From positions 1 through 59,547 of IMG/VR virus record IMGVR_UViG_3300008110_000074: a stretch of 59,547 bases of DNA. One strand, 5' to 3'. Of this stretch, positions 1 through 59,547 are shown in pieces. How positions within the stretch are numbered: the first letter of the stretch is position 1; each line of letters opens with the position of its first letter. Under the pieces are notes generated by a model, which ran no database searches, had not been told where the DNA came from, and saw nothing but the letters and a program-made list of their open reading frames with translations. The DNA is from a virus. Both the position numbers and the translations under genes were made by a program.

Positions 1-2711
<2,711 letters not shown>

Positions 2712-2762
2712 TGTTCACTCCAGCTAAAAGCCAGAAATAAAAGCTTAAAGCGCTTAATCTGG

Positions 2763-4136
2763 TCAATAAATGTTCCACTTTGTGTTAAGGTAGGCCTCTA
2801 CGCGTTGTTGTTGATTCAACGTTAAAGCTGAATTATAAATGAGCATCTCGTAGAAATCACCTCTGTAAGTCTGCCCACCGCTTCTATTAAAAAAAGTTGT
2901 TGCTGATGAAGACAGGCTAGTGTTGTAGCTTGAGACTATAGTTGAACCATTTAACCTTAAACCCCCTCCTGAAGAAGCATTCACATAAGTAAACAACGTA
3001 TTTGAATTTAAAACACTAGATGAAACAGTGTATGTGCTGGGGTAGTCTAATTCTATTCTTCCACTACTATCAATCCACATCATTGGCCTAGAACCAGACG
3101 TGTCATAGATGCTGTGATAGCCTGTGCTGTTAGTTTTAAACACAGTAAAAATTGTAACGGGTTCAGGACCTATAGCAAAACTAGAAGGTTGAATGAAGTC
3201 ATTGCTGCCGTCGAAGCGCAAAACACTTAAATTGTTTTGTATACCTAACTTAACAAGCGGTCTATTAGCTGATGTTGCTTGACTGGCATGATTTAAATTA
3301 CCGCTTTTATCTTTCCACAAAGCGACTGCTGTGCCGTCAGCTGAAGCCAAAGTAGTTCCGGCGGTGTCTGAGAAAAGTGTTCCAGAATCAGATGCGTCAA
3401 GCCATAACTTCATACCAGGAATGTCTGGAAGTGAAATCGGAGACCCTAGATAGCGACTACTGGTTGCACTGTAGTTTTGAGCAACTTGAGCCGCTGTCAT
3501 TGCTGCGTTGTAGAAGCTTACCTCTCCTATTGATCCAGTGAAGTTATAAGAAGCGTCGTAGCGCCAACCTATTTTTATCGATTGGCCCGTGGCTAGCGAA
3601 CCAGCAGCAGTATGCGTGCTGTCCAAAACACCGTTTATATACTTAGACACAGTGCCTGAGAGCCTGGATATTACCAAGTGATACCAAGTATTTGTGGTAA
3701 TTTGAGTAACGCTGTTGTTCGCCGTGTTGCCTATCCAGGTGCGAAAGTTGTATGGCGAAGCAGCCAAGTAGTAAATGATGCCGTTGCCGTTAAGATTATC
3801 GTCCAAAGAAACGGGAAGAGAATAGGGCGCGAAGCTAGATACTTTAGCCCAACACTCTAGAGTGAAGTCGCCTGTGCCGACGTTAAACAAAGACGATGTG
3901 CCTGTAGCGGTAGCCCCAGCAGTAGCTCCAGAGTATGTAAGAATACCGCTGTTCATGTAAGAAAAAACTGGACTATTGCCTATGGTGGCGTTGAGACCGT
4001 TACCTGTTAAATCAGTCCAAGTAGTACCACTACCTGGGTAACTCTTGGTGTTACCAGCGTCTAAAGAGACAACCAAACCAGAGTCTGCAATCTCAGGTCC
4101 AGCGTAAGAGCCAAGAGCTTTGAACTCAGCACTCAT
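2763..4136 (-). CDS. Two-module LamG-like (concanavalin A-type) structural protein
   Basis: This 457-residue protein is built of two laminin-G/concanavalin A-like jelly-roll modules, roughly residues 15-235 and 240-457. Module 1 opens with the signature GLVVSLDAGNTKSYPGSGTTW followed by DLTGNG. It carries the usual LamG core (FTLECWAKV, then WYHLVISR and KYINGVLDS) and ends with the typical AAMTAAQVAQNY helix. Module 2 has the variant IPGMKLWLDASDSGTLF and ends EAYLNTKWNIY. Such modules bind sugars in many phage and bacterial surface proteins; here a receptor-binding or virion decoration role is inferred from the neighbouring fibre genes. The start overlaps the stop of the upstream LamG gene (ATGA, 4133-4136), with GGGAGG as ribosome binding site. 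Confidence 0.8.
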   Translation of the reverse strand: MSAEFKALGSYAGPEIADSGLVVSLDAGNTKSYPGSGTTWTDLTGNGLNATIGNSPVFSYMNSGILTYSGATAGATATGTSSLFNVGTGDFTLECWAKVSSFAPYSLPVSLDDNLNGNGIIYYLAASPYNFRTWIGNTANNSVTQITTNTWYHLVISRLSGTVSKYINGVLDSTHTAAGSLATGQSIKIGWRYDASYNFTGSIGEVSFYNAAMTAAQVAQNYSATSSRYLGSPISLPDIPGMKLWLDASDSGTLFSDTAGTTLASADGTAVALWKDKSGNLNHASQATSANRPLVKLGIQNNLSVLRFDGSNDFIQPSSFAIGPEPVTIFTVFKTNSTGYHSIYDTSGSRPMMWIDSSGRIELDYPSTYTVSSSVLNSNTLFTYVNASSGGGLRLNGSTIVSSYNTSLSSSATTFFNRSGGQTYRGDFYEMLIYNSALTLNQQQRVEAYLNTKWNIY

Positions 4137-5518
4137 AGCCCGAACCTCCCGCGCAGAGAGTTGAAGTTTTGCGCTATTTGGATAGGTGAAAGCGCTGCGT
4201 TATAAATTTGAACAGACGCAATGTTACCACCGAAAAAATTGTTTGCAGCGTTATGAAAAACGGCTATTCGGCAATTATAGCCCGCGCCGTTACCAAACTG
4301 TGTTGTCTGATCCCCACTTCGAGATACGCCTGAGCTTCGCTCAACTCCGTTTACGTAGTGACGAGTTATTGTTCCAGTGTCACTATTGTTCCTAACAAAA
4401 CAATAATTACGCCAGGTGCTGTCTTGAAAATCTCCATAAGTACCACTTCTAGACAAAGCAGAATAAGGCGTGCCTCCGCTATTCCAATAGACCCACATAG
4501 TTTGACCTGTGGACCCCAAGTCAGGGTCATTCATATCAAAATGCAAAGCGTAAGAAGACGTTGATCCGTTTCCTAGCGAGAGTAAGTATTGGTAAGAAGC
4601 TGTAGACGTAGCTTTAAACCAAAAATTAAAAGTGCAATTTGTCAGTGTAGTAGTAAAAGGCAACGTGGCGTAATTAGTAGTCCTATTGAATACAAAACTA
4701 CCGCCGTTACCTGTGTCAAACGTAGGGCTGTTTACAAGCGTAGCGTTATTGCCGTTTCCACTTATATCGTTCCAAGCAGTGCCACTTCCAGAATAGCTGT
4801 TAGGATTACCTGCGTCTAAGCTGACAAGTAAATTGCTGGTAATAGGCGGCGGAGAATAGAAATTATCAATACGACCACGGCTAGCGTTGTAATTTTGTAA
4901 CGCCTCTGAGGCGGTCAACGCACGACTATAGACTAAAGTTTGACCTATGTTACCAATCCAGTAGTTGTTATCGAACCTAGTTTGACCAATTGCCAAAGTG
5001 TTTGCGTGGGTTGTGGCGGTAGTGATGCTGTTCACAGCTACGCCGTTAACGTACACGACTAAAGTGGTTCCGTCGCAGGTTATAGTTAACTGGTACCAGC
5101 TGTTAACAGCAAAAGAATAATTTATTAGCGAATAACCGTTTGAGTTGTACCACACACGCATAGAGTTAGCTGCGGCTGTTGTAGTACCAACATAACAACC
5201 GTTAAAGCTAGAAGTGCTGTAAGTAGAAAACAATCCACGGTTATGGATGTTGTAAGTAGACGTGTTGTTAAACCACATGGATATTGACCATGTGTTGCTA
5301 GGGGTAAAAGAAGAGCTTAAAGTTTGAGCGCCGCTGTAGGTTAAACTTCGACCAAAGCCGTAATTGACGTAAGGGCTGCCATTCAAAGTAAAATTATTGC
5401 CTGCTCCGCTTAAGTCGGTAATCGTAGACCCAGAGCCCGAGTAGCTTTTGATGTTGCCAGGATCAAGGCAAAGCGCCAAACCACTTTGGACAATTGATGG
5501 AGAGTGACCTAGTCCCAT
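4133..5518 (-). CDS. Two-module LamG-like structural protein
   Basis: This 461-residue protein has two tandem LamG-like modules (about residues 5-220 and 228-461). Both open with a variant of GL-LDPGN-KSYSGSG-DLSG-GNN, include WSISMWFNN or CTFNFWFKA strands, and close with a module-end helix (LTASEALQNYNASRGR in module 1, LSPIQIAQNFNSLRGRFGL in module 2). The terminal LRGRFGL is identical to the end of the neighbouring one-module protein, which indicates duplication of a unit. The start has AAGGAGGG upstream. It is probably translated together with the other LamG genes as part of the fibre operon. A carbohydrate-binding receptor or baseplate accessory role is inferred. Confidence 0.8.
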   Translation of the reverse strand: MGLGHSPSIVQSGLALCLDPGNIKSYSGSGSTITDLSGAGNNFTLNGSPYVNYGFGRSLTYSGAQTLSSSFTPSNTWSISMWFNNTSTYNIHNRGLFSTYSTSSFNGCYVGTTTAAANSMRVWYNSNGYSLINYSFAVNSWYQLTITCDGTTLVVYVNGVAVNSITTATTHANTLAIGQTRFDNNYWIGNIGQTLVYSRALTASEALQNYNASRGRIDNFYSPPPITSNLLVSLDAGNPNSYSGSGTAWNDISGNGNNATLVNSPTFDTGNGGSFVFNRTTNYATLPFTTTLTNCTFNFWFKATSTASYQYLLSLGNGSTSSYALHFDMNDPDLGSTGQTMWVYWNSGGTPYSALSRSGTYGDFQDSTWRNYCFVRNNSDTGTITRHYVNGVERSSGVSRSGDQTTQFGNGAGYNCRIAVFHNAANNFFGGNIASVQIYNAALSPIQIAQNFNSLRGRFGL

Positions 5519-5530
5519 CGCACGCCCTCC

Positions 5531-15114
<9,584 letters not shown>

Positions 15115-15130
15115 CTACGCGTCCTCTATG

Positions 15131-15169
15131 AAAACAACACGGGATTTACCGTCCCGTGTTGTCTCGGGA
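15131..15169 (-). terminator. Intrinsic terminator-like hairpin ahead of the fibre operon
   Basis: An 11-bp perfect stem (15134-15144 with 15152-15162, ACAACACGGGA) has a 7-base loop. Read on the minus strand it ends in GTTGTTTTC, a short U-tract. It lies between the 102-residue gene and the first collagen fibre, so it may separate two transcripts or attenuate fibre expression. Confidence 0.55.
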
Positions 15170-15185
15170 ACAACGGCTATTTGAT

Positions 15186-15494
15186 TTACAGAATGCCTTT
15201 TTCCTTACCGTAACTTTCTAAAGCATTTTGAACTGCAGCGAGGGCTGTAGCAAAGTCTTCTCTAGAAGATACTTCCGCCCAAAGGTCTGGAATAAATATA
15301 TTCTTACGGCCTTCTGGGTACAGGTCCCACGATCCGTCTTCTTTTCTGAAGCCTGGAACTAGAAAAGCTTCAGCGGCCATAGGACGAGTTATCCCGTCGC
15401 CTTCAAAAACAAGGCGTTCAGTGACCCACTTGTCGTACACTTTGGCTTCTGTAGCGGGTATTTCAATAGGGTTAGTTGCTTCTATATCTGCCAT
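15186..15494 (-). CDS. Unknown 102-residue protein next to fibre genes
   Basis: This acidic soluble protein was not recognised. It starts MADIEATNPIEIPATEAKVYDKW with an excellent AAGGAG upstream, includes the region SWDLYPEGRKNIFIPDLW, and ends with an Ala-rich helix (FATALAAVQNALESYG). It contains no Cys and no membrane segment. Its place directly before the fibre genes would fit a fibre assembly or baseplate accessory protein, but nothing in the sequence proves this. Confidence 0.65.
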   Translation of the reverse strand: MADIEATNPIEIPATEAKVYDKWVTERLVFEGDGITRPMAAEAFLVPGFRKEDGSWDLYPEGRKNIFIPDLWAEVSSREDFATALAAVQNALESYGKEKGIL

Positions 15495-15519
15495 GGCTTT
15501 CTCCTTATAAAAAGCTTAA

Positions 15520-15687
15520 TCAAGTGTAACCCAAAGGTTGGTCTGTAGGTAGAGCAACCACAGACTCTAGTTCAAAAGAGTTTACGGTCATAGGATGAAC
15601 CCAGGCCACAAAAGTCTGAATCATCTCTTCAGGAAAATTTACTACTTCTTCAACCTTTGAAACATCGCAGCTATAATCTGATAACAT
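15520..15687 (-). CDS. Small unknown protein (55 residues)
   Basis: A short minus-strand frame begins with ATG preceded by AGAAAGGAATGAGTT, a good ribosome binding site. It runs MLSDYSCDVSKVEEVVNFPEE to PTDQPLGYT and fills what would otherwise be a 200-base gap between two genes. The composition is coding-like, with balanced charge and a central amphipathic stretch MIQTFVAWVHPM. No function is recognised. Confidence 0.6.
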   Translation of the reverse strand: MLSDYSCDVSKVEEVVNFPEEMIQTFVAWVHPMTVNSFELESVVALPTDQPLGYT

Positions 15688-15703
15688 AACTCATTCCTTT
15701 CTG

Positions 15704-18700
15704 TTAATGAGTGATATTCAAAAGCTCTAATCCCTTGGCAATAGACTTAGTTGTAGAGTCAGCTTTTGGGCTTGCTGCCGCTGCTCTAATCTTTTCAACT
15801 GCGTCTTTAACTGAGTTTGCCTTGTGCATACTAGAAGCAAAAGGAACATACCAATAGTTTTTAGCTTCTTCATCTACTCTAGCGTTGTACGTATCTACTA
15901 TACTGCTTCTTATTTTTTGAACCAGATCGGCTTTAACTGTCTGAGGCATGACAGAAACTATTCTTTCAATCATCTCAGGAGTTTTATTTTCAAAAGTGTA
16001 TTTGCCGCTCTTATCTTTAAAGCCCAAACCAGCTAAGTCGTTAAACTCGTCAAAAGTTTTTGCCTTAGCCAGGACTGGAGCATTACCAAGGTTATTTATC
16101 ATTTTATTGTCTTCGGCTACTCGGCTATCAAATTTAGCCATAGCCGTTGAAGCCGTCGGGTATTTGTTATTTAGAGCAGTTAGCAAAGTTCCTCTGTTCT
16201 GAGGGTCTAACGTACCTAGCAGAGTAGCTGCTTCAGCGGCGGTTGCTCCTCCAGTCATTACTTTGTCGTATAGAGGTGAGTGCTTAACCTGGTCTATACT
16301 GTACTTTCCGTAATGATTGTCTTTACGCAGTTGGTTAAGGACCCTTTCAGTTGGATTGTCTTCTTCAACGCTACCTGTCAAAAAGCTCATGAATCCTTTT
16401 GGAGTTATCAAGTCTGAAGGAGACTGACCTGAGCTAAAGTAGTTATAGCCAGCCAGGCCCAGCGCGCCCAAGCCGCCAGCTAGACCTAGGCTAGGCAACC
16501 AGTCTCCTCCGTAGCCTGTGACCAAGCTTATAGCGCCTAAAGCGGCTAAGCCCAATCCGCCATACATAAACACTTTTTCTGTAGTGGACATGTTTGAATA
16601 AATGTTCTTAGTCATGTCCTTGGCGTATGGAGAATCTGCTCCAACTATTTTGTCTACTTCGGAAGAAACTTTGGTAGCTACTTGAGTTTTAACTTCAGGA
16701 GTGTTTATAAGGTTAGAGACAGCTCCGACAGCCTTTTGAGAATCTGTAAAAAATTGAGGGTCTATGGGCTGGCCTGACTGGAACAGGTTAGTAGCAGCAG
16801 CTACACCAGACCAGGTAGTTATGTCTTTGACATAGCCTTCAGCTTGTTTGATCGCTTGTTTTTCTTCCGCAGTTACTGTGTCCGGAGCTGTAGACATCTT
16901 TTGTCGTATGCCCGCTAGGTTTGCGGCGGAGTCTAGTAAATGTTGTTGTTTAGGAGCTATGTCGACTTTATATGAATGGTTAAGGTAGTCAGTAACAAAA
17001 GGAAGACCGTTTTTTCTAAAATCTGCATTAGCTTCATCGTACAGTTTTGTTACTCTATCCCTTTCTGACATGTTGCTTGATTGGTCAGACCTAGACGCAA
17101 AATCGGAATATTGCTTATTAGCGTCAGCAAACCTTGAAGCCGAGTCTTTAAAACTTTTGAATCTCTCAGGAGTGCTTCCATATTGTTGAGATATGTGAGT
17201 AGAAAGAACAGCCTGATTACTTGCTATCTCTGACTTCACTTGATTTGCTTCAAGCGTGTTAGGCTGAAGGTATGAAAGCCTTTCTGACAAATTTTGAATG
17301 TTAGTTTCTGTTTGAGCTATTTCAGGCGACACGACTAGAGCGTCAGCCACTCCTACGGAAACTAATGGAGCTATATTAGAAATTCCTGGGAATTTTGTTC
17401 TCAGACTCTCAGGAGTAACCACTTCATTGCTGGAGAAACCCCTGCTCTGCTCGTCGGCTATTTGAGCGGATGCTCTTTGCTTTTCTTCTAGAGAAGGAGG
17501 AACAACTTCTGGTCCGGACAAGTAATTAGAAACAGGCTGGAAAAATGGAATAGTGCTGGCAGCTATAGTCGTTGCGCCTTGAATAAGGTTAGGTCCTTGG
17601 ATTGCTTTTTCAGCAATGAAGGGTTTATTAGCGACGTTCTGTATTGCTCTAGTTAATATGCTAGCAGGGTCTGGATGGGTCGTTCCTAAGGGAATAGGCC
17701 CTACAAAAGAAGCCCTGTCTGATTCTAGTATTCTTTGCATTTCATCTCGTACTGCGGCTCCCTCGTTTCTTACTATGGCACCAGGGTCTTTTAGAACCCC
17801 TGTAGAAGCATAAGGATTTTTAGCCCTAACTTGTTTAATAGCGTCAGCTATTTGCTTATACCCTTGTCTCATAAACATAGGTAAAGGGCCGTAGCCGCCA
17901 GACAGCTCACCCGCTTGAGCTGCTTGTTCTGGAGAAGCGCCAGCAAGGCCTGCGGCTATTTGAACAGGCGCGTTAAACAGAGGAGATAATCTGTAATTGT
18001 AATCAAATATACCTTTTGACAAATTTCCGGCTACGGCTCCAGCTGTTTGTATGGGTTTTGGGATGCCCGCTGCAATTCTGGCTAAATTTGCTGAGTTAGT
18101 AGCGCCTCCTCTTTCTAAAGCCGTTCTAGCTGAGTTAAAAGCTTCAGACCAGGAAGGAACTTGCCTAGCCGAAACTGCTTGTTGGGCTTTTGAAGCAGAA
18201 GGGCCAAACAAACGAGAAAGGAAATTTTCAGTTAAAGTATTAGCGCCTGTAGCCGCCTGTTCTGCAGCCGCTCCCAGCCTTGGAGCTAAGTACCTATACG
18301 TTGCTGGAACAGTCGCCGTAGCAGACCTTATTGCAGGCATAATCGGCCTTAAAAATGGAAAAGCCATAGCAGCAACGTTAGGGGCTAAGCGAGCATAGTT
18401 GCCTAAATACGAATTATTTTCATTAACCCCTCCAGATAAAACATCAAGAGCCTGTCTGGCTATTTCAAGTTTTTTTTGGCTATCTCCTGTTCTTAAAAAT
18501 TTTTCTCTGCCTAAAATATCGTTTTCGTCTATTTGCTTTGATAACTCGTAGATAGATTTAAAATGGTTTCTTGCGGCTTCTTGCTGCTCAGGTGTTCCGA
18601 CTTTTCCAGAAGCAAGCTCAAATAAGTGCCCTGCGTTTCTATCGTATTTTAAATTATCTGCGTAAAACTTTTCTAAAGCAGGCCCTTCCAGCTCTCGACC

Positions 18701-19738
18701 TTCTGCGTCTGTTGGCAAAGCCTTTCCAGTTAAGTTGGCAGTTCTAGCCCAGTCTTTCTCTATCTGTTCGTTTGTGAATGGTTTAAAATTGTATTGGTTT
18801 ACAAGATAAGGACTGCGCATATCCTCGGGTAAAACTGGAACAGCTTTGCTAATCAAGTCTAGTCTTTCAAGATTTTGAGGAGATAGCTGTGCCGCTCTAG
18901 AACTAAATTCAGGGAAGATAGCTTTTCTAACGTCTGGCTTGCCTAAAGCGCCATAACGCCAATCGACATTAGTTTCAGGTTGAGGTTTACCAGAAAAAAT
19001 ACTTCTATCAAACCAAGAAGGGTCTATGCTCTGCATCTGCCTTTTTTGAACGCTTCCTGGAATAGCCGGCTGTAAAACTTTTAGTTTTGGACCAATCCCA
19101 AAAAATCTTCTGCCTCGGTCTAAGGCTTCTTCAGGCAACTTTATGTCCGTAGCGCCTTGAGCTTTTAGCTGTAAGTTTCTTGTTTCTTTATCCCTAGCCA
19201 ACTGCTCTTCTTGAAGCTTTTTAAAAGCAGCGTCTTCTTTTGCAATTCTAGTTTCTACATGCGGCTCAGTTAAACTTTTAGGAATAACTTCTCCAGCGCT
19301 CTTACTAATATAAGAAGCTATAGCTTCTAACTTATTTAAAGAACCAGTTTTTTTAATTCTGTTAAAGCTGCTGACTAAGTTGTCTTCAGCCTTTTTAGTT
19401 GAAATGATCTTGGCTATGGCGTTAGCGCCATAACCCTGAGGTTGTACTATAGGACCAACAGCCGGGGCTACTGGAACAGCCGGTTGACCTGTGGCTGGGC
19501 CAGCTGCTCCTCCGGTGGCGCTTACATTAGGTTTAGGCAGAGCTTTGTTGTTGAAGTTAGTTAGAGCTTCTTTGACTATGGAATCGATAAGGTAGTTATC
19601 TACAAACTCATAAGCTCGCTTTTCTTTTTTCTTTTCAGGAAGGCTTTTTATGTCCTTAGTGTGCTTAGCCCACCTTTTAGCCATTTCTGGATGGTTAGCA
19701 AACATCCACCTTTGTTGAGCTTTGGACTGAAAAGGCAT
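15704..19738 (-). CDS. Large putative virion-internal protein with hydrophobic segment
   Basis: This 1344-residue protein begins with PFQSKAQQRWMFANHPEMAKRWAKHT. That short SKAQQRWMFA-type motif recurs at the start of many phage proteins of unknown role. Most of the chain is helical, Ala/Gln/Ser-rich and soluble, with hydrophobic stretches near residues 455-490 and a strong one at about 1049-1100 (YGGLGLAALGAISLV to LGLAGGLGALGLAGYNYF) that could span a membrane twice. Length, composition and position between fibre and portal genes suggest an ejected internal virion protein or tape-measure-like protein. No lysozyme or transglycosylase motif was seen, so the call is tentative. Confidence 0.7.
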   Translation of the reverse strand: MPFQSKAQQRWMFANHPEMAKRWAKHTKDIKSLPEKKKEKRAYEFVDNYLIDSIVKEALTNFNNKALPKPNVSATGGAAGPATGQPAVPVAPAVGPIVQPQGYGANAIAKIISTKKAEDNLVSSFNRIKKTGSLNKLEAIASYISKSAGEVIPKSLTEPHVETRIAKEDAAFKKLQEEQLARDKETRNLQLKAQGATDIKLPEEALDRGRRFFGIGPKLKVLQPAIPGSVQKRQMQSIDPSWFDRSIFSGKPQPETNVDWRYGALGKPDVRKAIFPEFSSRAAQLSPQNLERLDLISKAVPVLPEDMRSPYLVNQYNFKPFTNEQIEKDWARTANLTGKALPTDAEGRELEGPALEKFYADNLKYDRNAGHLFELASGKVGTPEQQEAARNHFKSIYELSKQIDENDILGREKFLRTGDSQKKLEIARQALDVLSGGVNENNSYLGNYARLAPNVAAMAFPFLRPIMPAIRSATATVPATYRYLAPRLGAAAEQAATGANTLTENFLSRLFGPSASKAQQAVSARQVPSWSEAFNSARTALERGGATNSANLARIAAGIPKPIQTAGAVAGNLSKGIFDYNYRLSPLFNAPVQIAAGLAGASPEQAAQAGELSGGYGPLPMFMRQGYKQIADAIKQVRAKNPYASTGVLKDPGAIVRNEGAAVRDEMQRILESDRASFVGPIPLGTTHPDPASILTRAIQNVANKPFIAEKAIQGPNLIQGATTIAASTIPFFQPVSNYLSGPEVVPPSLEEKQRASAQIADEQSRGFSSNEVVTPESLRTKFPGISNIAPLVSVGVADALVVSPEIAQTETNIQNLSERLSYLQPNTLEANQVKSEIASNQAVLSTHISQQYGSTPERFKSFKDSASRFADANKQYSDFASRSDQSSNMSERDRVTKLYDEANADFRKNGLPFVTDYLNHSYKVDIAPKQQHLLDSAANLAGIRQKMSTAPDTVTAEEKQAIKQAEGYVKDITTWSGVAAATNLFQSGQPIDPQFFTDSQKAVGAVSNLINTPEVKTQVATKVSSEVDKIVGADSPYAKDMTKNIYSNMSTTEKVFMYGGLGLAALGAISLVTGYGGDWLPSLGLAGGLGALGLAGYNYFSSGQSPSDLITPKGFMSFLTGSVEEDNPTERVLNQLRKDNHYGKYSIDQVKHSPLYDKVMTGGATAAEAATLLGTLDPQNRGTLLTALNNKYPTASTAMAKFDSRVAEDNKMINNLGNAPVLAKAKTFDEFNDLAGLGFKDKSGKYTFENKTPEMIERIVSVMPQTVKADLVQKIRSSIVDTYNARVDEEAKNYWYVPFASSMHKANSVKDAVEKIRAAAASPKADSTTKSIAKGLELLNITH

Positions 19739-19741
19739 GGC

Positions 19742-20086
19742 TTAATCCTGCTTAGCTGATGTTTTTTTAGCATTTTCTCTCAGCTTGTTGAAATAATCAA
19801 TAGTATCATCGATATCTGAGTTAACTGTTTGCCAGTTCCATAGATGGCCAAAAACAAAATGGCAGTTCCTTCCAGGATATCGGCAAAGGGCAATTAGATT
19901 ACTTTCGTCAAGCTCCATGTCAGGATGTTCGTGAAAAGGGCGCTTGTGGTGTGCGACAAGCTTTTTGTCTATGCCGCACACCGCGCAAGTCTTACCGTAA
20001 AGAAACTTTTTGCTGAGAGCCTGCCACTTGCCACTTCTAGGTTTCCCTAGAGTAAAGAAAGAAACTAGCTTAGCTATAAACTGCAT
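19742..20086 (-). CDS. HNH endonuclease
   Basis: This 114-residue protein has a classic HNH layout: CAVC at about residue 36, LVAHHKRPFHEHP for the first histidines, then DESNLIALCRYPGRNCH and a final HLW. The paired cysteines would bind structural zinc and the HH-N-H residues would hold the catalytic metal. It lies 3 bp from the large structural gene and close to head-type genes. Small HNH proteins near packaging genes often help terminase cut DNA, but a free-standing homing-type nuclease is also possible. The ribosome binding site is weak (GAATAAGTAGCT). Confidence 0.8.
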   Translation of the reverse strand: MQFIAKLVSFFTLGKPRSGKWQALSKKFLYGKTCAVCGIDKKLVAHHKRPFHEHPDMELDESNLIALCRYPGRNCHFVFGHLWNWQTVNSDIDDTIDYFNKLRENAKKTSAKQD

Positions 20087-20106
20087 AGCTACTTATTCCA
20101 AAACAA

Positions 20107-20391
20107 CTACCTGGTCAAAGACACAACCATCTCAAGGTCGTACTCTATTTCATACTCAGCAAATATCTTCATGTTTACCTTTATGGCCTTGTCTGACCTG
20201 CTAGGTAAAACATCGACGTAGAGGAAATCAGTTTCTTCAAGGGCAGCTCTTATGGCCTTCTTTACTAAATGAAAAGCTTTCTTGTAGCTAAGCTTGTTAA
20301 ATCCTGGAAGACACATGGCAGAGTTAACCCTGTCCATGATCACGTTAAAAGCCTTCTGGACTATCAACCCTTGATCTGAATTAACTTCCAT
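20107..20391 (-). CDS. Unknown 94-residue protein
   Basis: The start is taken at MEVNSDQGLIVQKAFNVIMDR. The frame is open further upstream, but that part is a hydrophobic artefact (MLIRVLLIKIRPVLLR) overlapping the previous gene. The chosen ATG gives a 7-bp intergenic gap. A helical N-terminal half (KAFHLVKKAIRAALEETD) is followed by a predicted beta pair (KVNMKIFAEYEIEYDLEMVVSL). It was not recognised. Location between the HNH nuclease and another small gene suggests a virion morphogenesis role at most. Confidence 0.6.
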   Translation of the reverse strand: MEVNSDQGLIVQKAFNVIMDRVNSAMCLPGFNKLSYKKAFHLVKKAIRAALEETDFLYVDVLPSRSDKAIKVNMKIFAEYEIEYDLEMVVSLTR

Positions 20392-20398
20392 GGCTGCT

Positions 20399-20788
20399 TT
20401 ACCCCGTGATTGGAATAGAAGTATCCACCTGTCTAAAAACAATAGGACCTCCTTGTCTAGAAGGAGCATTAATCTCAATAGAACTGGTCTTATCTTTATT
20501 AACAGTACTCTGATCAACAAACACTACCCTCGTATAATCAGCGAACTGCAAAGCCAAGCCCTTGTCCAAATAAGTAAAAGTAGCTGGAGGGTTTTCCAAA
20601 AGCTTACTTTTTATAAAATGGACAAAAGCCTCTACCTCCTGTTTTAGCTTCTTACTGGTCGGAGTTTCTTTTTTATCTTCCTTTGACTCCAAGTACTTTT
20701 TCAGCATCAAGTCAAAAAAATCAGGGTCTTCGTTCGTATACACTTTGAAGCCGGCGTTCTTGTATGCTTCAAGTTCTTTCTTTTCCAC
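20399..20788 (-). CDS. Unknown 129-residue protein
   Basis: The gene starts with GTG behind AAGGTGGGTT. The N-terminal half is charged and helical (MEKKELEAYKNAGFK, then KKYLESKEDKKE). The C-terminal half is beta-rich (ATFTYLDKGLALQFADYTRVVFVDQ and IVFRQVDTSIPITG). No catalytic motif or zinc site is visible. It is co-directional and nearly contiguous with the 94-residue gene, so the two probably form a unit. Function unknown. Confidence 0.65.
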   Translation of the reverse strand: MEKKELEAYKNAGFKVYTNEDPDFFDLMLKKYLESKEDKKETPTSKKLKQEVEAFVHFIKSKLLENPPATFTYLDKGLALQFADYTRVVFVDQSTVNKDKTSSIEINAPSRQGGPIVFRQVDTSIPITG

Positions 20789-20893
20789 AACCCACCTTAC
20801 TTTCTTTTCTAGTGTCTATACGCACTGACCCTGCGCGGTACCTCTTCAGTATATACGCGAACGACCAAATGTCTAAGAGAATGATTTTTGCTT
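20789..20893 (-). other. Intergenic gap with direct GCGTATA repeats
   Basis: This 105-bp gap between the first glycosyltransferase and the 129-residue gene has two copies of GCGTATA about 31 bp apart, each followed by a short A/C-rich run, and a TATACT that could be a -10 box. No strong -35 or hairpin is evident. It may hold the start of the leftward structural transcript, but evidence is thin. Confidence 0.25.
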
Positions 20894-21961
20894 TTACTTG
20901 CTAAGCTGGGCGTCTATGACTTCGGCCCATAAAGCTGAGAATTGTTTACGCCTGGCCTCAAGTCCTACAGAAGTTGAAGCTCGCATCTTGTTCAAAATGC
21001 TTTTGTTATTAAAAACAAAACTTAATGTTTTACGTATGGAACTGTCGCTGTGAAGAGCGTAGCTTACTCCCAGGTCTGTACTGCTCGACCCACATTCCAA
21101 AAGAAATCCATTAATGGAATTGCTGACTATTTCGTTCATTGGAGGAAAGTCGTAACAAACTACCGGTGTTCCCATAGTTAATGATTCTAAAACAACTGAA
21201 CCAAAGCTTTCTATCTGGCCTGGGTATACAGTTATATCGTGTTCTCCATATATAAGCGGGGTTTCAAACCAGCCAGTAGGATCATCTATAGCGATTATAG
21301 AACTGCCGTTTTCTTTGGCTACCGTTAAGGCTTTTAATTGATTTTTTGAAAGCTTTGCAACTTTATTGCTAAACAAAAAAGTTATTTTGATTCCTGGGTT
21401 ATCGTCCAGTACAGCTATTAAAGTTTCATACAGCTTTGTGACATCTACTCTTTTGATTTGAAAACCAGGACAAGCTACTAGCACCTTTAAAGGCTCAGAG
21501 TCGGTTCTGTCTATTTGAGAAAACGCCCAGTTGCAGTCCCAAGGAATATGCACAACGTTTTTAAGCCTCCAGTAGGACTGGAAGTATTTAGCCTGTTGAG
21601 CAGAAGGAGTTACTACAGTAGTGCCTTGTTTAAGAGAAGAAACTATATCCGCGTCTACGCTATCCCACGTTGCTACACAGGTTACTGGCGTTCCTCTTTT
21701 CTTTATGGCTTTTATTTCTTGTGCGTCTGAGTAACTAAAAAATATCAGCCTGTCTACAGAAGCGCTCCAGGTTTCAAAGCTTACTTGCTTTGAACTTTTG
21801 ACAAACTCGTCCCAGTAGTCATGCAGAGCTATTCTTGTTGTAGGCTCTAGCCTATTATATATAGTGACATCATAACCTAAATTTTCCAACACTTCAGCTG
21901 TTTTTAAAGCCGCGTAAGTGAAGTCATGCCTCGCGTAATTTAGCGATATGCCTACTTTCAT
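20894..21961 (-). CDS. GT-B fold glycosyltransferase (family 4-like)
   Basis: This 355-residue protein has the two-domain GT-B layout. The N-terminal Rossmann half begins MKVGISLNYARHDFTYAALKTAEVLENLGYDVTIYN. The C-terminal half has LKVLVACPGFQIKRVDVTKLYE, then ITVYPGQIESFGSVVLESLTMGTPVVCYDFPPMNEIV. The ESFGSVVLE-(A/T)MGTPVV motif is the donor-nucleotide signature of GT4-type enzymes, with its Glu. It is expected to transfer a sugar from a nucleotide-sugar in the cytoplasm. It is the last of three consecutive glycosyltransferase genes and has GAGG upstream of its ATG. The acceptor could be phage DNA, a virion protein or host surface glycan. Confidence 0.85.
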   Translation of the reverse strand: MKVGISLNYARHDFTYAALKTAEVLENLGYDVTIYNRLEPTTRIALHDYWDEFVKSSKQVSFETWSASVDRLIFFSYSDAQEIKAIKKRGTPVTCVATWDSVDADIVSSLKQGTTVVTPSAQQAKYFQSYWRLKNVVHIPWDCNWAFSQIDRTDSEPLKVLVACPGFQIKRVDVTKLYETLIAVLDDNPGIKITFLFSNKVAKLSKNQLKALTVAKENGSSIIAIDDPTGWFETPLIYGEHDITVYPGQIESFGSVVLESLTMGTPVVCYDFPPMNEIVSNSINGFLLECGSSSTDLGVSYALHSDSSIRKTLSFVFNNKSILNKMRASTSVGLEARRKQFSALWAEVIDAQLSK

Positions 21962-21975
21962 TTACGTGGCCTCTA

Positions 21976-22596
21976 TCAGTTGTGAACATACAGATATCCG
22001 TCTACTTTCGATATTTTACCTTTAACAGCCAAGAACAGTTTTTTTATAAAAAACCAGTCTGCTGCGAAAGAGTAGTCTGTCCAGTTTACCAGTTTTACTA
22101 CTTCAGTAGAAGCCATCCAGCAACCTACGTCTACTTTTCCTCTAGCCATTTCTGTATTAAGTGGCTGCCAAAGTTTATGACTGTGTATCATGTTGCATAT
22201 GCACATTTTGGTAGAGTCTTTTTGCATTTTATATAACATGTTTTCAAAATAATTAGGAGTATACCAACAGTCTCCATTAGTAGTACATAAGTGAGTACAG
22301 CCAAGACTGGCTAAATAGGAGAACCCAGGATAACGCATGTCGTGGCCAAATTTATTTTGTCTTTCTCTGGTTTCTATAAAAATAAATCTATCGTCTTTTC
22401 CTACTAAAACATTAACTGCCGCTTTTACTTCGGGAGTTGCGGGTCCGTCGTGAGATATGGCTATTTTAAAATTTTTCCACGTTTGAGCTTTTAAGCTAGC
22501 TAGCAAAGATTGAAGAGGTTCTATTTGATTGTATGTTACGACAACCATACCTACTAAAGGATTGTCGTTAATACTTTTAAGTTTCCAAAAACGCAT
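21976..22596 (-). CDS. GT2-type glycosyltransferase (short)
   Basis: This 206-residue GT-A fold enzyme shows the family 2 opening (PLVGMVVVTYNQIEPLQSLLASL), then FKIAISHDGPATPEVK and a nucleotide-binding region where LCTTNGDCWYTPNYFENML takes the place of the DxD motif (NGD). It is shorter than typical GT2 enzymes and ends SKVDGYLYVHN. The start follows GTAAGGGCTAAA. It lies between two other glycosyltransferases with gaps of 14 and 1 bp, so the three are probably translated together and act on one glycan. Confidence 0.8.
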   Translation of the reverse strand: MRFWKLKSINDNPLVGMVVVTYNQIEPLQSLLASLKAQTWKNFKIAISHDGPATPEVKAAVNVLVGKDDRFIFIETRERQNKFGHDMRYPGFSYLASLGCTHLCTTNGDCWYTPNYFENMLYKMQKDSTKMCICNMIHSHKLWQPLNTEMARGKVDVGCWMASTEVVKLVNWTDYSFAADWFFIKKLFLAVKGKISKVDGYLYVHN

Positions 22597-22597
22597 T

Positions 22598-23362
22598 TTA
22601 GCCCTTACTTTTTCGGTACCATCCTTGGTATTGCTTGCCTGTTTTTACAGCTCTGCTGACACTTCTGTAGTGCCATACAAAGCTGTAAGGGCAGTATCCT
22701 ACTTTTCTACCCATGCCTAGCCATCTACCTATGAGCTCATCTTCATTCCTCATCATTTTATTTTTTGGGTTAAAAACACAAGAAGAATCAAACGCTCCGG
22801 ACCACCAAGTATCTGTAAGTGCAGCCATGCAAAATCCGTTTATAAGCGTTTGAACAAAATCCTCGTCCTTTCTTTCCATAAGCTTTTCTTGCACTTGGTC
22901 TATGTAATCGTCTGAATCATCAAGATTATAATCAGGAATCAAGGTCGTTATCTGCTGTTTCTGACGATGCCCCGGAGCGTTTGTTGCGGGACCTACGAGG
23001 TCTGCGCGATTTTCTCTTAGAAGTTGAAATATCTTCATCGACCAGTTCTTCGGAAACTTCAAGTCGCTGTTCGCTGGTACCGCTATCGGTATTCTCAGTT
23101 CCTTTGCCTTCTGAAGTCCCCAGTTCCAGCTCCTGGTCAGGTTCTGGTCGTTCTGAGGAAACCTGTGTATTATCAACCGGTCCTGCGGTAGGCAACTCCA
23201 GATTGACGAATCCCACTCCGGACTCGCATCGTCTACTACCATCACAATGCTGTTTGGCGTATTCGCAAGAGCTGTCTTTGCAGATAACAGTGCATAATCC
23301 AGGTGATTGTAAGTCGGGATTATCACAGCTGCTTCCAGGTTGGCTGCAAGGCTGCTCGACAT
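22598..23362 (-). CDS. GT2-type glycosyltransferase, N-terminus overlapping the methyltransferase gene
   Basis: The protein has 254 residues from the ATG at 23362, which follows AGAGGTTGAAA; an ATG 21 codons upstream is possible but has no clear ribosome binding site. GT2 hallmarks are AAVIIPTYNHLDYALLSAK, then VVDDASPEW and PVANSDLKFPKNW (NSD as metal/donor motif). Further on come GFCMAALTDTWWSGAFD and RNEDELIGRWLGMGRKVGYCP, the acceptor-side ED motif. The first 431 bases overlap the end of the methyltransferase gene in another frame, and the conserved catalytic residues fall inside the overlap. This frame is therefore clearly under protein-level selection there. Confidence 0.85.
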   Translation of the reverse strand: MSSSLAANLEAAVIIPTYNHLDYALLSAKTALANTPNSIVMVVDDASPEWDSSIWSCLPQDRLIIHRFPQNDQNLTRSWNWGLQKAKELRIPIAVPANSDLKFPKNWSMKIFQLLRENRADLVGPATNAPGHRQKQQITTLIPDYNLDDSDDYIDQVQEKLMERKDEDFVQTLINGFCMAALTDTWWSGAFDSSCVFNPKNKMMRNEDELIGRWLGMGRKVGYCPYSFVWHYRSVSRAVKTGKQYQGWYRKSKG

Positions 23363-24053
23363 TTTCAACCTCTGTCTTGGGTTCTTCTTTAGGTACGACA
23401 AATTCTGGAACAGGTACGGAATCATTAGTGTCTAGCGTGCCCGTTTTAGTTATCTTAACCATTTGAACAGACAGACCAAACTCTGGATAGGCATCTACAG
23501 GTTCAAGTATTTCTACTTTCAAACCTGACCTCTTTACAAGTTCATTTATAACTAAGAAAGCGCAACCAGAGAAATGACTACTAGCGTAATAACCGTCTAC
23601 TAAAATTACAGAATCTTCTCCAGTCAGTTTTATAGCGTACTCTATATCTGACTGTACCGTAGCCAAAGACTTTCCTCCGTCTATAAAAATAACATCCATT
23701 TTTGGTAATTTTTTTACAGCTTCAGGCAATGTTTTTTTACTATCGCCTTTGAATAAGTTAATTGCTTTAACTTTAGCTTTACCTTTTAAATAATCCATGA
23801 CTTCAGAATAAGATGGAGCAAAAGGTCTACGGCAGCCTTCTACTTCGCTAACTTCATGGGTCATGTCTTCAAATAAATCAAAACCATAATACTCAATATT
23901 TTTTCTTCCATTAGCGTAGGCCCTGTTGGCCATTAGTTTTCCTTGGATGCCGTGGAAACAGCCTATTTCCATAATTTTAAAAGGCTTATGTTTCTGGCCT
24001 TTTACAGAAGTTTCATCCACGGCGGTCATAAGATGTTGATAACGCAAAGTCAT
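22932..24053 (-). CDS. Class I SAM-dependent methyltransferase-like protein with long disordered tail
   Basis: This 373-residue protein starts after AAAGGGGGTGCTTT. Residues about 25-200 form a Rossmann methyltransferase-like domain: IMEIGCFHGIQGKLM (SAM-binding glycine motif), YYGFDLFEDM, KTLPEAVKKLPKMDVIFIDGG, DSVILVDGYY. It resembles Methyltransfer_24-type enzymes of glycan clusters. From about residue 205 the chain becomes low complexity: a Pro/Glu linker, a Cys-rich patch (six or more Cys between residues 235 and 285), an acidic Glu/Ser/Thr stretch, then a basic RRPRRSRNKRSG patch. The last 431 bases overlap the downstream glycosyltransferase. The tail may be overprinted sequence of little function, or a partner-binding tail. 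Confidence 0.75.
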   Translation of the reverse strand: MTLRYQHLMTAVDETSVKGQKHKPFKIMEIGCFHGIQGKLMANRAYANGRKNIEYYGFDLFEDMTHEVSEVEGCRRPFAPSYSEVMDYLKGKAKVKAINLFKGDSKKTLPEAVKKLPKMDVIFIDGGKSLATVQSDIEYAIKLTGEDSVILVDGYYASSHFSGCAFLVINELVKRSGLKVEILEPVDAYPEFGLSVQMVKITKTGTLDTNDSVPVPEFVVPKEEPKTEVENVEQPCSQPGSSCDNPDLQSPGLCTVICKDSSCEYAKQHCDGSRRCESGVGFVNLELPTAGPVDNTQVSSERPEPDQELELGTSEGKGTENTDSGTSEQRLEVSEELVDEDISTSKRKSRRPRRSRNKRSGASSETADNDLDS

Positions 24054-24122
24054 AAAGCACCCCCTTTAGATAAAGCAATTTACTATTAAGTTTTTAACAA
24101 AGCAACCCTAGATATGCTTATA

Positions 24123-24157
24123 TAAGTAAAGCAAGCCGGTTAAGCTTGCTTTACTTA
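24123..24157 (-). terminator. Strong hairpin between the small-gene pair and the glycan cassette
   Basis: A perfect 14-bp inverted repeat (24123-24136 with 24144-24157, core AAGTAAAGCAAGC) has a CGGTTAA loop. It sits in the 132-bp gap after the 69-residue gene and before the methyltransferase start. A/T-rich flanks on both sides fit a terminator that could act in either direction, although the U-tract on the minus strand is short. Genes on both sides run leftward, so it probably ends the portal-region transcript. Confidence 0.6.
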
Positions 24158-24185
24158 ATTTAAAAATTTTACAGGCGTATCTTAT

Positions 24186-24395
24186 TTACATTTTATTTTC
24201 TATGAGCTTTTTATAGTGTTTTTCACAATACCAAACGTCCATAGTTTCTAAACAGTCCTGTCCTGTTTCACTCGAGGAATTAGCCGAAATACTTAAATGA
24301 TGCGTACCATTTTTATTGCACTTAGCAAAAGCGCATCTTTGCACAGCAACGCAAAAAGAGCCGCTATTGCCCGCAGCAGTTGATTTTGACGCCAT
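24186..24395 (-). CDS. Small cysteine-rich protein
   Basis: This 69-residue protein starts after CGAGGAAATACC. Its cysteine and histidine spacing suggests a compact zinc-binding fold: FCVAVQRCAFAKC, GTHHLS, DCLETMDVWYCEKHYKKL. The WYCEKHYK end resembles treble-clef-type zinc sites. It overlaps the preceding gene by 32 bases in another frame; both have credible ribosome binding sites. Function unknown. Confidence 0.6.
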   Translation of the reverse strand: MASKSTAAGNSGSFCVAVQRCAFAKCNKNGTHHLSISANSSSETGQDCLETMDVWYCEKHYKKLIENKM

Positions 24396-24576
24396 GGTAT
24401 TTCCTCGAGTCGTTAACTATAAGCAAAGAAGAATCACCATCAGCTTGAGTAATCTCCAGGCTTAAATCGACAGGAGTATTCCATTCTGTAGATTGTATAG
24501 CCTCGTTCAAATTTTTCAAAATATCTAAAACAGCTTCGCTATTCTCTGCTTTTATGTTTATAGATATTTCAATCAT
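24364..24576 (-). CDS. Small unknown protein (70 residues)
   Basis: The gene encodes a predicted alpha/beta protein: MIEISINIKAENSEAVLDILKNLNEAIQS, then VDLSLEITQADGDSSLLIVND. The strand-helix-strand pattern recalls small ferredoxin-like phage proteins. The start follows AAGAAAGATAAT, 20 bp after the portal-like gene. It overlaps the next gene by 32 bases. Not recognised. Confidence 0.6.
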   Translation of the reverse strand: MIEISINIKAENSEAVLDILKNLNEAIQSTEWNTPVDLSLEITQADGDSSLLIVNDSRKYHGVKINCCGQ

Positions 24577-24596
24577 ATTATCTTTCTTAGTTAAAT

Positions 24597-26510
24597 TTAT
24601 TGCCCGCCAAATTGCTGCTGCATTACCATCTGACCTCCAGCTGTTCTAGCCTGCTGCCGGATGTTTTCAATAGTTTGTTTAACCGCAGCGTGCAAAGTTG
24701 GATCTTGCCCTTTTAGCTTTGTCATTTCTGACTGTCTTTGAGATTCAGGGACGCTAAGAAGCTGAGAAGCTATAGCCTCGGCTTTAGCCTGCAGCTCTTG
24801 AGGTGTTATTTTTTGGCCTGGCTGCGTTGGCGTAGTCAGAGACATCTGCTGAGCCGCCGCGTCCATTGGCCCTGCTGGAGGTTGGTTTGGAGGAGTTGCT
24901 CCTCCAGGTGCCGGAGCTCCGCCGGTAGCTGGGGCTGCTCCGGGTGCGGGAGGAGCCTGCGGAGGTGGCGCGGCCATCTGATCCATGATAGAAGCAGTAT
25001 CCATTTCTTCTTGAAGTTTGGCCTGCTCTTCTTGTTTGAACCTCTGCTCTTCCAGAGTTTGTCTTGTTTCTTCCTTGAAATCCAAACCCATACCGCGAAG
25101 AGCTGTGGTCTGGCTGATTTGCTGAGCTTGCATTAGCTGCAGCTTTGCCATCACGTTGTTCATGTCGTCGGTCAAAGTAGGAGGCAATAGAGAAGCTCTG
25201 GCCGGTTCCCAGCCCATAGAGTCAGCTGTCCGCATGGTAACGAACGTCAAGAAGTCGTTCATGTAATGAGTTAAATAAGTCCAGCTAGACTGGAAAAGTC
25301 TAATAGCTGGAAGCATAGCTTGAAGACTTAGGGTGCCGTTGTACAGCTCTGCCGGCATGCCGAACCCGTTCAACAAAGTAGTTATGCCTTGTTGCATTAA
25401 TTCTGTAGGTGCGAGCTTGCTGGCTTCTCCGCCTAGCATTTGATACTGGATAGGATGGCTCAAGAAATGCCAAGCTGCTGGGTCTCTGCGCCTTTTACGT
25501 AGCATACTTTGTACTTGAGACGAGAACCCGCCCAAGTCCATGTTCATCAAAGGGTCTCCAGCTTCTGGGTTACTGGAACTGCTGGGAGCTGGGGTTAAAA
25601 CCCTAAAAGGCACAACGTAGTCCAAGGCTATGGCTTCGTTATATCTGTGAAGAACTTGGCAGTACCAAGCCTGACGGAAATTAACCAGAGTTCTAGATAT
25701 GCCCCATCCTCTAGACCTTACACCTGCAAGAGTTGGCTCGTGCATGTGGAAAACAACGTCTTTATCAAAAAGCAAGTAGCCGTTTGACTGTATGGCTTCG
25801 ACAACTTCCCAAGGAACTGTAGGCAGTACTTGCGGATCGCCTCTTCTAACTTGCAGTCTGTAGTCTTCAGGTATTCTCCAGATATATTCTCTGAAGTCAT
25901 TTATCATGTCATACCGTATTTCCATTTCATACGGAGACCAGCGTTTGATTGTTATTTGTTTTTCGTCAGTAAGACGTCTGTCTACCCTGTGCCATTTACC
26001 GGAATATCCGCATTTAGGATTGGGGCATTTAGCGACAAAATCAGGCATCTGCCATTTAAAAGAAAAAACAGGGTTTTTCATCATCTCTGTTAGAGGGACG
26101 TCAAAATAACATTTTGGGCAACTTAGATAACGTCTAAAAGGCAAAACTAAACTTGTAAAGCTATTTCCGTAGCACAAAAAGTCTAAAGCAACAGAGTGTA
26201 GAACTTGCTTTACTTTTAAAACGTTATTTAAAAATATCTCGTACTTCTGTCTTTCGTCGTCTCCTAACTTTTCTCCATCTTGAGATTCAACTTTTATGTC
26301 AGTAATGAAATAAGAAACTATGCGCCTGGCTGCTTCTCTGATCATTGAGTTTACGTGAAAAGTAAACTCACAAAACCTAAGGGCATCGCGGATATTTTCC
26401 GGCATCACCGTGGACGCGTAGTCCATGAACGGATCTGGAAAAGGCTCTTCGCCCCTGTTCAGGTTCCAGTTCTTGCCTATAGAACTTTCAAAAAGGTCGC
26501 CGGATGGCAT
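24597..26510 (-). CDS. Putative portal protein
   Basis: This 637-residue protein shows features of large phage portals. A helical N-terminal part (RDALRFCEFTFHVNSMIREAARRIVSYFITDI) is followed by a mixed core with WQMPDFVAKCPNPKCGYSG and RWSPYEMEIRYDMINDFREYIWRIPEDY. It continues with a clip/stem-like helical region (LVNFRQAWYCQVLHRYNEAIALDYVVPFRVLTP, then TLSLQAMLPAIRLFQSSWTYLTHYMNDF). Two CxxC-type pairs near residues 131 and 163 look like a zinc-binding insert, unusual for a portal. Residues about 505-570 are Pro/Ala/Gly-rich and the C-terminus is Gln-rich. The portal would form the dodecameric DNA channel at the capsid vertex. No terminase or protease is next to it, so the call rests on sequence feel rather than context. 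Confidence 0.6.
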   Translation of the reverse strand: MPSGDLFESSIGKNWNLNRGEEPFPDPFMDYASTVMPENIRDALRFCEFTFHVNSMIREAARRIVSYFITDIKVESQDGEKLGDDERQKYEIFLNNVLKVKQVLHSVALDFLCYGNSFTSLVLPFRRYLSCPKCYFDVPLTEMMKNPVFSFKWQMPDFVAKCPNPKCGYSGKWHRVDRRLTDEKQITIKRWSPYEMEIRYDMINDFREYIWRIPEDYRLQVRRGDPQVLPTVPWEVVEAIQSNGYLLFDKDVVFHMHEPTLAGVRSRGWGISRTLVNFRQAWYCQVLHRYNEAIALDYVVPFRVLTPAPSSSSNPEAGDPLMNMDLGGFSSQVQSMLRKRRRDPAAWHFLSHPIQYQMLGGEASKLAPTELMQQGITTLLNGFGMPAELYNGTLSLQAMLPAIRLFQSSWTYLTHYMNDFLTFVTMRTADSMGWEPARASLLPPTLTDDMNNVMAKLQLMQAQQISQTTALRGMGLDFKEETRQTLEEQRFKQEEQAKLQEEMDTASIMDQMAAPPPQAPPAPGAAPATGGAPAPGGATPPNQPPAGPMDAAAQQMSLTTPTQPGQKITPQELQAKAEAIASQLLSVPESQRQSEMTKLKGQDPTLHAAVKQTIENIRQQARTAGGQMVMQQQFGGQ

Positions 26511-26514
26511 TTTT

Positions 26515-26694
26515 CTAGTCTCGTTTTAAAAGCTTAGATGAAACAGCGTCGGATAAAGACTTGGTCACATGAGTCTCCAAATCAGAGAACTCCGCCGAAG
26601 CCTCCTTCAACGCTTTCGTAGTCTGGCTCTCCCGAGTCGACTCCGGAAAATTCTGGGGAGTTATCCCCTTCGCTATCACCGCTCTCTTTTCCAT
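26515..26694 (-). CDS. Possible small overlapping gene (59 residues)
   Basis: This frame starts at ATG 26694 behind ACAGGGGAAC. It overlaps the last 113 bases of the preceding gene and fills the 70-bp space before the portal-like gene. Its product is charged and helical (TKALKEASAEFSDLETHVTKSLSDAVSSKLLKRD). The part outside the overlap looks coding, but the reading could be chance. Confidence 0.35.
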   Translation of the reverse strand: MEKRAVIAKGITPQNFPESTRESQTTKALKEASAEFSDLETHVTKSLSDAVSSKLLKRD

Positions 26695-27382
26695 TTTCAA
26701 GTTCCCCTGTGGCTATGTCGACTATACCAAGCTCCTTGGCCATTTCAGAAGTAAGATTTTTAGAGCTTCCGACGGGAACTACGCAAATTTCAAAAGGATC
26801 GCATTCAAACTTTATAGGAAAATTTTTAACAGAAGGATCTAGTAAGAATAAGCTTTTAGTACCCTGCACGTAAACACCTACTGGTTTTCTTTCTTCATTA
26901 GGACGCATGTTACAATAAGGATAAAACTCAGCGGATCCTCCAAAACGTTTGTCAGTTACAAATATTAAATAATTGCTAACAACTTTAACTTCATGGTATT
27001 TAAAAGATATAGAGCCGCAGCCTGGCATATCAAAATAAACTTTTGTTTGAGGTGACGTTACAGCTGCTTTGGGCAAAACGGCTGCGGGATGCGCGTGATT
27101 AATTTCATTGATGTTAGGTATAGCCCTTCCTACTTTAATAACGTCTCTGGGTAAATCTTCTGAAGAAGCTAGTTTGAACAAGTTACTAGCAATCTCTTCC
27201 CTGTTAACCACGTTGTTCCCCTTTTTGTCAGGTCCTGAAGTCTTACCGCTTAATCTATCAAGGCTGATAGTAAACGACTCGCCCAAATGCGCCCTGTCAG
27301 GGTCAACAACTATCTCAGTGATTTGTTTGTTGTGAAAAATAGTAGACTGAGATTTGCCCGATACTGCGGAGTCAACGCTCAT
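26582..27382 (-). CDS. Unknown 266-residue protein upstream of the portal-like gene
   Basis: The gene starts after AAAGGAAAGCC. The central part is beta-rich (VYFDMPGCGSISFKYHEVKVVSNYLIFVTD and GVYVQGTKSLFLLDPSV), and the C-terminus is acidic and Gly/Ser-rich (GKESGDSEGDNSPEFSGVDSGEPDYES). No motif was recognised. The position just upstream of the portal-like gene and after a terminator suggests it opens the transcript; a head or neck accessory protein is possible but unproven. Confidence 0.65.
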   Translation of the reverse strand: MSVDSAVSGKSQSTIFHNKQITEIVVDPDRAHLGESFTISLDRLSGKTSGPDKKGNNVVNREEIASNLFKLASSEDLPRDVIKVGRAIPNINEINHAHPAAVLPKAAVTSPQTKVYFDMPGCGSISFKYHEVKVVSNYLIFVTDKRFGGSAEFYPYCNMRPNEERKPVGVYVQGTKSLFLLDPSVKNFPIKFECDPFEICVVPVGSSKNLTSEMAKELGIVDIATGELENGKESGDSEGDNSPEFSGVDSGEPDYESVEGGFGGVL

Positions 27383-27417
27383 GGCTTTCCTTTCATGTAA
27401 ATCTGTCTTATGAAAAT

Positions 27418-27446
27418 ACTATATCCAATCTTATCTTATTAACCAG
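27418..27446 (-). promoter_or_regulatory. Weak promoter candidate behind the terminator
   Basis: Immediately downstream of the terminator at 27463-27500, on the minus strand, lies an A/T-rich stretch with TATAGT as a possible -10 box (27418-27423). The -35 side is poor (CTGGTT at about 17 bp). Position between a terminator and the 266-residue gene is the main argument. Confidence 0.25.
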
Positions 27447-27462
27447 ACCTTTACCCAATAGC

Positions 27463-27500
27463 TAAAAAAAACCCGGCCTGACTCTAACGAGTCAAGCCGG
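27463..27500 (-). terminator. Rho-independent terminator after the G+C-rich gene
   Basis: On the minus strand this reads CCGGCTTGACTC, a GTTA loop, GAGTCAGGCCGG (27473-27500, 12 bp with one G-U pair) and then a run of seven or more T. It is a textbook intrinsic terminator 15 bp after the stop of the 302-residue gene. Confidence 0.85.
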
Positions 27501-27514
27501 ATCAGGCATCAGGT

Positions 27515-28423
27515 TCATAAGTTGGCCTTAGCCCACTCGAACCTCAAATGCCTTGCTAGGTCGGTGGGGTTAGACACCCCATCTCGAAGGGTGGTGTTGT
27601 TGACAGCCACTATCTGCGGCTGTCTGTTGAAGGGCACAAACTCGAACATGTCGAGCACAGCGCCTCCAGCCTGGATAGGCCTCCGGAGGTGGCGAGGAGC
27701 TATCCGAATATCGAACAGCTGCACGTCGTCCTCAGAAATCATGGAGTGAGCCTCCATGGTCTCCTCGAAGATTCTCTTTAGAGTTTCTGGTGGGAGAGCC
27801 ATGAACTCTTCCTTGCTCCTAGTCTTCCTAGGAACAAGTTCAGCCACAACCGTGCCTGGCTCCGTGGCCACCCCGGGCTGTACCCATTCCAAGACTTTGG
27901 CTTCGGGAGGAAGCTCTAGCACGTCTTGGTTCTCAAATTCAATAAAGATGTTTCCATCTTTAACGATTTGAGAAATTTTCCCGCCGGTTGATACGGTGCC
28001 AGGGTGAGGCGGGCCGCGCCAACCAGGGGAAGTTGAAGCCATGGCTGTTTCAATAAGCCATGGCTGTGGGAGCGGGTTAGCCCACTCAAATTGCTTCCCG
28101 AAGGAAGCAAGAAGAATAGGTCCTCTAATCTCAGGTGCCATTTTTGGTGGCCTCTGAGAGTACAGGTATCGGAACATGACGCCCGCCACGTCTTGTTCCT
28201 CTGAGGAAAACCTACAGTTTATAGCTGTAGGGTCCTCGGCCCGCTCGTTGTAGAGAGTCAGCCCCCTGTGGTCAAAGCAGTATCGGTGTACTGCTAGGAC
28301 ATGCCCATCTGGGCGAGGTCCGCCCTGCCACATGGTCATGAACCTGCCGGTTCCTACCGGCTGGAGGCCTCCCTTGAAAGGGGCTTTTGGGTGACAGGAG
28401 TAAAACACAGAAACCTTCTTCAT
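27515..28423 (-). CDS. Unknown G+C-rich gene (302 residues)
   Basis: The start is taken at MKKVSVFYSCHPKAPFKGG, with GGAG upstream; the frame is open 16 codons further, but without a ribosome binding site. The product has many Pro, Arg and Trp (GRFMTMWQGGPRPDGHVLAVHRYCFDHRG, then FEWANPLPQPWLIETAMA), a middle KOW/hydrophilic beta segment (GKISQIVKDGNIFIEFENQDVLELPPEAKVLEW), and an end reading RHLRFEWAKANL. Codon use is clearly richer in G and C than all neighbours, and the gene has its own terminator, so recent acquisition is likely. No function recognised. Confidence 0.65.
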   Translation of the reverse strand: MKKVSVFYSCHPKAPFKGGLQPVGTGRFMTMWQGGPRPDGHVLAVHRYCFDHRGLTLYNERAEDPTAINCRFSSEEQDVAGVMFRYLYSQRPPKMAPEIRGPILLASFGKQFEWANPLPQPWLIETAMASTSPGWRGPPHPGTVSTGGKISQIVKDGNIFIEFENQDVLELPPEAKVLEWVQPGVATEPGTVVAELVPRKTRSKEEFMALPPETLKRIFEETMEAHSMISEDDVQLFDIRIAPRHLRRPIQAGGAVLDMFEFVPFNRQPQIVAVNNTTLRDGVSNPTDLARHLRFEWAKANL

Positions 28424-28500
28424 CGCTAGACTCCATTCCAGAATCACCGCTGACCAATAGATGCGGTGCATATGATTATGACGTTTTCCTTAACTGTTAT

Positions 28501-28794
28501 TTAACTGTTCAAGTATTCGCCATCATTAACAAAAGACTCTTCTTGATTAAACAAAGGAAAGCGTGACGAGCCGTCTAAAGAAATAAGATACTTAGCCGGA
28601 CCTTTAGTTATGTTCCACTTCTCGCCGTAAAACACGCCTCCATACATTCTTTTGTTAGCCTCAAGTAAACGAGTCAAAGACTCAGCTGCCAGCTGCGCTG
28701 AGTCAAACTCTGTAATGCTAGGAGGTTCTCCTTCGTTTACAGCTAACACATAGAATTTAAAGTTGTCTGGATAGTCGCTGCTTGTGTTACTCAT
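28501..28794 (-). CDS. Unknown 97-residue protein
   Basis: This small soluble protein begins MSNTSSDYPDNFKFYVLAVNEGEPPSI, followed by a helix (AQLAAESLTRLLEANKRMYGG) and an end with KYLISLDGSSRFPLFNQEESF. GAGG precedes the start, which overlaps the upstream gene by 8 bases. It is the last gene of a chain of small co-directional genes. Not recognised. Confidence 0.6.
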   Translation of the reverse strand: MSNTSSDYPDNFKFYVLAVNEGEPPSITEFDSAQLAAESLTRLLEANKRMYGGVFYGEKWNITKGPAKYLISLDGSSRFPLFNQEESFVNDGEYLNS

Positions 28795-29053
28795 TTTCTG
28801 AAGCCTCAGGTTCTACATACAAAACTGTTACAGAAGACGTGATCATCTTTACTGTGTTTTCTTTATCCATCCATTCCATGTGTATGGATGGCGGAGATGC
28901 GTACACTAACTGGTTTGAAGTCTGCTCTACCCAATCGTTTATAAGCTTGTCTACTTCAGTAGTTTTATCTAGCAGGTCCCAGCCAGTCAGCGAGTTCTCT
29001 GAAGTTTTTCGCATAAGTATCTGACCGAAAAAAACTTTGCTCTTAGTTAACAA
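28787..29053 (-). CDS. Unknown 88-residue protein, start uncertain
   Basis: The longest frame begins at TTG 29053 (MLTKSKVFFGQILMRK), overlapping the upstream stop; an internal ATG at 29014 (MRKTSENSL) is an alternative, and neither has a strong ribosome binding site. The content is amphipathic (EVDKLINDWVEQTSNQLVYASPP, then VKMITSSVTVLYVEPE). No family recognised. Confidence 0.5.
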   Translation of the reverse strand: MLTKSKVFFGQILMRKTSENSLTGWDLLDKTTEVDKLINDWVEQTSNQLVYASPPSIHMEWMDKENTVKMITSSVTVLYVEPEASENE

Positions 29054-29735
29054 CTGGCACCATCACTTTCTGCATTTGAATAGTTTCTTGTTCAGGAGGC
29101 GCAAAAGACACGTAAGGGTAAAGGCAAGATTTAATATAAGCCAAGCGCTTTGGCCCCGACACTCCTGAAACGTGTATTTTAAATGGAGTAGGGCTTACTG
29201 GAAAAGAAAACCCTTCAAAAGACATATCTCCTTGAGCTAACCTTTCCGCGTTTTCACAGTTGATTCCCCAATCTCTTGGAGGACATGAGCACAGACTAGG
29301 ATCACTAGACCATTCGTTAGGATCAGGTATATAAGCTGTGTGCATAAAACAAGATAGAACTAGCTGTCTCACTTTACAGCAAGCTATAACCCCGTTTAGT
29401 AGATTATATATTTCAGGCCAGAATTCTATTTTGCAGCCGTACAAAGTTTTATTCCAAAAATGGTCTAACCCTTTAAACAAAGGTCTGTCGTAGATTAAAG
29501 CAAACACGGCTTCACTATTGTCTTTCTTAAGCATCCATTCTTCTACAGGGTCCGTTGTCAAATTAGCTTCAGTGAATAACAAGCCATGGTTAAAAAAAAC
29601 AAACTCCGAAGAGAGTTCAGACAGCTTGTGGGCCATCTGAACTCTCTTCACTGGAGGCAGTTTCCTGATCTCTTCGGCAGAAAGAGTTTCACTTTTGTAA
29701 AAGCCTTCCTGCCTTGGAAAATCAGAATGAATCAT
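29043..29735 (-). CDS. Unknown 230-residue protein
   Basis: The gene starts after GGAAGTAAGAG and overlaps the upstream gene by 14 bases. The sequence shows a helical N-terminus (LSAEEIRKLPPVKRVQMAHKLSELSSEF), several aromatic residues, and a Cys-containing middle (NGVIACCKVRQLVLSCFMHTAY, SLCSCPPRDWGINCENAERL). Cys pairs are irregular, so a zinc site is uncertain. It resembles no family I can name. Context is a run of small unknown genes downstream of the acyl carrier protein. Confidence 0.6.
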   Translation of the reverse strand: MIHSDFPRQEGFYKSETLSAEEIRKLPPVKRVQMAHKLSELSSEFVFFNHGLLFTEANLTTDPVEEWMLKKDNSEAVFALIYDRPLFKGLDHFWNKTLYGCKIEFWPEIYNLLNGVIACCKVRQLVLSCFMHTAYIPDPNEWSSDPSLCSCPPRDWGINCENAERLAQGDMSFEGFSFPVSPTPFKIHVSGVSGPKRLAYIKSCLYPYVSFAPPEQETIQMQKVMVPVVN

Positions 29736-30348
29736 CTCTTACTTCCGAAGATGTCATTACGTCTAAACCTGTGGCAGCGCAGAAGTCTCTAACGGCTTCA
29801 GACTGCTTTTTAGTGTTAGACAAATCAACAGTAGACAAGTCTAAACCAAAATACTTGAATATGCCCGACAAAGAAATCCTAGACTGCTCGTCAGCAGAAG
29901 AAAGGAAAACCCTGGTCGGATCCATGAAAATATTCTTGACCGTGTGATCACCGAAAAGCCAGTAATACACAAAGTCAATACGCGCTATGTCGGCCTTTGG
30001 GCATTCTTTGATGACCTGAGCTGACACAGAACGCATAAAATTCTTGGCGTTAAAACCATAGACCCTTATACGGCTATAGTCTAAGTTGCCAATATATTTA
30101 ACGAAGTCATGAGCAGCGTTTCCACCTGAAAAGTCAAAAGTTTCTCCCATTGAACTGATCATATGTATGTCAGTTACAAGACTGGTGATTGGTTTGGAAG
30201 AAGCTGTGCTCCTAATTTCGGAATAAGCTTTTTCCAAATACTCTTCTATGACCTTTGGGTCTTTGTAGTTCTTGGGAGCTTTTGGTGCAGACACGTAGCT
30301 CTGGAACTCTGGAGCAGCAACGCTGGTGTAACCGATGTAATAAATCAT
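29722..30348 (-). CDS. Unknown 208-residue protein
   Basis: The protein begins MIYYIGYTSVAAPEFQSYV. Acidic residues in SLVTDIHMISS and alternating hydrophobic stretches suggest an alpha/beta fold, possibly nuclease-like, but no full motif set is visible. The region IFMDPTRVFLSSA to IFKYFGLDL shares a pattern with the unknown protein at 49683-50666 (LIIDPRWFFSPA to LYKYFGLDF), so the two may be distant paralogues or bind the same partner. Confidence 0.55.
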   Translation of the reverse strand: MIYYIGYTSVAAPEFQSYVSAPKAPKNYKDPKVIEEYLEKAYSEIRSTASSKPITSLVTDIHMISSMGETFDFSGGNAAHDFVKYIGNLDYSRIRVYGFNAKNFMRSVSAQVIKECPKADIARIDFVYYWLFGDHTVKNIFMDPTRVFLSSADEQSRISLSGIFKYFGLDLSTVDLSNTKKQSEAVRDFCAATGLDVMTSSEVRDDSF

Positions 30349-30359
30349 TGGATCCTTCC

Positions 30360-30584
30360 TTAGTCTTGAGAATCTACAAACCTAACAGACTCAAAGGGCA
30401 CTTTGACCTTCAAAGGCCCACTAACGCCTCTGTCGTCCAATAGTGTAAGCAAGGCATACTCCACACCTTCTTCCACCACAGGCAAACAGCCGGCATTGAA
30501 AAACACTCCCTTTCTTATAACCCTCCCGTCAGGTAACTTGATAATACCCCTAGATTTAAAAACAAAAACTCTGTCAGTTTTCAT
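30360..30584 (-). CDS. Unknown 74-residue protein
   Basis: This short beta-rich protein has the sequence MKTDRVFVFKSRGIIKLPDGRVIRKGVFF at its start and PLKVKVPFESVRFVDSQD at its end. It lies 2 bp after the acyl carrier protein gene and 11 bp before the next gene. Not recognised; a small barrel fold is plausible from the strand pattern. Confidence 0.55.
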   Translation of the reverse strand: MKTDRVFVFKSRGIIKLPDGRVIRKGVFFNAGCLPVVEEGVEYALLTLLDDRGVSGPLKVKVPFESVRFVDSQD

Positions 30585-30586
30585 TC

Positions 30587-30835
30587 TTAAACCCCAACAG
30601 CAAGTTTGCAGACAGCTTCGCTAATAGCGTTGACTGACAAGTCGCAGCTATTCTTTGGAAGGCTCTCCGCTAACTTGGTTAGATCAAATCTTCCCTCGAT
30701 CGTGTAAACGATATCGAGGTAGTCCAGGCTGTCTAAGCCCAGAGAGCTCAAAGGCTCGTCATGAGAAATGTTTTTTAAACCAGTAACCTCCTGTATGCAC
30801 GCAGACACTTCATTCTTTACATCATCCTGAGACAT
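30587..30835 (-). CDS. Acyl carrier protein-like
   Basis: This 82-residue protein starts at MSQDDVKNEVSACIQEVTG; the ATG at 30835 has GGAGTGGTC upstream, and a longer frame overlaps the previous gene. It shows the acyl carrier pattern: an N-terminal helix, then PLSSLGLDSLDYLDIVYTIEGRFDL, in which Ser36 of DSLD would carry 4'-phosphopantetheine. Size and the acidic helix II after the serine match type II carriers. No synthase, ligase or phosphopantetheinyl transferase gene is nearby, so it probably relies on host enzymes. Roles known for stand-alone carriers include lipid modification and sugar or protein acylation; which applies here is unknown. Confidence 0.8.
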   Translation of the reverse strand: MSQDDVKNEVSACIQEVTGLKNISHDEPLSSLGLDSLDYLDIVYTIEGRFDLTKLAESLPKNSCDLSVNAISEAVCKLAVGV

Positions 30836-30848
30836 GACCACTCCGTGC

Positions 30849-31070
30849 CTATGGGTACTCGCAAACTTGTGACCATAGTGTTTCATCCGCCGGGGTCACA
30901 GACCAGCGGTTGAGCCCAAGCTTATCTTGCTGGTGCCTTCTTATACTATCTACGACTCTTCTGAGTTCAAGTAGAAGTGAGTCTATTTCTTTTAAAGTTT
31001 CTTTGTCCGCACAATCTTGTTTTTGTTCTACGTACTTGCCTATTATCTTTCTTACGTCTTCATACGCCAT
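30849..31070 (-). CDS. Small helical protein (73 residues)
   Basis: This highly charged helical protein (MAYEDVRKIIGKYVEQKQDCADKETLKEIDSLLLELRRVVDSIRRHQQDK) is probably a coiled coil. AGAGG precedes its ATG, 3 bp after the RuvC-like gene. No domain recognised. Confidence 0.6.
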   Translation of the reverse strand: MAYEDVRKIIGKYVEQKQDCADKETLKEIDSLLLELRRVVDSIRRHQQDKLGLNRWSVTPADETLWSQVCEYP

Positions 31071-31073
31071 AGC

Positions 31074-31736
31074 TTAGTCCTCTGCAGAATCATCCTTAGG
31101 TTCAGCGAAACTTAAACCTTTAGCATAATTCTCCAGGGCAAGCAAACAAACAAAAGCAGAGTCGGCAGCGTTATCAAACCCGGCTGACTCGTAGTTAACC
31201 GGATCGTAGTCTGTTTTAAACATTTCATTACAAGCTTTTATCATGTCTGACTTGTTGGCATTTCCTTTTCCCGTGGCTCTTTTCTTTATTGTGCCTATCG
31301 GGAAACTTCCACAAGGAATTCCATTTTCTTCTGCCCAGGTGCATACCGTTGCCTTGAGGGCTCCAAAAAATTCACAAGAGGTAGCTGCCCTAGCCAGTAT
31401 AGAGTGCATGTTGAACTTGGTTAACTTTTCAGAAGGCGTGTACTTGACGTCTTCAAAAGCAATTATGTCTGGTTTAAGAATAGACAAAAATTGCCTTAAA
31501 CGAACAAATCTGAGCGCGCCGCTGTCATAGGAGCCGGCTGAAAGATCCCACTGACCTATGTGCATTTCTATATTTTCAGGAGCTACTAGCTGCTTTTCTT
31601 TTATGTAACAGTAGCTGTACCCACAGTTAGTGCCTAAGTCTAAACCTAATACTATATTTGTTTTAGGTTCGGCTGGTGGTTTTATAAAAAATTCTTTAAA
31701 AACCCACGGGTCACTACACATGTTGTACTTACGCAC
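31074..31736 (-). CDS. RuvC-like Holliday junction resolvase
   Basis: This 220-residue protein has the RNase H-fold catalytic set of RuvC: VLGLDLGTNCGYSY (first Asp), DIIAFEDVKY (Glu), GTIKKRATGKGNANKSDMI (conserved Lys/Gly segment) and FDNAADSAFVCLLAL with the closing Asp pair. It would cut branched DNA during recombination-linked replication and packaging, fitting the recombinase and SbcCD genes further along. The GTG at 31736 is used as the start because of AAAGAG upstream; an ATG five codons later is possible. Confidence 0.85.
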   Translation of the reverse strand: MRKYNMCSDPWVFKEFFIKPPAEPKTNIVLGLDLGTNCGYSYCYIKEKQLVAPENIEMHIGQWDLSAGSYDSGALRFVRLRQFLSILKPDIIAFEDVKYTPSEKLTKFNMHSILARAATSCEFFGALKATVCTWAEENGIPCGSFPIGTIKKRATGKGNANKSDMIKACNEMFKTDYDPVNYESAGFDNAADSAFVCLLALENYAKGLSFAEPKDDSAED

Positions 31737-31750
31737 TGGCTGGCTCTTTC

Positions 31751-32500
31751 TTAATTGCGTTCCAATTCCTTATATTCCTGGAACAAGTAATGAGTCAGTA
31801 AACAGTCAAAGTCTGCTTCGTGCGCTTTATTCATGTCCAGGTTATGCTTTTTAGCCAAGTCGTATTTAACCGAGCAATGGTTATCCAAAGAGCCTTTTAC
31901 AGAAGACCCTCCAAGCCTGTAAGCTCTTTTGCAAAAGTCTAACCAAGTCTCTTCGTCCGATATCTCTGGGAAAAGCTGAACGCTTTTTTCTATGCTCAAA
32001 GTGTCCAGGTACTCGTCAGGTTTGAACTTTAAACGCATACCTCCTTCAGATATTTCGCTGAGTATTCTGTCTAACATTGGTTGGTCTAATCTTAAACCGT
32101 TATGCGCTATAAACTTAAATCCGTTTTTCTTGCATTCATTAACTAAGCTGTGAAATTCTCTAAGAACTTTTTCTGGGATATCCCCTTGTCTCAACCTGTC
32201 TACTGATATTCCGTATACCTTGCCTGTAGCTACACCTTTTTTGTATTCAAACTGATTTTTAGTCCTAGCTATTCTATCGGATATCCAGTAATGAAACTCA
32301 GGCGGTTGACCCCTTAACCAGTTTAAAGTCCTAGAGCCAGAGTCAACCACCTTGTTGTTTTCAACTACTGCCCAGCCTATTTGGCCAGGAATGTCTATTG
32401 TCAAATCCAGGCCCGTAGTCTCTATGTCAAAAACTAGATAGCTATCTGGAAGCTTACCTAATTTTTCAGAGGCGTATTTGAGCCACGAGCCAGGATTCAT
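31751..32500 (-). CDS. DnaQ-like 3'-5' exonuclease (DEDDh)
   Basis: This 249-residue exonuclease has the motifs YLVFDIETTGLDL (Exo I, D and E), FIAHNGLRLDQPMLDRIL (Exo II, D) and MNKAHEADFDCLLTHYLF (Exo III, HxxxxD). This is the DEDDh set of the proofreading subunit and RNase T family. GGAGAAGCG precedes the ATG. Since the polymerase in this window carries its own exonuclease domain, this enzyme may act in DNA end processing or RNA turnover. Confidence 0.88.
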   Translation of the reverse strand: MNPGSWLKYASEKLGKLPDSYLVFDIETTGLDLTIDIPGQIGWAVVENNKVVDSGSRTLNWLRGQPPEFHYWISDRIARTKNQFEYKKGVATGKVYGISVDRLRQGDIPEKVLREFHSLVNECKKNGFKFIAHNGLRLDQPMLDRILSEISEGGMRLKFKPDEYLDTLSIEKSVQLFPEISDEETWLDFCKRAYRLGGSSVKGSLDNHCSVKYDLAKKHNLDMNKAHEADFDCLLTHYLFQEYKELERN

Positions 32501-32512
32501 CGCTTCTCCAAA

Positions 32513-33022
32513 CTATCGTCGCTTGAAAATTTTCCAAGGCCTGACGATGTAATCGTACCAGCGAATCCTAGCTTTGTTTATAAAAGCTTGCTTTGCTTTA
32601 AAGCCCGCTTCAATTATATGCGCGTCGTTAAAAGGAGGATCGTCTGAATCGACGTGGACGTCTCTTATCGCATAGAAAAAAGCGCCTGTGATGACTTGCC
32701 CCATACGCACAAGAATTACGGCTTGATGCGAAGGAGGCAAGTCAAAAAAGCCACAGGCTGCGATAGCTTCTTCTGGAGACTTGTAACCTTTGTCTCCTTG
32801 GTCTAAACAAGCTTTAAAATAATTAGCATATCTCTCAACCAGAACACCAAGGTCATTTTCAGAAATGTTGAACTTTTCTATTAGCTCTTTAGCTATAGGT
32901 TCCGACACTTCATTCTCATAAGCCATCAAAGCAGACTTCATGAGGTTAGGCCAAGCGTAAGCAATGTCCCTACTAGGGTTGTACCTGCGCCTGTCTACAT
33001 GACCTTTGATGTTCATACCCAT
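32513..33022 (-). CDS. Unknown 169-residue protein
   Basis: This protein has a basic N-terminus (MGMNIKGHVDRRRYNPSRD), a long helical middle (MKSALMAYENEVSEPIAKELIEKFN), and the region GFFDLPPSHQAVILVRMGQVITGAFFYAIRDVH. AAAGGA precedes the start. It lies between ThyX and the exonuclease. Not recognised; a DNA metabolism role is suggested by context only. Confidence 0.6.
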   Translation of the reverse strand: MGMNIKGHVDRRRYNPSRDIAYAWPNLMKSALMAYENEVSEPIAKELIEKFNISENDLGVLVERYANYFKACLDQGDKGYKSPEEAIAACGFFDLPPSHQAVILVRMGQVITGAFFYAIRDVHVDSDDPPFNDAHIIEAGFKAKQAFINKARIRWYDYIVRPWKIFKRR

Positions 33023-33024
33023 GT

Positions 33025-33726
33025 CTACTGTCCTTTCTCTCCCTCAGGGTTATATCCGTGCTTTTCACGCCAGTTACTTATGCTAACAGGAAAAACAGGC
33101 TCGGCAAGCTTGAGTAGAGCTTTAGCGTACTGCCGTATTTCCCATTGGGCATCAGAACCTAGCCTAAGTTTAAGGAAGTGCAATAGAGATCGCAAGTTGC
33201 ATGAAGCCCACATAGCGCTATACATGCCTACGGGTAAAACAGACCTAGCTAATTCCTTAGCTAGCCCTCCAGCTATAAGTTTTTTATAACTTACAACAGA
33301 CATGACGTAAGAATTTATAATCACATCTGTCAGCTCCTGGTTCTCGAAAGATTCTCCAGAAGCCTGCTTGTTTACCTTAGCCTGTCTCCTAAGCTCTTTA
33401 GGCACATAGCATTCAATGTCTATATCTTTACCGCCTTCCAAATACCTCATGCTCCATTCATTATAAGACCATCCAACTCTATGCCTGTGCCACTCCCTAA
33501 AAACAAATATGGGAGCTTTTATTTCAAAAGTGAGAATGTTGTGCTCCATGGGTGTTCCATGGTCGTGGTCTGCCAAATAAGCTATTAGCTTTTTGTCTCT
33601 TTCAGAAACTTCATCAACTCTTTTTGCGTAAGATACTCTAGCTGAGTTTACTACGCTCAAGTCTCCGCCTGTCTTTTGAATAAGCCTTACTTCTGAAACA
33701 CCGTCTCCCAAAGGATCAATCGTCAT
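33025..33726 (-). CDS. thyX: Flavin-dependent thymidylate synthase
   Basis: This 233-residue ThyX has the defining motif at about residue 80: EWHRHRVGWSYNEWSMRY, a variant of RHRxxSxNExSxRY. The FAD/dUMP-binding end is LRSLLHFLKLRLGSDAQWEIRQYAKALL, and the opening is VNSARVSYAKRVDEVSERDKKLI. It converts dUMP to dTMP with methylene-tetrahydrofolate and NADPH. The Gly-Trp-Ser order in the signature differs slightly from the consensus. Together with the dCTP deaminase at 41040-41561 it gives the phage a route from dCTP to dTMP if a dUTPase is present. The start overlaps the upstream stop (ATGA). Confidence 0.92.
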   Translation of the reverse strand: MTIDPLGDGVSEVRLIQKTGGDLSVVNSARVSYAKRVDEVSERDKKLIAYLADHDHGTPMEHNILTFEIKAPIFVFREWHRHRVGWSYNEWSMRYLEGGKDIDIECYVPKELRRQAKVNKQASGESFENQELTDVIINSYVMSVVSYKKLIAGGLAKELARSVLPVGMYSAMWASCNLRSLLHFLKLRLGSDAQWEIRQYAKALLKLAEPVFPVSISNWREKHGYNPEGEKGQ

Positions 33727-34637
33727 AACACTTCCTTTCTTGACATCTCACGTCCTGTTGTGTCTTCGTACCTTACGCAGTTTAAACACTTGTCAGAAGA
33801 AGAACTTGGGCTAAACAAAGAATCTGAACCGCAATAACCACAAACATCAACAACATAAGTCTCACCGTGTGTTGCCGCCGAGCACCTGTCCTTTCCCATC
33901 CAGCAGTTATAGCAAGGAAGTTTAGCCTCAGGTTGCGATATCGGGCAGTTAAACCCAATACGCTTCCTTAGCTTTATTAGGTTTTTATTCCAGTTCTTCA
34001 TGGCAGAAGACACAACAACTTCAGAAAAAGAAGGCTTGTTGTCTCTAGCCAACTCTGGAGAAAACCACCCCGCAAACCTCATCCAGAACAATTCCCTTTC
34101 ATCTTTAAAAGGAGTTTTCTTGTAAGGAGCAGAAAATCCTAAAGCTTTTGAAATGCCTTTTAGGTACTTAAGCCCCAAAAACTTTTCAATAGTTTTGCCG
34201 GCTGCTGGGCCTGTCAAAACAAATAGAGTGTAAATGCAGCCCCTGTTGCGCGTGTGCCTAGAAGAAGGATTCAACAAGAAAGGTCTGCAGCTCTTAACTT
34301 GGACAACTCCCCATCCTGAGTGCGTCATTGAAATAGTGGAGCACACAGGGACACCTTGTTTCAACAAAGGTATATTCCCCGCAATCCTCCAAGCTGTTTC
34401 ACCGACTTCGTTATCCGTAACTAAGCCGCCTTTCAAGTGGCTTATCGAATCAACGATGACTTGGTCCGACAAGCCCGCAGGTAAACACTTGCGAACTTGT
34501 CGGACCAGATCAAAGAACTCCCTAGACGAAGAGTCTTCCTGGAAGTATCCAGAAAAGGCAGCCTTTAGACATTTAGCTCTGGTAATAGCGTCAGAAATGT
34601 CAAAGTAGACTCCTTTAGGAAGCTCTCCTAAACTCAT
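33723..34637 (-). CDS. Unknown protein with C-terminal zinc clusters (304 residues)
   Basis: The N-terminal two thirds are helical (SDAITRAKCLKAAFSGYFQ, REFFDLVRQVRKCL) with no recognised motif. The C-terminal 80 residues carry cysteine pairs: LPCYNCWMGKDRCSAATHG, then VVDVCGYCGSDSLF and SSDKCLNCVRY. The paired CxxC sites look like a zinc ribbon that binds nucleic acid. The gene overlaps its neighbours on both sides (ATGA), so it is translated with the histone-like and ThyX genes. Confidence 0.65.
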   Translation of the reverse strand: MSLGELPKGVYFDISDAITRAKCLKAAFSGYFQEDSSSREFFDLVRQVRKCLPAGLSDQVIVDSISHLKGGLVTDNEVGETAWRIAGNIPLLKQGVPVCSTISMTHSGWGVVQVKSCRPFLLNPSSRHTRNRGCIYTLFVLTGPAAGKTIEKFLGLKYLKGISKALGFSAPYKKTPFKDERELFWMRFAGWFSPELARDNKPSFSEVVVSSAMKNWNKNLIKLRKRIGFNCPISQPEAKLPCYNCWMGKDRCSAATHGETYVVDVCGYCGSDSLFSPSSSSDKCLNCVRYEDTTGREMSRKEVL

Positions 34638-34846
34638 CGTTTGGTAGCCGCCTTGGCCTTACTGGCCATCTTAGTATTGGTAGACTTGGCGCGAGTCTTT
34701 GTAGTCGCCTTGCTTGTTGTAGCTTTAGCCGGCTTAGACTTAGCCTTAGTCTTAGCAGGCATAGTAGCCTTGGCCTTGCTGGCGCAGACAGGCTTTGTTT
34801 TATTGACAATCTTAGTCATAACCGTATCCATCTTAGCATTCTTCAT
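34634..34846 (-). CDS. Lys/Ala/Thr-rich histone-like basic protein
   Basis: This 70-residue protein is made almost entirely of Lys, Ala and Thr (KAKATMPAKTKAKSKPAKATTSKATTKTRAK and so on). It resembles histone H1 tails and bacterial Hc1/AlgP-type proteins, and would be disordered and strongly positive. It presumably condenses DNA or neutralises charge in phage or host DNA. The ribosome binding site AAAGGG sits 5 bases before ATG. Its long antisense frame (hydrophobic VALLVVALAGL) is an artefact of the repetitive composition. Confidence 0.75.
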   Translation of the reverse strand: MKNAKMDTVMTKIVNKTKPVCASKAKATMPAKTKAKSKPAKATTSKATTKTRAKSTNTKMASKAKAATKR

Positions 34847-34903
34847 ATTAACCCTTTTCTGATGCCTTCGTTAAAAACCTAAATAGCGATAGAAGGCGTA
34901 ACG

Positions 34904-35623
34904 CTACTTAGTGGTCTGATTTGGAGTAAAGCCTTTTCCTATGGGCCTCTCGGTTTTACTCGCTCCTCTCCTTTGAGCAGCAGATTCTTTTCCAAAAGAG
35001 TCTGCGTTTATAGCCACTCCTTCCTTGGTGTGTCTAAGTTTAAGATCGTTTTGAGCCAGGAGTATGCCCAAAGCCACATCTCCACCGCAGTGTTTTAACT
35101 CCTTTATAGGCCAATCGTAAGTTCTTAAAACATCGGTTCTAATGCACCACCATCCTCCAGTAGCGAATCTAGGAAACTGAGGAATAGGCTTACCTCTATA
35201 CCAAGGTTGAGTTTCACACCAAGCCCTTTGATCTGCGCCGTACTTTATACCGTAGACAGATCCCAGCATGTCGCAGCTTTCCATGTCTTTTTCAATACTA
35301 GAAAGCCACAAAGGCAAGTTGTCGGCTTTGATGTAGCTGTCATCATCAAACCACATTAGGTAATCAGTTGTTATTGGTTTGCTGTAAAACAGCTCACGCA
35401 TCATTGGATACTTAAATATTTGTGGGTTTGCCTCCCTGGTGGTTATTGAATCTCTTCTAGACAATACGTAATTTGAAGTCTCGTCGCAGACTTCGTTTAA
35501 GCCTACGCGAAGTTCTATAAGACCTAGCTCGTTCAACTTGAAAAGAGGTTCCAAGCATCTGCGAGCTAGATCTGGGTAGTCACCATATAAGAGGGCGCAG
35601 ACTGTAAACTTAATATCAGCCAT
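34904..35623 (-). CDS. GT-A fold glycosyltransferase
   Basis: This 239-residue protein starts at MADIKFTVCALLYGDYPDLARRCLEPLF; the longer frame starts inside the previous gene. The GT-A signature is YLMWFDDDSYIKADNLPLWLSSIE (DDD as DxD metal site, near residue 90). It is followed by FATGGWWCIRTDVLR and LKHCGGDVALGILLAQNDLKLRH, where the GGD motif matches the acceptor-side acidic residue of these enzymes. It differs from the three enzymes of the 20.9-24.1 kb cassette in sequence and location, so it may glycosylate another acceptor, possibly a phage nucleobase or protein. Confidence 0.8.
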   Translation of the reverse strand: MADIKFTVCALLYGDYPDLARRCLEPLFKLNELGLIELRVGLNEVCDETSNYVLSRRDSITTREANPQIFKYPMMRELFYSKPITTDYLMWFDDDSYIKADNLPLWLSSIEKDMESCDMLGSVYGIKYGADQRAWCETQPWYRGKPIPQFPRFATGGWWCIRTDVLRTYDWPIKELKHCGGDVALGILLAQNDLKLRHTKEGVAINADSFGKESAAQRRGASKTERPIGKGFTPNQTTK

Positions 35624-36515
35624 CTTTGTTCTTTTCTTTCTTTTCAGATACAAGCCTGTCGTAAGATTGCTTGAACTGAGGAATGAATTCTGCGCATTGC
35701 CGCTTTATAGTGTCTAGGGTGTCCTGGCACAACGTCAAGCCTTCAAACACTTCTTTCCTAGCTGATTCTCCGCTAGTGTCTGCCAAGCCTACACAGGCGT
35801 TTCCTACCAGCTCGACCATCTTGTCGCTAAACTTGCAAGCTGCCTGGTACAACTTTTTCAAAGTTTTAGGGACATCCATAGATATTTCTGAGTCGCCTGA
35901 AGGCGGATGAGAGACTGACTGAGTTGAAGGCTCAGGCTGGTCTTCTATGTCTTGCTGTGTTTCTATTACTACCACTCCAGTCGATTCAGATTCTTTTGGA
36001 GTGTCTTCAGTAATAAAACTGCTTTCGTCAGGATTGATGGTTATGTTGTTTGAAGCCATCAATTCTTGCAGTTTCCTTACTGACATCTTTTTTTCTACTG
36101 CTTCAGCAATCAAATTTTCTCTAGTCTGATCGTCCACGTGGACTAAAAGATTGAAATGACTCCAGCTCAAGCTGAAGTCGTTGTCTGAAAAGAATTCCAT
36201 CAAATCTTGAAACTTAGCTATGTCTTCGTACATCTCGTAGAAAGAACATAGTTTGTAAGCGTAGCTGATACTGATTTCCAAAGCCTGAGCTAGAGTTGGC
36301 ACAGCGTTTTTGCCGTAGTCCACTTTCTCTTTACCGTCAAGACTTAAGCCATTCTTTACCAGGTGTATTGTCTTGCCCCTGGCGCGGTGAAACCTAAGGC
36401 TGTTCTTAAAGTGAGTGTTGCTAGCTTCGACTTCGCTGTAGTACACCTCTTTGAGCGGAGTGTTCATCATTGAGAAAGCTTGTTCCGTGCCTGATACAAT
36501 TTGAACCTCTGACAT
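35616..36515 (-). CDS. Unknown DNA-binding-type protein, DUF1016-like patch
   Basis: This 299-residue protein has an ATG at 36515 forming a TGATG overlap with the upstream stop and GAGG 6 bases before it. Residues about 65-160 contain a helix-turn-helix-like part (VPTLAQALEISISYAYKLCSFYEM) and then LSWSHFNLLVHVDDQTRENLIAEAVEKKMSVRKLQELM. The latter follows the LSWSHY-VRxLQ pattern of DUF1016/YhcG N-terminal domains and ParB-like helices. A disordered acidic linker and a C-terminal coiled coil follow. The sequence suggests a regulatory or DNA-binding role. Confidence 0.6.
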   Translation of the reverse strand: MSEVQIVSGTEQAFSMMNTPLKEVYYSEVEASNTHFKNSLRFHRARGKTIHLVKNGLSLDGKEKVDYGKNAVPTLAQALEISISYAYKLCSFYEMYEDIAKFQDLMEFFSDNDFSLSWSHFNLLVHVDDQTRENLIAEAVEKKMSVRKLQELMASNNITINPDESSFITEDTPKESESTGVVVIETQQDIEDQPEPSTQSVSHPPSGDSEISMDVPKTLKKLYQAACKFSDKMVELVGNACVGLADTSGESARKEVFEGLTLCQDTLDTIKRQCAEFIPQFKQSYDRLVSEKKEKNKDG

Positions 36516-37660
36516 CACAACCTCATCTTTCCTGAAAGAAGCCTAAACGAAGACTGCTCAAGGTGATCCCTGACAGTCAGACTGTTACTGCCGTTATTCC
36601 CTTCGGCAAGTAACGCGATAAAAACATCCAAAGCCGTCTTTGAGTTTATATCAATTTTGTTTTCCAAATTGAAAGTTCTCAAAGACCCGTCACCCGACTG
36701 AGAATACATGAACCTTTGTAAAACCCTCCTGGAAGTGGAACCGTTAACCTTGTTTACTGCCATCTTTCTTTTAAACTCAGAAGCCCAGTTTTCTAAGTTT
36801 ATGGTTCCCTCTGAAATAGGCAGTCTGGAACAATACAGGGAAGACAACATGTCTGCAACCTTAGTTTCTGTTATTTCAAGTCTTTTAACTTGAACAGATT
36901 TTAAGAGGCTGCTCAGTCTAGCTGAGAAATCTTTTCCTTTATGATCCAAGCACCAAGAGTTAGTGTATGGAACCATGGTGCTGCCGATATTACCAAAAGA
37001 CATAAACAGAGTTACTTTTACAGAGCTGTCTCCGCTCTCGCTGTTTGAGAACAGTAGGCCTACGCGAACAGGGGATAGAACATCGCTGTGACCTAGAGAG
37101 TCAAGGGTCATAGGTTCGCAAAAAGCAAACCTAGCCTGCATCTTTCTTCCGCTTATTGAACTTCTGAAAAAGGTATAAGACTCACCGAAACTTTTAAAGA
37201 CTTTTTCTATTTTTTCAAGAAGCTCAAAGTTTGGGAGTCTTTGGTATCTTGGCCCCACCAAACAGTCCAGTGTACCTGTCTGATTGTTCTTTATTGCTTT
37301 TTTACCTAAAAGATGAGTATTGAAGCGCCTTCTTACAAAAGTGTTATACAAGACGCACGCGTCATAGTCAGAATAAGCCTCATTAAACTTTTTGTTTGTT
37401 GAGCTGTTCACTGACATATTGCTTACTACGGTGTACAAGCCATTACACAAGAATCCACAAGCCTGCCTTAAGGCTTGCCAGCTGAGCTTGTACCCTCCGC
37501 TTATTGTTTTAAACCTGTCGTTAAGAGCCAACTGAGACGCATTGTCTACCGGAAACACTAGAGTGTTTTTTTCAATATTACTCAAATGATCTTTAAATAG
37601 CTTGTGCTGGCTTTCGCTAAAGTGAATTGTTTTTAGATCAGAAGCTATTTTTGACAGCAT
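36515..37660 (-). CDS. DUF932-like phage/plasmid protein
   Basis: This 381-residue protein resembles the DUF932 family by the order of its motifs: LSWQALRQACGFLCNGLY, YNTFVRRRFN, LVGPRYQRLPNFELLEKIEKVFKSFG, RKMQARFAFCEP, FSNSESGDSSVKVTLFMSFGNIGST, then a long helical C-terminus. DUF932 proteins are common near recombination and replication genes of phages and plasmids; their activity is not established. Here it lies two genes downstream of the recombinase. The stop overlaps the next start (TGATG). Confidence 0.6.
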   Translation of the reverse strand: MLSKIASDLKTIHFSESQHKLFKDHLSNIEKNTLVFPVDNASQLALNDRFKTISGGYKLSWQALRQACGFLCNGLYTVVSNMSVNSSTNKKFNEAYSDYDACVLYNTFVRRRFNTHLLGKKAIKNNQTGTLDCLVGPRYQRLPNFELLEKIEKVFKSFGESYTFFRSSISGRKMQARFAFCEPMTLDSLGHSDVLSPVRVGLLFSNSESGDSSVKVTLFMSFGNIGSTMVPYTNSWCLDHKGKDFSARLSSLLKSVQVKRLEITETKVADMLSSLYCSRLPISEGTINLENWASEFKRKMAVNKVNGSTSRRVLQRFMYSQSGDGSLRTFNLENKIDINSKTALDVFIALLAEGNNGSNSLTVRDHLEQSSFRLLSGKMRL

Positions 37661-37669
37661 GGCTTATAC

Positions 37670-38188
37670 TCACAAGCTGGGAAACTCCCAAGAAATAGTT
37701 TCTAGCAGTTGAGTAAACGGCTCTATTACAAACGGCATCTCTTCTTTTGACAATCTTTTTTTTATCCAAAAACCATTTGGTGTCTTATCGTCAAGAGTAG
37801 GCATTCTGTGAATGCAACAAACTCCAAATCTCGGCCAGGTAAAAACACAACCAGTGACCCTGGAGTCATACTCTGGTTTCAAGCTGTCTATCTCTACCCA
37901 TCCTTCAAAGCATGGAGTTTTTGTAAACCTGTTTTTAAGTTCTCCGAAGATATCCCTCTGGTATTGAACTTTTCTTCTGCCGATAAAAATAGGGAAGCTT
38001 TGAAATTTGGTAACAAACCACAACAAACTTGGTTTTGACCCTGTTTCTGATTTGCACATTGAAACAAGCATTCCGTAGGAAGGAGCTCCTACGGAATGCT
38101 TTAATATCGTCTTTATGACGGTCTCGTCAGTGTCGAACGATTCATCTGAAGCGTTTCCAACATTCAAGACTTCGTCATAAAAACTCAT
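37670..38188 (-). CDS. Unknown 172-residue protein
   Basis: The gene sits 2 bp after the recombinase stop with GAGGAATAACA before its ATG. The sequence is beta-rich with several Trp and Cys (SLLWFVTKFQSFPIFIGRRKVQYQRD, CVFTWPRFGVCCIHRMPTL). No domain was recognised. The gene contains a perfect 14-bp hairpin at 38067-38100. Translational coupling with the recombinase suggests a recombination accessory role, unproven. Confidence 0.6.
   Translation of the reverse strand: MSFYDEVLNVGNASDESFDTDETVIKTILKHSVGAPSYGMLVSMCKSETGSKPSLLWFVTKFQSFPIFIGRRKVQYQRDIFGELKNRFTKTPCFEGWVEIDSLKPEYDSRVTGCVFTWPRFGVCCIHRMPTLDDKTPNGFWIKKRLSKEEMPFVIEPFTQLLETISWEFPSL
38067..38100. other. Perfect 14-bp intragenic hairpin
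   Basis: The inverted repeat AGCATTCCGTAGGA / TCCTACGGAATGCT spans 38067-38080 and 38087-38100 with a 6-base loop (AGGAGC on the plus strand, GCTCCT on the minus strand). It lies within the coding frame of the 172-residue gene (reading HSVGAPSYGML), so each base is constrained by both protein and structure. It has no U-tract on either side, so it is not a terminator. Confidence 0.7.
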
Positions 38189-38190
38189 TG

Positions 38191-39486
38191 TTATTCCTCT
38201 TCTACAACGTTTGAGAAACCGCCAGGCATACTAATCTCACCAGTTTCAGGATTAGTAGACAAAGCTTCTTGGATCTGATCTTTGTATGGAACGCCCATTT
38301 CAAACGGTCTTCTGGGGCATACTCCAAATACCTTGTCTAGTTCTTTGACTAGCTCAGGAGATTCAGAAATAGCCTTGCCTACTTCGTGCCAAGATCCTTT
38401 GGATATACCAAGAACCGGACAGTCAGCAGTCCTTCGCGTCTTGTCTATGTTTTCAATAGAGCAAGCGTTGTGGACAGCCTTTCTTTGCCAAGCTTCTTGG
38501 AAAGAATCAAACAAGGCCACCGTAGCGTCGTGCCAATCCCACATAGAAGTTTGAACCAGGTTTTCATCTTTGGTCCAAAGAAGCTTTACTTCTATGTACC
38601 TCCTGTCTCCAGCTGAAGACAGGCTGTTCTTGTCGCTGTGGATTCTGATCAGTCTTCCTTGCTCACTCTTTGTGTGAATGTCCGCTTTTCTAGCCATCCT
38701 AAGAATGAACGTAGAAGTAAATCCAAGACTAGCTCCTCCAGGAACTCTTCTGATAATAGGCTTGCCTGGAGAATGCTCTTCTTTCATATGGTTAATACCT
38801 ATGAAAGAAATGGGCCAGTACTGCATCTTTGGGAAGAATACTTTTACCCACATGTTCAAGTTCTTGGCGATGTTACTAAAAGTAGGAGTAGCATAGCCGT
38901 TCTTCCACGTATCGTCTGTCTCACTTTTTGTAGTGGCTGCTGTGATGCTATCGACTCCTAGAGCCATAGGCATCTCCATACCTCCCCTACAATCGTAGTG
39001 AGCCTCCGCAGCTTTTACGTACTCACTGCACATCTTTTGCCAAGATTCTACAGTCAAACAAGAGTGGCTTTTAAAAGGCAAAGGAGCCTTTATAAAAGAT
39101 TCCCTGAAATCTGGAGAATCCTTAGCCTCTACTTGAATATGACCAAAAAGCCCGTGAGGCATACCTGGGTCAAACTTAACTATCTTGCTGCCGTTGTATA
39201 TGTGCCATCTATACATTTCATAAAGAAGAGCTGTTTTACAACTTTCAGGTATGCCTATAATTTCTGTCATTCTTGAGTACGGAAAAACGCTGTTGCAGAA
39301 TAAGTACCTCAGACTGATCGCGTCTAGAGGTGCTCCAATGATAACCTTTGTGCTATCGTCACAAAGATAATCATTGCCCGGGCCATTCTCGACTTGCCTC
39401 ATATTCAGCACTTGCTGAAAAAAGGAGTCTGGGCCTGTCTTGACTGCAGGCCTGGCGTCTTCAACAACAGCTTTCTTCCTACCCAT
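38191..39486 (-). CDS. RecA/UvsX-like recombinase with atypical Walker A
   Basis: This 431-residue protein starts at MGRKKAVVEDARPAV behind AGGAG at 9 bases; a longer frame upstream is only the leader. RecA-core features are RMTEIIGIPESCKTALLYEMY (Walker A with Cys in place of the Gly before Lys), MALGVDSITAATTKSE (Walker B-like Asp and loop), ISFIGINHMKEEH (the NQ/NH stretch) and IRRVPGGASLGFTSTFILRMARK. It would pair homologous DNA in recombination-dependent replication. T4 UvsX also lacks that Gly, so activity is possible. It follows the probable ssDNA-binding protein gene and a structured leader. Confidence 0.78.
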   Translation of the reverse strand: MGRKKAVVEDARPAVKTGPDSFFQQVLNMRQVENGPGNDYLCDDSTKVIIGAPLDAISLRYLFCNSVFPYSRMTEIIGIPESCKTALLYEMYRWHIYNGSKIVKFDPGMPHGLFGHIQVEAKDSPDFRESFIKAPLPFKSHSCLTVESWQKMCSEYVKAAEAHYDCRGGMEMPMALGVDSITAATTKSETDDTWKNGYATPTFSNIAKNLNMWVKVFFPKMQYWPISFIGINHMKEEHSPGKPIIRRVPGGASLGFTSTFILRMARKADIHTKSEQGRLIRIHSDKNSLSSAGDRRYIEVKLLWTKDENLVQTSMWDWHDATVALFDSFQEAWQRKAVHNACSIENIDKTRRTADCPVLGISKGSWHEVGKAISESPELVKELDKVFGVCPRRPFEMGVPYKDQIQEALSTNPETGEISMPGGFSNVVEEE

Positions 39487-39489
39487 GAC

Positions 39490-39639
39490 ATCAATCTCCT
39501 GATTAAAAACTAAACAAACAAAGAAATAAAAAAGTGACAAAAAATGCGCGTACGTAAAAATACGCGCATTTAAAACAAACGAACGTGCAACAGGAGATTG
39601 ATAAAACAAACGCCTGTTGCACGTTTGCTTTATCAATCT
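39490..39639 (-). promoter_or_regulatory. Structured leader of the recombinase gene with interleaved repeats and anti-RBS
   Basis: On the minus strand, from the stop of the ssDNA-binding gene: X (39639-39629, AGATTGATAAA), Y (39625-39613, AACGTGCAACAGG), X' (39605-39595) and Y' (39594-39582). X pairs perfectly with X' (11 bp) and Y with Y' (13 bp). Within X'Y', positions 39602-39591 (ATCAATCTCCTG) are also exactly complementary to the recombinase ribosome binding site region 39501-39490 (CAGGAGATTGAT). Two exclusive folds follow, one hiding and one freeing the ribosome binding site. X contains the TGATAA of the upstream gene. Regulatory use is inferred. Confidence 0.6.
39535..39571 (-). terminator. 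Terminator-like hairpin in the recombinase leader
   Basis: An 11-bp stem (39542-39552 with 39561-39571, AAATGCGCGTA) has an 8-base loop. On the minus strand it is followed by TTTTGTCACTTTTTT. It lies 50 bp before the recombinase start and after the interleaved repeats, so it could end or attenuate transcription arriving from the upstream replication genes. Confidence 0.65.
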
Positions 39640-40976
39640 TCTGAAGGATTAGGTAACCGTGACTTTACAGCCTTACGGGCGTTCTGGATGTTTTGCCAAA
39701 CTTTGTTATTAGCATCATTAGTAGCTTCTTCAGGAACAAACTCGCCAGACGTGGGAGGACTAATAGCCTCACTAGAGATTGTCTTGGCTGGAGTAAGAGA
39801 AAAAGACTTTAAAGCAGGCTTGGCAAAAGCAGGCGCTGGAGGCGCTTCAGCCACGACAGCAGCAGGCACAGCCACATCAGCCCAAGAAGGTTCAGGAGCT
39901 GAAATAGACGTAACTTTAGTCTTACCCAGCTGCTGCAACCCTTCTGCCCTGATCTTTGGATTCAGGTACTGCCCGTAACGGTCATCCAGAGCATACACCA
40001 GCAAAGAAGGGTAGCCTGAATAAAGGTCTTGAACAAGCAAAACCTGCTCCTCATTGCTCATGATGTTTACACAAGAAGACCAGTCTTTGATCTTCTGTGT
40101 AACAGCTTCAGCAACGGAAGACAAATCTGCGGAGAAACCTTTGTACTCCTTTTCAAGGAACACATCAAAACCTTTGATAGTCTTATCGTTGCGACCGGCT
40201 GCCTCCAGCATTCCTGGAGTAAACTGGTTTGTACGCTTAAGACCTGCACGGCGAGGGTCTTGACCTTCCGTGAAGATAGTTACGTAGCTGCCTTCGTCTA
40301 GAGCTATGGGGTCGCCACATACGAAGTGAGCAGACACATTACTGCTGTCTCCGCGATAATCAGTCCTTTCGTCCATGGCGCTTCTCAGGTTCTTATACAC
40401 TGAGGGCTTTAAGAGCATGAACTGAGCACTGTCGTCTGGAGCCAAACCCTTAGGAGTTTGGAAGTCCTCACCCTTGTAGGACATCAACAGACACTGCACT
40501 AGCCAGCAAAGCTTGGGCTTTGCCGGAATAGCCGGAGAGTTGTAAGGCCCAGAAGGCAGAAGCAAACTAGCCCAACCCACAGAAAAAGGAAGACCTTTTT
40601 TGGTTCCCTCATCAGCAGCGCTGCGAATCATCATGAGAGGATTGCTGCTAATGTCATAGAACCTATCATACGGGTCGTGCATAACCCAGGTTCTAGCCCT
40701 TTCACTCTTTGGGTCTTTGACAGACTCTGCTACTTGAATAGGGAAAAACCACTGACCAAATTCATTCATGTTGGTCGGCAGTCGCCACGGATCAAGCATA
40801 GTTGGATTGTCAGGATTAACGCCTGGAAGAATCCTGATCACAGTAGACTGATTCATTGGCGGGCTGTACAGCTTTCCAGCACCCGGCTTAAGAATCATGT
40901 TGAGATACTTTCCGTCACCTCCAGAAAGATTGGCGCTGACAGAATTAACAGAGATACGGCGAGAGCTACCTTGCAT
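39633..40976 (-). CDS. Probable single-stranded DNA-binding protein (gp32-like)
   Basis: This 447-residue protein has its start at MQGSSRRISVNSVSANLSGG (AAAGGACTGTC upstream). The N-terminal part MILKPGAGKLYSPPMNQSTVIRILPGVNPDNP, followed by PWRLP, recalls the KFWKPKEGTNxIRILP opening of gp32-type ssDNA-binding proteins, and TVFTEGQ-type strands follow. An Ala/Pro-rich linker (about residues 355-420) leads to an end with acidic NPSED, like the acidic tip that recruits partners in SSBs. It is much longer than gp32 (about 300 residues). Position between polymerase/Dcd and recombinase supports the call, but the domain match is weak. Confidence 0.5.
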   Translation of the reverse strand: MQGSSRRISVNSVSANLSGGDGKYLNMILKPGAGKLYSPPMNQSTVIRILPGVNPDNPTMLDPWRLPTNMNEFGQWFFPIQVAESVKDPKSERARTWVMHDPYDRFYDISSNPLMMIRSAADEGTKKGLPFSVGWASLLLPSGPYNSPAIPAKPKLCWLVQCLLMSYKGEDFQTPKGLAPDDSAQFMLLKPSVYKNLRSAMDERTDYRGDSSNVSAHFVCGDPIALDEGSYVTIFTEGQDPRRAGLKRTNQFTPGMLEAAGRNDKTIKGFDVFLEKEYKGFSADLSSVAEAVTQKIKDWSSCVNIMSNEEQVLLVQDLYSGYPSLLVYALDDRYGQYLNPKIRAEGLQQLGKTKVTSISAPEPSWADVAVPAAVVAEAPPAPAFAKPALKSFSLTPAKTISSEAISPPTSGEFVPEEATNDANNKVWQNIQNARKAVKSRLPNPSED

Positions 40977-41039
40977 GACAGTCCTTTCAAACTTGAAATT
41001 AAAAACGCCAAACGGCAAATGCCTAGCGGCATCGATATA

Positions 41040-41561
41040 CTACGCGTAGTCTTGGAAAAGGCAACTGGGAACTGCACCGTTTTGCCCTAAGTACCTGCCT
41101 GAGTAAGCACTTATTTTTCCAAAAGTTTTTTGATAAGCTACCTGGCACACTTCTGTGCCGTGGTACACTTTCAACGGATGAACCACAGTTATCTCCAAAG
41201 TCCATTTACCGCGAAATCCGGTATCCCCGAATCCTGCAGTAATATGCACTTGCATACCCAGTCTGCCTATTGAACTTCTTCCTTCAATGTGCGGAACATG
41301 GTTTGGAGTTTCTGTGTATTCTTCTGTCTCTCCCAGATAAAGAACACCAGGGTTAAGGTAAAGTCCATCATCAGGAATAATCAACTCTTGGGTCTTGTTC
41401 TCCTTTCGCATATCTAGTGGGAAATTGTTGTAAACCAGCAACCTCTTACCCAGCTTGAGGTTGTAGCTGTTGGGATTAACCTGTTTCATGTTGAATGGGG
41501 TTATAACAATATTTCCCATTTCAACTTCTTTTATAATTTGATCTCCAGTCAAAATAGACAT
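41040..41561 (-). CDS. dcd: dCTP deaminase
   Basis: This 173-residue member of the dCTP deaminase/dUTPase trimeric family has VNPNSYNLKLGKRLLVY, then PHIEGRSSIGRLGMQVHITAGFGDTGFRGKWTLEI. The SSIGRLG (phosphate loop), HITAGFGDTGFxG and TLEI (catalytic Glu) pieces match dCTP deaminase more than dUTPase. It yields dUTP from dCTP and feeds thymidylate synthesis by the phage ThyX. Its stop-side neighbour is the SSB-like gene; its start overlaps the polymerase stop region with GGAGCAGGCTG upstream. Confidence 0.9.
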   Translation of the reverse strand: MSILTGDQIIKEVEMGNIVITPFNMKQVNPNSYNLKLGKRLLVYNNFPLDMRKENKTQELIIPDDGLYLNPGVLYLGETEEYTETPNHVPHIEGRSSIGRLGMQVHITAGFGDTGFRGKWTLEITVVHPLKVYHGTEVCQVAYQKTFGKISAYSGRYLGQNGAVPSCLFQDYA

Positions 41562-44500
41562 CAGCCTGCTCCGTAAAATTCGTTAATACCCAACTTTGCG
41601 CACTCTTCTTTTGTAATAGGTACAGACCATCTAGTGAATACGTCTGGAGGAGGAACCTGTAAATGATACGGACCTCCAGACCCTTTCCTGGTTCCGTCTA
41701 GGTTGCATGGCCACACATCAACCCTATCGCTCATGCACTCCGGTATGACGCTGTTTACAACCCAATCGACGCAGTTAACCGGAACCTCAAGAACTACGGC
41801 GTCATGTACCTGAAGAACTATGTCGTACCATAACTCAGGGTCTTCTGCCTCAAGCCTGTACCAGTACAGATGGTCAAGCGCCCTGGACATGGCGTCAGCC
41901 ACAGCTGACTGGACAGGGAAGTTCATGGCTTGCCTTTGCTGTTCCCCTGCAACATCTCTTTCAGAAGTTTTTGTAAACCTTCTGTACCTTCCAAAACAGT
42001 TTACTATGTAACCAGGATCTTGGCTCCTTTCACGGCATTCTTCAAAATACTTAGGAAGAGCTGGATACATTGAAACCAAGCCTTCAATAAGCTGACGAGC
42101 TTGATCAACAGTTACGTCAGCTCCTTCTTGTTTTGCTTTTCTTGCTGTAGCCTCAGCCTGTTGCCCGTAGGCGTAACCAAAAACCACGGCCTTGGCAGCA
42201 CTTCTAAGCGCGCTTTTACCGATTGACTTTAAGCCTTGCTTGGTTGGCGGACAGCTTAGACCGAAAGTATTCACAGCCACGTTGCTGTGAATGTCGTAAT
42301 AGTCTGGGTCGTCTTCAGGTAAACCGCTGCGCCTGACGTGTTCAGACATGTTTAAGTCGCCAGACTGCCAAGCCATGATAGCCAGCTCTGCGCCAGTGTA
42401 GTCTGCATCCACAAACACATGCCCAGGCTTGGCCCTTATTATGGACCTGAGAGGCATCTTGTACTCTAGCTGTATCTCTGATCCGTATCTTTTGAATACA
42501 GCCTTGTATTTTTCTTCAGCCGTCTTCCCCAAATTTTGCAAGGGAGGTCTTGCTGAGGAGGCTCTTCCTGTTTCTTTGGTTTGGAAGAACTGACTCCTGA
42601 CGCGATTGTCAGCATGAAGATAAGAAAGAAGGCCGGACTCATACTCAATACGTCCATCCTCATCCCTCACAGCAGAACCTTCTTCTACACCTTTTCCTGG
42701 CCTCAAGACGTACCTAGTAAGCTGAGCTACGTACCTTAAGTCTCGCAATAGCTCAACGCACGGATGCTTGTCAGAAAGTATTTGAAGTACTTCTTTGTCC
42801 GTGGAAACAGCGTAGTCACTTTCTATGTTCTTGGCTTTTATTTCCTTCCACATCTTAGGCCTTTTGCCTGTAGACTTGTATGGCTCCAAGTACAAAGACA
42901 AAGCTCCCTCGGGCCTGACGCTCTTTGGTTTAAAAGTTTCTTTGTCTATAACGCCGTTGTACTGCTCACCAAACATCATCTCTCGACAATGTTGAACGGA
43001 GCTGGTGTTGAACTCAGGCCAGTTTAGTTCTTTACGCAATATCTCAAGAAGCCTGTTCTTAGCTTTTAGATAATGCTCTGTTAGAGTTTCTGCTGTTTCC
43101 AAGTCTACTTGCAAACCAGTCATGTGCATTTCACCAAACGCAGAGCTGGCTCTCATGGATACCCAGAAAGGTTTCCTGGAGTTATTGCCATAAGAATCTC
43201 TATCTAAAGCTCCTGGCTGATCTTCTTTTCCGTTAAAAAAATCAAAAAGACGCCTGGTGCAGTCAGCGTCATAGTTGCCGTAAGGTATTAGTATTTCATC
43301 AGGGCAATCGCCGTAACCTTCCAACTGCTCTGAGTTTATCTTGTTTTGTTCACAATAAGATTTTTTCCATTTCTGTAAATCTACGTCGTATCTTGGTACG
43401 CCTACATACCTTGTACCCAAGACTTCTAGCTTGAAATCTCCAGTCTCATTGACGGAGTGCGCGGCAAGAAGTGTGTCAAAACCTCCAAACTTTTTTGTCT
43501 TTTGATAACCAAACAATTTTTCTTTTCCGTTAGCCCCTGGAGAATCCATTGGAGCCACGAAGTTACTTCTTATGTCCAGTCCTACATGCATAAGCCAAGG
43601 CATGTCAGCGTTTAGGTAATGCCCTACTACTCTTACTTTTCTTTTAGGCGTATTAGTAAAAACCTTGCTCAACTCTTCTATGACCGCAGGTATTCCTCCC
43701 TCTATCTCGGACTCTCCTCCTTGGTTGTGCAAAACAAAACAAGCAGCTTTTCCAGGTTTCCAGGAAATCTGTATTGTTCTGACGTACGCGTTTTTTTCAG
43801 TAGGGTACGAGCCGTGCCACTCAGCATCTACAGCTACAACGTTTGAGTCAGGCTCGTTTAATATTTCCTGTACTAAGATTTTCGCCTCGTCAAGACCTTT
43901 GATCGTCCTGTGGTCTATTACCTCTTCAGCCTTCTCCTGTCCTAAGATCGTGTTTAGAAAAACTCTGACAACTCCCTTAAGATCATCAGACCTTTCAGGC
44001 TTTTTCAGTACTGCAGCAGGGCTTATACCAGTTATAACTTTTGCTGTAAAAAACTCATCTTCGCCTTTGCCGTCTTTTACTTTTATCTCCATCACCCTTC
44101 CTTGGGTGTTTGAAGTGGTATGGCCTTTACCAAGAACAGCAGTTATAGCTTCAGAGCCCAAAGCAAGTATGAAGCTTGGCCGAACAAGCTTTATCTCTTG
44201 CTGCAGTATCAGAGAACAGTTTTTAATCCAAGAAGCTTTGAAAACTCCTCCCTTAGTGTCTGGGTGGTCATGCTTTATGACTGACGTGATGTAAAACTGT
44301 TGTTTGTCAAAAAATCCTTCTTCTTCAAAACAATTAGCCAGTATCTCTCCCGCGTTACCGACTAGAACTTTTCTGTTGTAGTGGTTCTTAACGTGAGGCT
44401 GCTTTACTACGATCATGACGGGAGACGGAACAGGCCCTGTAGCCTGCTCCGTCCACAGCCCGCCAAGAACAAAATTAACAGTAACTTTTTTATTTAAATA

Positions 44501-44755
44501 CGATAACGGCAATACGAAATTGTCGTCGTACAAAGCTCTGTAGTATAAGGCTTCAAGCTCAAAGTCGTGAGTCTTGTAGTCTATACCGTCTTTTTTTAGC
44601 AGCTCAGCGTACTCAACAAAGTCTGGACCCGGCGCGGGCAAGCCTTCAAAATTCTTTCTGTAAAAAGGAAAATTTTTGAATAGCTCTGTGTCACCGAATC
44701 TCAAAGTTTCTAAGAACCTGAGTTCGCTGTACATCTTTCTAAAATTATCGCTCAT
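41561..44755 (-). CDS. Family A DNA polymerase with N-terminal uracil-glycosylase-like domain and proofreading exonuclease
   Basis: This 1064-residue fusion has three parts. Residues about 110-245 resemble a family 4/5-type uracil-DNA glycosylase (GPVPSPVMIVVKQP, VGNAGEILANCFEEEGF, RPSFILALGSEAITAVLG, GISPAAVLKKPE). Residues about 300-500 are a DEDD exonuclease (VVAVDAEWHGSY, VGHYLNADMPWL, YGNYDADCTRRL). The polymerase has ARPPLQNL, motif A VFVDADYTGAELAIMAW (about 785), motif B SAAKAVVFGYAYGQ (about 860) and motif C LQVHDAVVLEVP (about 985). Motif C has Ala where most polymerases have Glu after HD. It is the replicative polymerase. The glycosylase part may recognise uracil in templates; SPO1-type phages are reported to have a similar arrangement. 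Confidence 0.9.
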   Translation of the reverse strand: MSDNFRKMYSELRFLETLRFGDTELFKNFPFYRKNFEGLPAPGPDFVEYAELLKKDGIDYKTHDFELEALYYRALYDDNFVLPLSYLNKKVTVNFVLGGLWTEQATGPVPSPVMIVVKQPHVKNHYNRKVLVGNAGEILANCFEEEGFFDKQQFYITSVIKHDHPDTKGGVFKASWIKNCSLILQQEIKLVRPSFILALGSEAITAVLGKGHTTSNTQGRVMEIKVKDGKGEDEFFTAKVITGISPAAVLKKPERSDDLKGVVRVFLNTILGQEKAEEVIDHRTIKGLDEAKILVQEILNEPDSNVVAVDAEWHGSYPTEKNAYVRTIQISWKPGKAACFVLHNQGGESEIEGGIPAVIEELSKVFTNTPKRKVRVVGHYLNADMPWLMHVGLDIRSNFVAPMDSPGANGKEKLFGYQKTKKFGGFDTLLAAHSVNETGDFKLEVLGTRYVGVPRYDVDLQKWKKSYCEQNKINSEQLEGYGDCPDEILIPYGNYDADCTRRLFDFFNGKEDQPGALDRDSYGNNSRKPFWVSMRASSAFGEMHMTGLQVDLETAETLTEHYLKAKNRLLEILRKELNWPEFNTSSVQHCREMMFGEQYNGVIDKETFKPKSVRPEGALSLYLEPYKSTGKRPKMWKEIKAKNIESDYAVSTDKEVLQILSDKHPCVELLRDLRYVAQLTRYVLRPGKGVEEGSAVRDEDGRIEYESGLLSYLHADNRVRSQFFQTKETGRASSARPPLQNLGKTAEEKYKAVFKRYGSEIQLEYKMPLRSIIRAKPGHVFVDADYTGAELAIMAWQSGDLNMSEHVRRSGLPEDDPDYYDIHSNVAVNTFGLSCPPTKQGLKSIGKSALRSAAKAVVFGYAYGQQAEATARKAKQEGADVTVDQARQLIEGLVSMYPALPKYFEECRERSQDPGYIVNCFGRYRRFTKTSERDVAGEQQRQAMNFPVQSAVADAMSRALDHLYWYRLEAEDPELWYDIVLQVHDAVVLEVPVNCVDWVVNSVIPECMSDRVDVWPCNLDGTRKGSGGPYHLQVPPPDVFTRWSVPITKEECAKLGINEFYGAG

Positions 44756-44761
44756 GATCCT

Positions 44762-45802
44762 TCACCTTTCGGGCCAAAACTCATCTAGGCCAGCAAGGGT
44801 CCTTCCCTTGTTTATCAATGCCCAACAGTCTTTGAAAGTCAAAGACCCAGGGTCTTTGACTCCCTCATGACAGATATTGAACACAGGAGCCTTTGTGATC
44901 AACCTCAGTTGTCTTACAATTTCTTCAGATTTATGCTGAGCGTCAGAGTCTAAAAATACAGCTATCGGTTTGTCGCTCCAAGCCCCGTAAACCAAAGTTC
45001 CTTGGTCGTCTGCCAAGTCAGAACCCAGAAGCCCAGCACCGCAAGACCCTACCCTCCAAACATCAGCAGCTCCTTCGCATAAAACAACCATAGGCTGTTC
45101 TTTGGCAACGTCATAGTTGTAGAGCATTTGCCTTTTAGACATGCCTCTCAAATTGTAATACTTTTTTATTCCCGTGGTCTTCCAGTCTACATCGCCAATG
45201 AACCTACCTTGCCACCCAACAAGGTTTTGGCTCATAAACAACGGTATAAAAATTCTGTCTTTAAGAAGGTAATCCGCTCTATCAAAAACATAATTGCAAT
45301 ACCCTACACCAAAATTAAAAGACAGGTCGTTAGGAGAATAGCCCCTAGACGACAAGTAGTTAACGGCTGGGTGGTTTGGCTGTAACTCATTCAACATGAG
45401 TATGTCGCCAGGAAGGGATATAGGCTCCAAAGGTTTTCTAGCGTCAACTATAGTACCTTCTATGACTGGAAGCTTTATAGGCTCTGAAGAATTAAACAAG
45501 CTGGTGAAAAGCCTATCCCTGTTTAACTTTCCTTCCAGACCGTCCAAGCATCTAGTTTCGTTATAGCAAACAGACAACCACCTATGGTCAGTGAACCTGT
45601 GGTTTATCCATAGGCGATTACGCTGGTCTCCACAAAAAGGGCAATTAACGCAATAGTACTCTCCTGGAGATACTATCTTTAAACGCAACTTGCCGTTTTC
45701 TTTTCTGTTAACCAGCTGAAGACTTTGACCCTGATTAGCTACTTTTACGCGACCAAACAACTGACCTAGCCTTTCATACAAGGCTGGACACAAAACTTTC
45801 AT
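44762..45802 (-). CDS. dnaG: DnaG-type DNA primase
   Basis: This 346-residue primase has a zinc site near residue 50 (YYCVNCPFCGDQRNRLWIN, with later Cys), the core segment NYLSSRGYSPNDLSFNFGVGYC and RDRIFIPLFMSQNLVGWQGRFIG. TOPRIM motifs are VVLCEGAADVWRVGSCGAGLLGSDLADDQ and PIAVFLDSDAQHKSEEIV (Glu and DxD). It is much shorter than bacterial DnaG and lacks the helicase-binding C-terminal domain, so contact with the DnaB-like helicase next to it would be by other means. GAGAGG precedes the start. Confidence 0.88.
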   Translation of the reverse strand: MKVLCPALYERLGQLFGRVKVANQGQSLQLVNRKENGKLRLKIVSPGEYYCVNCPFCGDQRNRLWINHRFTDHRWLSVCYNETRCLDGLEGKLNRDRLFTSLFNSSEPIKLPVIEGTIVDARKPLEPISLPGDILMLNELQPNHPAVNYLSSRGYSPNDLSFNFGVGYCNYVFDRADYLLKDRIFIPLFMSQNLVGWQGRFIGDVDWKTTGIKKYYNLRGMSKRQMLYNYDVAKEQPMVVLCEGAADVWRVGSCGAGLLGSDLADDQGTLVYGAWSDKPIAVFLDSDAQHKSEEIVRQLRLITKAPVFNICHEGVKDPGSLTFKDCWALINKGRTLAGLDEFWPER

Positions 45803-45811
45803 GACTACCTC

Positions 45812-47431
45812 TCAATCTATGTCCGCTGGAGACGCTACCGGTTGTCTTCTTTGTGGCCCTTGTGCTGAGTCTGGAAGAGACAGCCCTGGGGCGTAGCCTC
45901 TTGTTGAGGATATGTTTTCAGAAATTCTGAACCCACTGATTACCTGCGTGTCGCTGAGAGATAATGCCCCGTAATGCCCTACGTGAACCAGCTCAGGAAT
46001 TATGCTGGGAGGAGCTACGTCTCTAGACTTTGACACGTGTAATTTTATAGCTTTGCTTTCTGGGTTAGCCCTAGATAGCGCGAAACAGAAATGACAGTTC
46101 TCGCCAAAGTCAGAAGCTTCAGAAGAGTCTGTGTGGCTTATCAAGTCATTAGCGCTTCTCTTGTTAGCCTCCTTATTTACCTGTTGAAGAATCAAAGCCG
46201 CGCAGTCGTACTTTGAAGCTATGTTGGCTCTGACCATGTCTGGAAAAGCACCCAGCAAATGCCTTAGATGGTCTATCTTCATGTTGTTTAAAAGTATGTA
46301 TCTTTTTACAAACAACTTGGCATAGTCCAGAAGAAACAAAGACATGCCCTTTCCAGTTATGCTTCTTATGTGCTCTATATTTGAATCTATCTCAGACACA
46401 AAATTTTTACCGGCTTTAGGGTTATTATCTGAGCCGGAAAAATCTATTATGAAAAAATGATCCTCAACTTGTTCAACAGCCATCTCTAACCTATTCAAGG
46501 CAGGAACGTCTAATCCAAGTATGTTTTCATACTCGTAGTGCCTAGGAGAACCGCTTAGAGCGCACCTTTCTTCATAGTGGTCCTTTATGTGCTTTACTGG
46601 AATCTTCGATAAGGCAGAGATAACTCTGTACTTTATTTCGTCAGGCTGGCCTTCGCAGTTAGCATATACAACAAACTCGCTAGAGTAACCGGCTGCCGCT
46701 TTTGCGTATTCAAGTCTTATTCTGCTTGCAGCCATCTGACACGCTAGAGTTGTCTTGCACCCTCCGAATACCCCAAACAAACCATTTACTGATTTTCTAG
46801 GAAGACCTCCTTCAGTTACAGCGTTCATAAAATCAACGTCTACATCAAAATCGACCCTGGCGTTTGAGACTTGCTTAAACCTTGGAACGCCTGAAACAAC
46901 GGAGTTGCTTACAAGGAGCTGTATTCCTTGTATCTCTGATTGAGACCTGGCTATTAGGTCTGATATGTTATTAACTTCTAAACTGCCAGAGCTGGCCATC
47001 GCCTCTCTTAAGCGTCTGGTTACCTTTCTATCCAACATTATTCTTCGCACATAGCTAAGAGCCAGATCTTCACAAGCCCTTAAGTCTTGGTCAGTGGAAG
47101 TTTCTTCAGTCAGATAGATTGATAGAATTTCGTCTCTGGCTAAGTCTTTTATTGCAGGGTTTACCCTAGCGCCTACTTCAACCAAAGCGCTTGCCTTTGG
47201 AAGTTTAACCGTAGGGTTAGAGTCGTAGTGCTCGTAAAGAAGGGATATGAACACTCTATAAACATCTTCTCCAATTCCATTAAGAGTGTCTGGAACGAAC
47301 ATTTGTTTTATTCGCAGCATGAAGCTAGTGTTATGTAGCATTACGCTACACAACAAAGCCAGCTGGTCGTTGGTTATTGGAGATTCTACTTCTGCAACAA
47401 ACTGACCTGAGTATCCTGGAAGCCCCGACAT
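45812..47431 (-). CDS. DnaB-like replicative helicase with atypical Walker A
   Basis: This 539-residue protein has an N-terminal helical part (LALLCSVMLHNTSFMLRIKQMFVPDTL) typical of DnaB N-domains. The RecA-fold core has GLPRKSVNGLFGVFGGCKTTLACQMAASR (Walker A with Cys for the usual Gly), FVVYANCEGQPDEIKYRV, MSLFLLDYAKLF (Walker B Asp) and LILQQVNKEANKRSAND (sensor Q). An arginine-rich strand SKAIKLHVSKSRDV follows, with a disordered Pro/Gln tail. It would unwind DNA 5'-3' at the fork with the primase, 9 bp downstream. AAGGAGG precedes the start. Confidence 0.82.
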   Translation of the reverse strand: MSGLPGYSGQFVAEVESPITNDQLALLCSVMLHNTSFMLRIKQMFVPDTLNGIGEDVYRVFISLLYEHYDSNPTVKLPKASALVEVGARVNPAIKDLARDEILSIYLTEETSTDQDLRACEDLALSYVRRIMLDRKVTRRLREAMASSGSLEVNNISDLIARSQSEIQGIQLLVSNSVVSGVPRFKQVSNARVDFDVDVDFMNAVTEGGLPRKSVNGLFGVFGGCKTTLACQMAASRIRLEYAKAAAGYSSEFVVYANCEGQPDEIKYRVISALSKIPVKHIKDHYEERCALSGSPRHYEYENILGLDVPALNRLEMAVEQVEDHFFIIDFSGSDNNPKAGKNFVSEIDSNIEHIRSITGKGMSLFLLDYAKLFVKRYILLNNMKIDHLRHLLGAFPDMVRANIASKYDCAALILQQVNKEANKRSANDLISHTDSSEASDFGENCHFCFALSRANPESKAIKLHVSKSRDVAPPSIIPELVHVGHYGALSLSDTQVISGFRISENISSTRGYAPGLSLPDSAQGPQRRQPVASPADID

Positions 47432-47444
47432 CGCATCCTCCTTG

Positions 47445-48128
47445 TTAACTTCTGCCTTCCGTGACGCTAACCATCTCTGTGTCAGCTGCGTCCATAAGCT
47501 GACTTGTCAAAATGTTTTTCCAGAAAGATCCGTCATAGGCTTCCCTATTTCTTATGTATTGAAGACAAGCATCTTTTAAGAAATGATCCTTTATGTCAGA
47601 AAAACCCAGCCTAGACGCCAAGCAGTGACGGTACAAAGGCGTCATAGGCAGGGTCATGTCTGACAGTATAGATCGTAGAAGCCTTTCGCCAGTCCATCCT
47701 TTCTTGACTACAAAAAAATTCCTTGTGTTCACTTCGTTGATGAAAACGTCTTCAAGTTTTGCCAAGTACTGATTCAGAAATTCTGCAGAAACGTCTGATT
47801 GGCAAAGCTTCAAAGCTGCCCTGGATATCATGTCTCCAGGCTCTGGAGGTCTAACTCCGCGAGTGTTGGAAAAAACAGAGCGTATCAAAAACAAAGGGTC
47901 TACTTTATTTTTGAAAGCAAACTCTGCTATTTTAGGCCATACTGGTTTAAACTCCCTGCCGTACTTGTCAGGTTTTATTTTTCCGTAAAAACCTTGAGAC
48001 GCCGTACCGTCCCATTTTTGTATATGACCTTTTCCGTACTCGCTTTCAACGCCTGTCAACCTTGATTCAAATTTTCTCCTTTCTTGAATATAGGTTTCTC
48101 TGACAGCTGCAGCTATTGAGTTTTCCAT
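47445..48128 (-). CDS. Unknown replication-module protein (227 residues)
   Basis: The ATG at 48128 overlaps the upstream helicase stop (TGATG), so it is translated with it. A basic helical N-terminus is followed by KPVWPKIAEFAFKNKVDPLFLIRSVFSNTRGVRPPEPGDM and a helical C-terminus (DACLQYIRNREAYDGSFWKN). There is no ATPase motif. Location immediately before the DnaB-like helicase suggests a loader or accessory factor, an inference from position only. Confidence 0.6.
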   Translation of the reverse strand: MENSIAAAVRETYIQERRKFESRLTGVESEYGKGHIQKWDGTASQGFYGKIKPDKYGREFKPVWPKIAEFAFKNKVDPLFLIRSVFSNTRGVRPPEPGDMISRAALKLCQSDVSAEFLNQYLAKLEDVFINEVNTRNFFVVKKGWTGERLLRSILSDMTLPMTPLYRHCLASRLGFSDIKDHFLKDACLQYIRNREAYDGSFWKNILTSQLMDAADTEMVSVTEGRS

Positions 48129-49612
48129 CACTTTTTTCTCTTTGGAAAAGTCTGCTCCCAGCCTTGTTCGTCGTAAGTCTTCTTCCTTTCAAAACTTCTT
48201 TTCTTGAACCCTGGGTCAAAACTGTCCAAACAGTCTATGACTATACCATGTTCTTTTCCAGAAGCGTCATGCCTACGAACGACACGGCCCGGTGCTTGTA
48301 TATCCATAATCTCACTAGCCCTGGCGTCTGCGCGAATTAAAACTGAAAGCATCGGAAAGTCTACGCCTGTAGACCATACATCCGTGGCTATTACTTTTTT
48401 AAGAGTTCCAGCTTCAAAATCTTTTGACATTTTGTCTCGGATAGCTGGAGTCATCGCGGGCTCATTTACAGTATCCAGCATTCCCTTGTTCACGCACTTT
48501 TCGTAATCAGAAGGGTCTATGCTGTCATAACAAAGTTTAAATTCAGGAAGCTCCTGTTTTAAATGAATAGCGTGGTCTAAAGTTCTTACCAATATAAGTA
48601 TTTGATCGTCGTCGCTGAACTGTCTGGCTTTAGCTGCAATCATAGAGTTCCTGGTTTTATTGCGCCAAATACCCCACCTTTCTTTTACAACTTCTTTCAT
48701 TCCTTCACACGGATTCTGCATCGATATGTCTAGCCACTCGACCTTGACCGGAAGAACTAAACCATTAGAAACAGCTTCCTGATAAGACATCTTGAAAATG
48801 TGAGGTCCAAACAAACCTTCAAGCACAAAATGCGCGTTATCAAACCTGCCTTCTGGAGTCGCTGTAAAACCGTACATCCTGGCATGTTGGTACTTAGACA
48901 GTTCATCCTTATAACTAGGAGCTGCCGCTTCGTGAACTTCGTCATACAAAACTATGTCGGCACAATTAGAAACCCTGTGGTCTACCAAGTGCAGGCTATC
49001 CGCCGTTATTACTGTGACCCTTCCCCATTCTTTTTTGCCGGCTCCAACTTGCCCAACGTTTGGAACAAATTTAACCAGATGCCTAAGAAGCCTTTTCATT
49101 ACGTCCTTGCGTCTAGTGACAATGTGTATTCTTGCGTTGTAGAACAAAAGACAAATAGCGGCAAACAAAAACGATTTACCAAAACCTGTAGGGGCTACGA
49201 TTATACCGCAGTCGTTTGATACTATCGAAGCGAGGCACTCATCTTGTTTGGCTTTTAACTCCATTCGTTCAAAGATTCTCTCAAATGAATAAGCAAATCT
49301 TTCAGGGTTAAGGCCGTTGTTTACAAAATTGCGCACCTCAACTTCAAAACCAAATTTCTCACAAATACCTTTTATCTTCTTAAGAAACCCACGCATAAAA
49401 ACCAGATTTCCAGTTTGACCGTATTTGTACAGAGATCTTTCTTCGTAAACAAAAGGTTGATAAGATCCTCCCTTGTACGCGGCAACTCCTCTGTTTTGAA
49501 CAACGTGAGTATATGTCAAACTTCTTTCAAGCTCTGCTTTTAGATTTTCAGTAAAATCTCCTTGAATATCGGCCAGGTTTCCTTGACTACGAATCAGAAA
49601 ACTTCCAGACAT
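48128..49612 (-). CDS. SF2 DNA helicase (UvsW-like)
   Basis: This 494-residue protein starts at MSGSFLIRSQGNLADIQGD, where AAAGGAAG lies 9 bases upstream; the longer frame overlaps the previous gene. SF2 motifs are GIIVAPTGFGKSFLFAAI (I), IHIVTRRKDVMKRLL (Ia), ADIVLYDEVHEAAAPSY (II, DEVH), GFTATPEGR (III) and VIATDVWSTGVDFPMLSVLIRADA, then IQAPGRVVRRHD (V, VI). The order fits T4 UvsW and related helicases that remodel branched recombination intermediates, consistent with the recombinase and RuvC-like genes. Confidence 0.88.
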   Translation of the reverse strand: MSGSFLIRSQGNLADIQGDFTENLKAELERSLTYTHVVQNRGVAAYKGGSYQPFVYEERSLYKYGQTGNLVFMRGFLKKIKGICEKFGFEVEVRNFVNNGLNPERFAYSFERIFERMELKAKQDECLASIVSNDCGIIVAPTGFGKSFLFAAICLLFYNARIHIVTRRKDVMKRLLRHLVKFVPNVGQVGAGKKEWGRVTVITADSLHLVDHRVSNCADIVLYDEVHEAAAPSYKDELSKYQHARMYGFTATPEGRFDNAHFVLEGLFGPHIFKMSYQEAVSNGLVLPVKVEWLDISMQNPCEGMKEVVKERWGIWRNKTRNSMIAAKARQFSDDDQILILVRTLDHAIHLKQELPEFKLCYDSIDPSDYEKCVNKGMLDTVNEPAMTPAIRDKMSKDFEAGTLKKVIATDVWSTGVDFPMLSVLIRADARASEIMDIQAPGRVVRRHDASGKEHGIVIDCLDSFDPGFKKRSFERKKTYDEQGWEQTFPKRKK

Positions 49613-49682
49613 GACATGACTTCCTTTCATGGCAAGGACTGAACTTACCATCTTATTGAAACCATTGGAGGTGGGTAAGAGC

Positions 49683-50666
49683 TTACTTGAAAAATTTTCT
49701 GTAAGCTTCAAGTTGCTCTTTAGACTTAAAGAACAACTCAGGAACGAAAACGCTTTCTTTCCAAGGCGTTGGGTCAGGATACATGTACATAAGCCACTTT
49801 CTATAAACGAATTCTAAAAATTTTCTGCTGGCAAATTTTTCAGCCATGTCTTCAGAATGTCCTGTTCCGTCTTTGCCGGCTTTAGCGACTATCTCTGAGT
49901 CCATAGCTGCCCAATAAGCTTGAGCTATAAAGTTTTCTGGACTCTTATCTTCAGTGTCAAAATAGTTTTTCCAACAAGCTATAACTATTTTTCTTTTTGA
50001 AGCTTTTGAAAATATGGAGTTTGGAGCGTCTAAAACCCCATCGTCTTTTTTGCTGGAATTAAAATCCAAACCAAAATACTTATACAAATCTGTGAGACCG
50101 TCTGGGTGAGCCGGAGAAAAGAACCATCTAGGGTCAATGATTAGACCAGCCAACAAAGCGCAAGATTGATGATCTATACCAGGCACGAATGACGCTATCT
50201 CGTGCAAAGGGTGTCGGCTGTACAACAACTTAACTTTTTCAGAAACTTTTGACAAATCCTCTGAAGTCATCATGTTAGTAAGAGTGTAAATATAAAACTC
50301 ATCCTGTGAAACTTCGTGGAAACCTCCGGCAGAAGCGGCGTACTGCCATCTACGCATGTTCAATAAAACGTTTTCAGGAGAGTAGTTAGGCAAGTTGATG
50401 TATTCAACTTTTGGACTGCACACCTGCAATTTGCCTAGCTTTTTTACTCTTTTACGTATGTACAAGTTGTAAATCAATTCTGAATTTTTATGGTCTCCGC
50501 AAGTCATTACGGTGTCGCAGGACTTTAAAAGCTTGCTTGTGTTGCAAAATTCAGAAGCTTTACGGTCTGAACACTCAGGCATACCTTTCTTGTTTATATA
50601 CCAGACTGTTCCTTGATAATCTGTGTAGAGTTTGAGCGCTGTAGTTTCTTCCACCTTGTCGCTCAT
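49683..50666 (-). CDS. Unknown 327-residue protein
   Basis: The start is taken at MSDKVEETTALKLYTDY because GGAGAACACC precedes it. The N-terminal part has scattered Cys (MPECSDRKASEFCNTSK). The middle reads LHEIASFVPGIDHQSCALLAGLIIDPRWFFSPAHPDGLTDLYKYFGLDF, and the rest is helical and aromatic-rich (KFLEFVYRKWLMYMY). No family recognised. The DPxxxF...KYFGLD stretch recurs in the protein at 29722-30348. It sits between the SbcC-like ATPase and the SF2 helicase, so a recombination accessory role is plausible. Confidence 0.6.
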   Translation of the reverse strand: MSDKVEETTALKLYTDYQGTVWYINKKGMPECSDRKASEFCNTSKLLKSCDTVMTCGDHKNSELIYNLYIRKRVKKLGKLQVCSPKVEYINLPNYSPENVLLNMRRWQYAASAGGFHEVSQDEFYIYTLTNMMTSEDLSKVSEKVKLLYSRHPLHEIASFVPGIDHQSCALLAGLIIDPRWFFSPAHPDGLTDLYKYFGLDFNSSKKDDGVLDAPNSIFSKASKRKIVIACWKNYFDTEDKSPENFIAQAYWAAMDSEIVAKAGKDGTGHSEDMAEKFASRKFLEFVYRKWLMYMYPDPTPWKESVFVPELFFKSKEQLEAYRKFFK

Positions 50667-50680
50667 GGTGTTCTCCAGGC

Positions 50681-52807
50681 TCAACCTAGGTCTATGGTGT
50701 TATTAAACAGGTGGCTTATTCCTTTCTCGTGGCTAACCACGATAATTTGAATGTCGTTAGCTGCGGAAAACTCTTTTAGCCTTTCAAAAGCCATCTCCAT
50801 AGCGTGCAAGTTTATCTCGTCAAGACCCACTGTTGGCTCGTCTAGGCAGAGCAGCCCAAGATTTGAAGCAAAAGTCGCGTTGACTGCAAGCCTGAAGGCT
50901 ATAGTCAATATTATCTTTTGACCTCCTGAAAGCCTGCTGGCAGAAATCTTAAAGTCTCTAAACTTGGCTTCAAATCCTAAGTTTGCGTCTAGCTCTATTG
51001 TAAAGGGTAAACCGATATAACTCAAAGTATTGTTTAACTCAATTACCACCCTTTCCATGTGCTTTCTGGATATGGCCATGGGAAGAGCGTCGTGCTTGAA
51101 AACCTTCTTTAGTCGGTCAAGACGGCTGTTCCAACTTACTTGCCTTTCAGCCATCTGCCTTTCTAGATTAGCGTTTGATATTTTTTCTTTTATGCTCTTA
51201 ACCTCAGCGGCCATGGTGGCGTGTTCCAGCCTGGCGTCTCCTACTTTTAGCTTTTCAGCTTTAAAAAATTCCAGCTCCGTTTCAAGGTCTGCGAGTTTGT
51301 TTTCGTCAACTCTTTCATAATTTTTTTGCAGCTCTAGATCTTTTTCTATTTCAGCAGACTGTTGCTCTATTCCGCTGAGTAAACCTTTTATTGTTAAATT
51401 AGTTTCGTTAATAGCCTTGTTTATTGCTTCTATTTCTTTATTCAAAACCTGAGCTTCTGAAATTATTTTCTTAGAGTCTTCCATGGATATGGAAGGAATA
51501 GAAACTTCAATCAACTTTGATTTTTCAAAGTTAAGTTGATTAAGTCTGTCGTCATAAGTTTTCTTCCAAACAAGATAAGAGTTCATGCTCTTGTCAAAAG
51601 ACATGGTTACTCTAAGCGCGTCTGTAAGCGCGTCTACCTGAGGGGATATCTGCTTTATCTGCTCTTCAGCTTCTTTTAAATTACTTGCTAAGTTTTCTGC
51701 CGGAGTGGCGCATACCGGGCATCTGCTTTTCTTGTCGTTAACGTCTATAGACTTAACCATGTTCTTGTAGAAAGCAAGATAGTATTTGAAGCTATCTAGC
51801 TTGGTATTAGCTTCATTCTCGTCCTCTATGTAATTCTCTGGCTTTTGGGGAGTAGGGTTTAAAGCTTTTTCTTTTTCAAGATTAGCTATTGCAGTACTAA
51901 TCCTGTTCTTAGATCCGACGTAATTGCTGTATTTGTTCCAGAGTAATTCAGCTTGTTCAGCCTGAACCCTGAGAGCTGAGCCCTCAGAGTAAGAAGTCAT
52001 CTTGGCTGCTAACTCTTCTTTTTTGTGATTTAACCTTTTCTCATGCCCTGACATTTGAGTAGTGTAGTTATCTATATAAGACAAGCGAGAAGAAATGCTA
52101 GCGGCAAGCCTGATCTTTTCTTTGCAGGCGTTGACGTCGTTGACTATTGAAATAATCTTGTCGTCAAGACTTTCTATCGTTGGGTAGTCTTCAACGACTT
52201 TTTTCAAAGTTTCTAAACTGGCCTGCTTGTCTGCCAGCTCTTTTTCTAAGTCTGTTTTGTTATAACTAAAATTTAAAATAGCGGCTTTGTAATCGCTTTT
52301 ACCTATTTGCTCACATACGTTGTTTAGCTGGTCTATTCTAAAAAGTTTTTGGAAAGCGCTAATACGTTTAGCCGGGGTTAGGTTAAAGGGGCCAAAATGA
52401 TCCCACTGCTCTACAAAGCAATACTGGTCAAGTATCACCTCGTCGACGTCCAGAACTTCAAGCAATTTCTTTTTGAACTCTGCCTCAGACGTGTAAGTGT
52501 TTCCAGCCAGGGTCAGTTCTCTTTTTGATGGGTCTATCCATCTAACAATCTTGATGTCTTCTGAACCGTGGGATAGCTGAAGCTCAACTGAGCATTCTTT
52601 TCCAGCTATCCTGTTAATGCTAACGTTGTCGGACAAAACGCCCGCGTTTCTTGAGAAGTTTCCAGTTATTCCGCCGTATATCGCAGTAAGTATGTTGGAC
52701 TTTCCTGAGCCGTTAGGACCTACTATCGCGTTTAGTCCTTTCTCGAAAGTTATAGTCTTATCCGTATGTTGACAAAAATTTGAAAGCTTGACGCTCTTGA
52801 TGAACAT
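50681..52807 (-). CDS. sbcC: SbcC/Rad50-like ATPase (gp46-type)
   Basis: This 708-residue SMC-like protein has Walker A IVGPNGSGKSNILTAIYGG near residue 30, followed by long coiled-coil arms. A zinc hook CPVCATPAENLAS lies near residue 363, and the C-terminal half holds SRLSGGQKIILTIAFRLA (signature) and LGLLCLDEPTVGLDE (Walker B and D-loop). It is short compared with bacterial SbcC but similar to phage gp46 proteins. With the SbcD-like nuclease it would process DNA ends for recombination. AAAGGATTGATC precedes the ATG; 2 bp separate the two genes. Confidence 0.92.
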   Translation of the reverse strand: MFIKSVKLSNFCQHTDKTITFEKGLNAIVGPNGSGKSNILTAIYGGITGNFSRNAGVLSDNVSINRIAGKECSVELQLSHGSEDIKIVRWIDPSKRELTLAGNTYTSEAEFKKKLLEVLDVDEVILDQYCFVEQWDHFGPFNLTPAKRISAFQKLFRIDQLNNVCEQIGKSDYKAAILNFSYNKTDLEKELADKQASLETLKKVVEDYPTIESLDDKIISIVNDVNACKEKIRLAASISSRLSYIDNYTTQMSGHEKRLNHKKEELAAKMTSYSEGSALRVQAEQAELLWNKYSNYVGSKNRISTAIANLEKEKALNPTPQKPENYIEDENEANTKLDSFKYYLAFYKNMVKSIDVNDKKSRCPVCATPAENLASNLKEAEEQIKQISPQVDALTDALRVTMSFDKSMNSYLVWKKTYDDRLNQLNFEKSKLIEVSIPSISMEDSKKIISEAQVLNKEIEAINKAINETNLTIKGLLSGIEQQSAEIEKDLELQKNYERVDENKLADLETELEFFKAEKLKVGDARLEHATMAAEVKSIKEKISNANLERQMAERQVSWNSRLDRLKKVFKHDALPMAISRKHMERVVIELNNTLSYIGLPFTIELDANLGFEAKFRDFKISASRLSGGQKIILTIAFRLAVNATFASNLGLLCLDEPTVGLDEINLHAMEMAFERLKEFSAANDIQIIVVSHEKGISHLFNNTIDLG

Positions 52808-52809
52808 GA

Positions 52810-53937
52810 TCAATCCTTTCCTTCAATGGCCAAATGCTCTTCTTTCATTGACGTCAATTCTAGGGAAACGTTTTCAGATCCGTACACCCTTATTACGTCT
52901 TTATAGGTATTGGGGTCGTCAGTGAATTTGCTTACGCACTCGGCTATGTCTATAGCCGCCATTTCACCTCTACCGTTTGGATCAGATACCATACGCTCGT
53001 GATCAAAGTCTGTCGATACTAGTTCATAGACCCAATCGCCCAGCTTGTCAGCCAGCAAAGAATGGCAATTCGGTAAATTTCTATTGTATTTTATTTTGAT
53101 CAAAGGCTTAGTGATGCCTTCAGGCAAATCTTTAATAGGCCAGTTATCCAATACGACTTGCAGGTTTCTATCCAAAAACATCTGTAGTGATTCATGGTCT
53201 TCTATGGACTCAGAAAAACACGGCCTAGTTTTCAAGCTATATTTTGTTATAGACAAATCATCGTTTAAAATAATCACAAACTTTCTTGGGTTTTCGTCAT
53301 GGCTTTGCATACAAGTAGAGCCGGTAGAAAGAACCCTGACTTTGCCGAAGTTACTATCAACATACCTGTGGTAATCTCCTGTGTATAAAATTTTGCAGAA
53401 CTTAACAGCGTCCAAAGAAAACTCGCTGCTTGTATTTATAGTGAAGTCTTTCCAGACTTGGTGAGTTATAAACAAATCAAAAGTACCGTGATTCTGAGCG
53501 TACGCGTGCGCACTTTCAAGACAATCAACAAAATAGCTAGGCTTAGCTATATCCATGGCACAGCAACGTAAGCCGTTTATTTCTATAGGAGAAACAGCTC
53601 CGTAAGAATCAAAGCTGTGTATGTTTACGGCGTTATCAAACAACGTCATCCAAGGCGGGTCAGAGAGCTCATGCTGGCCTTGAATGAAATAAACTTTTTG
53701 CCCAGCACTTGCCAATTTACGCATTTCATGTAAACAAATACTTACGCTTAAGCTGTCTGGAGTTTTGTTGTCAAACAAATCTCCAGCTGCTACAAGCGGA
53801 ACTTCAAGGGATACAGCTAGATCTACGATTTGCTGCAGAGAGTAATACGCGTCTCCTCTAATAGCCGGATACTTCTTCCAAGCCGCTGGAAGAAGGTGCC
53901 AATCTGAAGAAAGGACGGCTATAGGTTTTGACGGCAT
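52810..53937 (-). CDS. sbcD: SbcD/Mre11-like nuclease (gp47-type)
   Basis: This 375-residue calcineurin-like phosphoesterase starts at MPSKPIAVLSSDWHLLPAAW (AAGGAGAGAAAC upstream; the longer frame is not used). The metal-binding motifs are SSDWHL (DxH), LVAAGDLFDNK (GDxxD), YFIQGQHEL (GNHE variant with GQHE), FITHQVW (H) and ILYTGDYHRYV (GxxH). The Asn of GNHE is replaced by Gln, a substitution in a metal ligand worth noting. It forms the nuclease of the complex with the SbcC-like protein and is the first gene of the leftward replication operon. Confidence 0.88.
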   Translation of the reverse strand: MPSKPIAVLSSDWHLLPAAWKKYPAIRGDAYYSLQQIVDLAVSLEVPLVAAGDLFDNKTPDSLSVSICLHEMRKLASAGQKVYFIQGQHELSDPPWMTLFDNAVNIHSFDSYGAVSPIEINGLRCCAMDIAKPSYFVDCLESAHAYAQNHGTFDLFITHQVWKDFTINTSSEFSLDAVKFCKILYTGDYHRYVDSNFGKVRVLSTGSTCMQSHDENPRKFVIILNDDLSITKYSLKTRPCFSESIEDHESLQMFLDRNLQVVLDNWPIKDLPEGITKPLIKIKYNRNLPNCHSLLADKLGDWVYELVSTDFDHERMVSDPNGRGEMAAIDIAECVSKFTDDPNTYKDVIRVYGSENVSLELTSMKEEHLAIEGKD

Positions 53938-53959
53938 GTTTCTCTCCTTGAAAACAAGA

Positions 53960-53988
53960 ATGTTAGTGTCTAGAGTATAGCCAGTCAA
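53960..53988 (-). promoter_or_regulatory. Sigma70-like promoter of the leftward replication operon
   Basis: In the divergent gap before sbcD, the minus strand reads TTGACT (53988-53983), a 17-base spacer, then TAACAT (965-960 side), matching -35 and part of -10 consensus. About 20 bases downstream is the AAGGAG of sbcD. The location at the strand switch supports it. Confidence 0.45.
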
Positions 53989-54006
53989 CCAGGAAAGGAG
54001 ACCTTC

Positions 54007-54195
54007 ATGTTAGTTTTATCTAGAAAGCCCAACCAGGTTATCAGGATTGGGGACAACATCTCAATAACCATCGTGAAAGTAGATGGGTTGAAAGTAAGTA
54101 TAGGAATAGAAGCTCCAAGGGAAATCCCAGTGATGAGAGAAGAGTTGATAAAGGACGGAGTTTTTACTAAGCCTAACAACAACAAAAAGGACTAA
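54007..54195 (+). CDS. csrA: CsrA-like RNA-binding regulator
   Basis: This 62-residue protein is full length for CsrA/RsmA. It runs [37 protein letters not shown] and then [10 protein letters not shown]. The N-terminal MLVLSRK and the APxxIxVxREE end carry the residues that contact GGA motifs in RNA (Leu4, Arg6 and the Arg in VxREE). In bacteria it binds GGA hairpins near ribosome binding sites and controls central metabolism, biofilm and virulence. On a phage it may retune host translation or phage mRNAs. It is on the plus strand, opposite to almost all other genes, with AAAGGAG 8 bases before ATG. Confidence 0.95.
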
Positions 54196-54198
54196 GTC

Positions 54199-54825
54199 AT
54201 GGCTGACAAGACTTGCATTTTGATTTTAAACACTCCCTACTCCGGAGGCAGTGTAGTAGCAGGAATACTTAACAACCTTGGAGTTCCTGTTGGAGAAGAC
54301 CCGTCAAGGGGGATCATCGACTATCACGCATGGCAGCTAAACACCATGCTTTGCGGTCAGGTGGAGAATCCAAAAATAAGTTACAGCGCGCCTAGAAATT
54401 CTCAAGGGTCTATAAAGTATTATCTCACTGAAAAAAAAGAAACAATGTGGGGAGCGTGCGATGTAAGATTTTGCATGACTGCTCCTGACTACATGGACGC
54501 AGCTGAGGCTGTAGGGGTAGAGCTGCTAGTAATAATTCCAGTAAGAACTCCGCACCACAGCGTGTTAAACATGCTTAAAGCTGAAAAAGATTTAAGGATG
54601 GAAAGAGCAGCTGATCTTTTTGGCAGGTATTCTACTGCCAGGTCTATGAACACTGAAAGATTTTTGTTGTTGAACAAAGACAACAAAGAAAAAGTTTTGT
54701 ACGTAAGTTTTGAACAGATGATTGAAAACCCTAAAGAAGTTGTAGACTCTATAGTTTCTTTTTTGAAACTAGAGCCCAGCCAAGAACAAAAAGACGCAGC
54801 TACAGCGTCTGTGAAGAAGAGCTAA
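54199..54825 (+). CDS. Sulfotransferase-like protein
   Basis: This 208-residue protein lies 3 bp after csrA with AAAAAGGA upstream. The opening CILILNTPYSGGSVVAGILNNLGVPVGED resembles the PAPS-binding 5'-phosphate loop of sulfotransferases (typical TxRSGSTxL). LLVIIPVRTPHHSVLNMLKAE corresponds to the RDPxxR region that binds the 3'-phosphate, and VLYVSFEQMIENPKEVVDSIVSFLKLEP is the conserved YExL...P...L...FLGL end. It would transfer sulfate from PAPS to a sugar or protein. The loop is divergent (SGGS), so activity needs proof. Confidence 0.7.
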   Translation: MADKTCILILNTPYSGGSVVAGILNNLGVPVGEDPSRGIIDYHAWQLNTMLCGQVENPKISYSAPRNSQGSIKYYLTEKKETMWGACDVRFCMTAPDYMDAAEAVGVELLVIIPVRTPHHSVLNMLKAEKDLRMERAADLFGRYSTARSMNTERFLLLNKDNKEKVLYVSFEQMIENPKEVVDSIVSFLKLEPSQEQKDAATASVKKS

Positions 54826-56278
54826 GTATTTTAAGAATGGTGGAGGTTGTACTCTTGCCCTCAGTCATGGGGACAAGTTTTACATCTCCACCATTCTTTT
54901 TTGTTTCAGCTGCTCCAGGTATGTCACAGCCCGCGTACTCTGAACCTTTTACAAGATAAGAAGGTTTAATTCCTGAAATCAGAGGAACAAGCTGGTCTTG
55001 TTCAAAAGGAACAACAGCGTCAACCACGGACAAAGAAGCAAGAAGCCTCAATCGCAAAGACAAAGGATTAAAAGGCCTTCCATCGCCTTTAAGCTGTTTT
55101 ATGCTTTCATCTGTGTTTACTGCGACTATAAGGCTGCCGCCTAGGCTCTTGGCTTCTTCTAAAAGACTTATGTGTCCGTCATGTAGTATGTCAAAGCATC
55201 CGTTAGTAAACACTATTGGATTTTGAACAGTCTTGTTAGCCCTGGCCCAAGACACAGCCTGTTGTACTGTAAGTATTTTAGACTCTGATTTTTTAGGAAC
55301 ACAGTCGTGTGTTTCTGCGCATATAGCGGCTATCTCATCAACGCTTACTACAGAAGTATTTTCTTTTGTGACGGCAACGCTGGAAGCGGCATTAGCGTAA
55401 GCTACCGAAGTTTTAATTGGATAGTTACATTTCAAAGCAGAAGCCAGAGCCGAAACAAAAACGTCTCCAGCGCCAGTTACGTTAGCGGGCCTTTTAGTTA
55501 AAGCTTTTATGCTGGAGCACTCACCGCTAAATCTGTCATAGTAAGAACAACCGTGCTGTGATCTAGTTATTACTATAAGAGGTAAACTGGGCATAAGCCT
55601 AGACAAAGCCAAGGTCAAAGATTCACAATACGCGTCATCTCCAAGTAAGTCTGGAGAGTAGTTTATTTTTAGTATTTGACAGGCTTCTTTAAAATTAGGA
55701 GTTATGCAAAAGCATTCAGACCACAGTCTGGCTGTATTCGGCTTAGCGTCAACAAAAACTTTTATACCTTTTAAAGCGCAGACCCTTTGCAAACCTTCGG
55801 CCAAAGCTGACGATATAGTTTTTTTGTTGTAGTCTGACACAACCAAACAATCAAAGTTTGCCGCTTGGCTTTTAAACCTATTAAAAAGAGTTTCAGTTAA
55901 ATTTTTGTAATCAGAAGAAGTAGATATATCTTTTTCTAAATCAAATCTAAATAGATGATGCTGCCAGGATACTATCCTTGTTTTAACAGGTGTGTTCCAG
56001 TCAGATAACTTGACCAAGTCACTCTTGACGCCAACAGAAGAAAGATGGTCTTCCAGGTAAGAGCCTTCTTGATCTTTTCCAACTGCCGAAAAAAGAGTTA
56101 CGTTTTCACCCAGCTCTTTTAAGCAAGCTGCTACGTGCGCCGCGCCTCCTGGGCACTGGCTTTGCCTGTTTATCAAGGCTAGCGGTACCGGGGCTTCTGG
56201 AGATATCCTGGAGACTTCTCCAAAAAGATACCTGTCCAACATCACATCCCCGATAACCGCTACGCCTTTAAAAGACAT
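54800..56278 (-). CDS. hldE: Bifunctional heptose-7-phosphate kinase / heptose-1-phosphate adenylyltransferase
   Basis: This 492-residue protein has the full two-domain HldE layout. The PfkB-type kinase (about 1-315) has VIGDVMLDRYLFGEVSRISPEAPVPL, CPGGAAHVAACLKELG and PANVTGAGDVFVSAL with the catalytic GAGD. The adenylyltransferase (about 345-485) has FTNGCFDILHDGHISLLEEAKSLG (HxGH), LIVAVNTDESIKQLKGDGRPF and YLVKGSEYAGCDIPGAA. It makes ADP-heptose precursors for lipopolysaccharide core, so the product serves Gram-negative envelope glycan. The start at MSFKGVAVIGD follows GAGGTGCACG. Its 3' end overlaps the convergent sulfotransferase gene by 26 bases. Confidence 0.93.
   Translation of the reverse strand: MSFKGVAVIGDVMLDRYLFGEVSRISPEAPVPLALINRQSQCPGGAAHVAACLKELGENVTLFSAVGKDQEGSYLEDHLSSVGVKSDLVKLSDWNTPVKTRIVSWQHHLFRFDLEKDISTSSDYKNLTETLFNRFKSQAANFDCLVVSDYNKKTISSALAEGLQRVCALKGIKVFVDAKPNTARLWSECFCITPNFKEACQILKINYSPDLLGDDAYCESLTLALSRLMPSLPLIVITRSQHGCSYYDRFSGECSSIKALTKRPANVTGAGDVFVSALASALKCNYPIKTSVAYANAASSVAVTKENTSVVSVDEIAAICAETHDCVPKKSESKILTVQQAVSWARANKTVQNPIVFTNGCFDILHDGHISLLEEAKSLGGSLIVAVNTDESIKQLKGDGRPFNPLSLRLRLLASLSVVDAVVPFEQDQLVPLISGIKPSYLVKGSEYAGCDIPGAAETKKNGGDVKLVPMTEGKSTTSTILKILSSSSQTL
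54833..54903 (+). terminator. Terminator of the csrA-sulfotransferase island, inside hldE
   Basis: A 13-bp perfect stem AAGAATGGTGGAG (54833-54845) pairs with CTCCACCATTCTT (54886-54898) and is followed on the plus strand by TTTTGTTT. The loop is long (40 bases). It begins 8 bp after the sulfotransferase stop and lies within codons for NGGDV and TTSTILK at the hldE C-terminus. Confidence 0.6.
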
Positions 56279-56286
56279 CGTGCACC

Positions 56287-56466
56287 TCACTGACCTGAAT
56301 CTATATTTGAATGGTTTTTAACAGGTCTTGGATTTCTTTCCTTGGAGTTAGTCTCGTTGCAAGGGCCACAAACTCTGTTGGTTAACTTATTGACCGACTT
56401 GAATACCTTGCCGCACTTTATACAAGGTCTGTTGCCGGGTCTATCGTCAGGGTAATAACCAGCCAT
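56287..56466 (-). CDS. Small zinc-ribbon protein (59 residues)
   Basis: This frame starts at ATG 56466 with TTGAGG 6 bases before it. It encodes MAGYYPDDRPGNRPCIKCGKVFK, then RVCGPCNETN: two CxxC pairs spaced 16 residues apart, as in zinc ribbons that bind nucleic acid. It ends 8 bp before hldE. Function unknown. Confidence 0.65.
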   Translation of the reverse strand: MAGYYPDDRPGNRPCIKCGKVFKSVNKLTNRVCGPCNETNSKERNPRPVKNHSNIDSGQ

Positions 56467-56473
56467 AGGTACC

Positions 56474-56920
56474 TCAAGTTAAATCTAAAACGTCATCGTC
56501 TGTGTCACTCTGATCGTCTTCATCTTGTTTTGATGAAAACATCCTTCCTCCCAGTCCTTCTTTTCTTTTTCTATTTTTACAAAATTTAAGAAGCAAGTCC
56601 TCAGCGTCTTCGGTGCTCTTAAACTCCATAAGAGTAAAAGTAACAGAAGAGTCAGAAATAGCTTTAGCATAAGGCTCTGTAAGAGGGTCGCAACGTCCTA
56701 GCTGCCACCTAGACGTGAATATCTCTAAAACGTCAATCGCCTCTTCATAAGAGTAAGAAGCGTCGTCCAAAGGGAAGGACTTTAATTTTATATATTGGAA
56801 AACAGGTTTATCGTCATTTACGCGCTGATAGCTGACAGGCAAATCTTGGTCAGAGGGTAAATAGGGTATGTGAGGAACTACTACTTTGAACCTTACGCCT
56901 TCTTCTTTTATTTTTGGCAT
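56474..56920 (-). CDS. Unknown 148-residue protein
   Basis: This soluble protein has a beta-rich N-terminus (RFKVVVPHIPYLPSDQDLPVSYQRVNDDKPVFQYIKLKSF), a helical middle (SYEEAIDVLEIFTSRWQLG), and a strongly acidic end (DEDDQSDTDDDVLDLT). AGAGGTTAAAC precedes the start. Not recognised. Confidence 0.6.
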   Translation of the reverse strand: MPKIKEEGVRFKVVVPHIPYLPSDQDLPVSYQRVNDDKPVFQYIKLKSFPLDDASYSYEEAIDVLEIFTSRWQLGRCDPLTEPYAKAISDSSVTFTLMEFKSTEDAEDLLLKFCKNRKRKEGLGGRMFSSKQDEDDQSDTDDDVLDLT

Positions 56921-56949
56921 GTTTAACCTCTATGCGCGCATATCTCAAT

Positions 56950-56996
56950 AATAAAAATAATACACGCGTTTGGCGTGCTTGCAACACGCCAAACGC
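56950..56996 (-). terminator. Terminator-like hairpin after the CxxC protein gene
   Basis: A 12-bp perfect stem GCGTTTGGCGTG (56966-56977) pairs with CACGCCAAACGC (56985-56996) around a 7-base loop. On the minus strand it is followed by GTGTATTATTTTTATT, an imperfect U-rich tail. It lies just after the stop at 57002. Confidence 0.6.
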
Positions 56997-57001
56997 AAAA
57001 A

Positions 57002-57772
57002 TCACAAGTAAAAAGAACCAAAAGTAAAAAAGTACTTTGACTTCTTAGGCCTATGTCTTATGAGGTCAGACATAAACTTTGAAGAGTAAGCTGGAGAAAG
57101 GCAACCGTAAGGATAAGATATTTGCGATGCTACCTTAACAAATGCGGATCTACCTTTAAAAACAAGTTTGTTACTATAACTAAAATCAATTGCTTTGCTG
57201 GTGTGCAGAACTATTTTAGTTACAACAAACGCTTTGTTTTCTGACGGAAAAGCGTAACACAAGCACGCTCCGCCCTCTATGCCAACCCTCCTTTTCAGTC
57301 TAGATACTGCCTTATTGGCTTCGGCGGTTTTCAGAGACAGTAGCTCTGAAGCCTCCTTGCCATTACATGAAGTCTCAAATCTTTCCGTAATTACATAAAA
57401 TAAACTTTCTGGATTAAGAGCAGCTGCTCTCTTGGCTTTACGATATATCTTTTGGGTATACCTTCTAGACCAACACCATGGACACATAAAACTAAGTTTA
57501 CAACTTTTAGGGCTATAGCTTCCAGAGGAGAAAGAACCAACACTAGGAGGGCAGTTTCTAAGATATTGCATTCTAGATTCAACACCCATTCCCAAAATGG
57601 TTTTGTCTATTCTCCTAAGGTCTTCTAGCTTAAGCCGCCAAAACCTTACAAACTTTTTTGTTTTGTTTTTTATTTTTTCAAAGTCAAAAACGCTAAGTCT
57701 AAAAAGGCTCTGGATCAAACACCTGGTAAGCCTAGTCTTGTTGAGACTAGTTATTTTAAAACGTACGTCCAT
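57002..57772 (-). CDS. Unknown basic protein with CxxC site (256 residues)
   Basis: The N-terminus is Arg/Lys-rich (NKTRLTRCLIQSLFRLS, then KIKNKTKKFVRFWRLKL). A zinc-like site SFMCPWCWSRRYTQKIYRKAKRA is followed by ESLFYVITERFET and KAVSRLKRRVGIEGGACLCYAFPS. The CPxCxxRR pattern with later strands resembles the zinc part of rolling-circle replication initiators, but no HUH and catalytic Tyr pair is clear. The start overlaps the preceding stop (TAATG). Function unknown. Confidence 0.55.
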   Translation of the reverse strand: MDVRFKITSLNKTRLTRCLIQSLFRLSVFDFEKIKNKTKKFVRFWRLKLEDLRRIDKTILGMGVESRMQYLRNCPPSVGSFSSGSYSPKSCKLSFMCPWCWSRRYTQKIYRKAKRAAALNPESLFYVITERFETSCNGKEASELLSLKTAEANKAVSRLKRRVGIEGGACLCYAFPSENKAFVVTKIVLHTSKAIDFSYSNKLVFKGRSAFVKVASQISYPYGCLSPAYSSKFMSDLIRHRPKKSKYFFTFGSFYL

Positions 57773-58053
57773 TACCAGGTATTAGCCGTTAAGTCTTCTA
57801 AGTCATATTTATCAATCATAAAACTTACAGCCTCGCTTGGAGTCATCTTACAATTAAAGTACTTCATTGATACCTCGACGTCACCACAAGCGTCATTCCA
57901 ATCTATTCCGCATCTTTTTTTTAACTCTGCATCAAATTTTTTAAACCAAGATTCGTAAGTATCTGCGGCGACCACGCGACTGCTCCATTGAAAAAAAGTA
58001 ACTAAAATAACAGTCATAACAAAAGAAGCAACAGAAAGCAGTAATACTCGCAT
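57772..58053 (-). CDS. Small secreted or membrane-anchored protein (93 residues)
   Basis: The N-terminus MRVLLLSVASFVMTVILVTFFQWSSRVVAADT is a signal peptide or membrane anchor with a possible VAA cleavage site. The rest (WFKKFDAELKKRCGIDWNDACGDVEVSMKYFNCKM) has three Cys that could form disulfides in the periplasm. It could act in the host envelope, for instance in superinfection exclusion or lysis, but no family was recognised. AAGGTGTAAC precedes the ATG. Confidence 0.6.
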   Translation of the reverse strand: MRVLLLSVASFVMTVILVTFFQWSSRVVAADTYESWFKKFDAELKKRCGIDWNDACGDVEVSMKYFNCKMTPSEAVSFMIDKYDLEDLTANTW

Positions 58054-58122
58054 GTTACACCTTGTTGTATGCTGTTTTTAAATACAATATTTAATTTTTT
58101 AATAAAACAAACGGATAAGCTC

Positions 58123-58371
58123 TCACTTGTTAAACCAGCACTTTCCGCAACCGTTGCATCGCGCTAGCCCGTCTACGTCGTCGTCTTCAAATACTTCAGA
58201 CGTGGAGCAGTAAGGACAGGTGTCGTCAAACTCAACGGCACTTTGCGCTGAAATAGCTTCTTGATCAGAAATCATTTTTCCTACGGCTTTTAAAATAGTG
58301 GTTAAGGCGTTTATTTTTTCTTTTAAATGTTGGTTTTCTTTTTCCAATTCCTCTATCCGCGCATCAATCAT
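58123..58371 (-). CDS. Coiled-coil zinc-ribbon protein (82 residues)
   Basis: The start is at MIDARIEELEKENQHLKEKINAL (GAGGAGTAACAGC upstream). An N-terminal coiled coil is followed by a zinc ribbon DTCPYCSTSEVFEDDDVDGLARCNGCGKCWFNK with two CxxC pairs. Such small ribbons often bind DNA or a polymerase subunit. Role unknown. Confidence 0.65.
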   Translation of the reverse strand: MIDARIEELEKENQHLKEKINALTTILKAVGKMISDQEAISAQSAVEFDDTCPYCSTSEVFEDDDVDGLARCNGCGKCWFNK

Positions 58372-58375
58372 GCTG

Positions 58376-58603
58376 TTACTCCTCTTTGTTTGAATCCGGC
58401 CCTTTAGGCTTAAACCCAAGAGCTTCTGTAACCCACTTATCGGGAACCCAGCATCTTAGGCCGTATCCTGGATCGTACCAGTGCCCGCAGTTTTTCTGAA
58501 CTGCCAGCCTTAGCTTTTTCAACTTGTCAGCATTGTCGTGAGCTATGTCTTGAAACGACAACACCAGAGACTCAAGAGCCTTTATCCTTTCGTCGTCTGT
58601 CAA
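58376..58603 (-). CDS. Unknown 75-residue protein
   Basis: The TTG start at 58603 is chosen because GGGGAG lies 7 bases before it, which avoids a long overlap with the endonuclease gene; a longer frame would add a hydrophobic artefact. The protein is helical (DDERIKALESLVLSFQDIAHDNADKLKKLRLAV), then NCGHWYDPGYGLRCWVPDKW. Not recognised. Confidence 0.5.
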   Translation of the reverse strand: MTDDERIKALESLVLSFQDIAHDNADKLKKLRLAVQKNCGHWYDPGYGLRCWVPDKWVTEALGFKPKGPDSNKEE

Positions 58604-58631
58604 AACTTTACTCCCCTGGTTCGACGTGTAC

Positions 58632-58913
58632 TTACTTCCCGTAATACTGAAAAAGAACAGCATTACAGTAGCAATGAACTGCACCGACGGTCATTCCTGT
58701 GTCGTGGCAGTGGTGTAAATGGACCGGATACTTTAGAAAACCTTTTGGAAAAATCTTGAGGTTTATTTGTTTTTCCATTACTTCAAAAGAAGCTGGACCG
58801 TCTAAAGCCTCCCCGCAGTGACTGCACCTGCCTTCTTGAAGTAGAACATACTCTTCTCTAACTTTTTTTCTTTGCACTCTGCTTAATATCGTATAGTCAA
58901 CTGGAAGATCCAT
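58632..58913 (-). CDS. Endonuclease VII-like HNH protein
   Basis: This 93-residue protein has the compact endonuclease VII pattern: GRCSHCGEALDG, then VHLHHCHDTGMTVGAVHCYCNAVLFQYYG, i.e. zinc CxxC pairs around an HH/HCH and CN core. It would cut Holliday junctions or act as a general nicking nuclease. T4 endonuclease VII is longer (157 residues), so this is a minimal form. It would complement the RuvC-like resolvase. Confidence 0.75.
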   Translation of the reverse strand: MDLPVDYTILSRVQRKKVREEYVLLQEGRCSHCGEALDGPASFEVMEKQINLKIFPKGFLKYPVHLHHCHDTGMTVGAVHCYCNAVLFQYYGK

Positions 58914-58915
58914 AA

Positions 58916-59215
58916 TTAACCTACTTCTCCCGGAAGTTCACCGATTGGTCGCCAATGCGATATAGCCCGGAGTGGCCATCTTCCATTCCAATGCAGAACC
59001 ATGAGTTCAGCCCCACCGTAAAATTCGTGCCGCTGAACAAGGTAATTGCCGTGCCCTGTCGGCGGTTCGCCCCACGCATCACGCCAGCGAAGCAAATCTT
59101 CCAGATTCCTGCACTTCTGACATTTCCCAAGCTGGTTAAGTGCCTCGGTTATTTCTTCCTCTGTTTCATCTCCCGGCCACTTGCCGATAATCCGGCCTAT
59201 TGGCGTGTCACTCAT
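58916..59215 (-). CDS. DUF551-like protein, copy 1
   Basis: This 99-residue protein starts at MSDTPIGRIIGKWPG, forming a TGATG overlap with the upstream paralogue. Its end is WRDAWGEPPTGHGNYLVQ, then ELMVLHWNGRWPLRAISHWRPIGELPGE, the W-x-P-x-P type of DUF551, found in phages and prophages with unknown function. It is richer in G+C than most of the window. A CxxC pair (KCQKC) is not shared with its paralogue. Confidence 0.6.
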   Translation of the reverse strand: MSDTPIGRIIGKWPGDETEEEITEALNQLGKCQKCRNLEDLLRWRDAWGEPPTGHGNYLVQRHEFYGGAELMVLHWNGRWPLRAISHWRPIGELPGEVG

Positions 59216-59523
59216 CACTCCCCTCCTTCGCCCGGCAACGGGCCGATTGGTCGCCAGCAAGAGCCGTTTTCTAAAAGCTCATGCCACAACCAAGCAGCAT
59301 CTTCGCACCAATATTTAACTGAAAATAGACCGTGCTTATCAACGACCAGAAAATTCGCCTCGTCTGTTGGCTTTTCCTCCGGCCACTTACGCCAGCGATT
59401 CAGGTCTTCCAGTTTTCCGAGTCTCTCCATCATTCTATGGTTTTCACGTGCAAGGTTTTTACACATCATTTCCCAGTAGAAAGCTGGGTCATCCTCTAAT
59501 TGAATACGCTTATCCTCACTCAT
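59215..59523 (-). CDS. DUF551-like protein, copy 2
   Basis: This 102-residue protein starts at ATG 59523 behind GGAGGTAAGTG. It has the same architecture as its downstream neighbour: DLNRWRKWPEEKPTDEANFLVV, then CWRPIGPLPGEGGE. The two are tandem duplicates. It has an N-terminal helical part (FYWEMMCKNLARENHRMMERL) that the other copy lacks. Function unknown. Confidence 0.6.
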   Translation of the reverse strand: MSEDKRIQLEDDPAFYWEMMCKNLARENHRMMERLGKLEDLNRWRKWPEEKPTDEANFLVVDKHGLFSVKYWCEDAAWLWHELLENGSCWRPIGPLPGEGGE

Positions 59524-59547
59524 CACTTACCTCCAGAAAAAGCCCAA

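Follow-up and report, generated by a model that had tools for sequence, protein, structure and literature searches.

Template switching at imperfect palindromes is an already known mutational mechanism. Quasipalindrome-associated switching is described from E. coli, yeast CYC1, and T4 rIIB, with the first observation credited to yeast CYC1 and phage T4 rIIB (Ripley 1982; PMC7202029), and a second source states that template switching can make RNA stems in one event, as for RNA-gene hairpins (PMC8794818). With respect to gene regulation, two further sources describe the autogenous operator of T4 gene 32 as a pseudoknot plus an unstructured A+U-rich stretch over the ribosome binding site (RBS) (PMC3014915), and translational coupling by RNA unfolding in rpmI-rplT and f1 VII-IX (PMC12548453). 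In the present study, the leader in front of a UvsX-like recombinase gene was analyzed in a window that comprises a whole virus record of 59,547 bases. In this leader two inverted repeats, X/X' and Y/Y', are interleaved in the order X-Y-X'-Y', and we lean toward the view that they are the footprint of a DNA-copying slip (a template switch) in a hairpin-bearing intergenic gap. The locus resembles quasipalindrome-associated switches in that an imperfect hairpin is accompanied by new bases that are the exact reverse complement of adjacent sequence; it differs from the known events in that two templates (X, then Y) would have been used in a row, an 11-nt direct repeat flanks the unit, and the resulting repeats are interleaved and not nested. 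An earlier note on this DNA had proposed that the leader is a new device coupling SSB and recombinase synthesis. As a proven new gene switch such a device is unsupported, and the template-switch footprint is the better explanation.

The recombinase gene lies in a tightly packed minus-strand gene run that also holds a family A polymerase, a dCTP deaminase, and a 447-aa protein (Table 1). With gene borders, and gaps for folding, picked by us from the list of open reading frames, 13 consecutive gaps measured -4, 9, 2, 146, 63, -1, 6, 9, 13, -4, -29, -4, and -4 nt; the 146-nt gap between the 447-aa gene and the recombinase gene was the largest, and only the two flanks of the 447-aa gene exceeded 13 nt. 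A two-sequence profile of the recombinase matched a recombinase (PDB 7z3m, E 5.3e-5) and UvsX (PDB 9gbg, E 1.2e-4), and no Pfam match was found at E 0.001. On the minus strand, no stop codon interrupts the recombinase frame anywhere in the leader (39636-39487) when it is read from a TTG overlapping the upstream TGA, which gives a 481-aa ORF. An N-terminal extension of the recombinase from this TTG was considered and set aside; the frame is open, and no other sign of its use was seen.

Table 1. Genes and leader elements at the junction between the 447-aa gene and the recombinase gene.
Feature	Position	Strand	Details
Family A DNA polymerase	41564-44755	(-)	N-terminal uracil-DNA-glycosylase-superfamily domain and 3'-5' exonuclease domain
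Upstream gene ('SSB' of the earlier note)	39633..40976	(-)	447 aa from ATG 40976
UvsX-like recombinase	38191..39486	(-)	431 aa from ATG 39486; phrog_97, E 9.3e-12
X, AGATTGATAAA	39639-39629	(-)	11 bp with X'; covers the TGATAA stop of the upstream gene
Y, AACGTGCAACAGG	39625-39613	(-)	13 bp with Y'
X'	39605-39595	(-)	11 bp, perfect with X
Y'	39594-39582	(-)	13 bp with Y
Anti-RBS 12-mer, ATCAATCTCCTG	39602-39591	(-)	spans the X'/Y' junction; 12 bp with CAGGAGATTGAT
Recombinase RBS region, CAGGAGATTGAT	39501-39490	(-)	
31-nt unit	39612-39582	(-)	CGTTTGTTTT (10 nt), then the reverse complements of 8 nt of X and of the 13 nt of Y
Direct repeat, CGTTTGTTTTA (11 nt)	39612-39602 and 39581-39571	(-)	copies 31 nt apart
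Terminator-like hairpin	39571-39542	(-)	11-bp stem, 39571-39561 / 39552-39542; -16.2 kcal/mol
Near-repeat pair, upstream gene end / RBS	39643-39632 and 39501-39490	(-)	

The 447-aa ORF was listed from an earlier TTG, and the ATG start is our choice. The note had labeled this gene as ssDNA-binding, a label that found no support in family searches: the protein gave no informative match in PHROG, Pfam, or NCBIfam, and a PDB profile search returned only unrelated proteins (E 0.11-0.12). Alignment with T4 gp32 by hhalign had a probability of 0.3% (E 0.2), with one suggestive stretch (VIRILPG versus VIRFLPS), and an AlphaFold2 model built from two sequences had a mean pLDDT of 33.7 and was unusable. 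The name 'SSB' for this protein thus reflects gene order and reading only. Comparison with the T4 gene 32 operator is to be made accordingly. Both loci have a structured 5' element, then a U-rich stretch before the RBS, within a replication/recombination cluster; in contrast to the T4 operator, the leader here precedes the recombinase and not an ssDNA-binding gene, X:X' and Y:Y' form no joint pseudoknot, and the upstream protein shows no gp32 likeness beyond that just given.

All of the leader elements that the note had described (the order of the repeats, their pairings, and the hairpin) are present where it had placed them. X/X' sits within a longer hairpin, A (39638-39622 / 39612-39596), of 17 pairs including one G.U, or 18 if a further G.U is counted, and Y/Y' is the core of hairpin B. 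In the terminator-like stem, a GCGCG core is combined with a run of six T, the first three of which lie inside the stem. When inverted repeats with arms of at least 10 bp spanning at most 160 nt were collected, the window held 30 (shuffle mean 8.1), and the pair in the leader was the only interleaved one; dinucleotide-shuffling the whole window 100 times yielded 3 interleaved pairs in total. An anti-RBS match of at least 12 Watson-Crick pairs was seen in none of 1000 leader shuffles, and when G.U pairs were counted (13 observed) the match was equaled in 27 of 1000. The leader folded with a z of -6.42, none of 200 shuffles being equally stable. The exact anti-RBS is not due to chance; dinucleotide shuffles contain no model of template switching, and they indicate non-randomness, not function. 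As a matter of caution, strong inverted repeats, and even an exact anti-RBS, are no evidence of regulation by themselves.

The composition of the 31-nt unit carries the case for a template switch. The 11-nt direct repeat CGTTTGTTTTA is exact, and its copies begin immediately after Y and immediately after Y'. The 21 new nucleotides of the unit consist, with no leftovers, of two pieces, 8 and 13 nt long, each exactly reverse-complementary to sequence in the 27 nt upstream; the 8-nt piece is the exact reverse complement of AGATTGAT in X. Among 128 entries for direct-repeat 11-mers lying 20-60 nt apart (pairs counted on both strands, overlapping 11-mers separately), this unit alone gave a reverse-complement match of at least 9 nt, scored against the 60 nt upstream. 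The event and its order, read back from this composition, would be as follows. The ancestral gap would have held an imperfect palindrome (TAAAGCAAACGT, loop, GCGTTTGTTTTA), and the empty site, reconstructed from this one sequence, would have run from Y directly into CGTTTGTTTTAAATG. With the unit removed, the reconstructed site folds into a 12-pair imperfect-palindrome hairpin with two G.U, which, as modeled, is able to prime snap-back. During replication, the new strand may have snapped back on the palindrome, pairing with its own 5' arm; the folded-back strand would have copied 8 nt of its own 5' flank to give X', and copying would then have slipped to 13 nt of Y to give Y'. The strand would finally have returned to the template at CGTTTGTTTTA, leaving a 31-nt insertion and the X-Y-X'-Y' order. 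The interleaved order would thus follow from a single proposed template-switch event with a 31-nt insertion. The note had itself mentioned a remnant of an inverted duplication as an alternative, and the composition of the unit supports that alternative better than it supports the coupling device. Two successive template switches are expected to be rarer than one, and attenuator-type switches likewise require duplicated 3' arms, such that selection could have kept or made the X-Y-X'-Y' pattern. A genome with the empty site was not found among the related records of two lineages. If the mutational reading is true, one replication slip would have created competing RNA hairpins and a chance anti-RBS, the raw material of a riboregulator.

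A further likeness concerns X and the RBS. X repeats the RBS almost exactly and in the same orientation (TCAGRAGATTGAT, 12 of 13 nt; TCAGAAGATTGAT aligned with TCAGGAGATTGAT), a level reached in none of 1000 shuffles. The word CAGRAGATTGAT occurs exactly three times in a related 189,675-base record (G001), every time within the leader, and in three more places with one mismatch. Of the 12 nt in the anti-RBS match, 8 derive from X, and the remaining 4 (CCTG) are the start of Y', a copy of the end of Y. The anti-RBS exists because X already resembled the RBS. The likeness between X and the RBS is not accounted for by the template-switch event. We speculate that the two genes once met compactly, the RBS then lying within the last part of the upstream gene, and that the insertion of the leader duplicated that stretch; the diverged lineage described below, which also has a spacer, is neutral on this speculation.

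The coupling reading was assessed by RNA folding. According to this reading, hairpin A would free the RBS, and occupation of X and most of Y would let X'/Y' close it, such that translation or termination of the upstream gene would lower recombinase synthesis (inverse coupling). The likeness to rpmI-rplT and f1 VII-IX is that upstream translation would alter RNA structure near a downstream RBS; unlike in those systems, the upstream ribosome would hide the site, and across a 146-nt gap. Two features of the leader speak for such a switch, namely the exact 12-nt anti-RBS and the placement of X on the stop codon. The note's open state, in which XY binds X'Y', proved to be two alternative hairpins, A (X:X' outer part, -22.3 kcal/mol) and B (-27.3 kcal/mol), and not one structure. 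A pseudoknot needs bridging loop nucleotides between its helices. X' runs to 39595 and Y' starts at 39594, with 0 nt between; because X' and Y' abut, leaving no bridging nucleotide for an 11-bp helix, A and B are mutually exclusive, and an H-type pseudoknot of X:X' and Y:Y', when tested by coordinates, cannot form both its 11-bp and its 13-bp stem. The claim that X'Y' hides the site holds insofar as exclusive folds exist, but the hiding fold (-48.7 kcal/mol) is worse by 6.3 kcal/mol than the leader fold with A (-55.0) and by 9.4 kcal/mol than that with B (-58.1). In a masking scan, in which the 5' side of the leader was blocked in 3-nt steps, the probability of the hiding fold was 0.0 as long as the first free nucleotide lay from 39640 to 39622, 0.919 at 39619, and 0.99 at 39616; from 39619 to 39604 the anti-RBS was paired at 0.92-0.99 and the SD was closed. 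For a ribosome with the upstream stop codon in its A site, we take the first free nucleotide to be at about 39621-39623. The flip is therefore about 2-4 nt past the expected reach of the ribosome, i.e., just out of reach or marginal, and in the modeled folds a ribosome halted at the stop would not favor hiding with 39622 free but would do so once a few more nucleotides were masked. For a pseudoknot in which the loop of hairpin B pairs with the RBS, the estimate was -60.9 kcal/mol before any penalty, below B alone at -58.1 kcal/mol, which would favor the switch; pseudoknot penalties are 7-9.6 kcal/mol, and with them the estimate becomes -53.9 to -51.3 kcal/mol, worse than B. Within the RBS, ATTGAT is mostly engaged in local pairs, also in the open states of the masking scan (unpaired 0.2-0.33). 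Moreover, the RBS is separated from the repeats by a terminator-like hairpin; if this hairpin works, the switch and the RBS would be on one RNA only after read-through. A review associates structure right after an upstream stop with weaker coupling (PMC12548453). The pattern is also absent from the only diverged lineage found. What stands of the proposed SSB-recombinase coupling is thus the exact anti-RBS and the closing of the RBS upon slightly wider masking; the energies, the reach, and the diverged lineage count against it, and we regard a translational switch as doubtful. If it were real, two genes of a recombination cluster would be translationally coupled in an inverse manner. That a template-switch accident yielded a working inverse switch, with upstream ribosomes holding X and Y and the freed X'/Y' closing the recombinase RBS, seems a rather improbable combination; recombinase would then be made only when upstream translation slackens, and X would be a decoy for the anti-RBS.

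Another explanation sees the leader as tandem terminators and nothing more: hairpin B, followed by its TTTGTTTT tail, and the terminator-like hairpin would end the upstream transcript, and the recombinase would be transcribed from leak-through or from its own promoter. The stabilities of the two hairpins are in keeping with this, as are a terminator-like hairpin also before the upstream gene (41028-41006, minus strand), the confinement of gaps above 13 nt to the flanks of that gene, and the presence of a long hairpin in at least 4 of 14 other folded gaps. The likeness to intrinsic (Rho-independent) terminators, i.e., a stem with a G+C core and a T run at a gene end, holds only for the terminator-like hairpin and, less clearly, for hairpin B. 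The note's terminator-like hairpin is indeed found between the repeats and the RBS, but a consensus terminator scan did not list it. Also against this explanation, terminator-like sites in 15 kb numbered 16 versus a shuffle mean of 14.3 (sd 3.8), the leader has no minus-strand promoter-like site (promoter-like sites numbered 14 versus 18.5 in shuffles), and the 31-nt direct repeat and the RBS match are left unexplained. We consider tandem terminators unlikely as the whole account; they are compatible with, and not opposed to, a template-switch origin. The leader is probably a transcription terminator region, and we take termination or insulation of the upstream transcript as the more likely main role, any translational effect being secondary. 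Under the favored template-switch explanation, the RNA of today probably adopts B together with the terminator-like hairpin, A being perhaps passed through during folding, and the leader would chiefly keep expression of the upstream gene apart from that of the recombinase while changing RBS openness little on balance; predicted SD openness is 0.62 with the 31-nt unit and 0.59 without it. A DNA-level element, either a replication origin (an alternative in the note) or a set of binding sites formed by the three CAGRAGATTGAT copies, is very improbable. In its favor, the 189,675-base record has no exact copies besides these three; against it, such confinement is unlike a regulon, the third copy coincides with the needed RBS, and GC skew in 2-kb windows has no turn near 39 kb, which argues against the origin.

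Several candidates were examined and rejected. A mobile element or operator family was set aside, given that leader DNA matched elsewhere in G001 and a second related record, G002, only at E >=0.06, and that, for an operator family, no exact CAGRAGATTGAT lay outside the leader in G001. An Rfam leader family was likewise set aside, with 0 matches in the window at the gathering threshold; below threshold, the trpB motif scored 31.4 bits (threshold 59) and the L20 leader 23 (threshold 58.7).

Related records were sought in viral contigs with queries from the recombinase, the upstream protein, the polymerase, and fragment alignments, using short exact peptide patterns, by which relatives may be missed. 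These scans gave four related records in two lineages, and scans of genome contigs gave no related record. G001 (IMGVR_UViG_3300021594_000641) and G002 (IMGVR_UViG_3300032093_000065) showed no difference from the window in the 13 kb compared (100% identity); because they are identical they say nothing on conservation, and it appears that one phage was recovered more than once, under different dataset numbers. The diverged lineage (two records) has the same gene order, with identities, measured on its record L018, of 67% for the polymerase, 51% for the recombinase, and 39% for the 447-aa protein. Its junction, 83 nt long, holds a single 15-bp hairpin, perfectly paired and closed by a GAAA loop. 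Interleaved repeats (arms of at least 10 bp) are absent from this junction, its leader shows no recognizable counterpart, and complementarity to its RBS was at chance (5 Watson-Crick pairs, 774 of 1000 shuffles; 8 with G.U, 464 of 1000). The lineages have in common that a hairpin follows the upstream gene, which speaks for the footprint reading; the device itself is not shared.

In a phage collection, no DNA match was found, nor any tblastn match of the recombinase or the upstream protein at E 1e-5. The diverged recombinase weakly matched 7 Bacillus phages (E 3e-3 to 6e-3) in this collection. The polymerase matched 2280 phage records, all below 60% identity, with the 20 listed at 24-26%; these matches were too distant and thus unusable for comparison of the leader. 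Leader DNA matched 36 records of the collection at E <=10, and the 20 matches listed all had E 7.

Some further observations were made. In the diverged lineage, only a 10-nt gap is present where the window has the hairpin before the 447-aa gene. The near-identical relatives L017 (8001-11189) and L018 (8001-11198) encode polymerases of 1062 and 1065 aa, that of L017 being without three residues. A weak promoter-like site (9/12) lies inside the leader on the plus strand (39534-39561), where such sites are not above chance. Finally, two large minus-strand ORFs of the window (6141-11684 and 11698-15114) contain collagen-like Gly-X-Y runs, the longest being of 59 and 125 triplets, respectively. These runs are probably the reason why the minus strand has 44 CAACAGG-type matches, versus a shuffle mean of 16.3.
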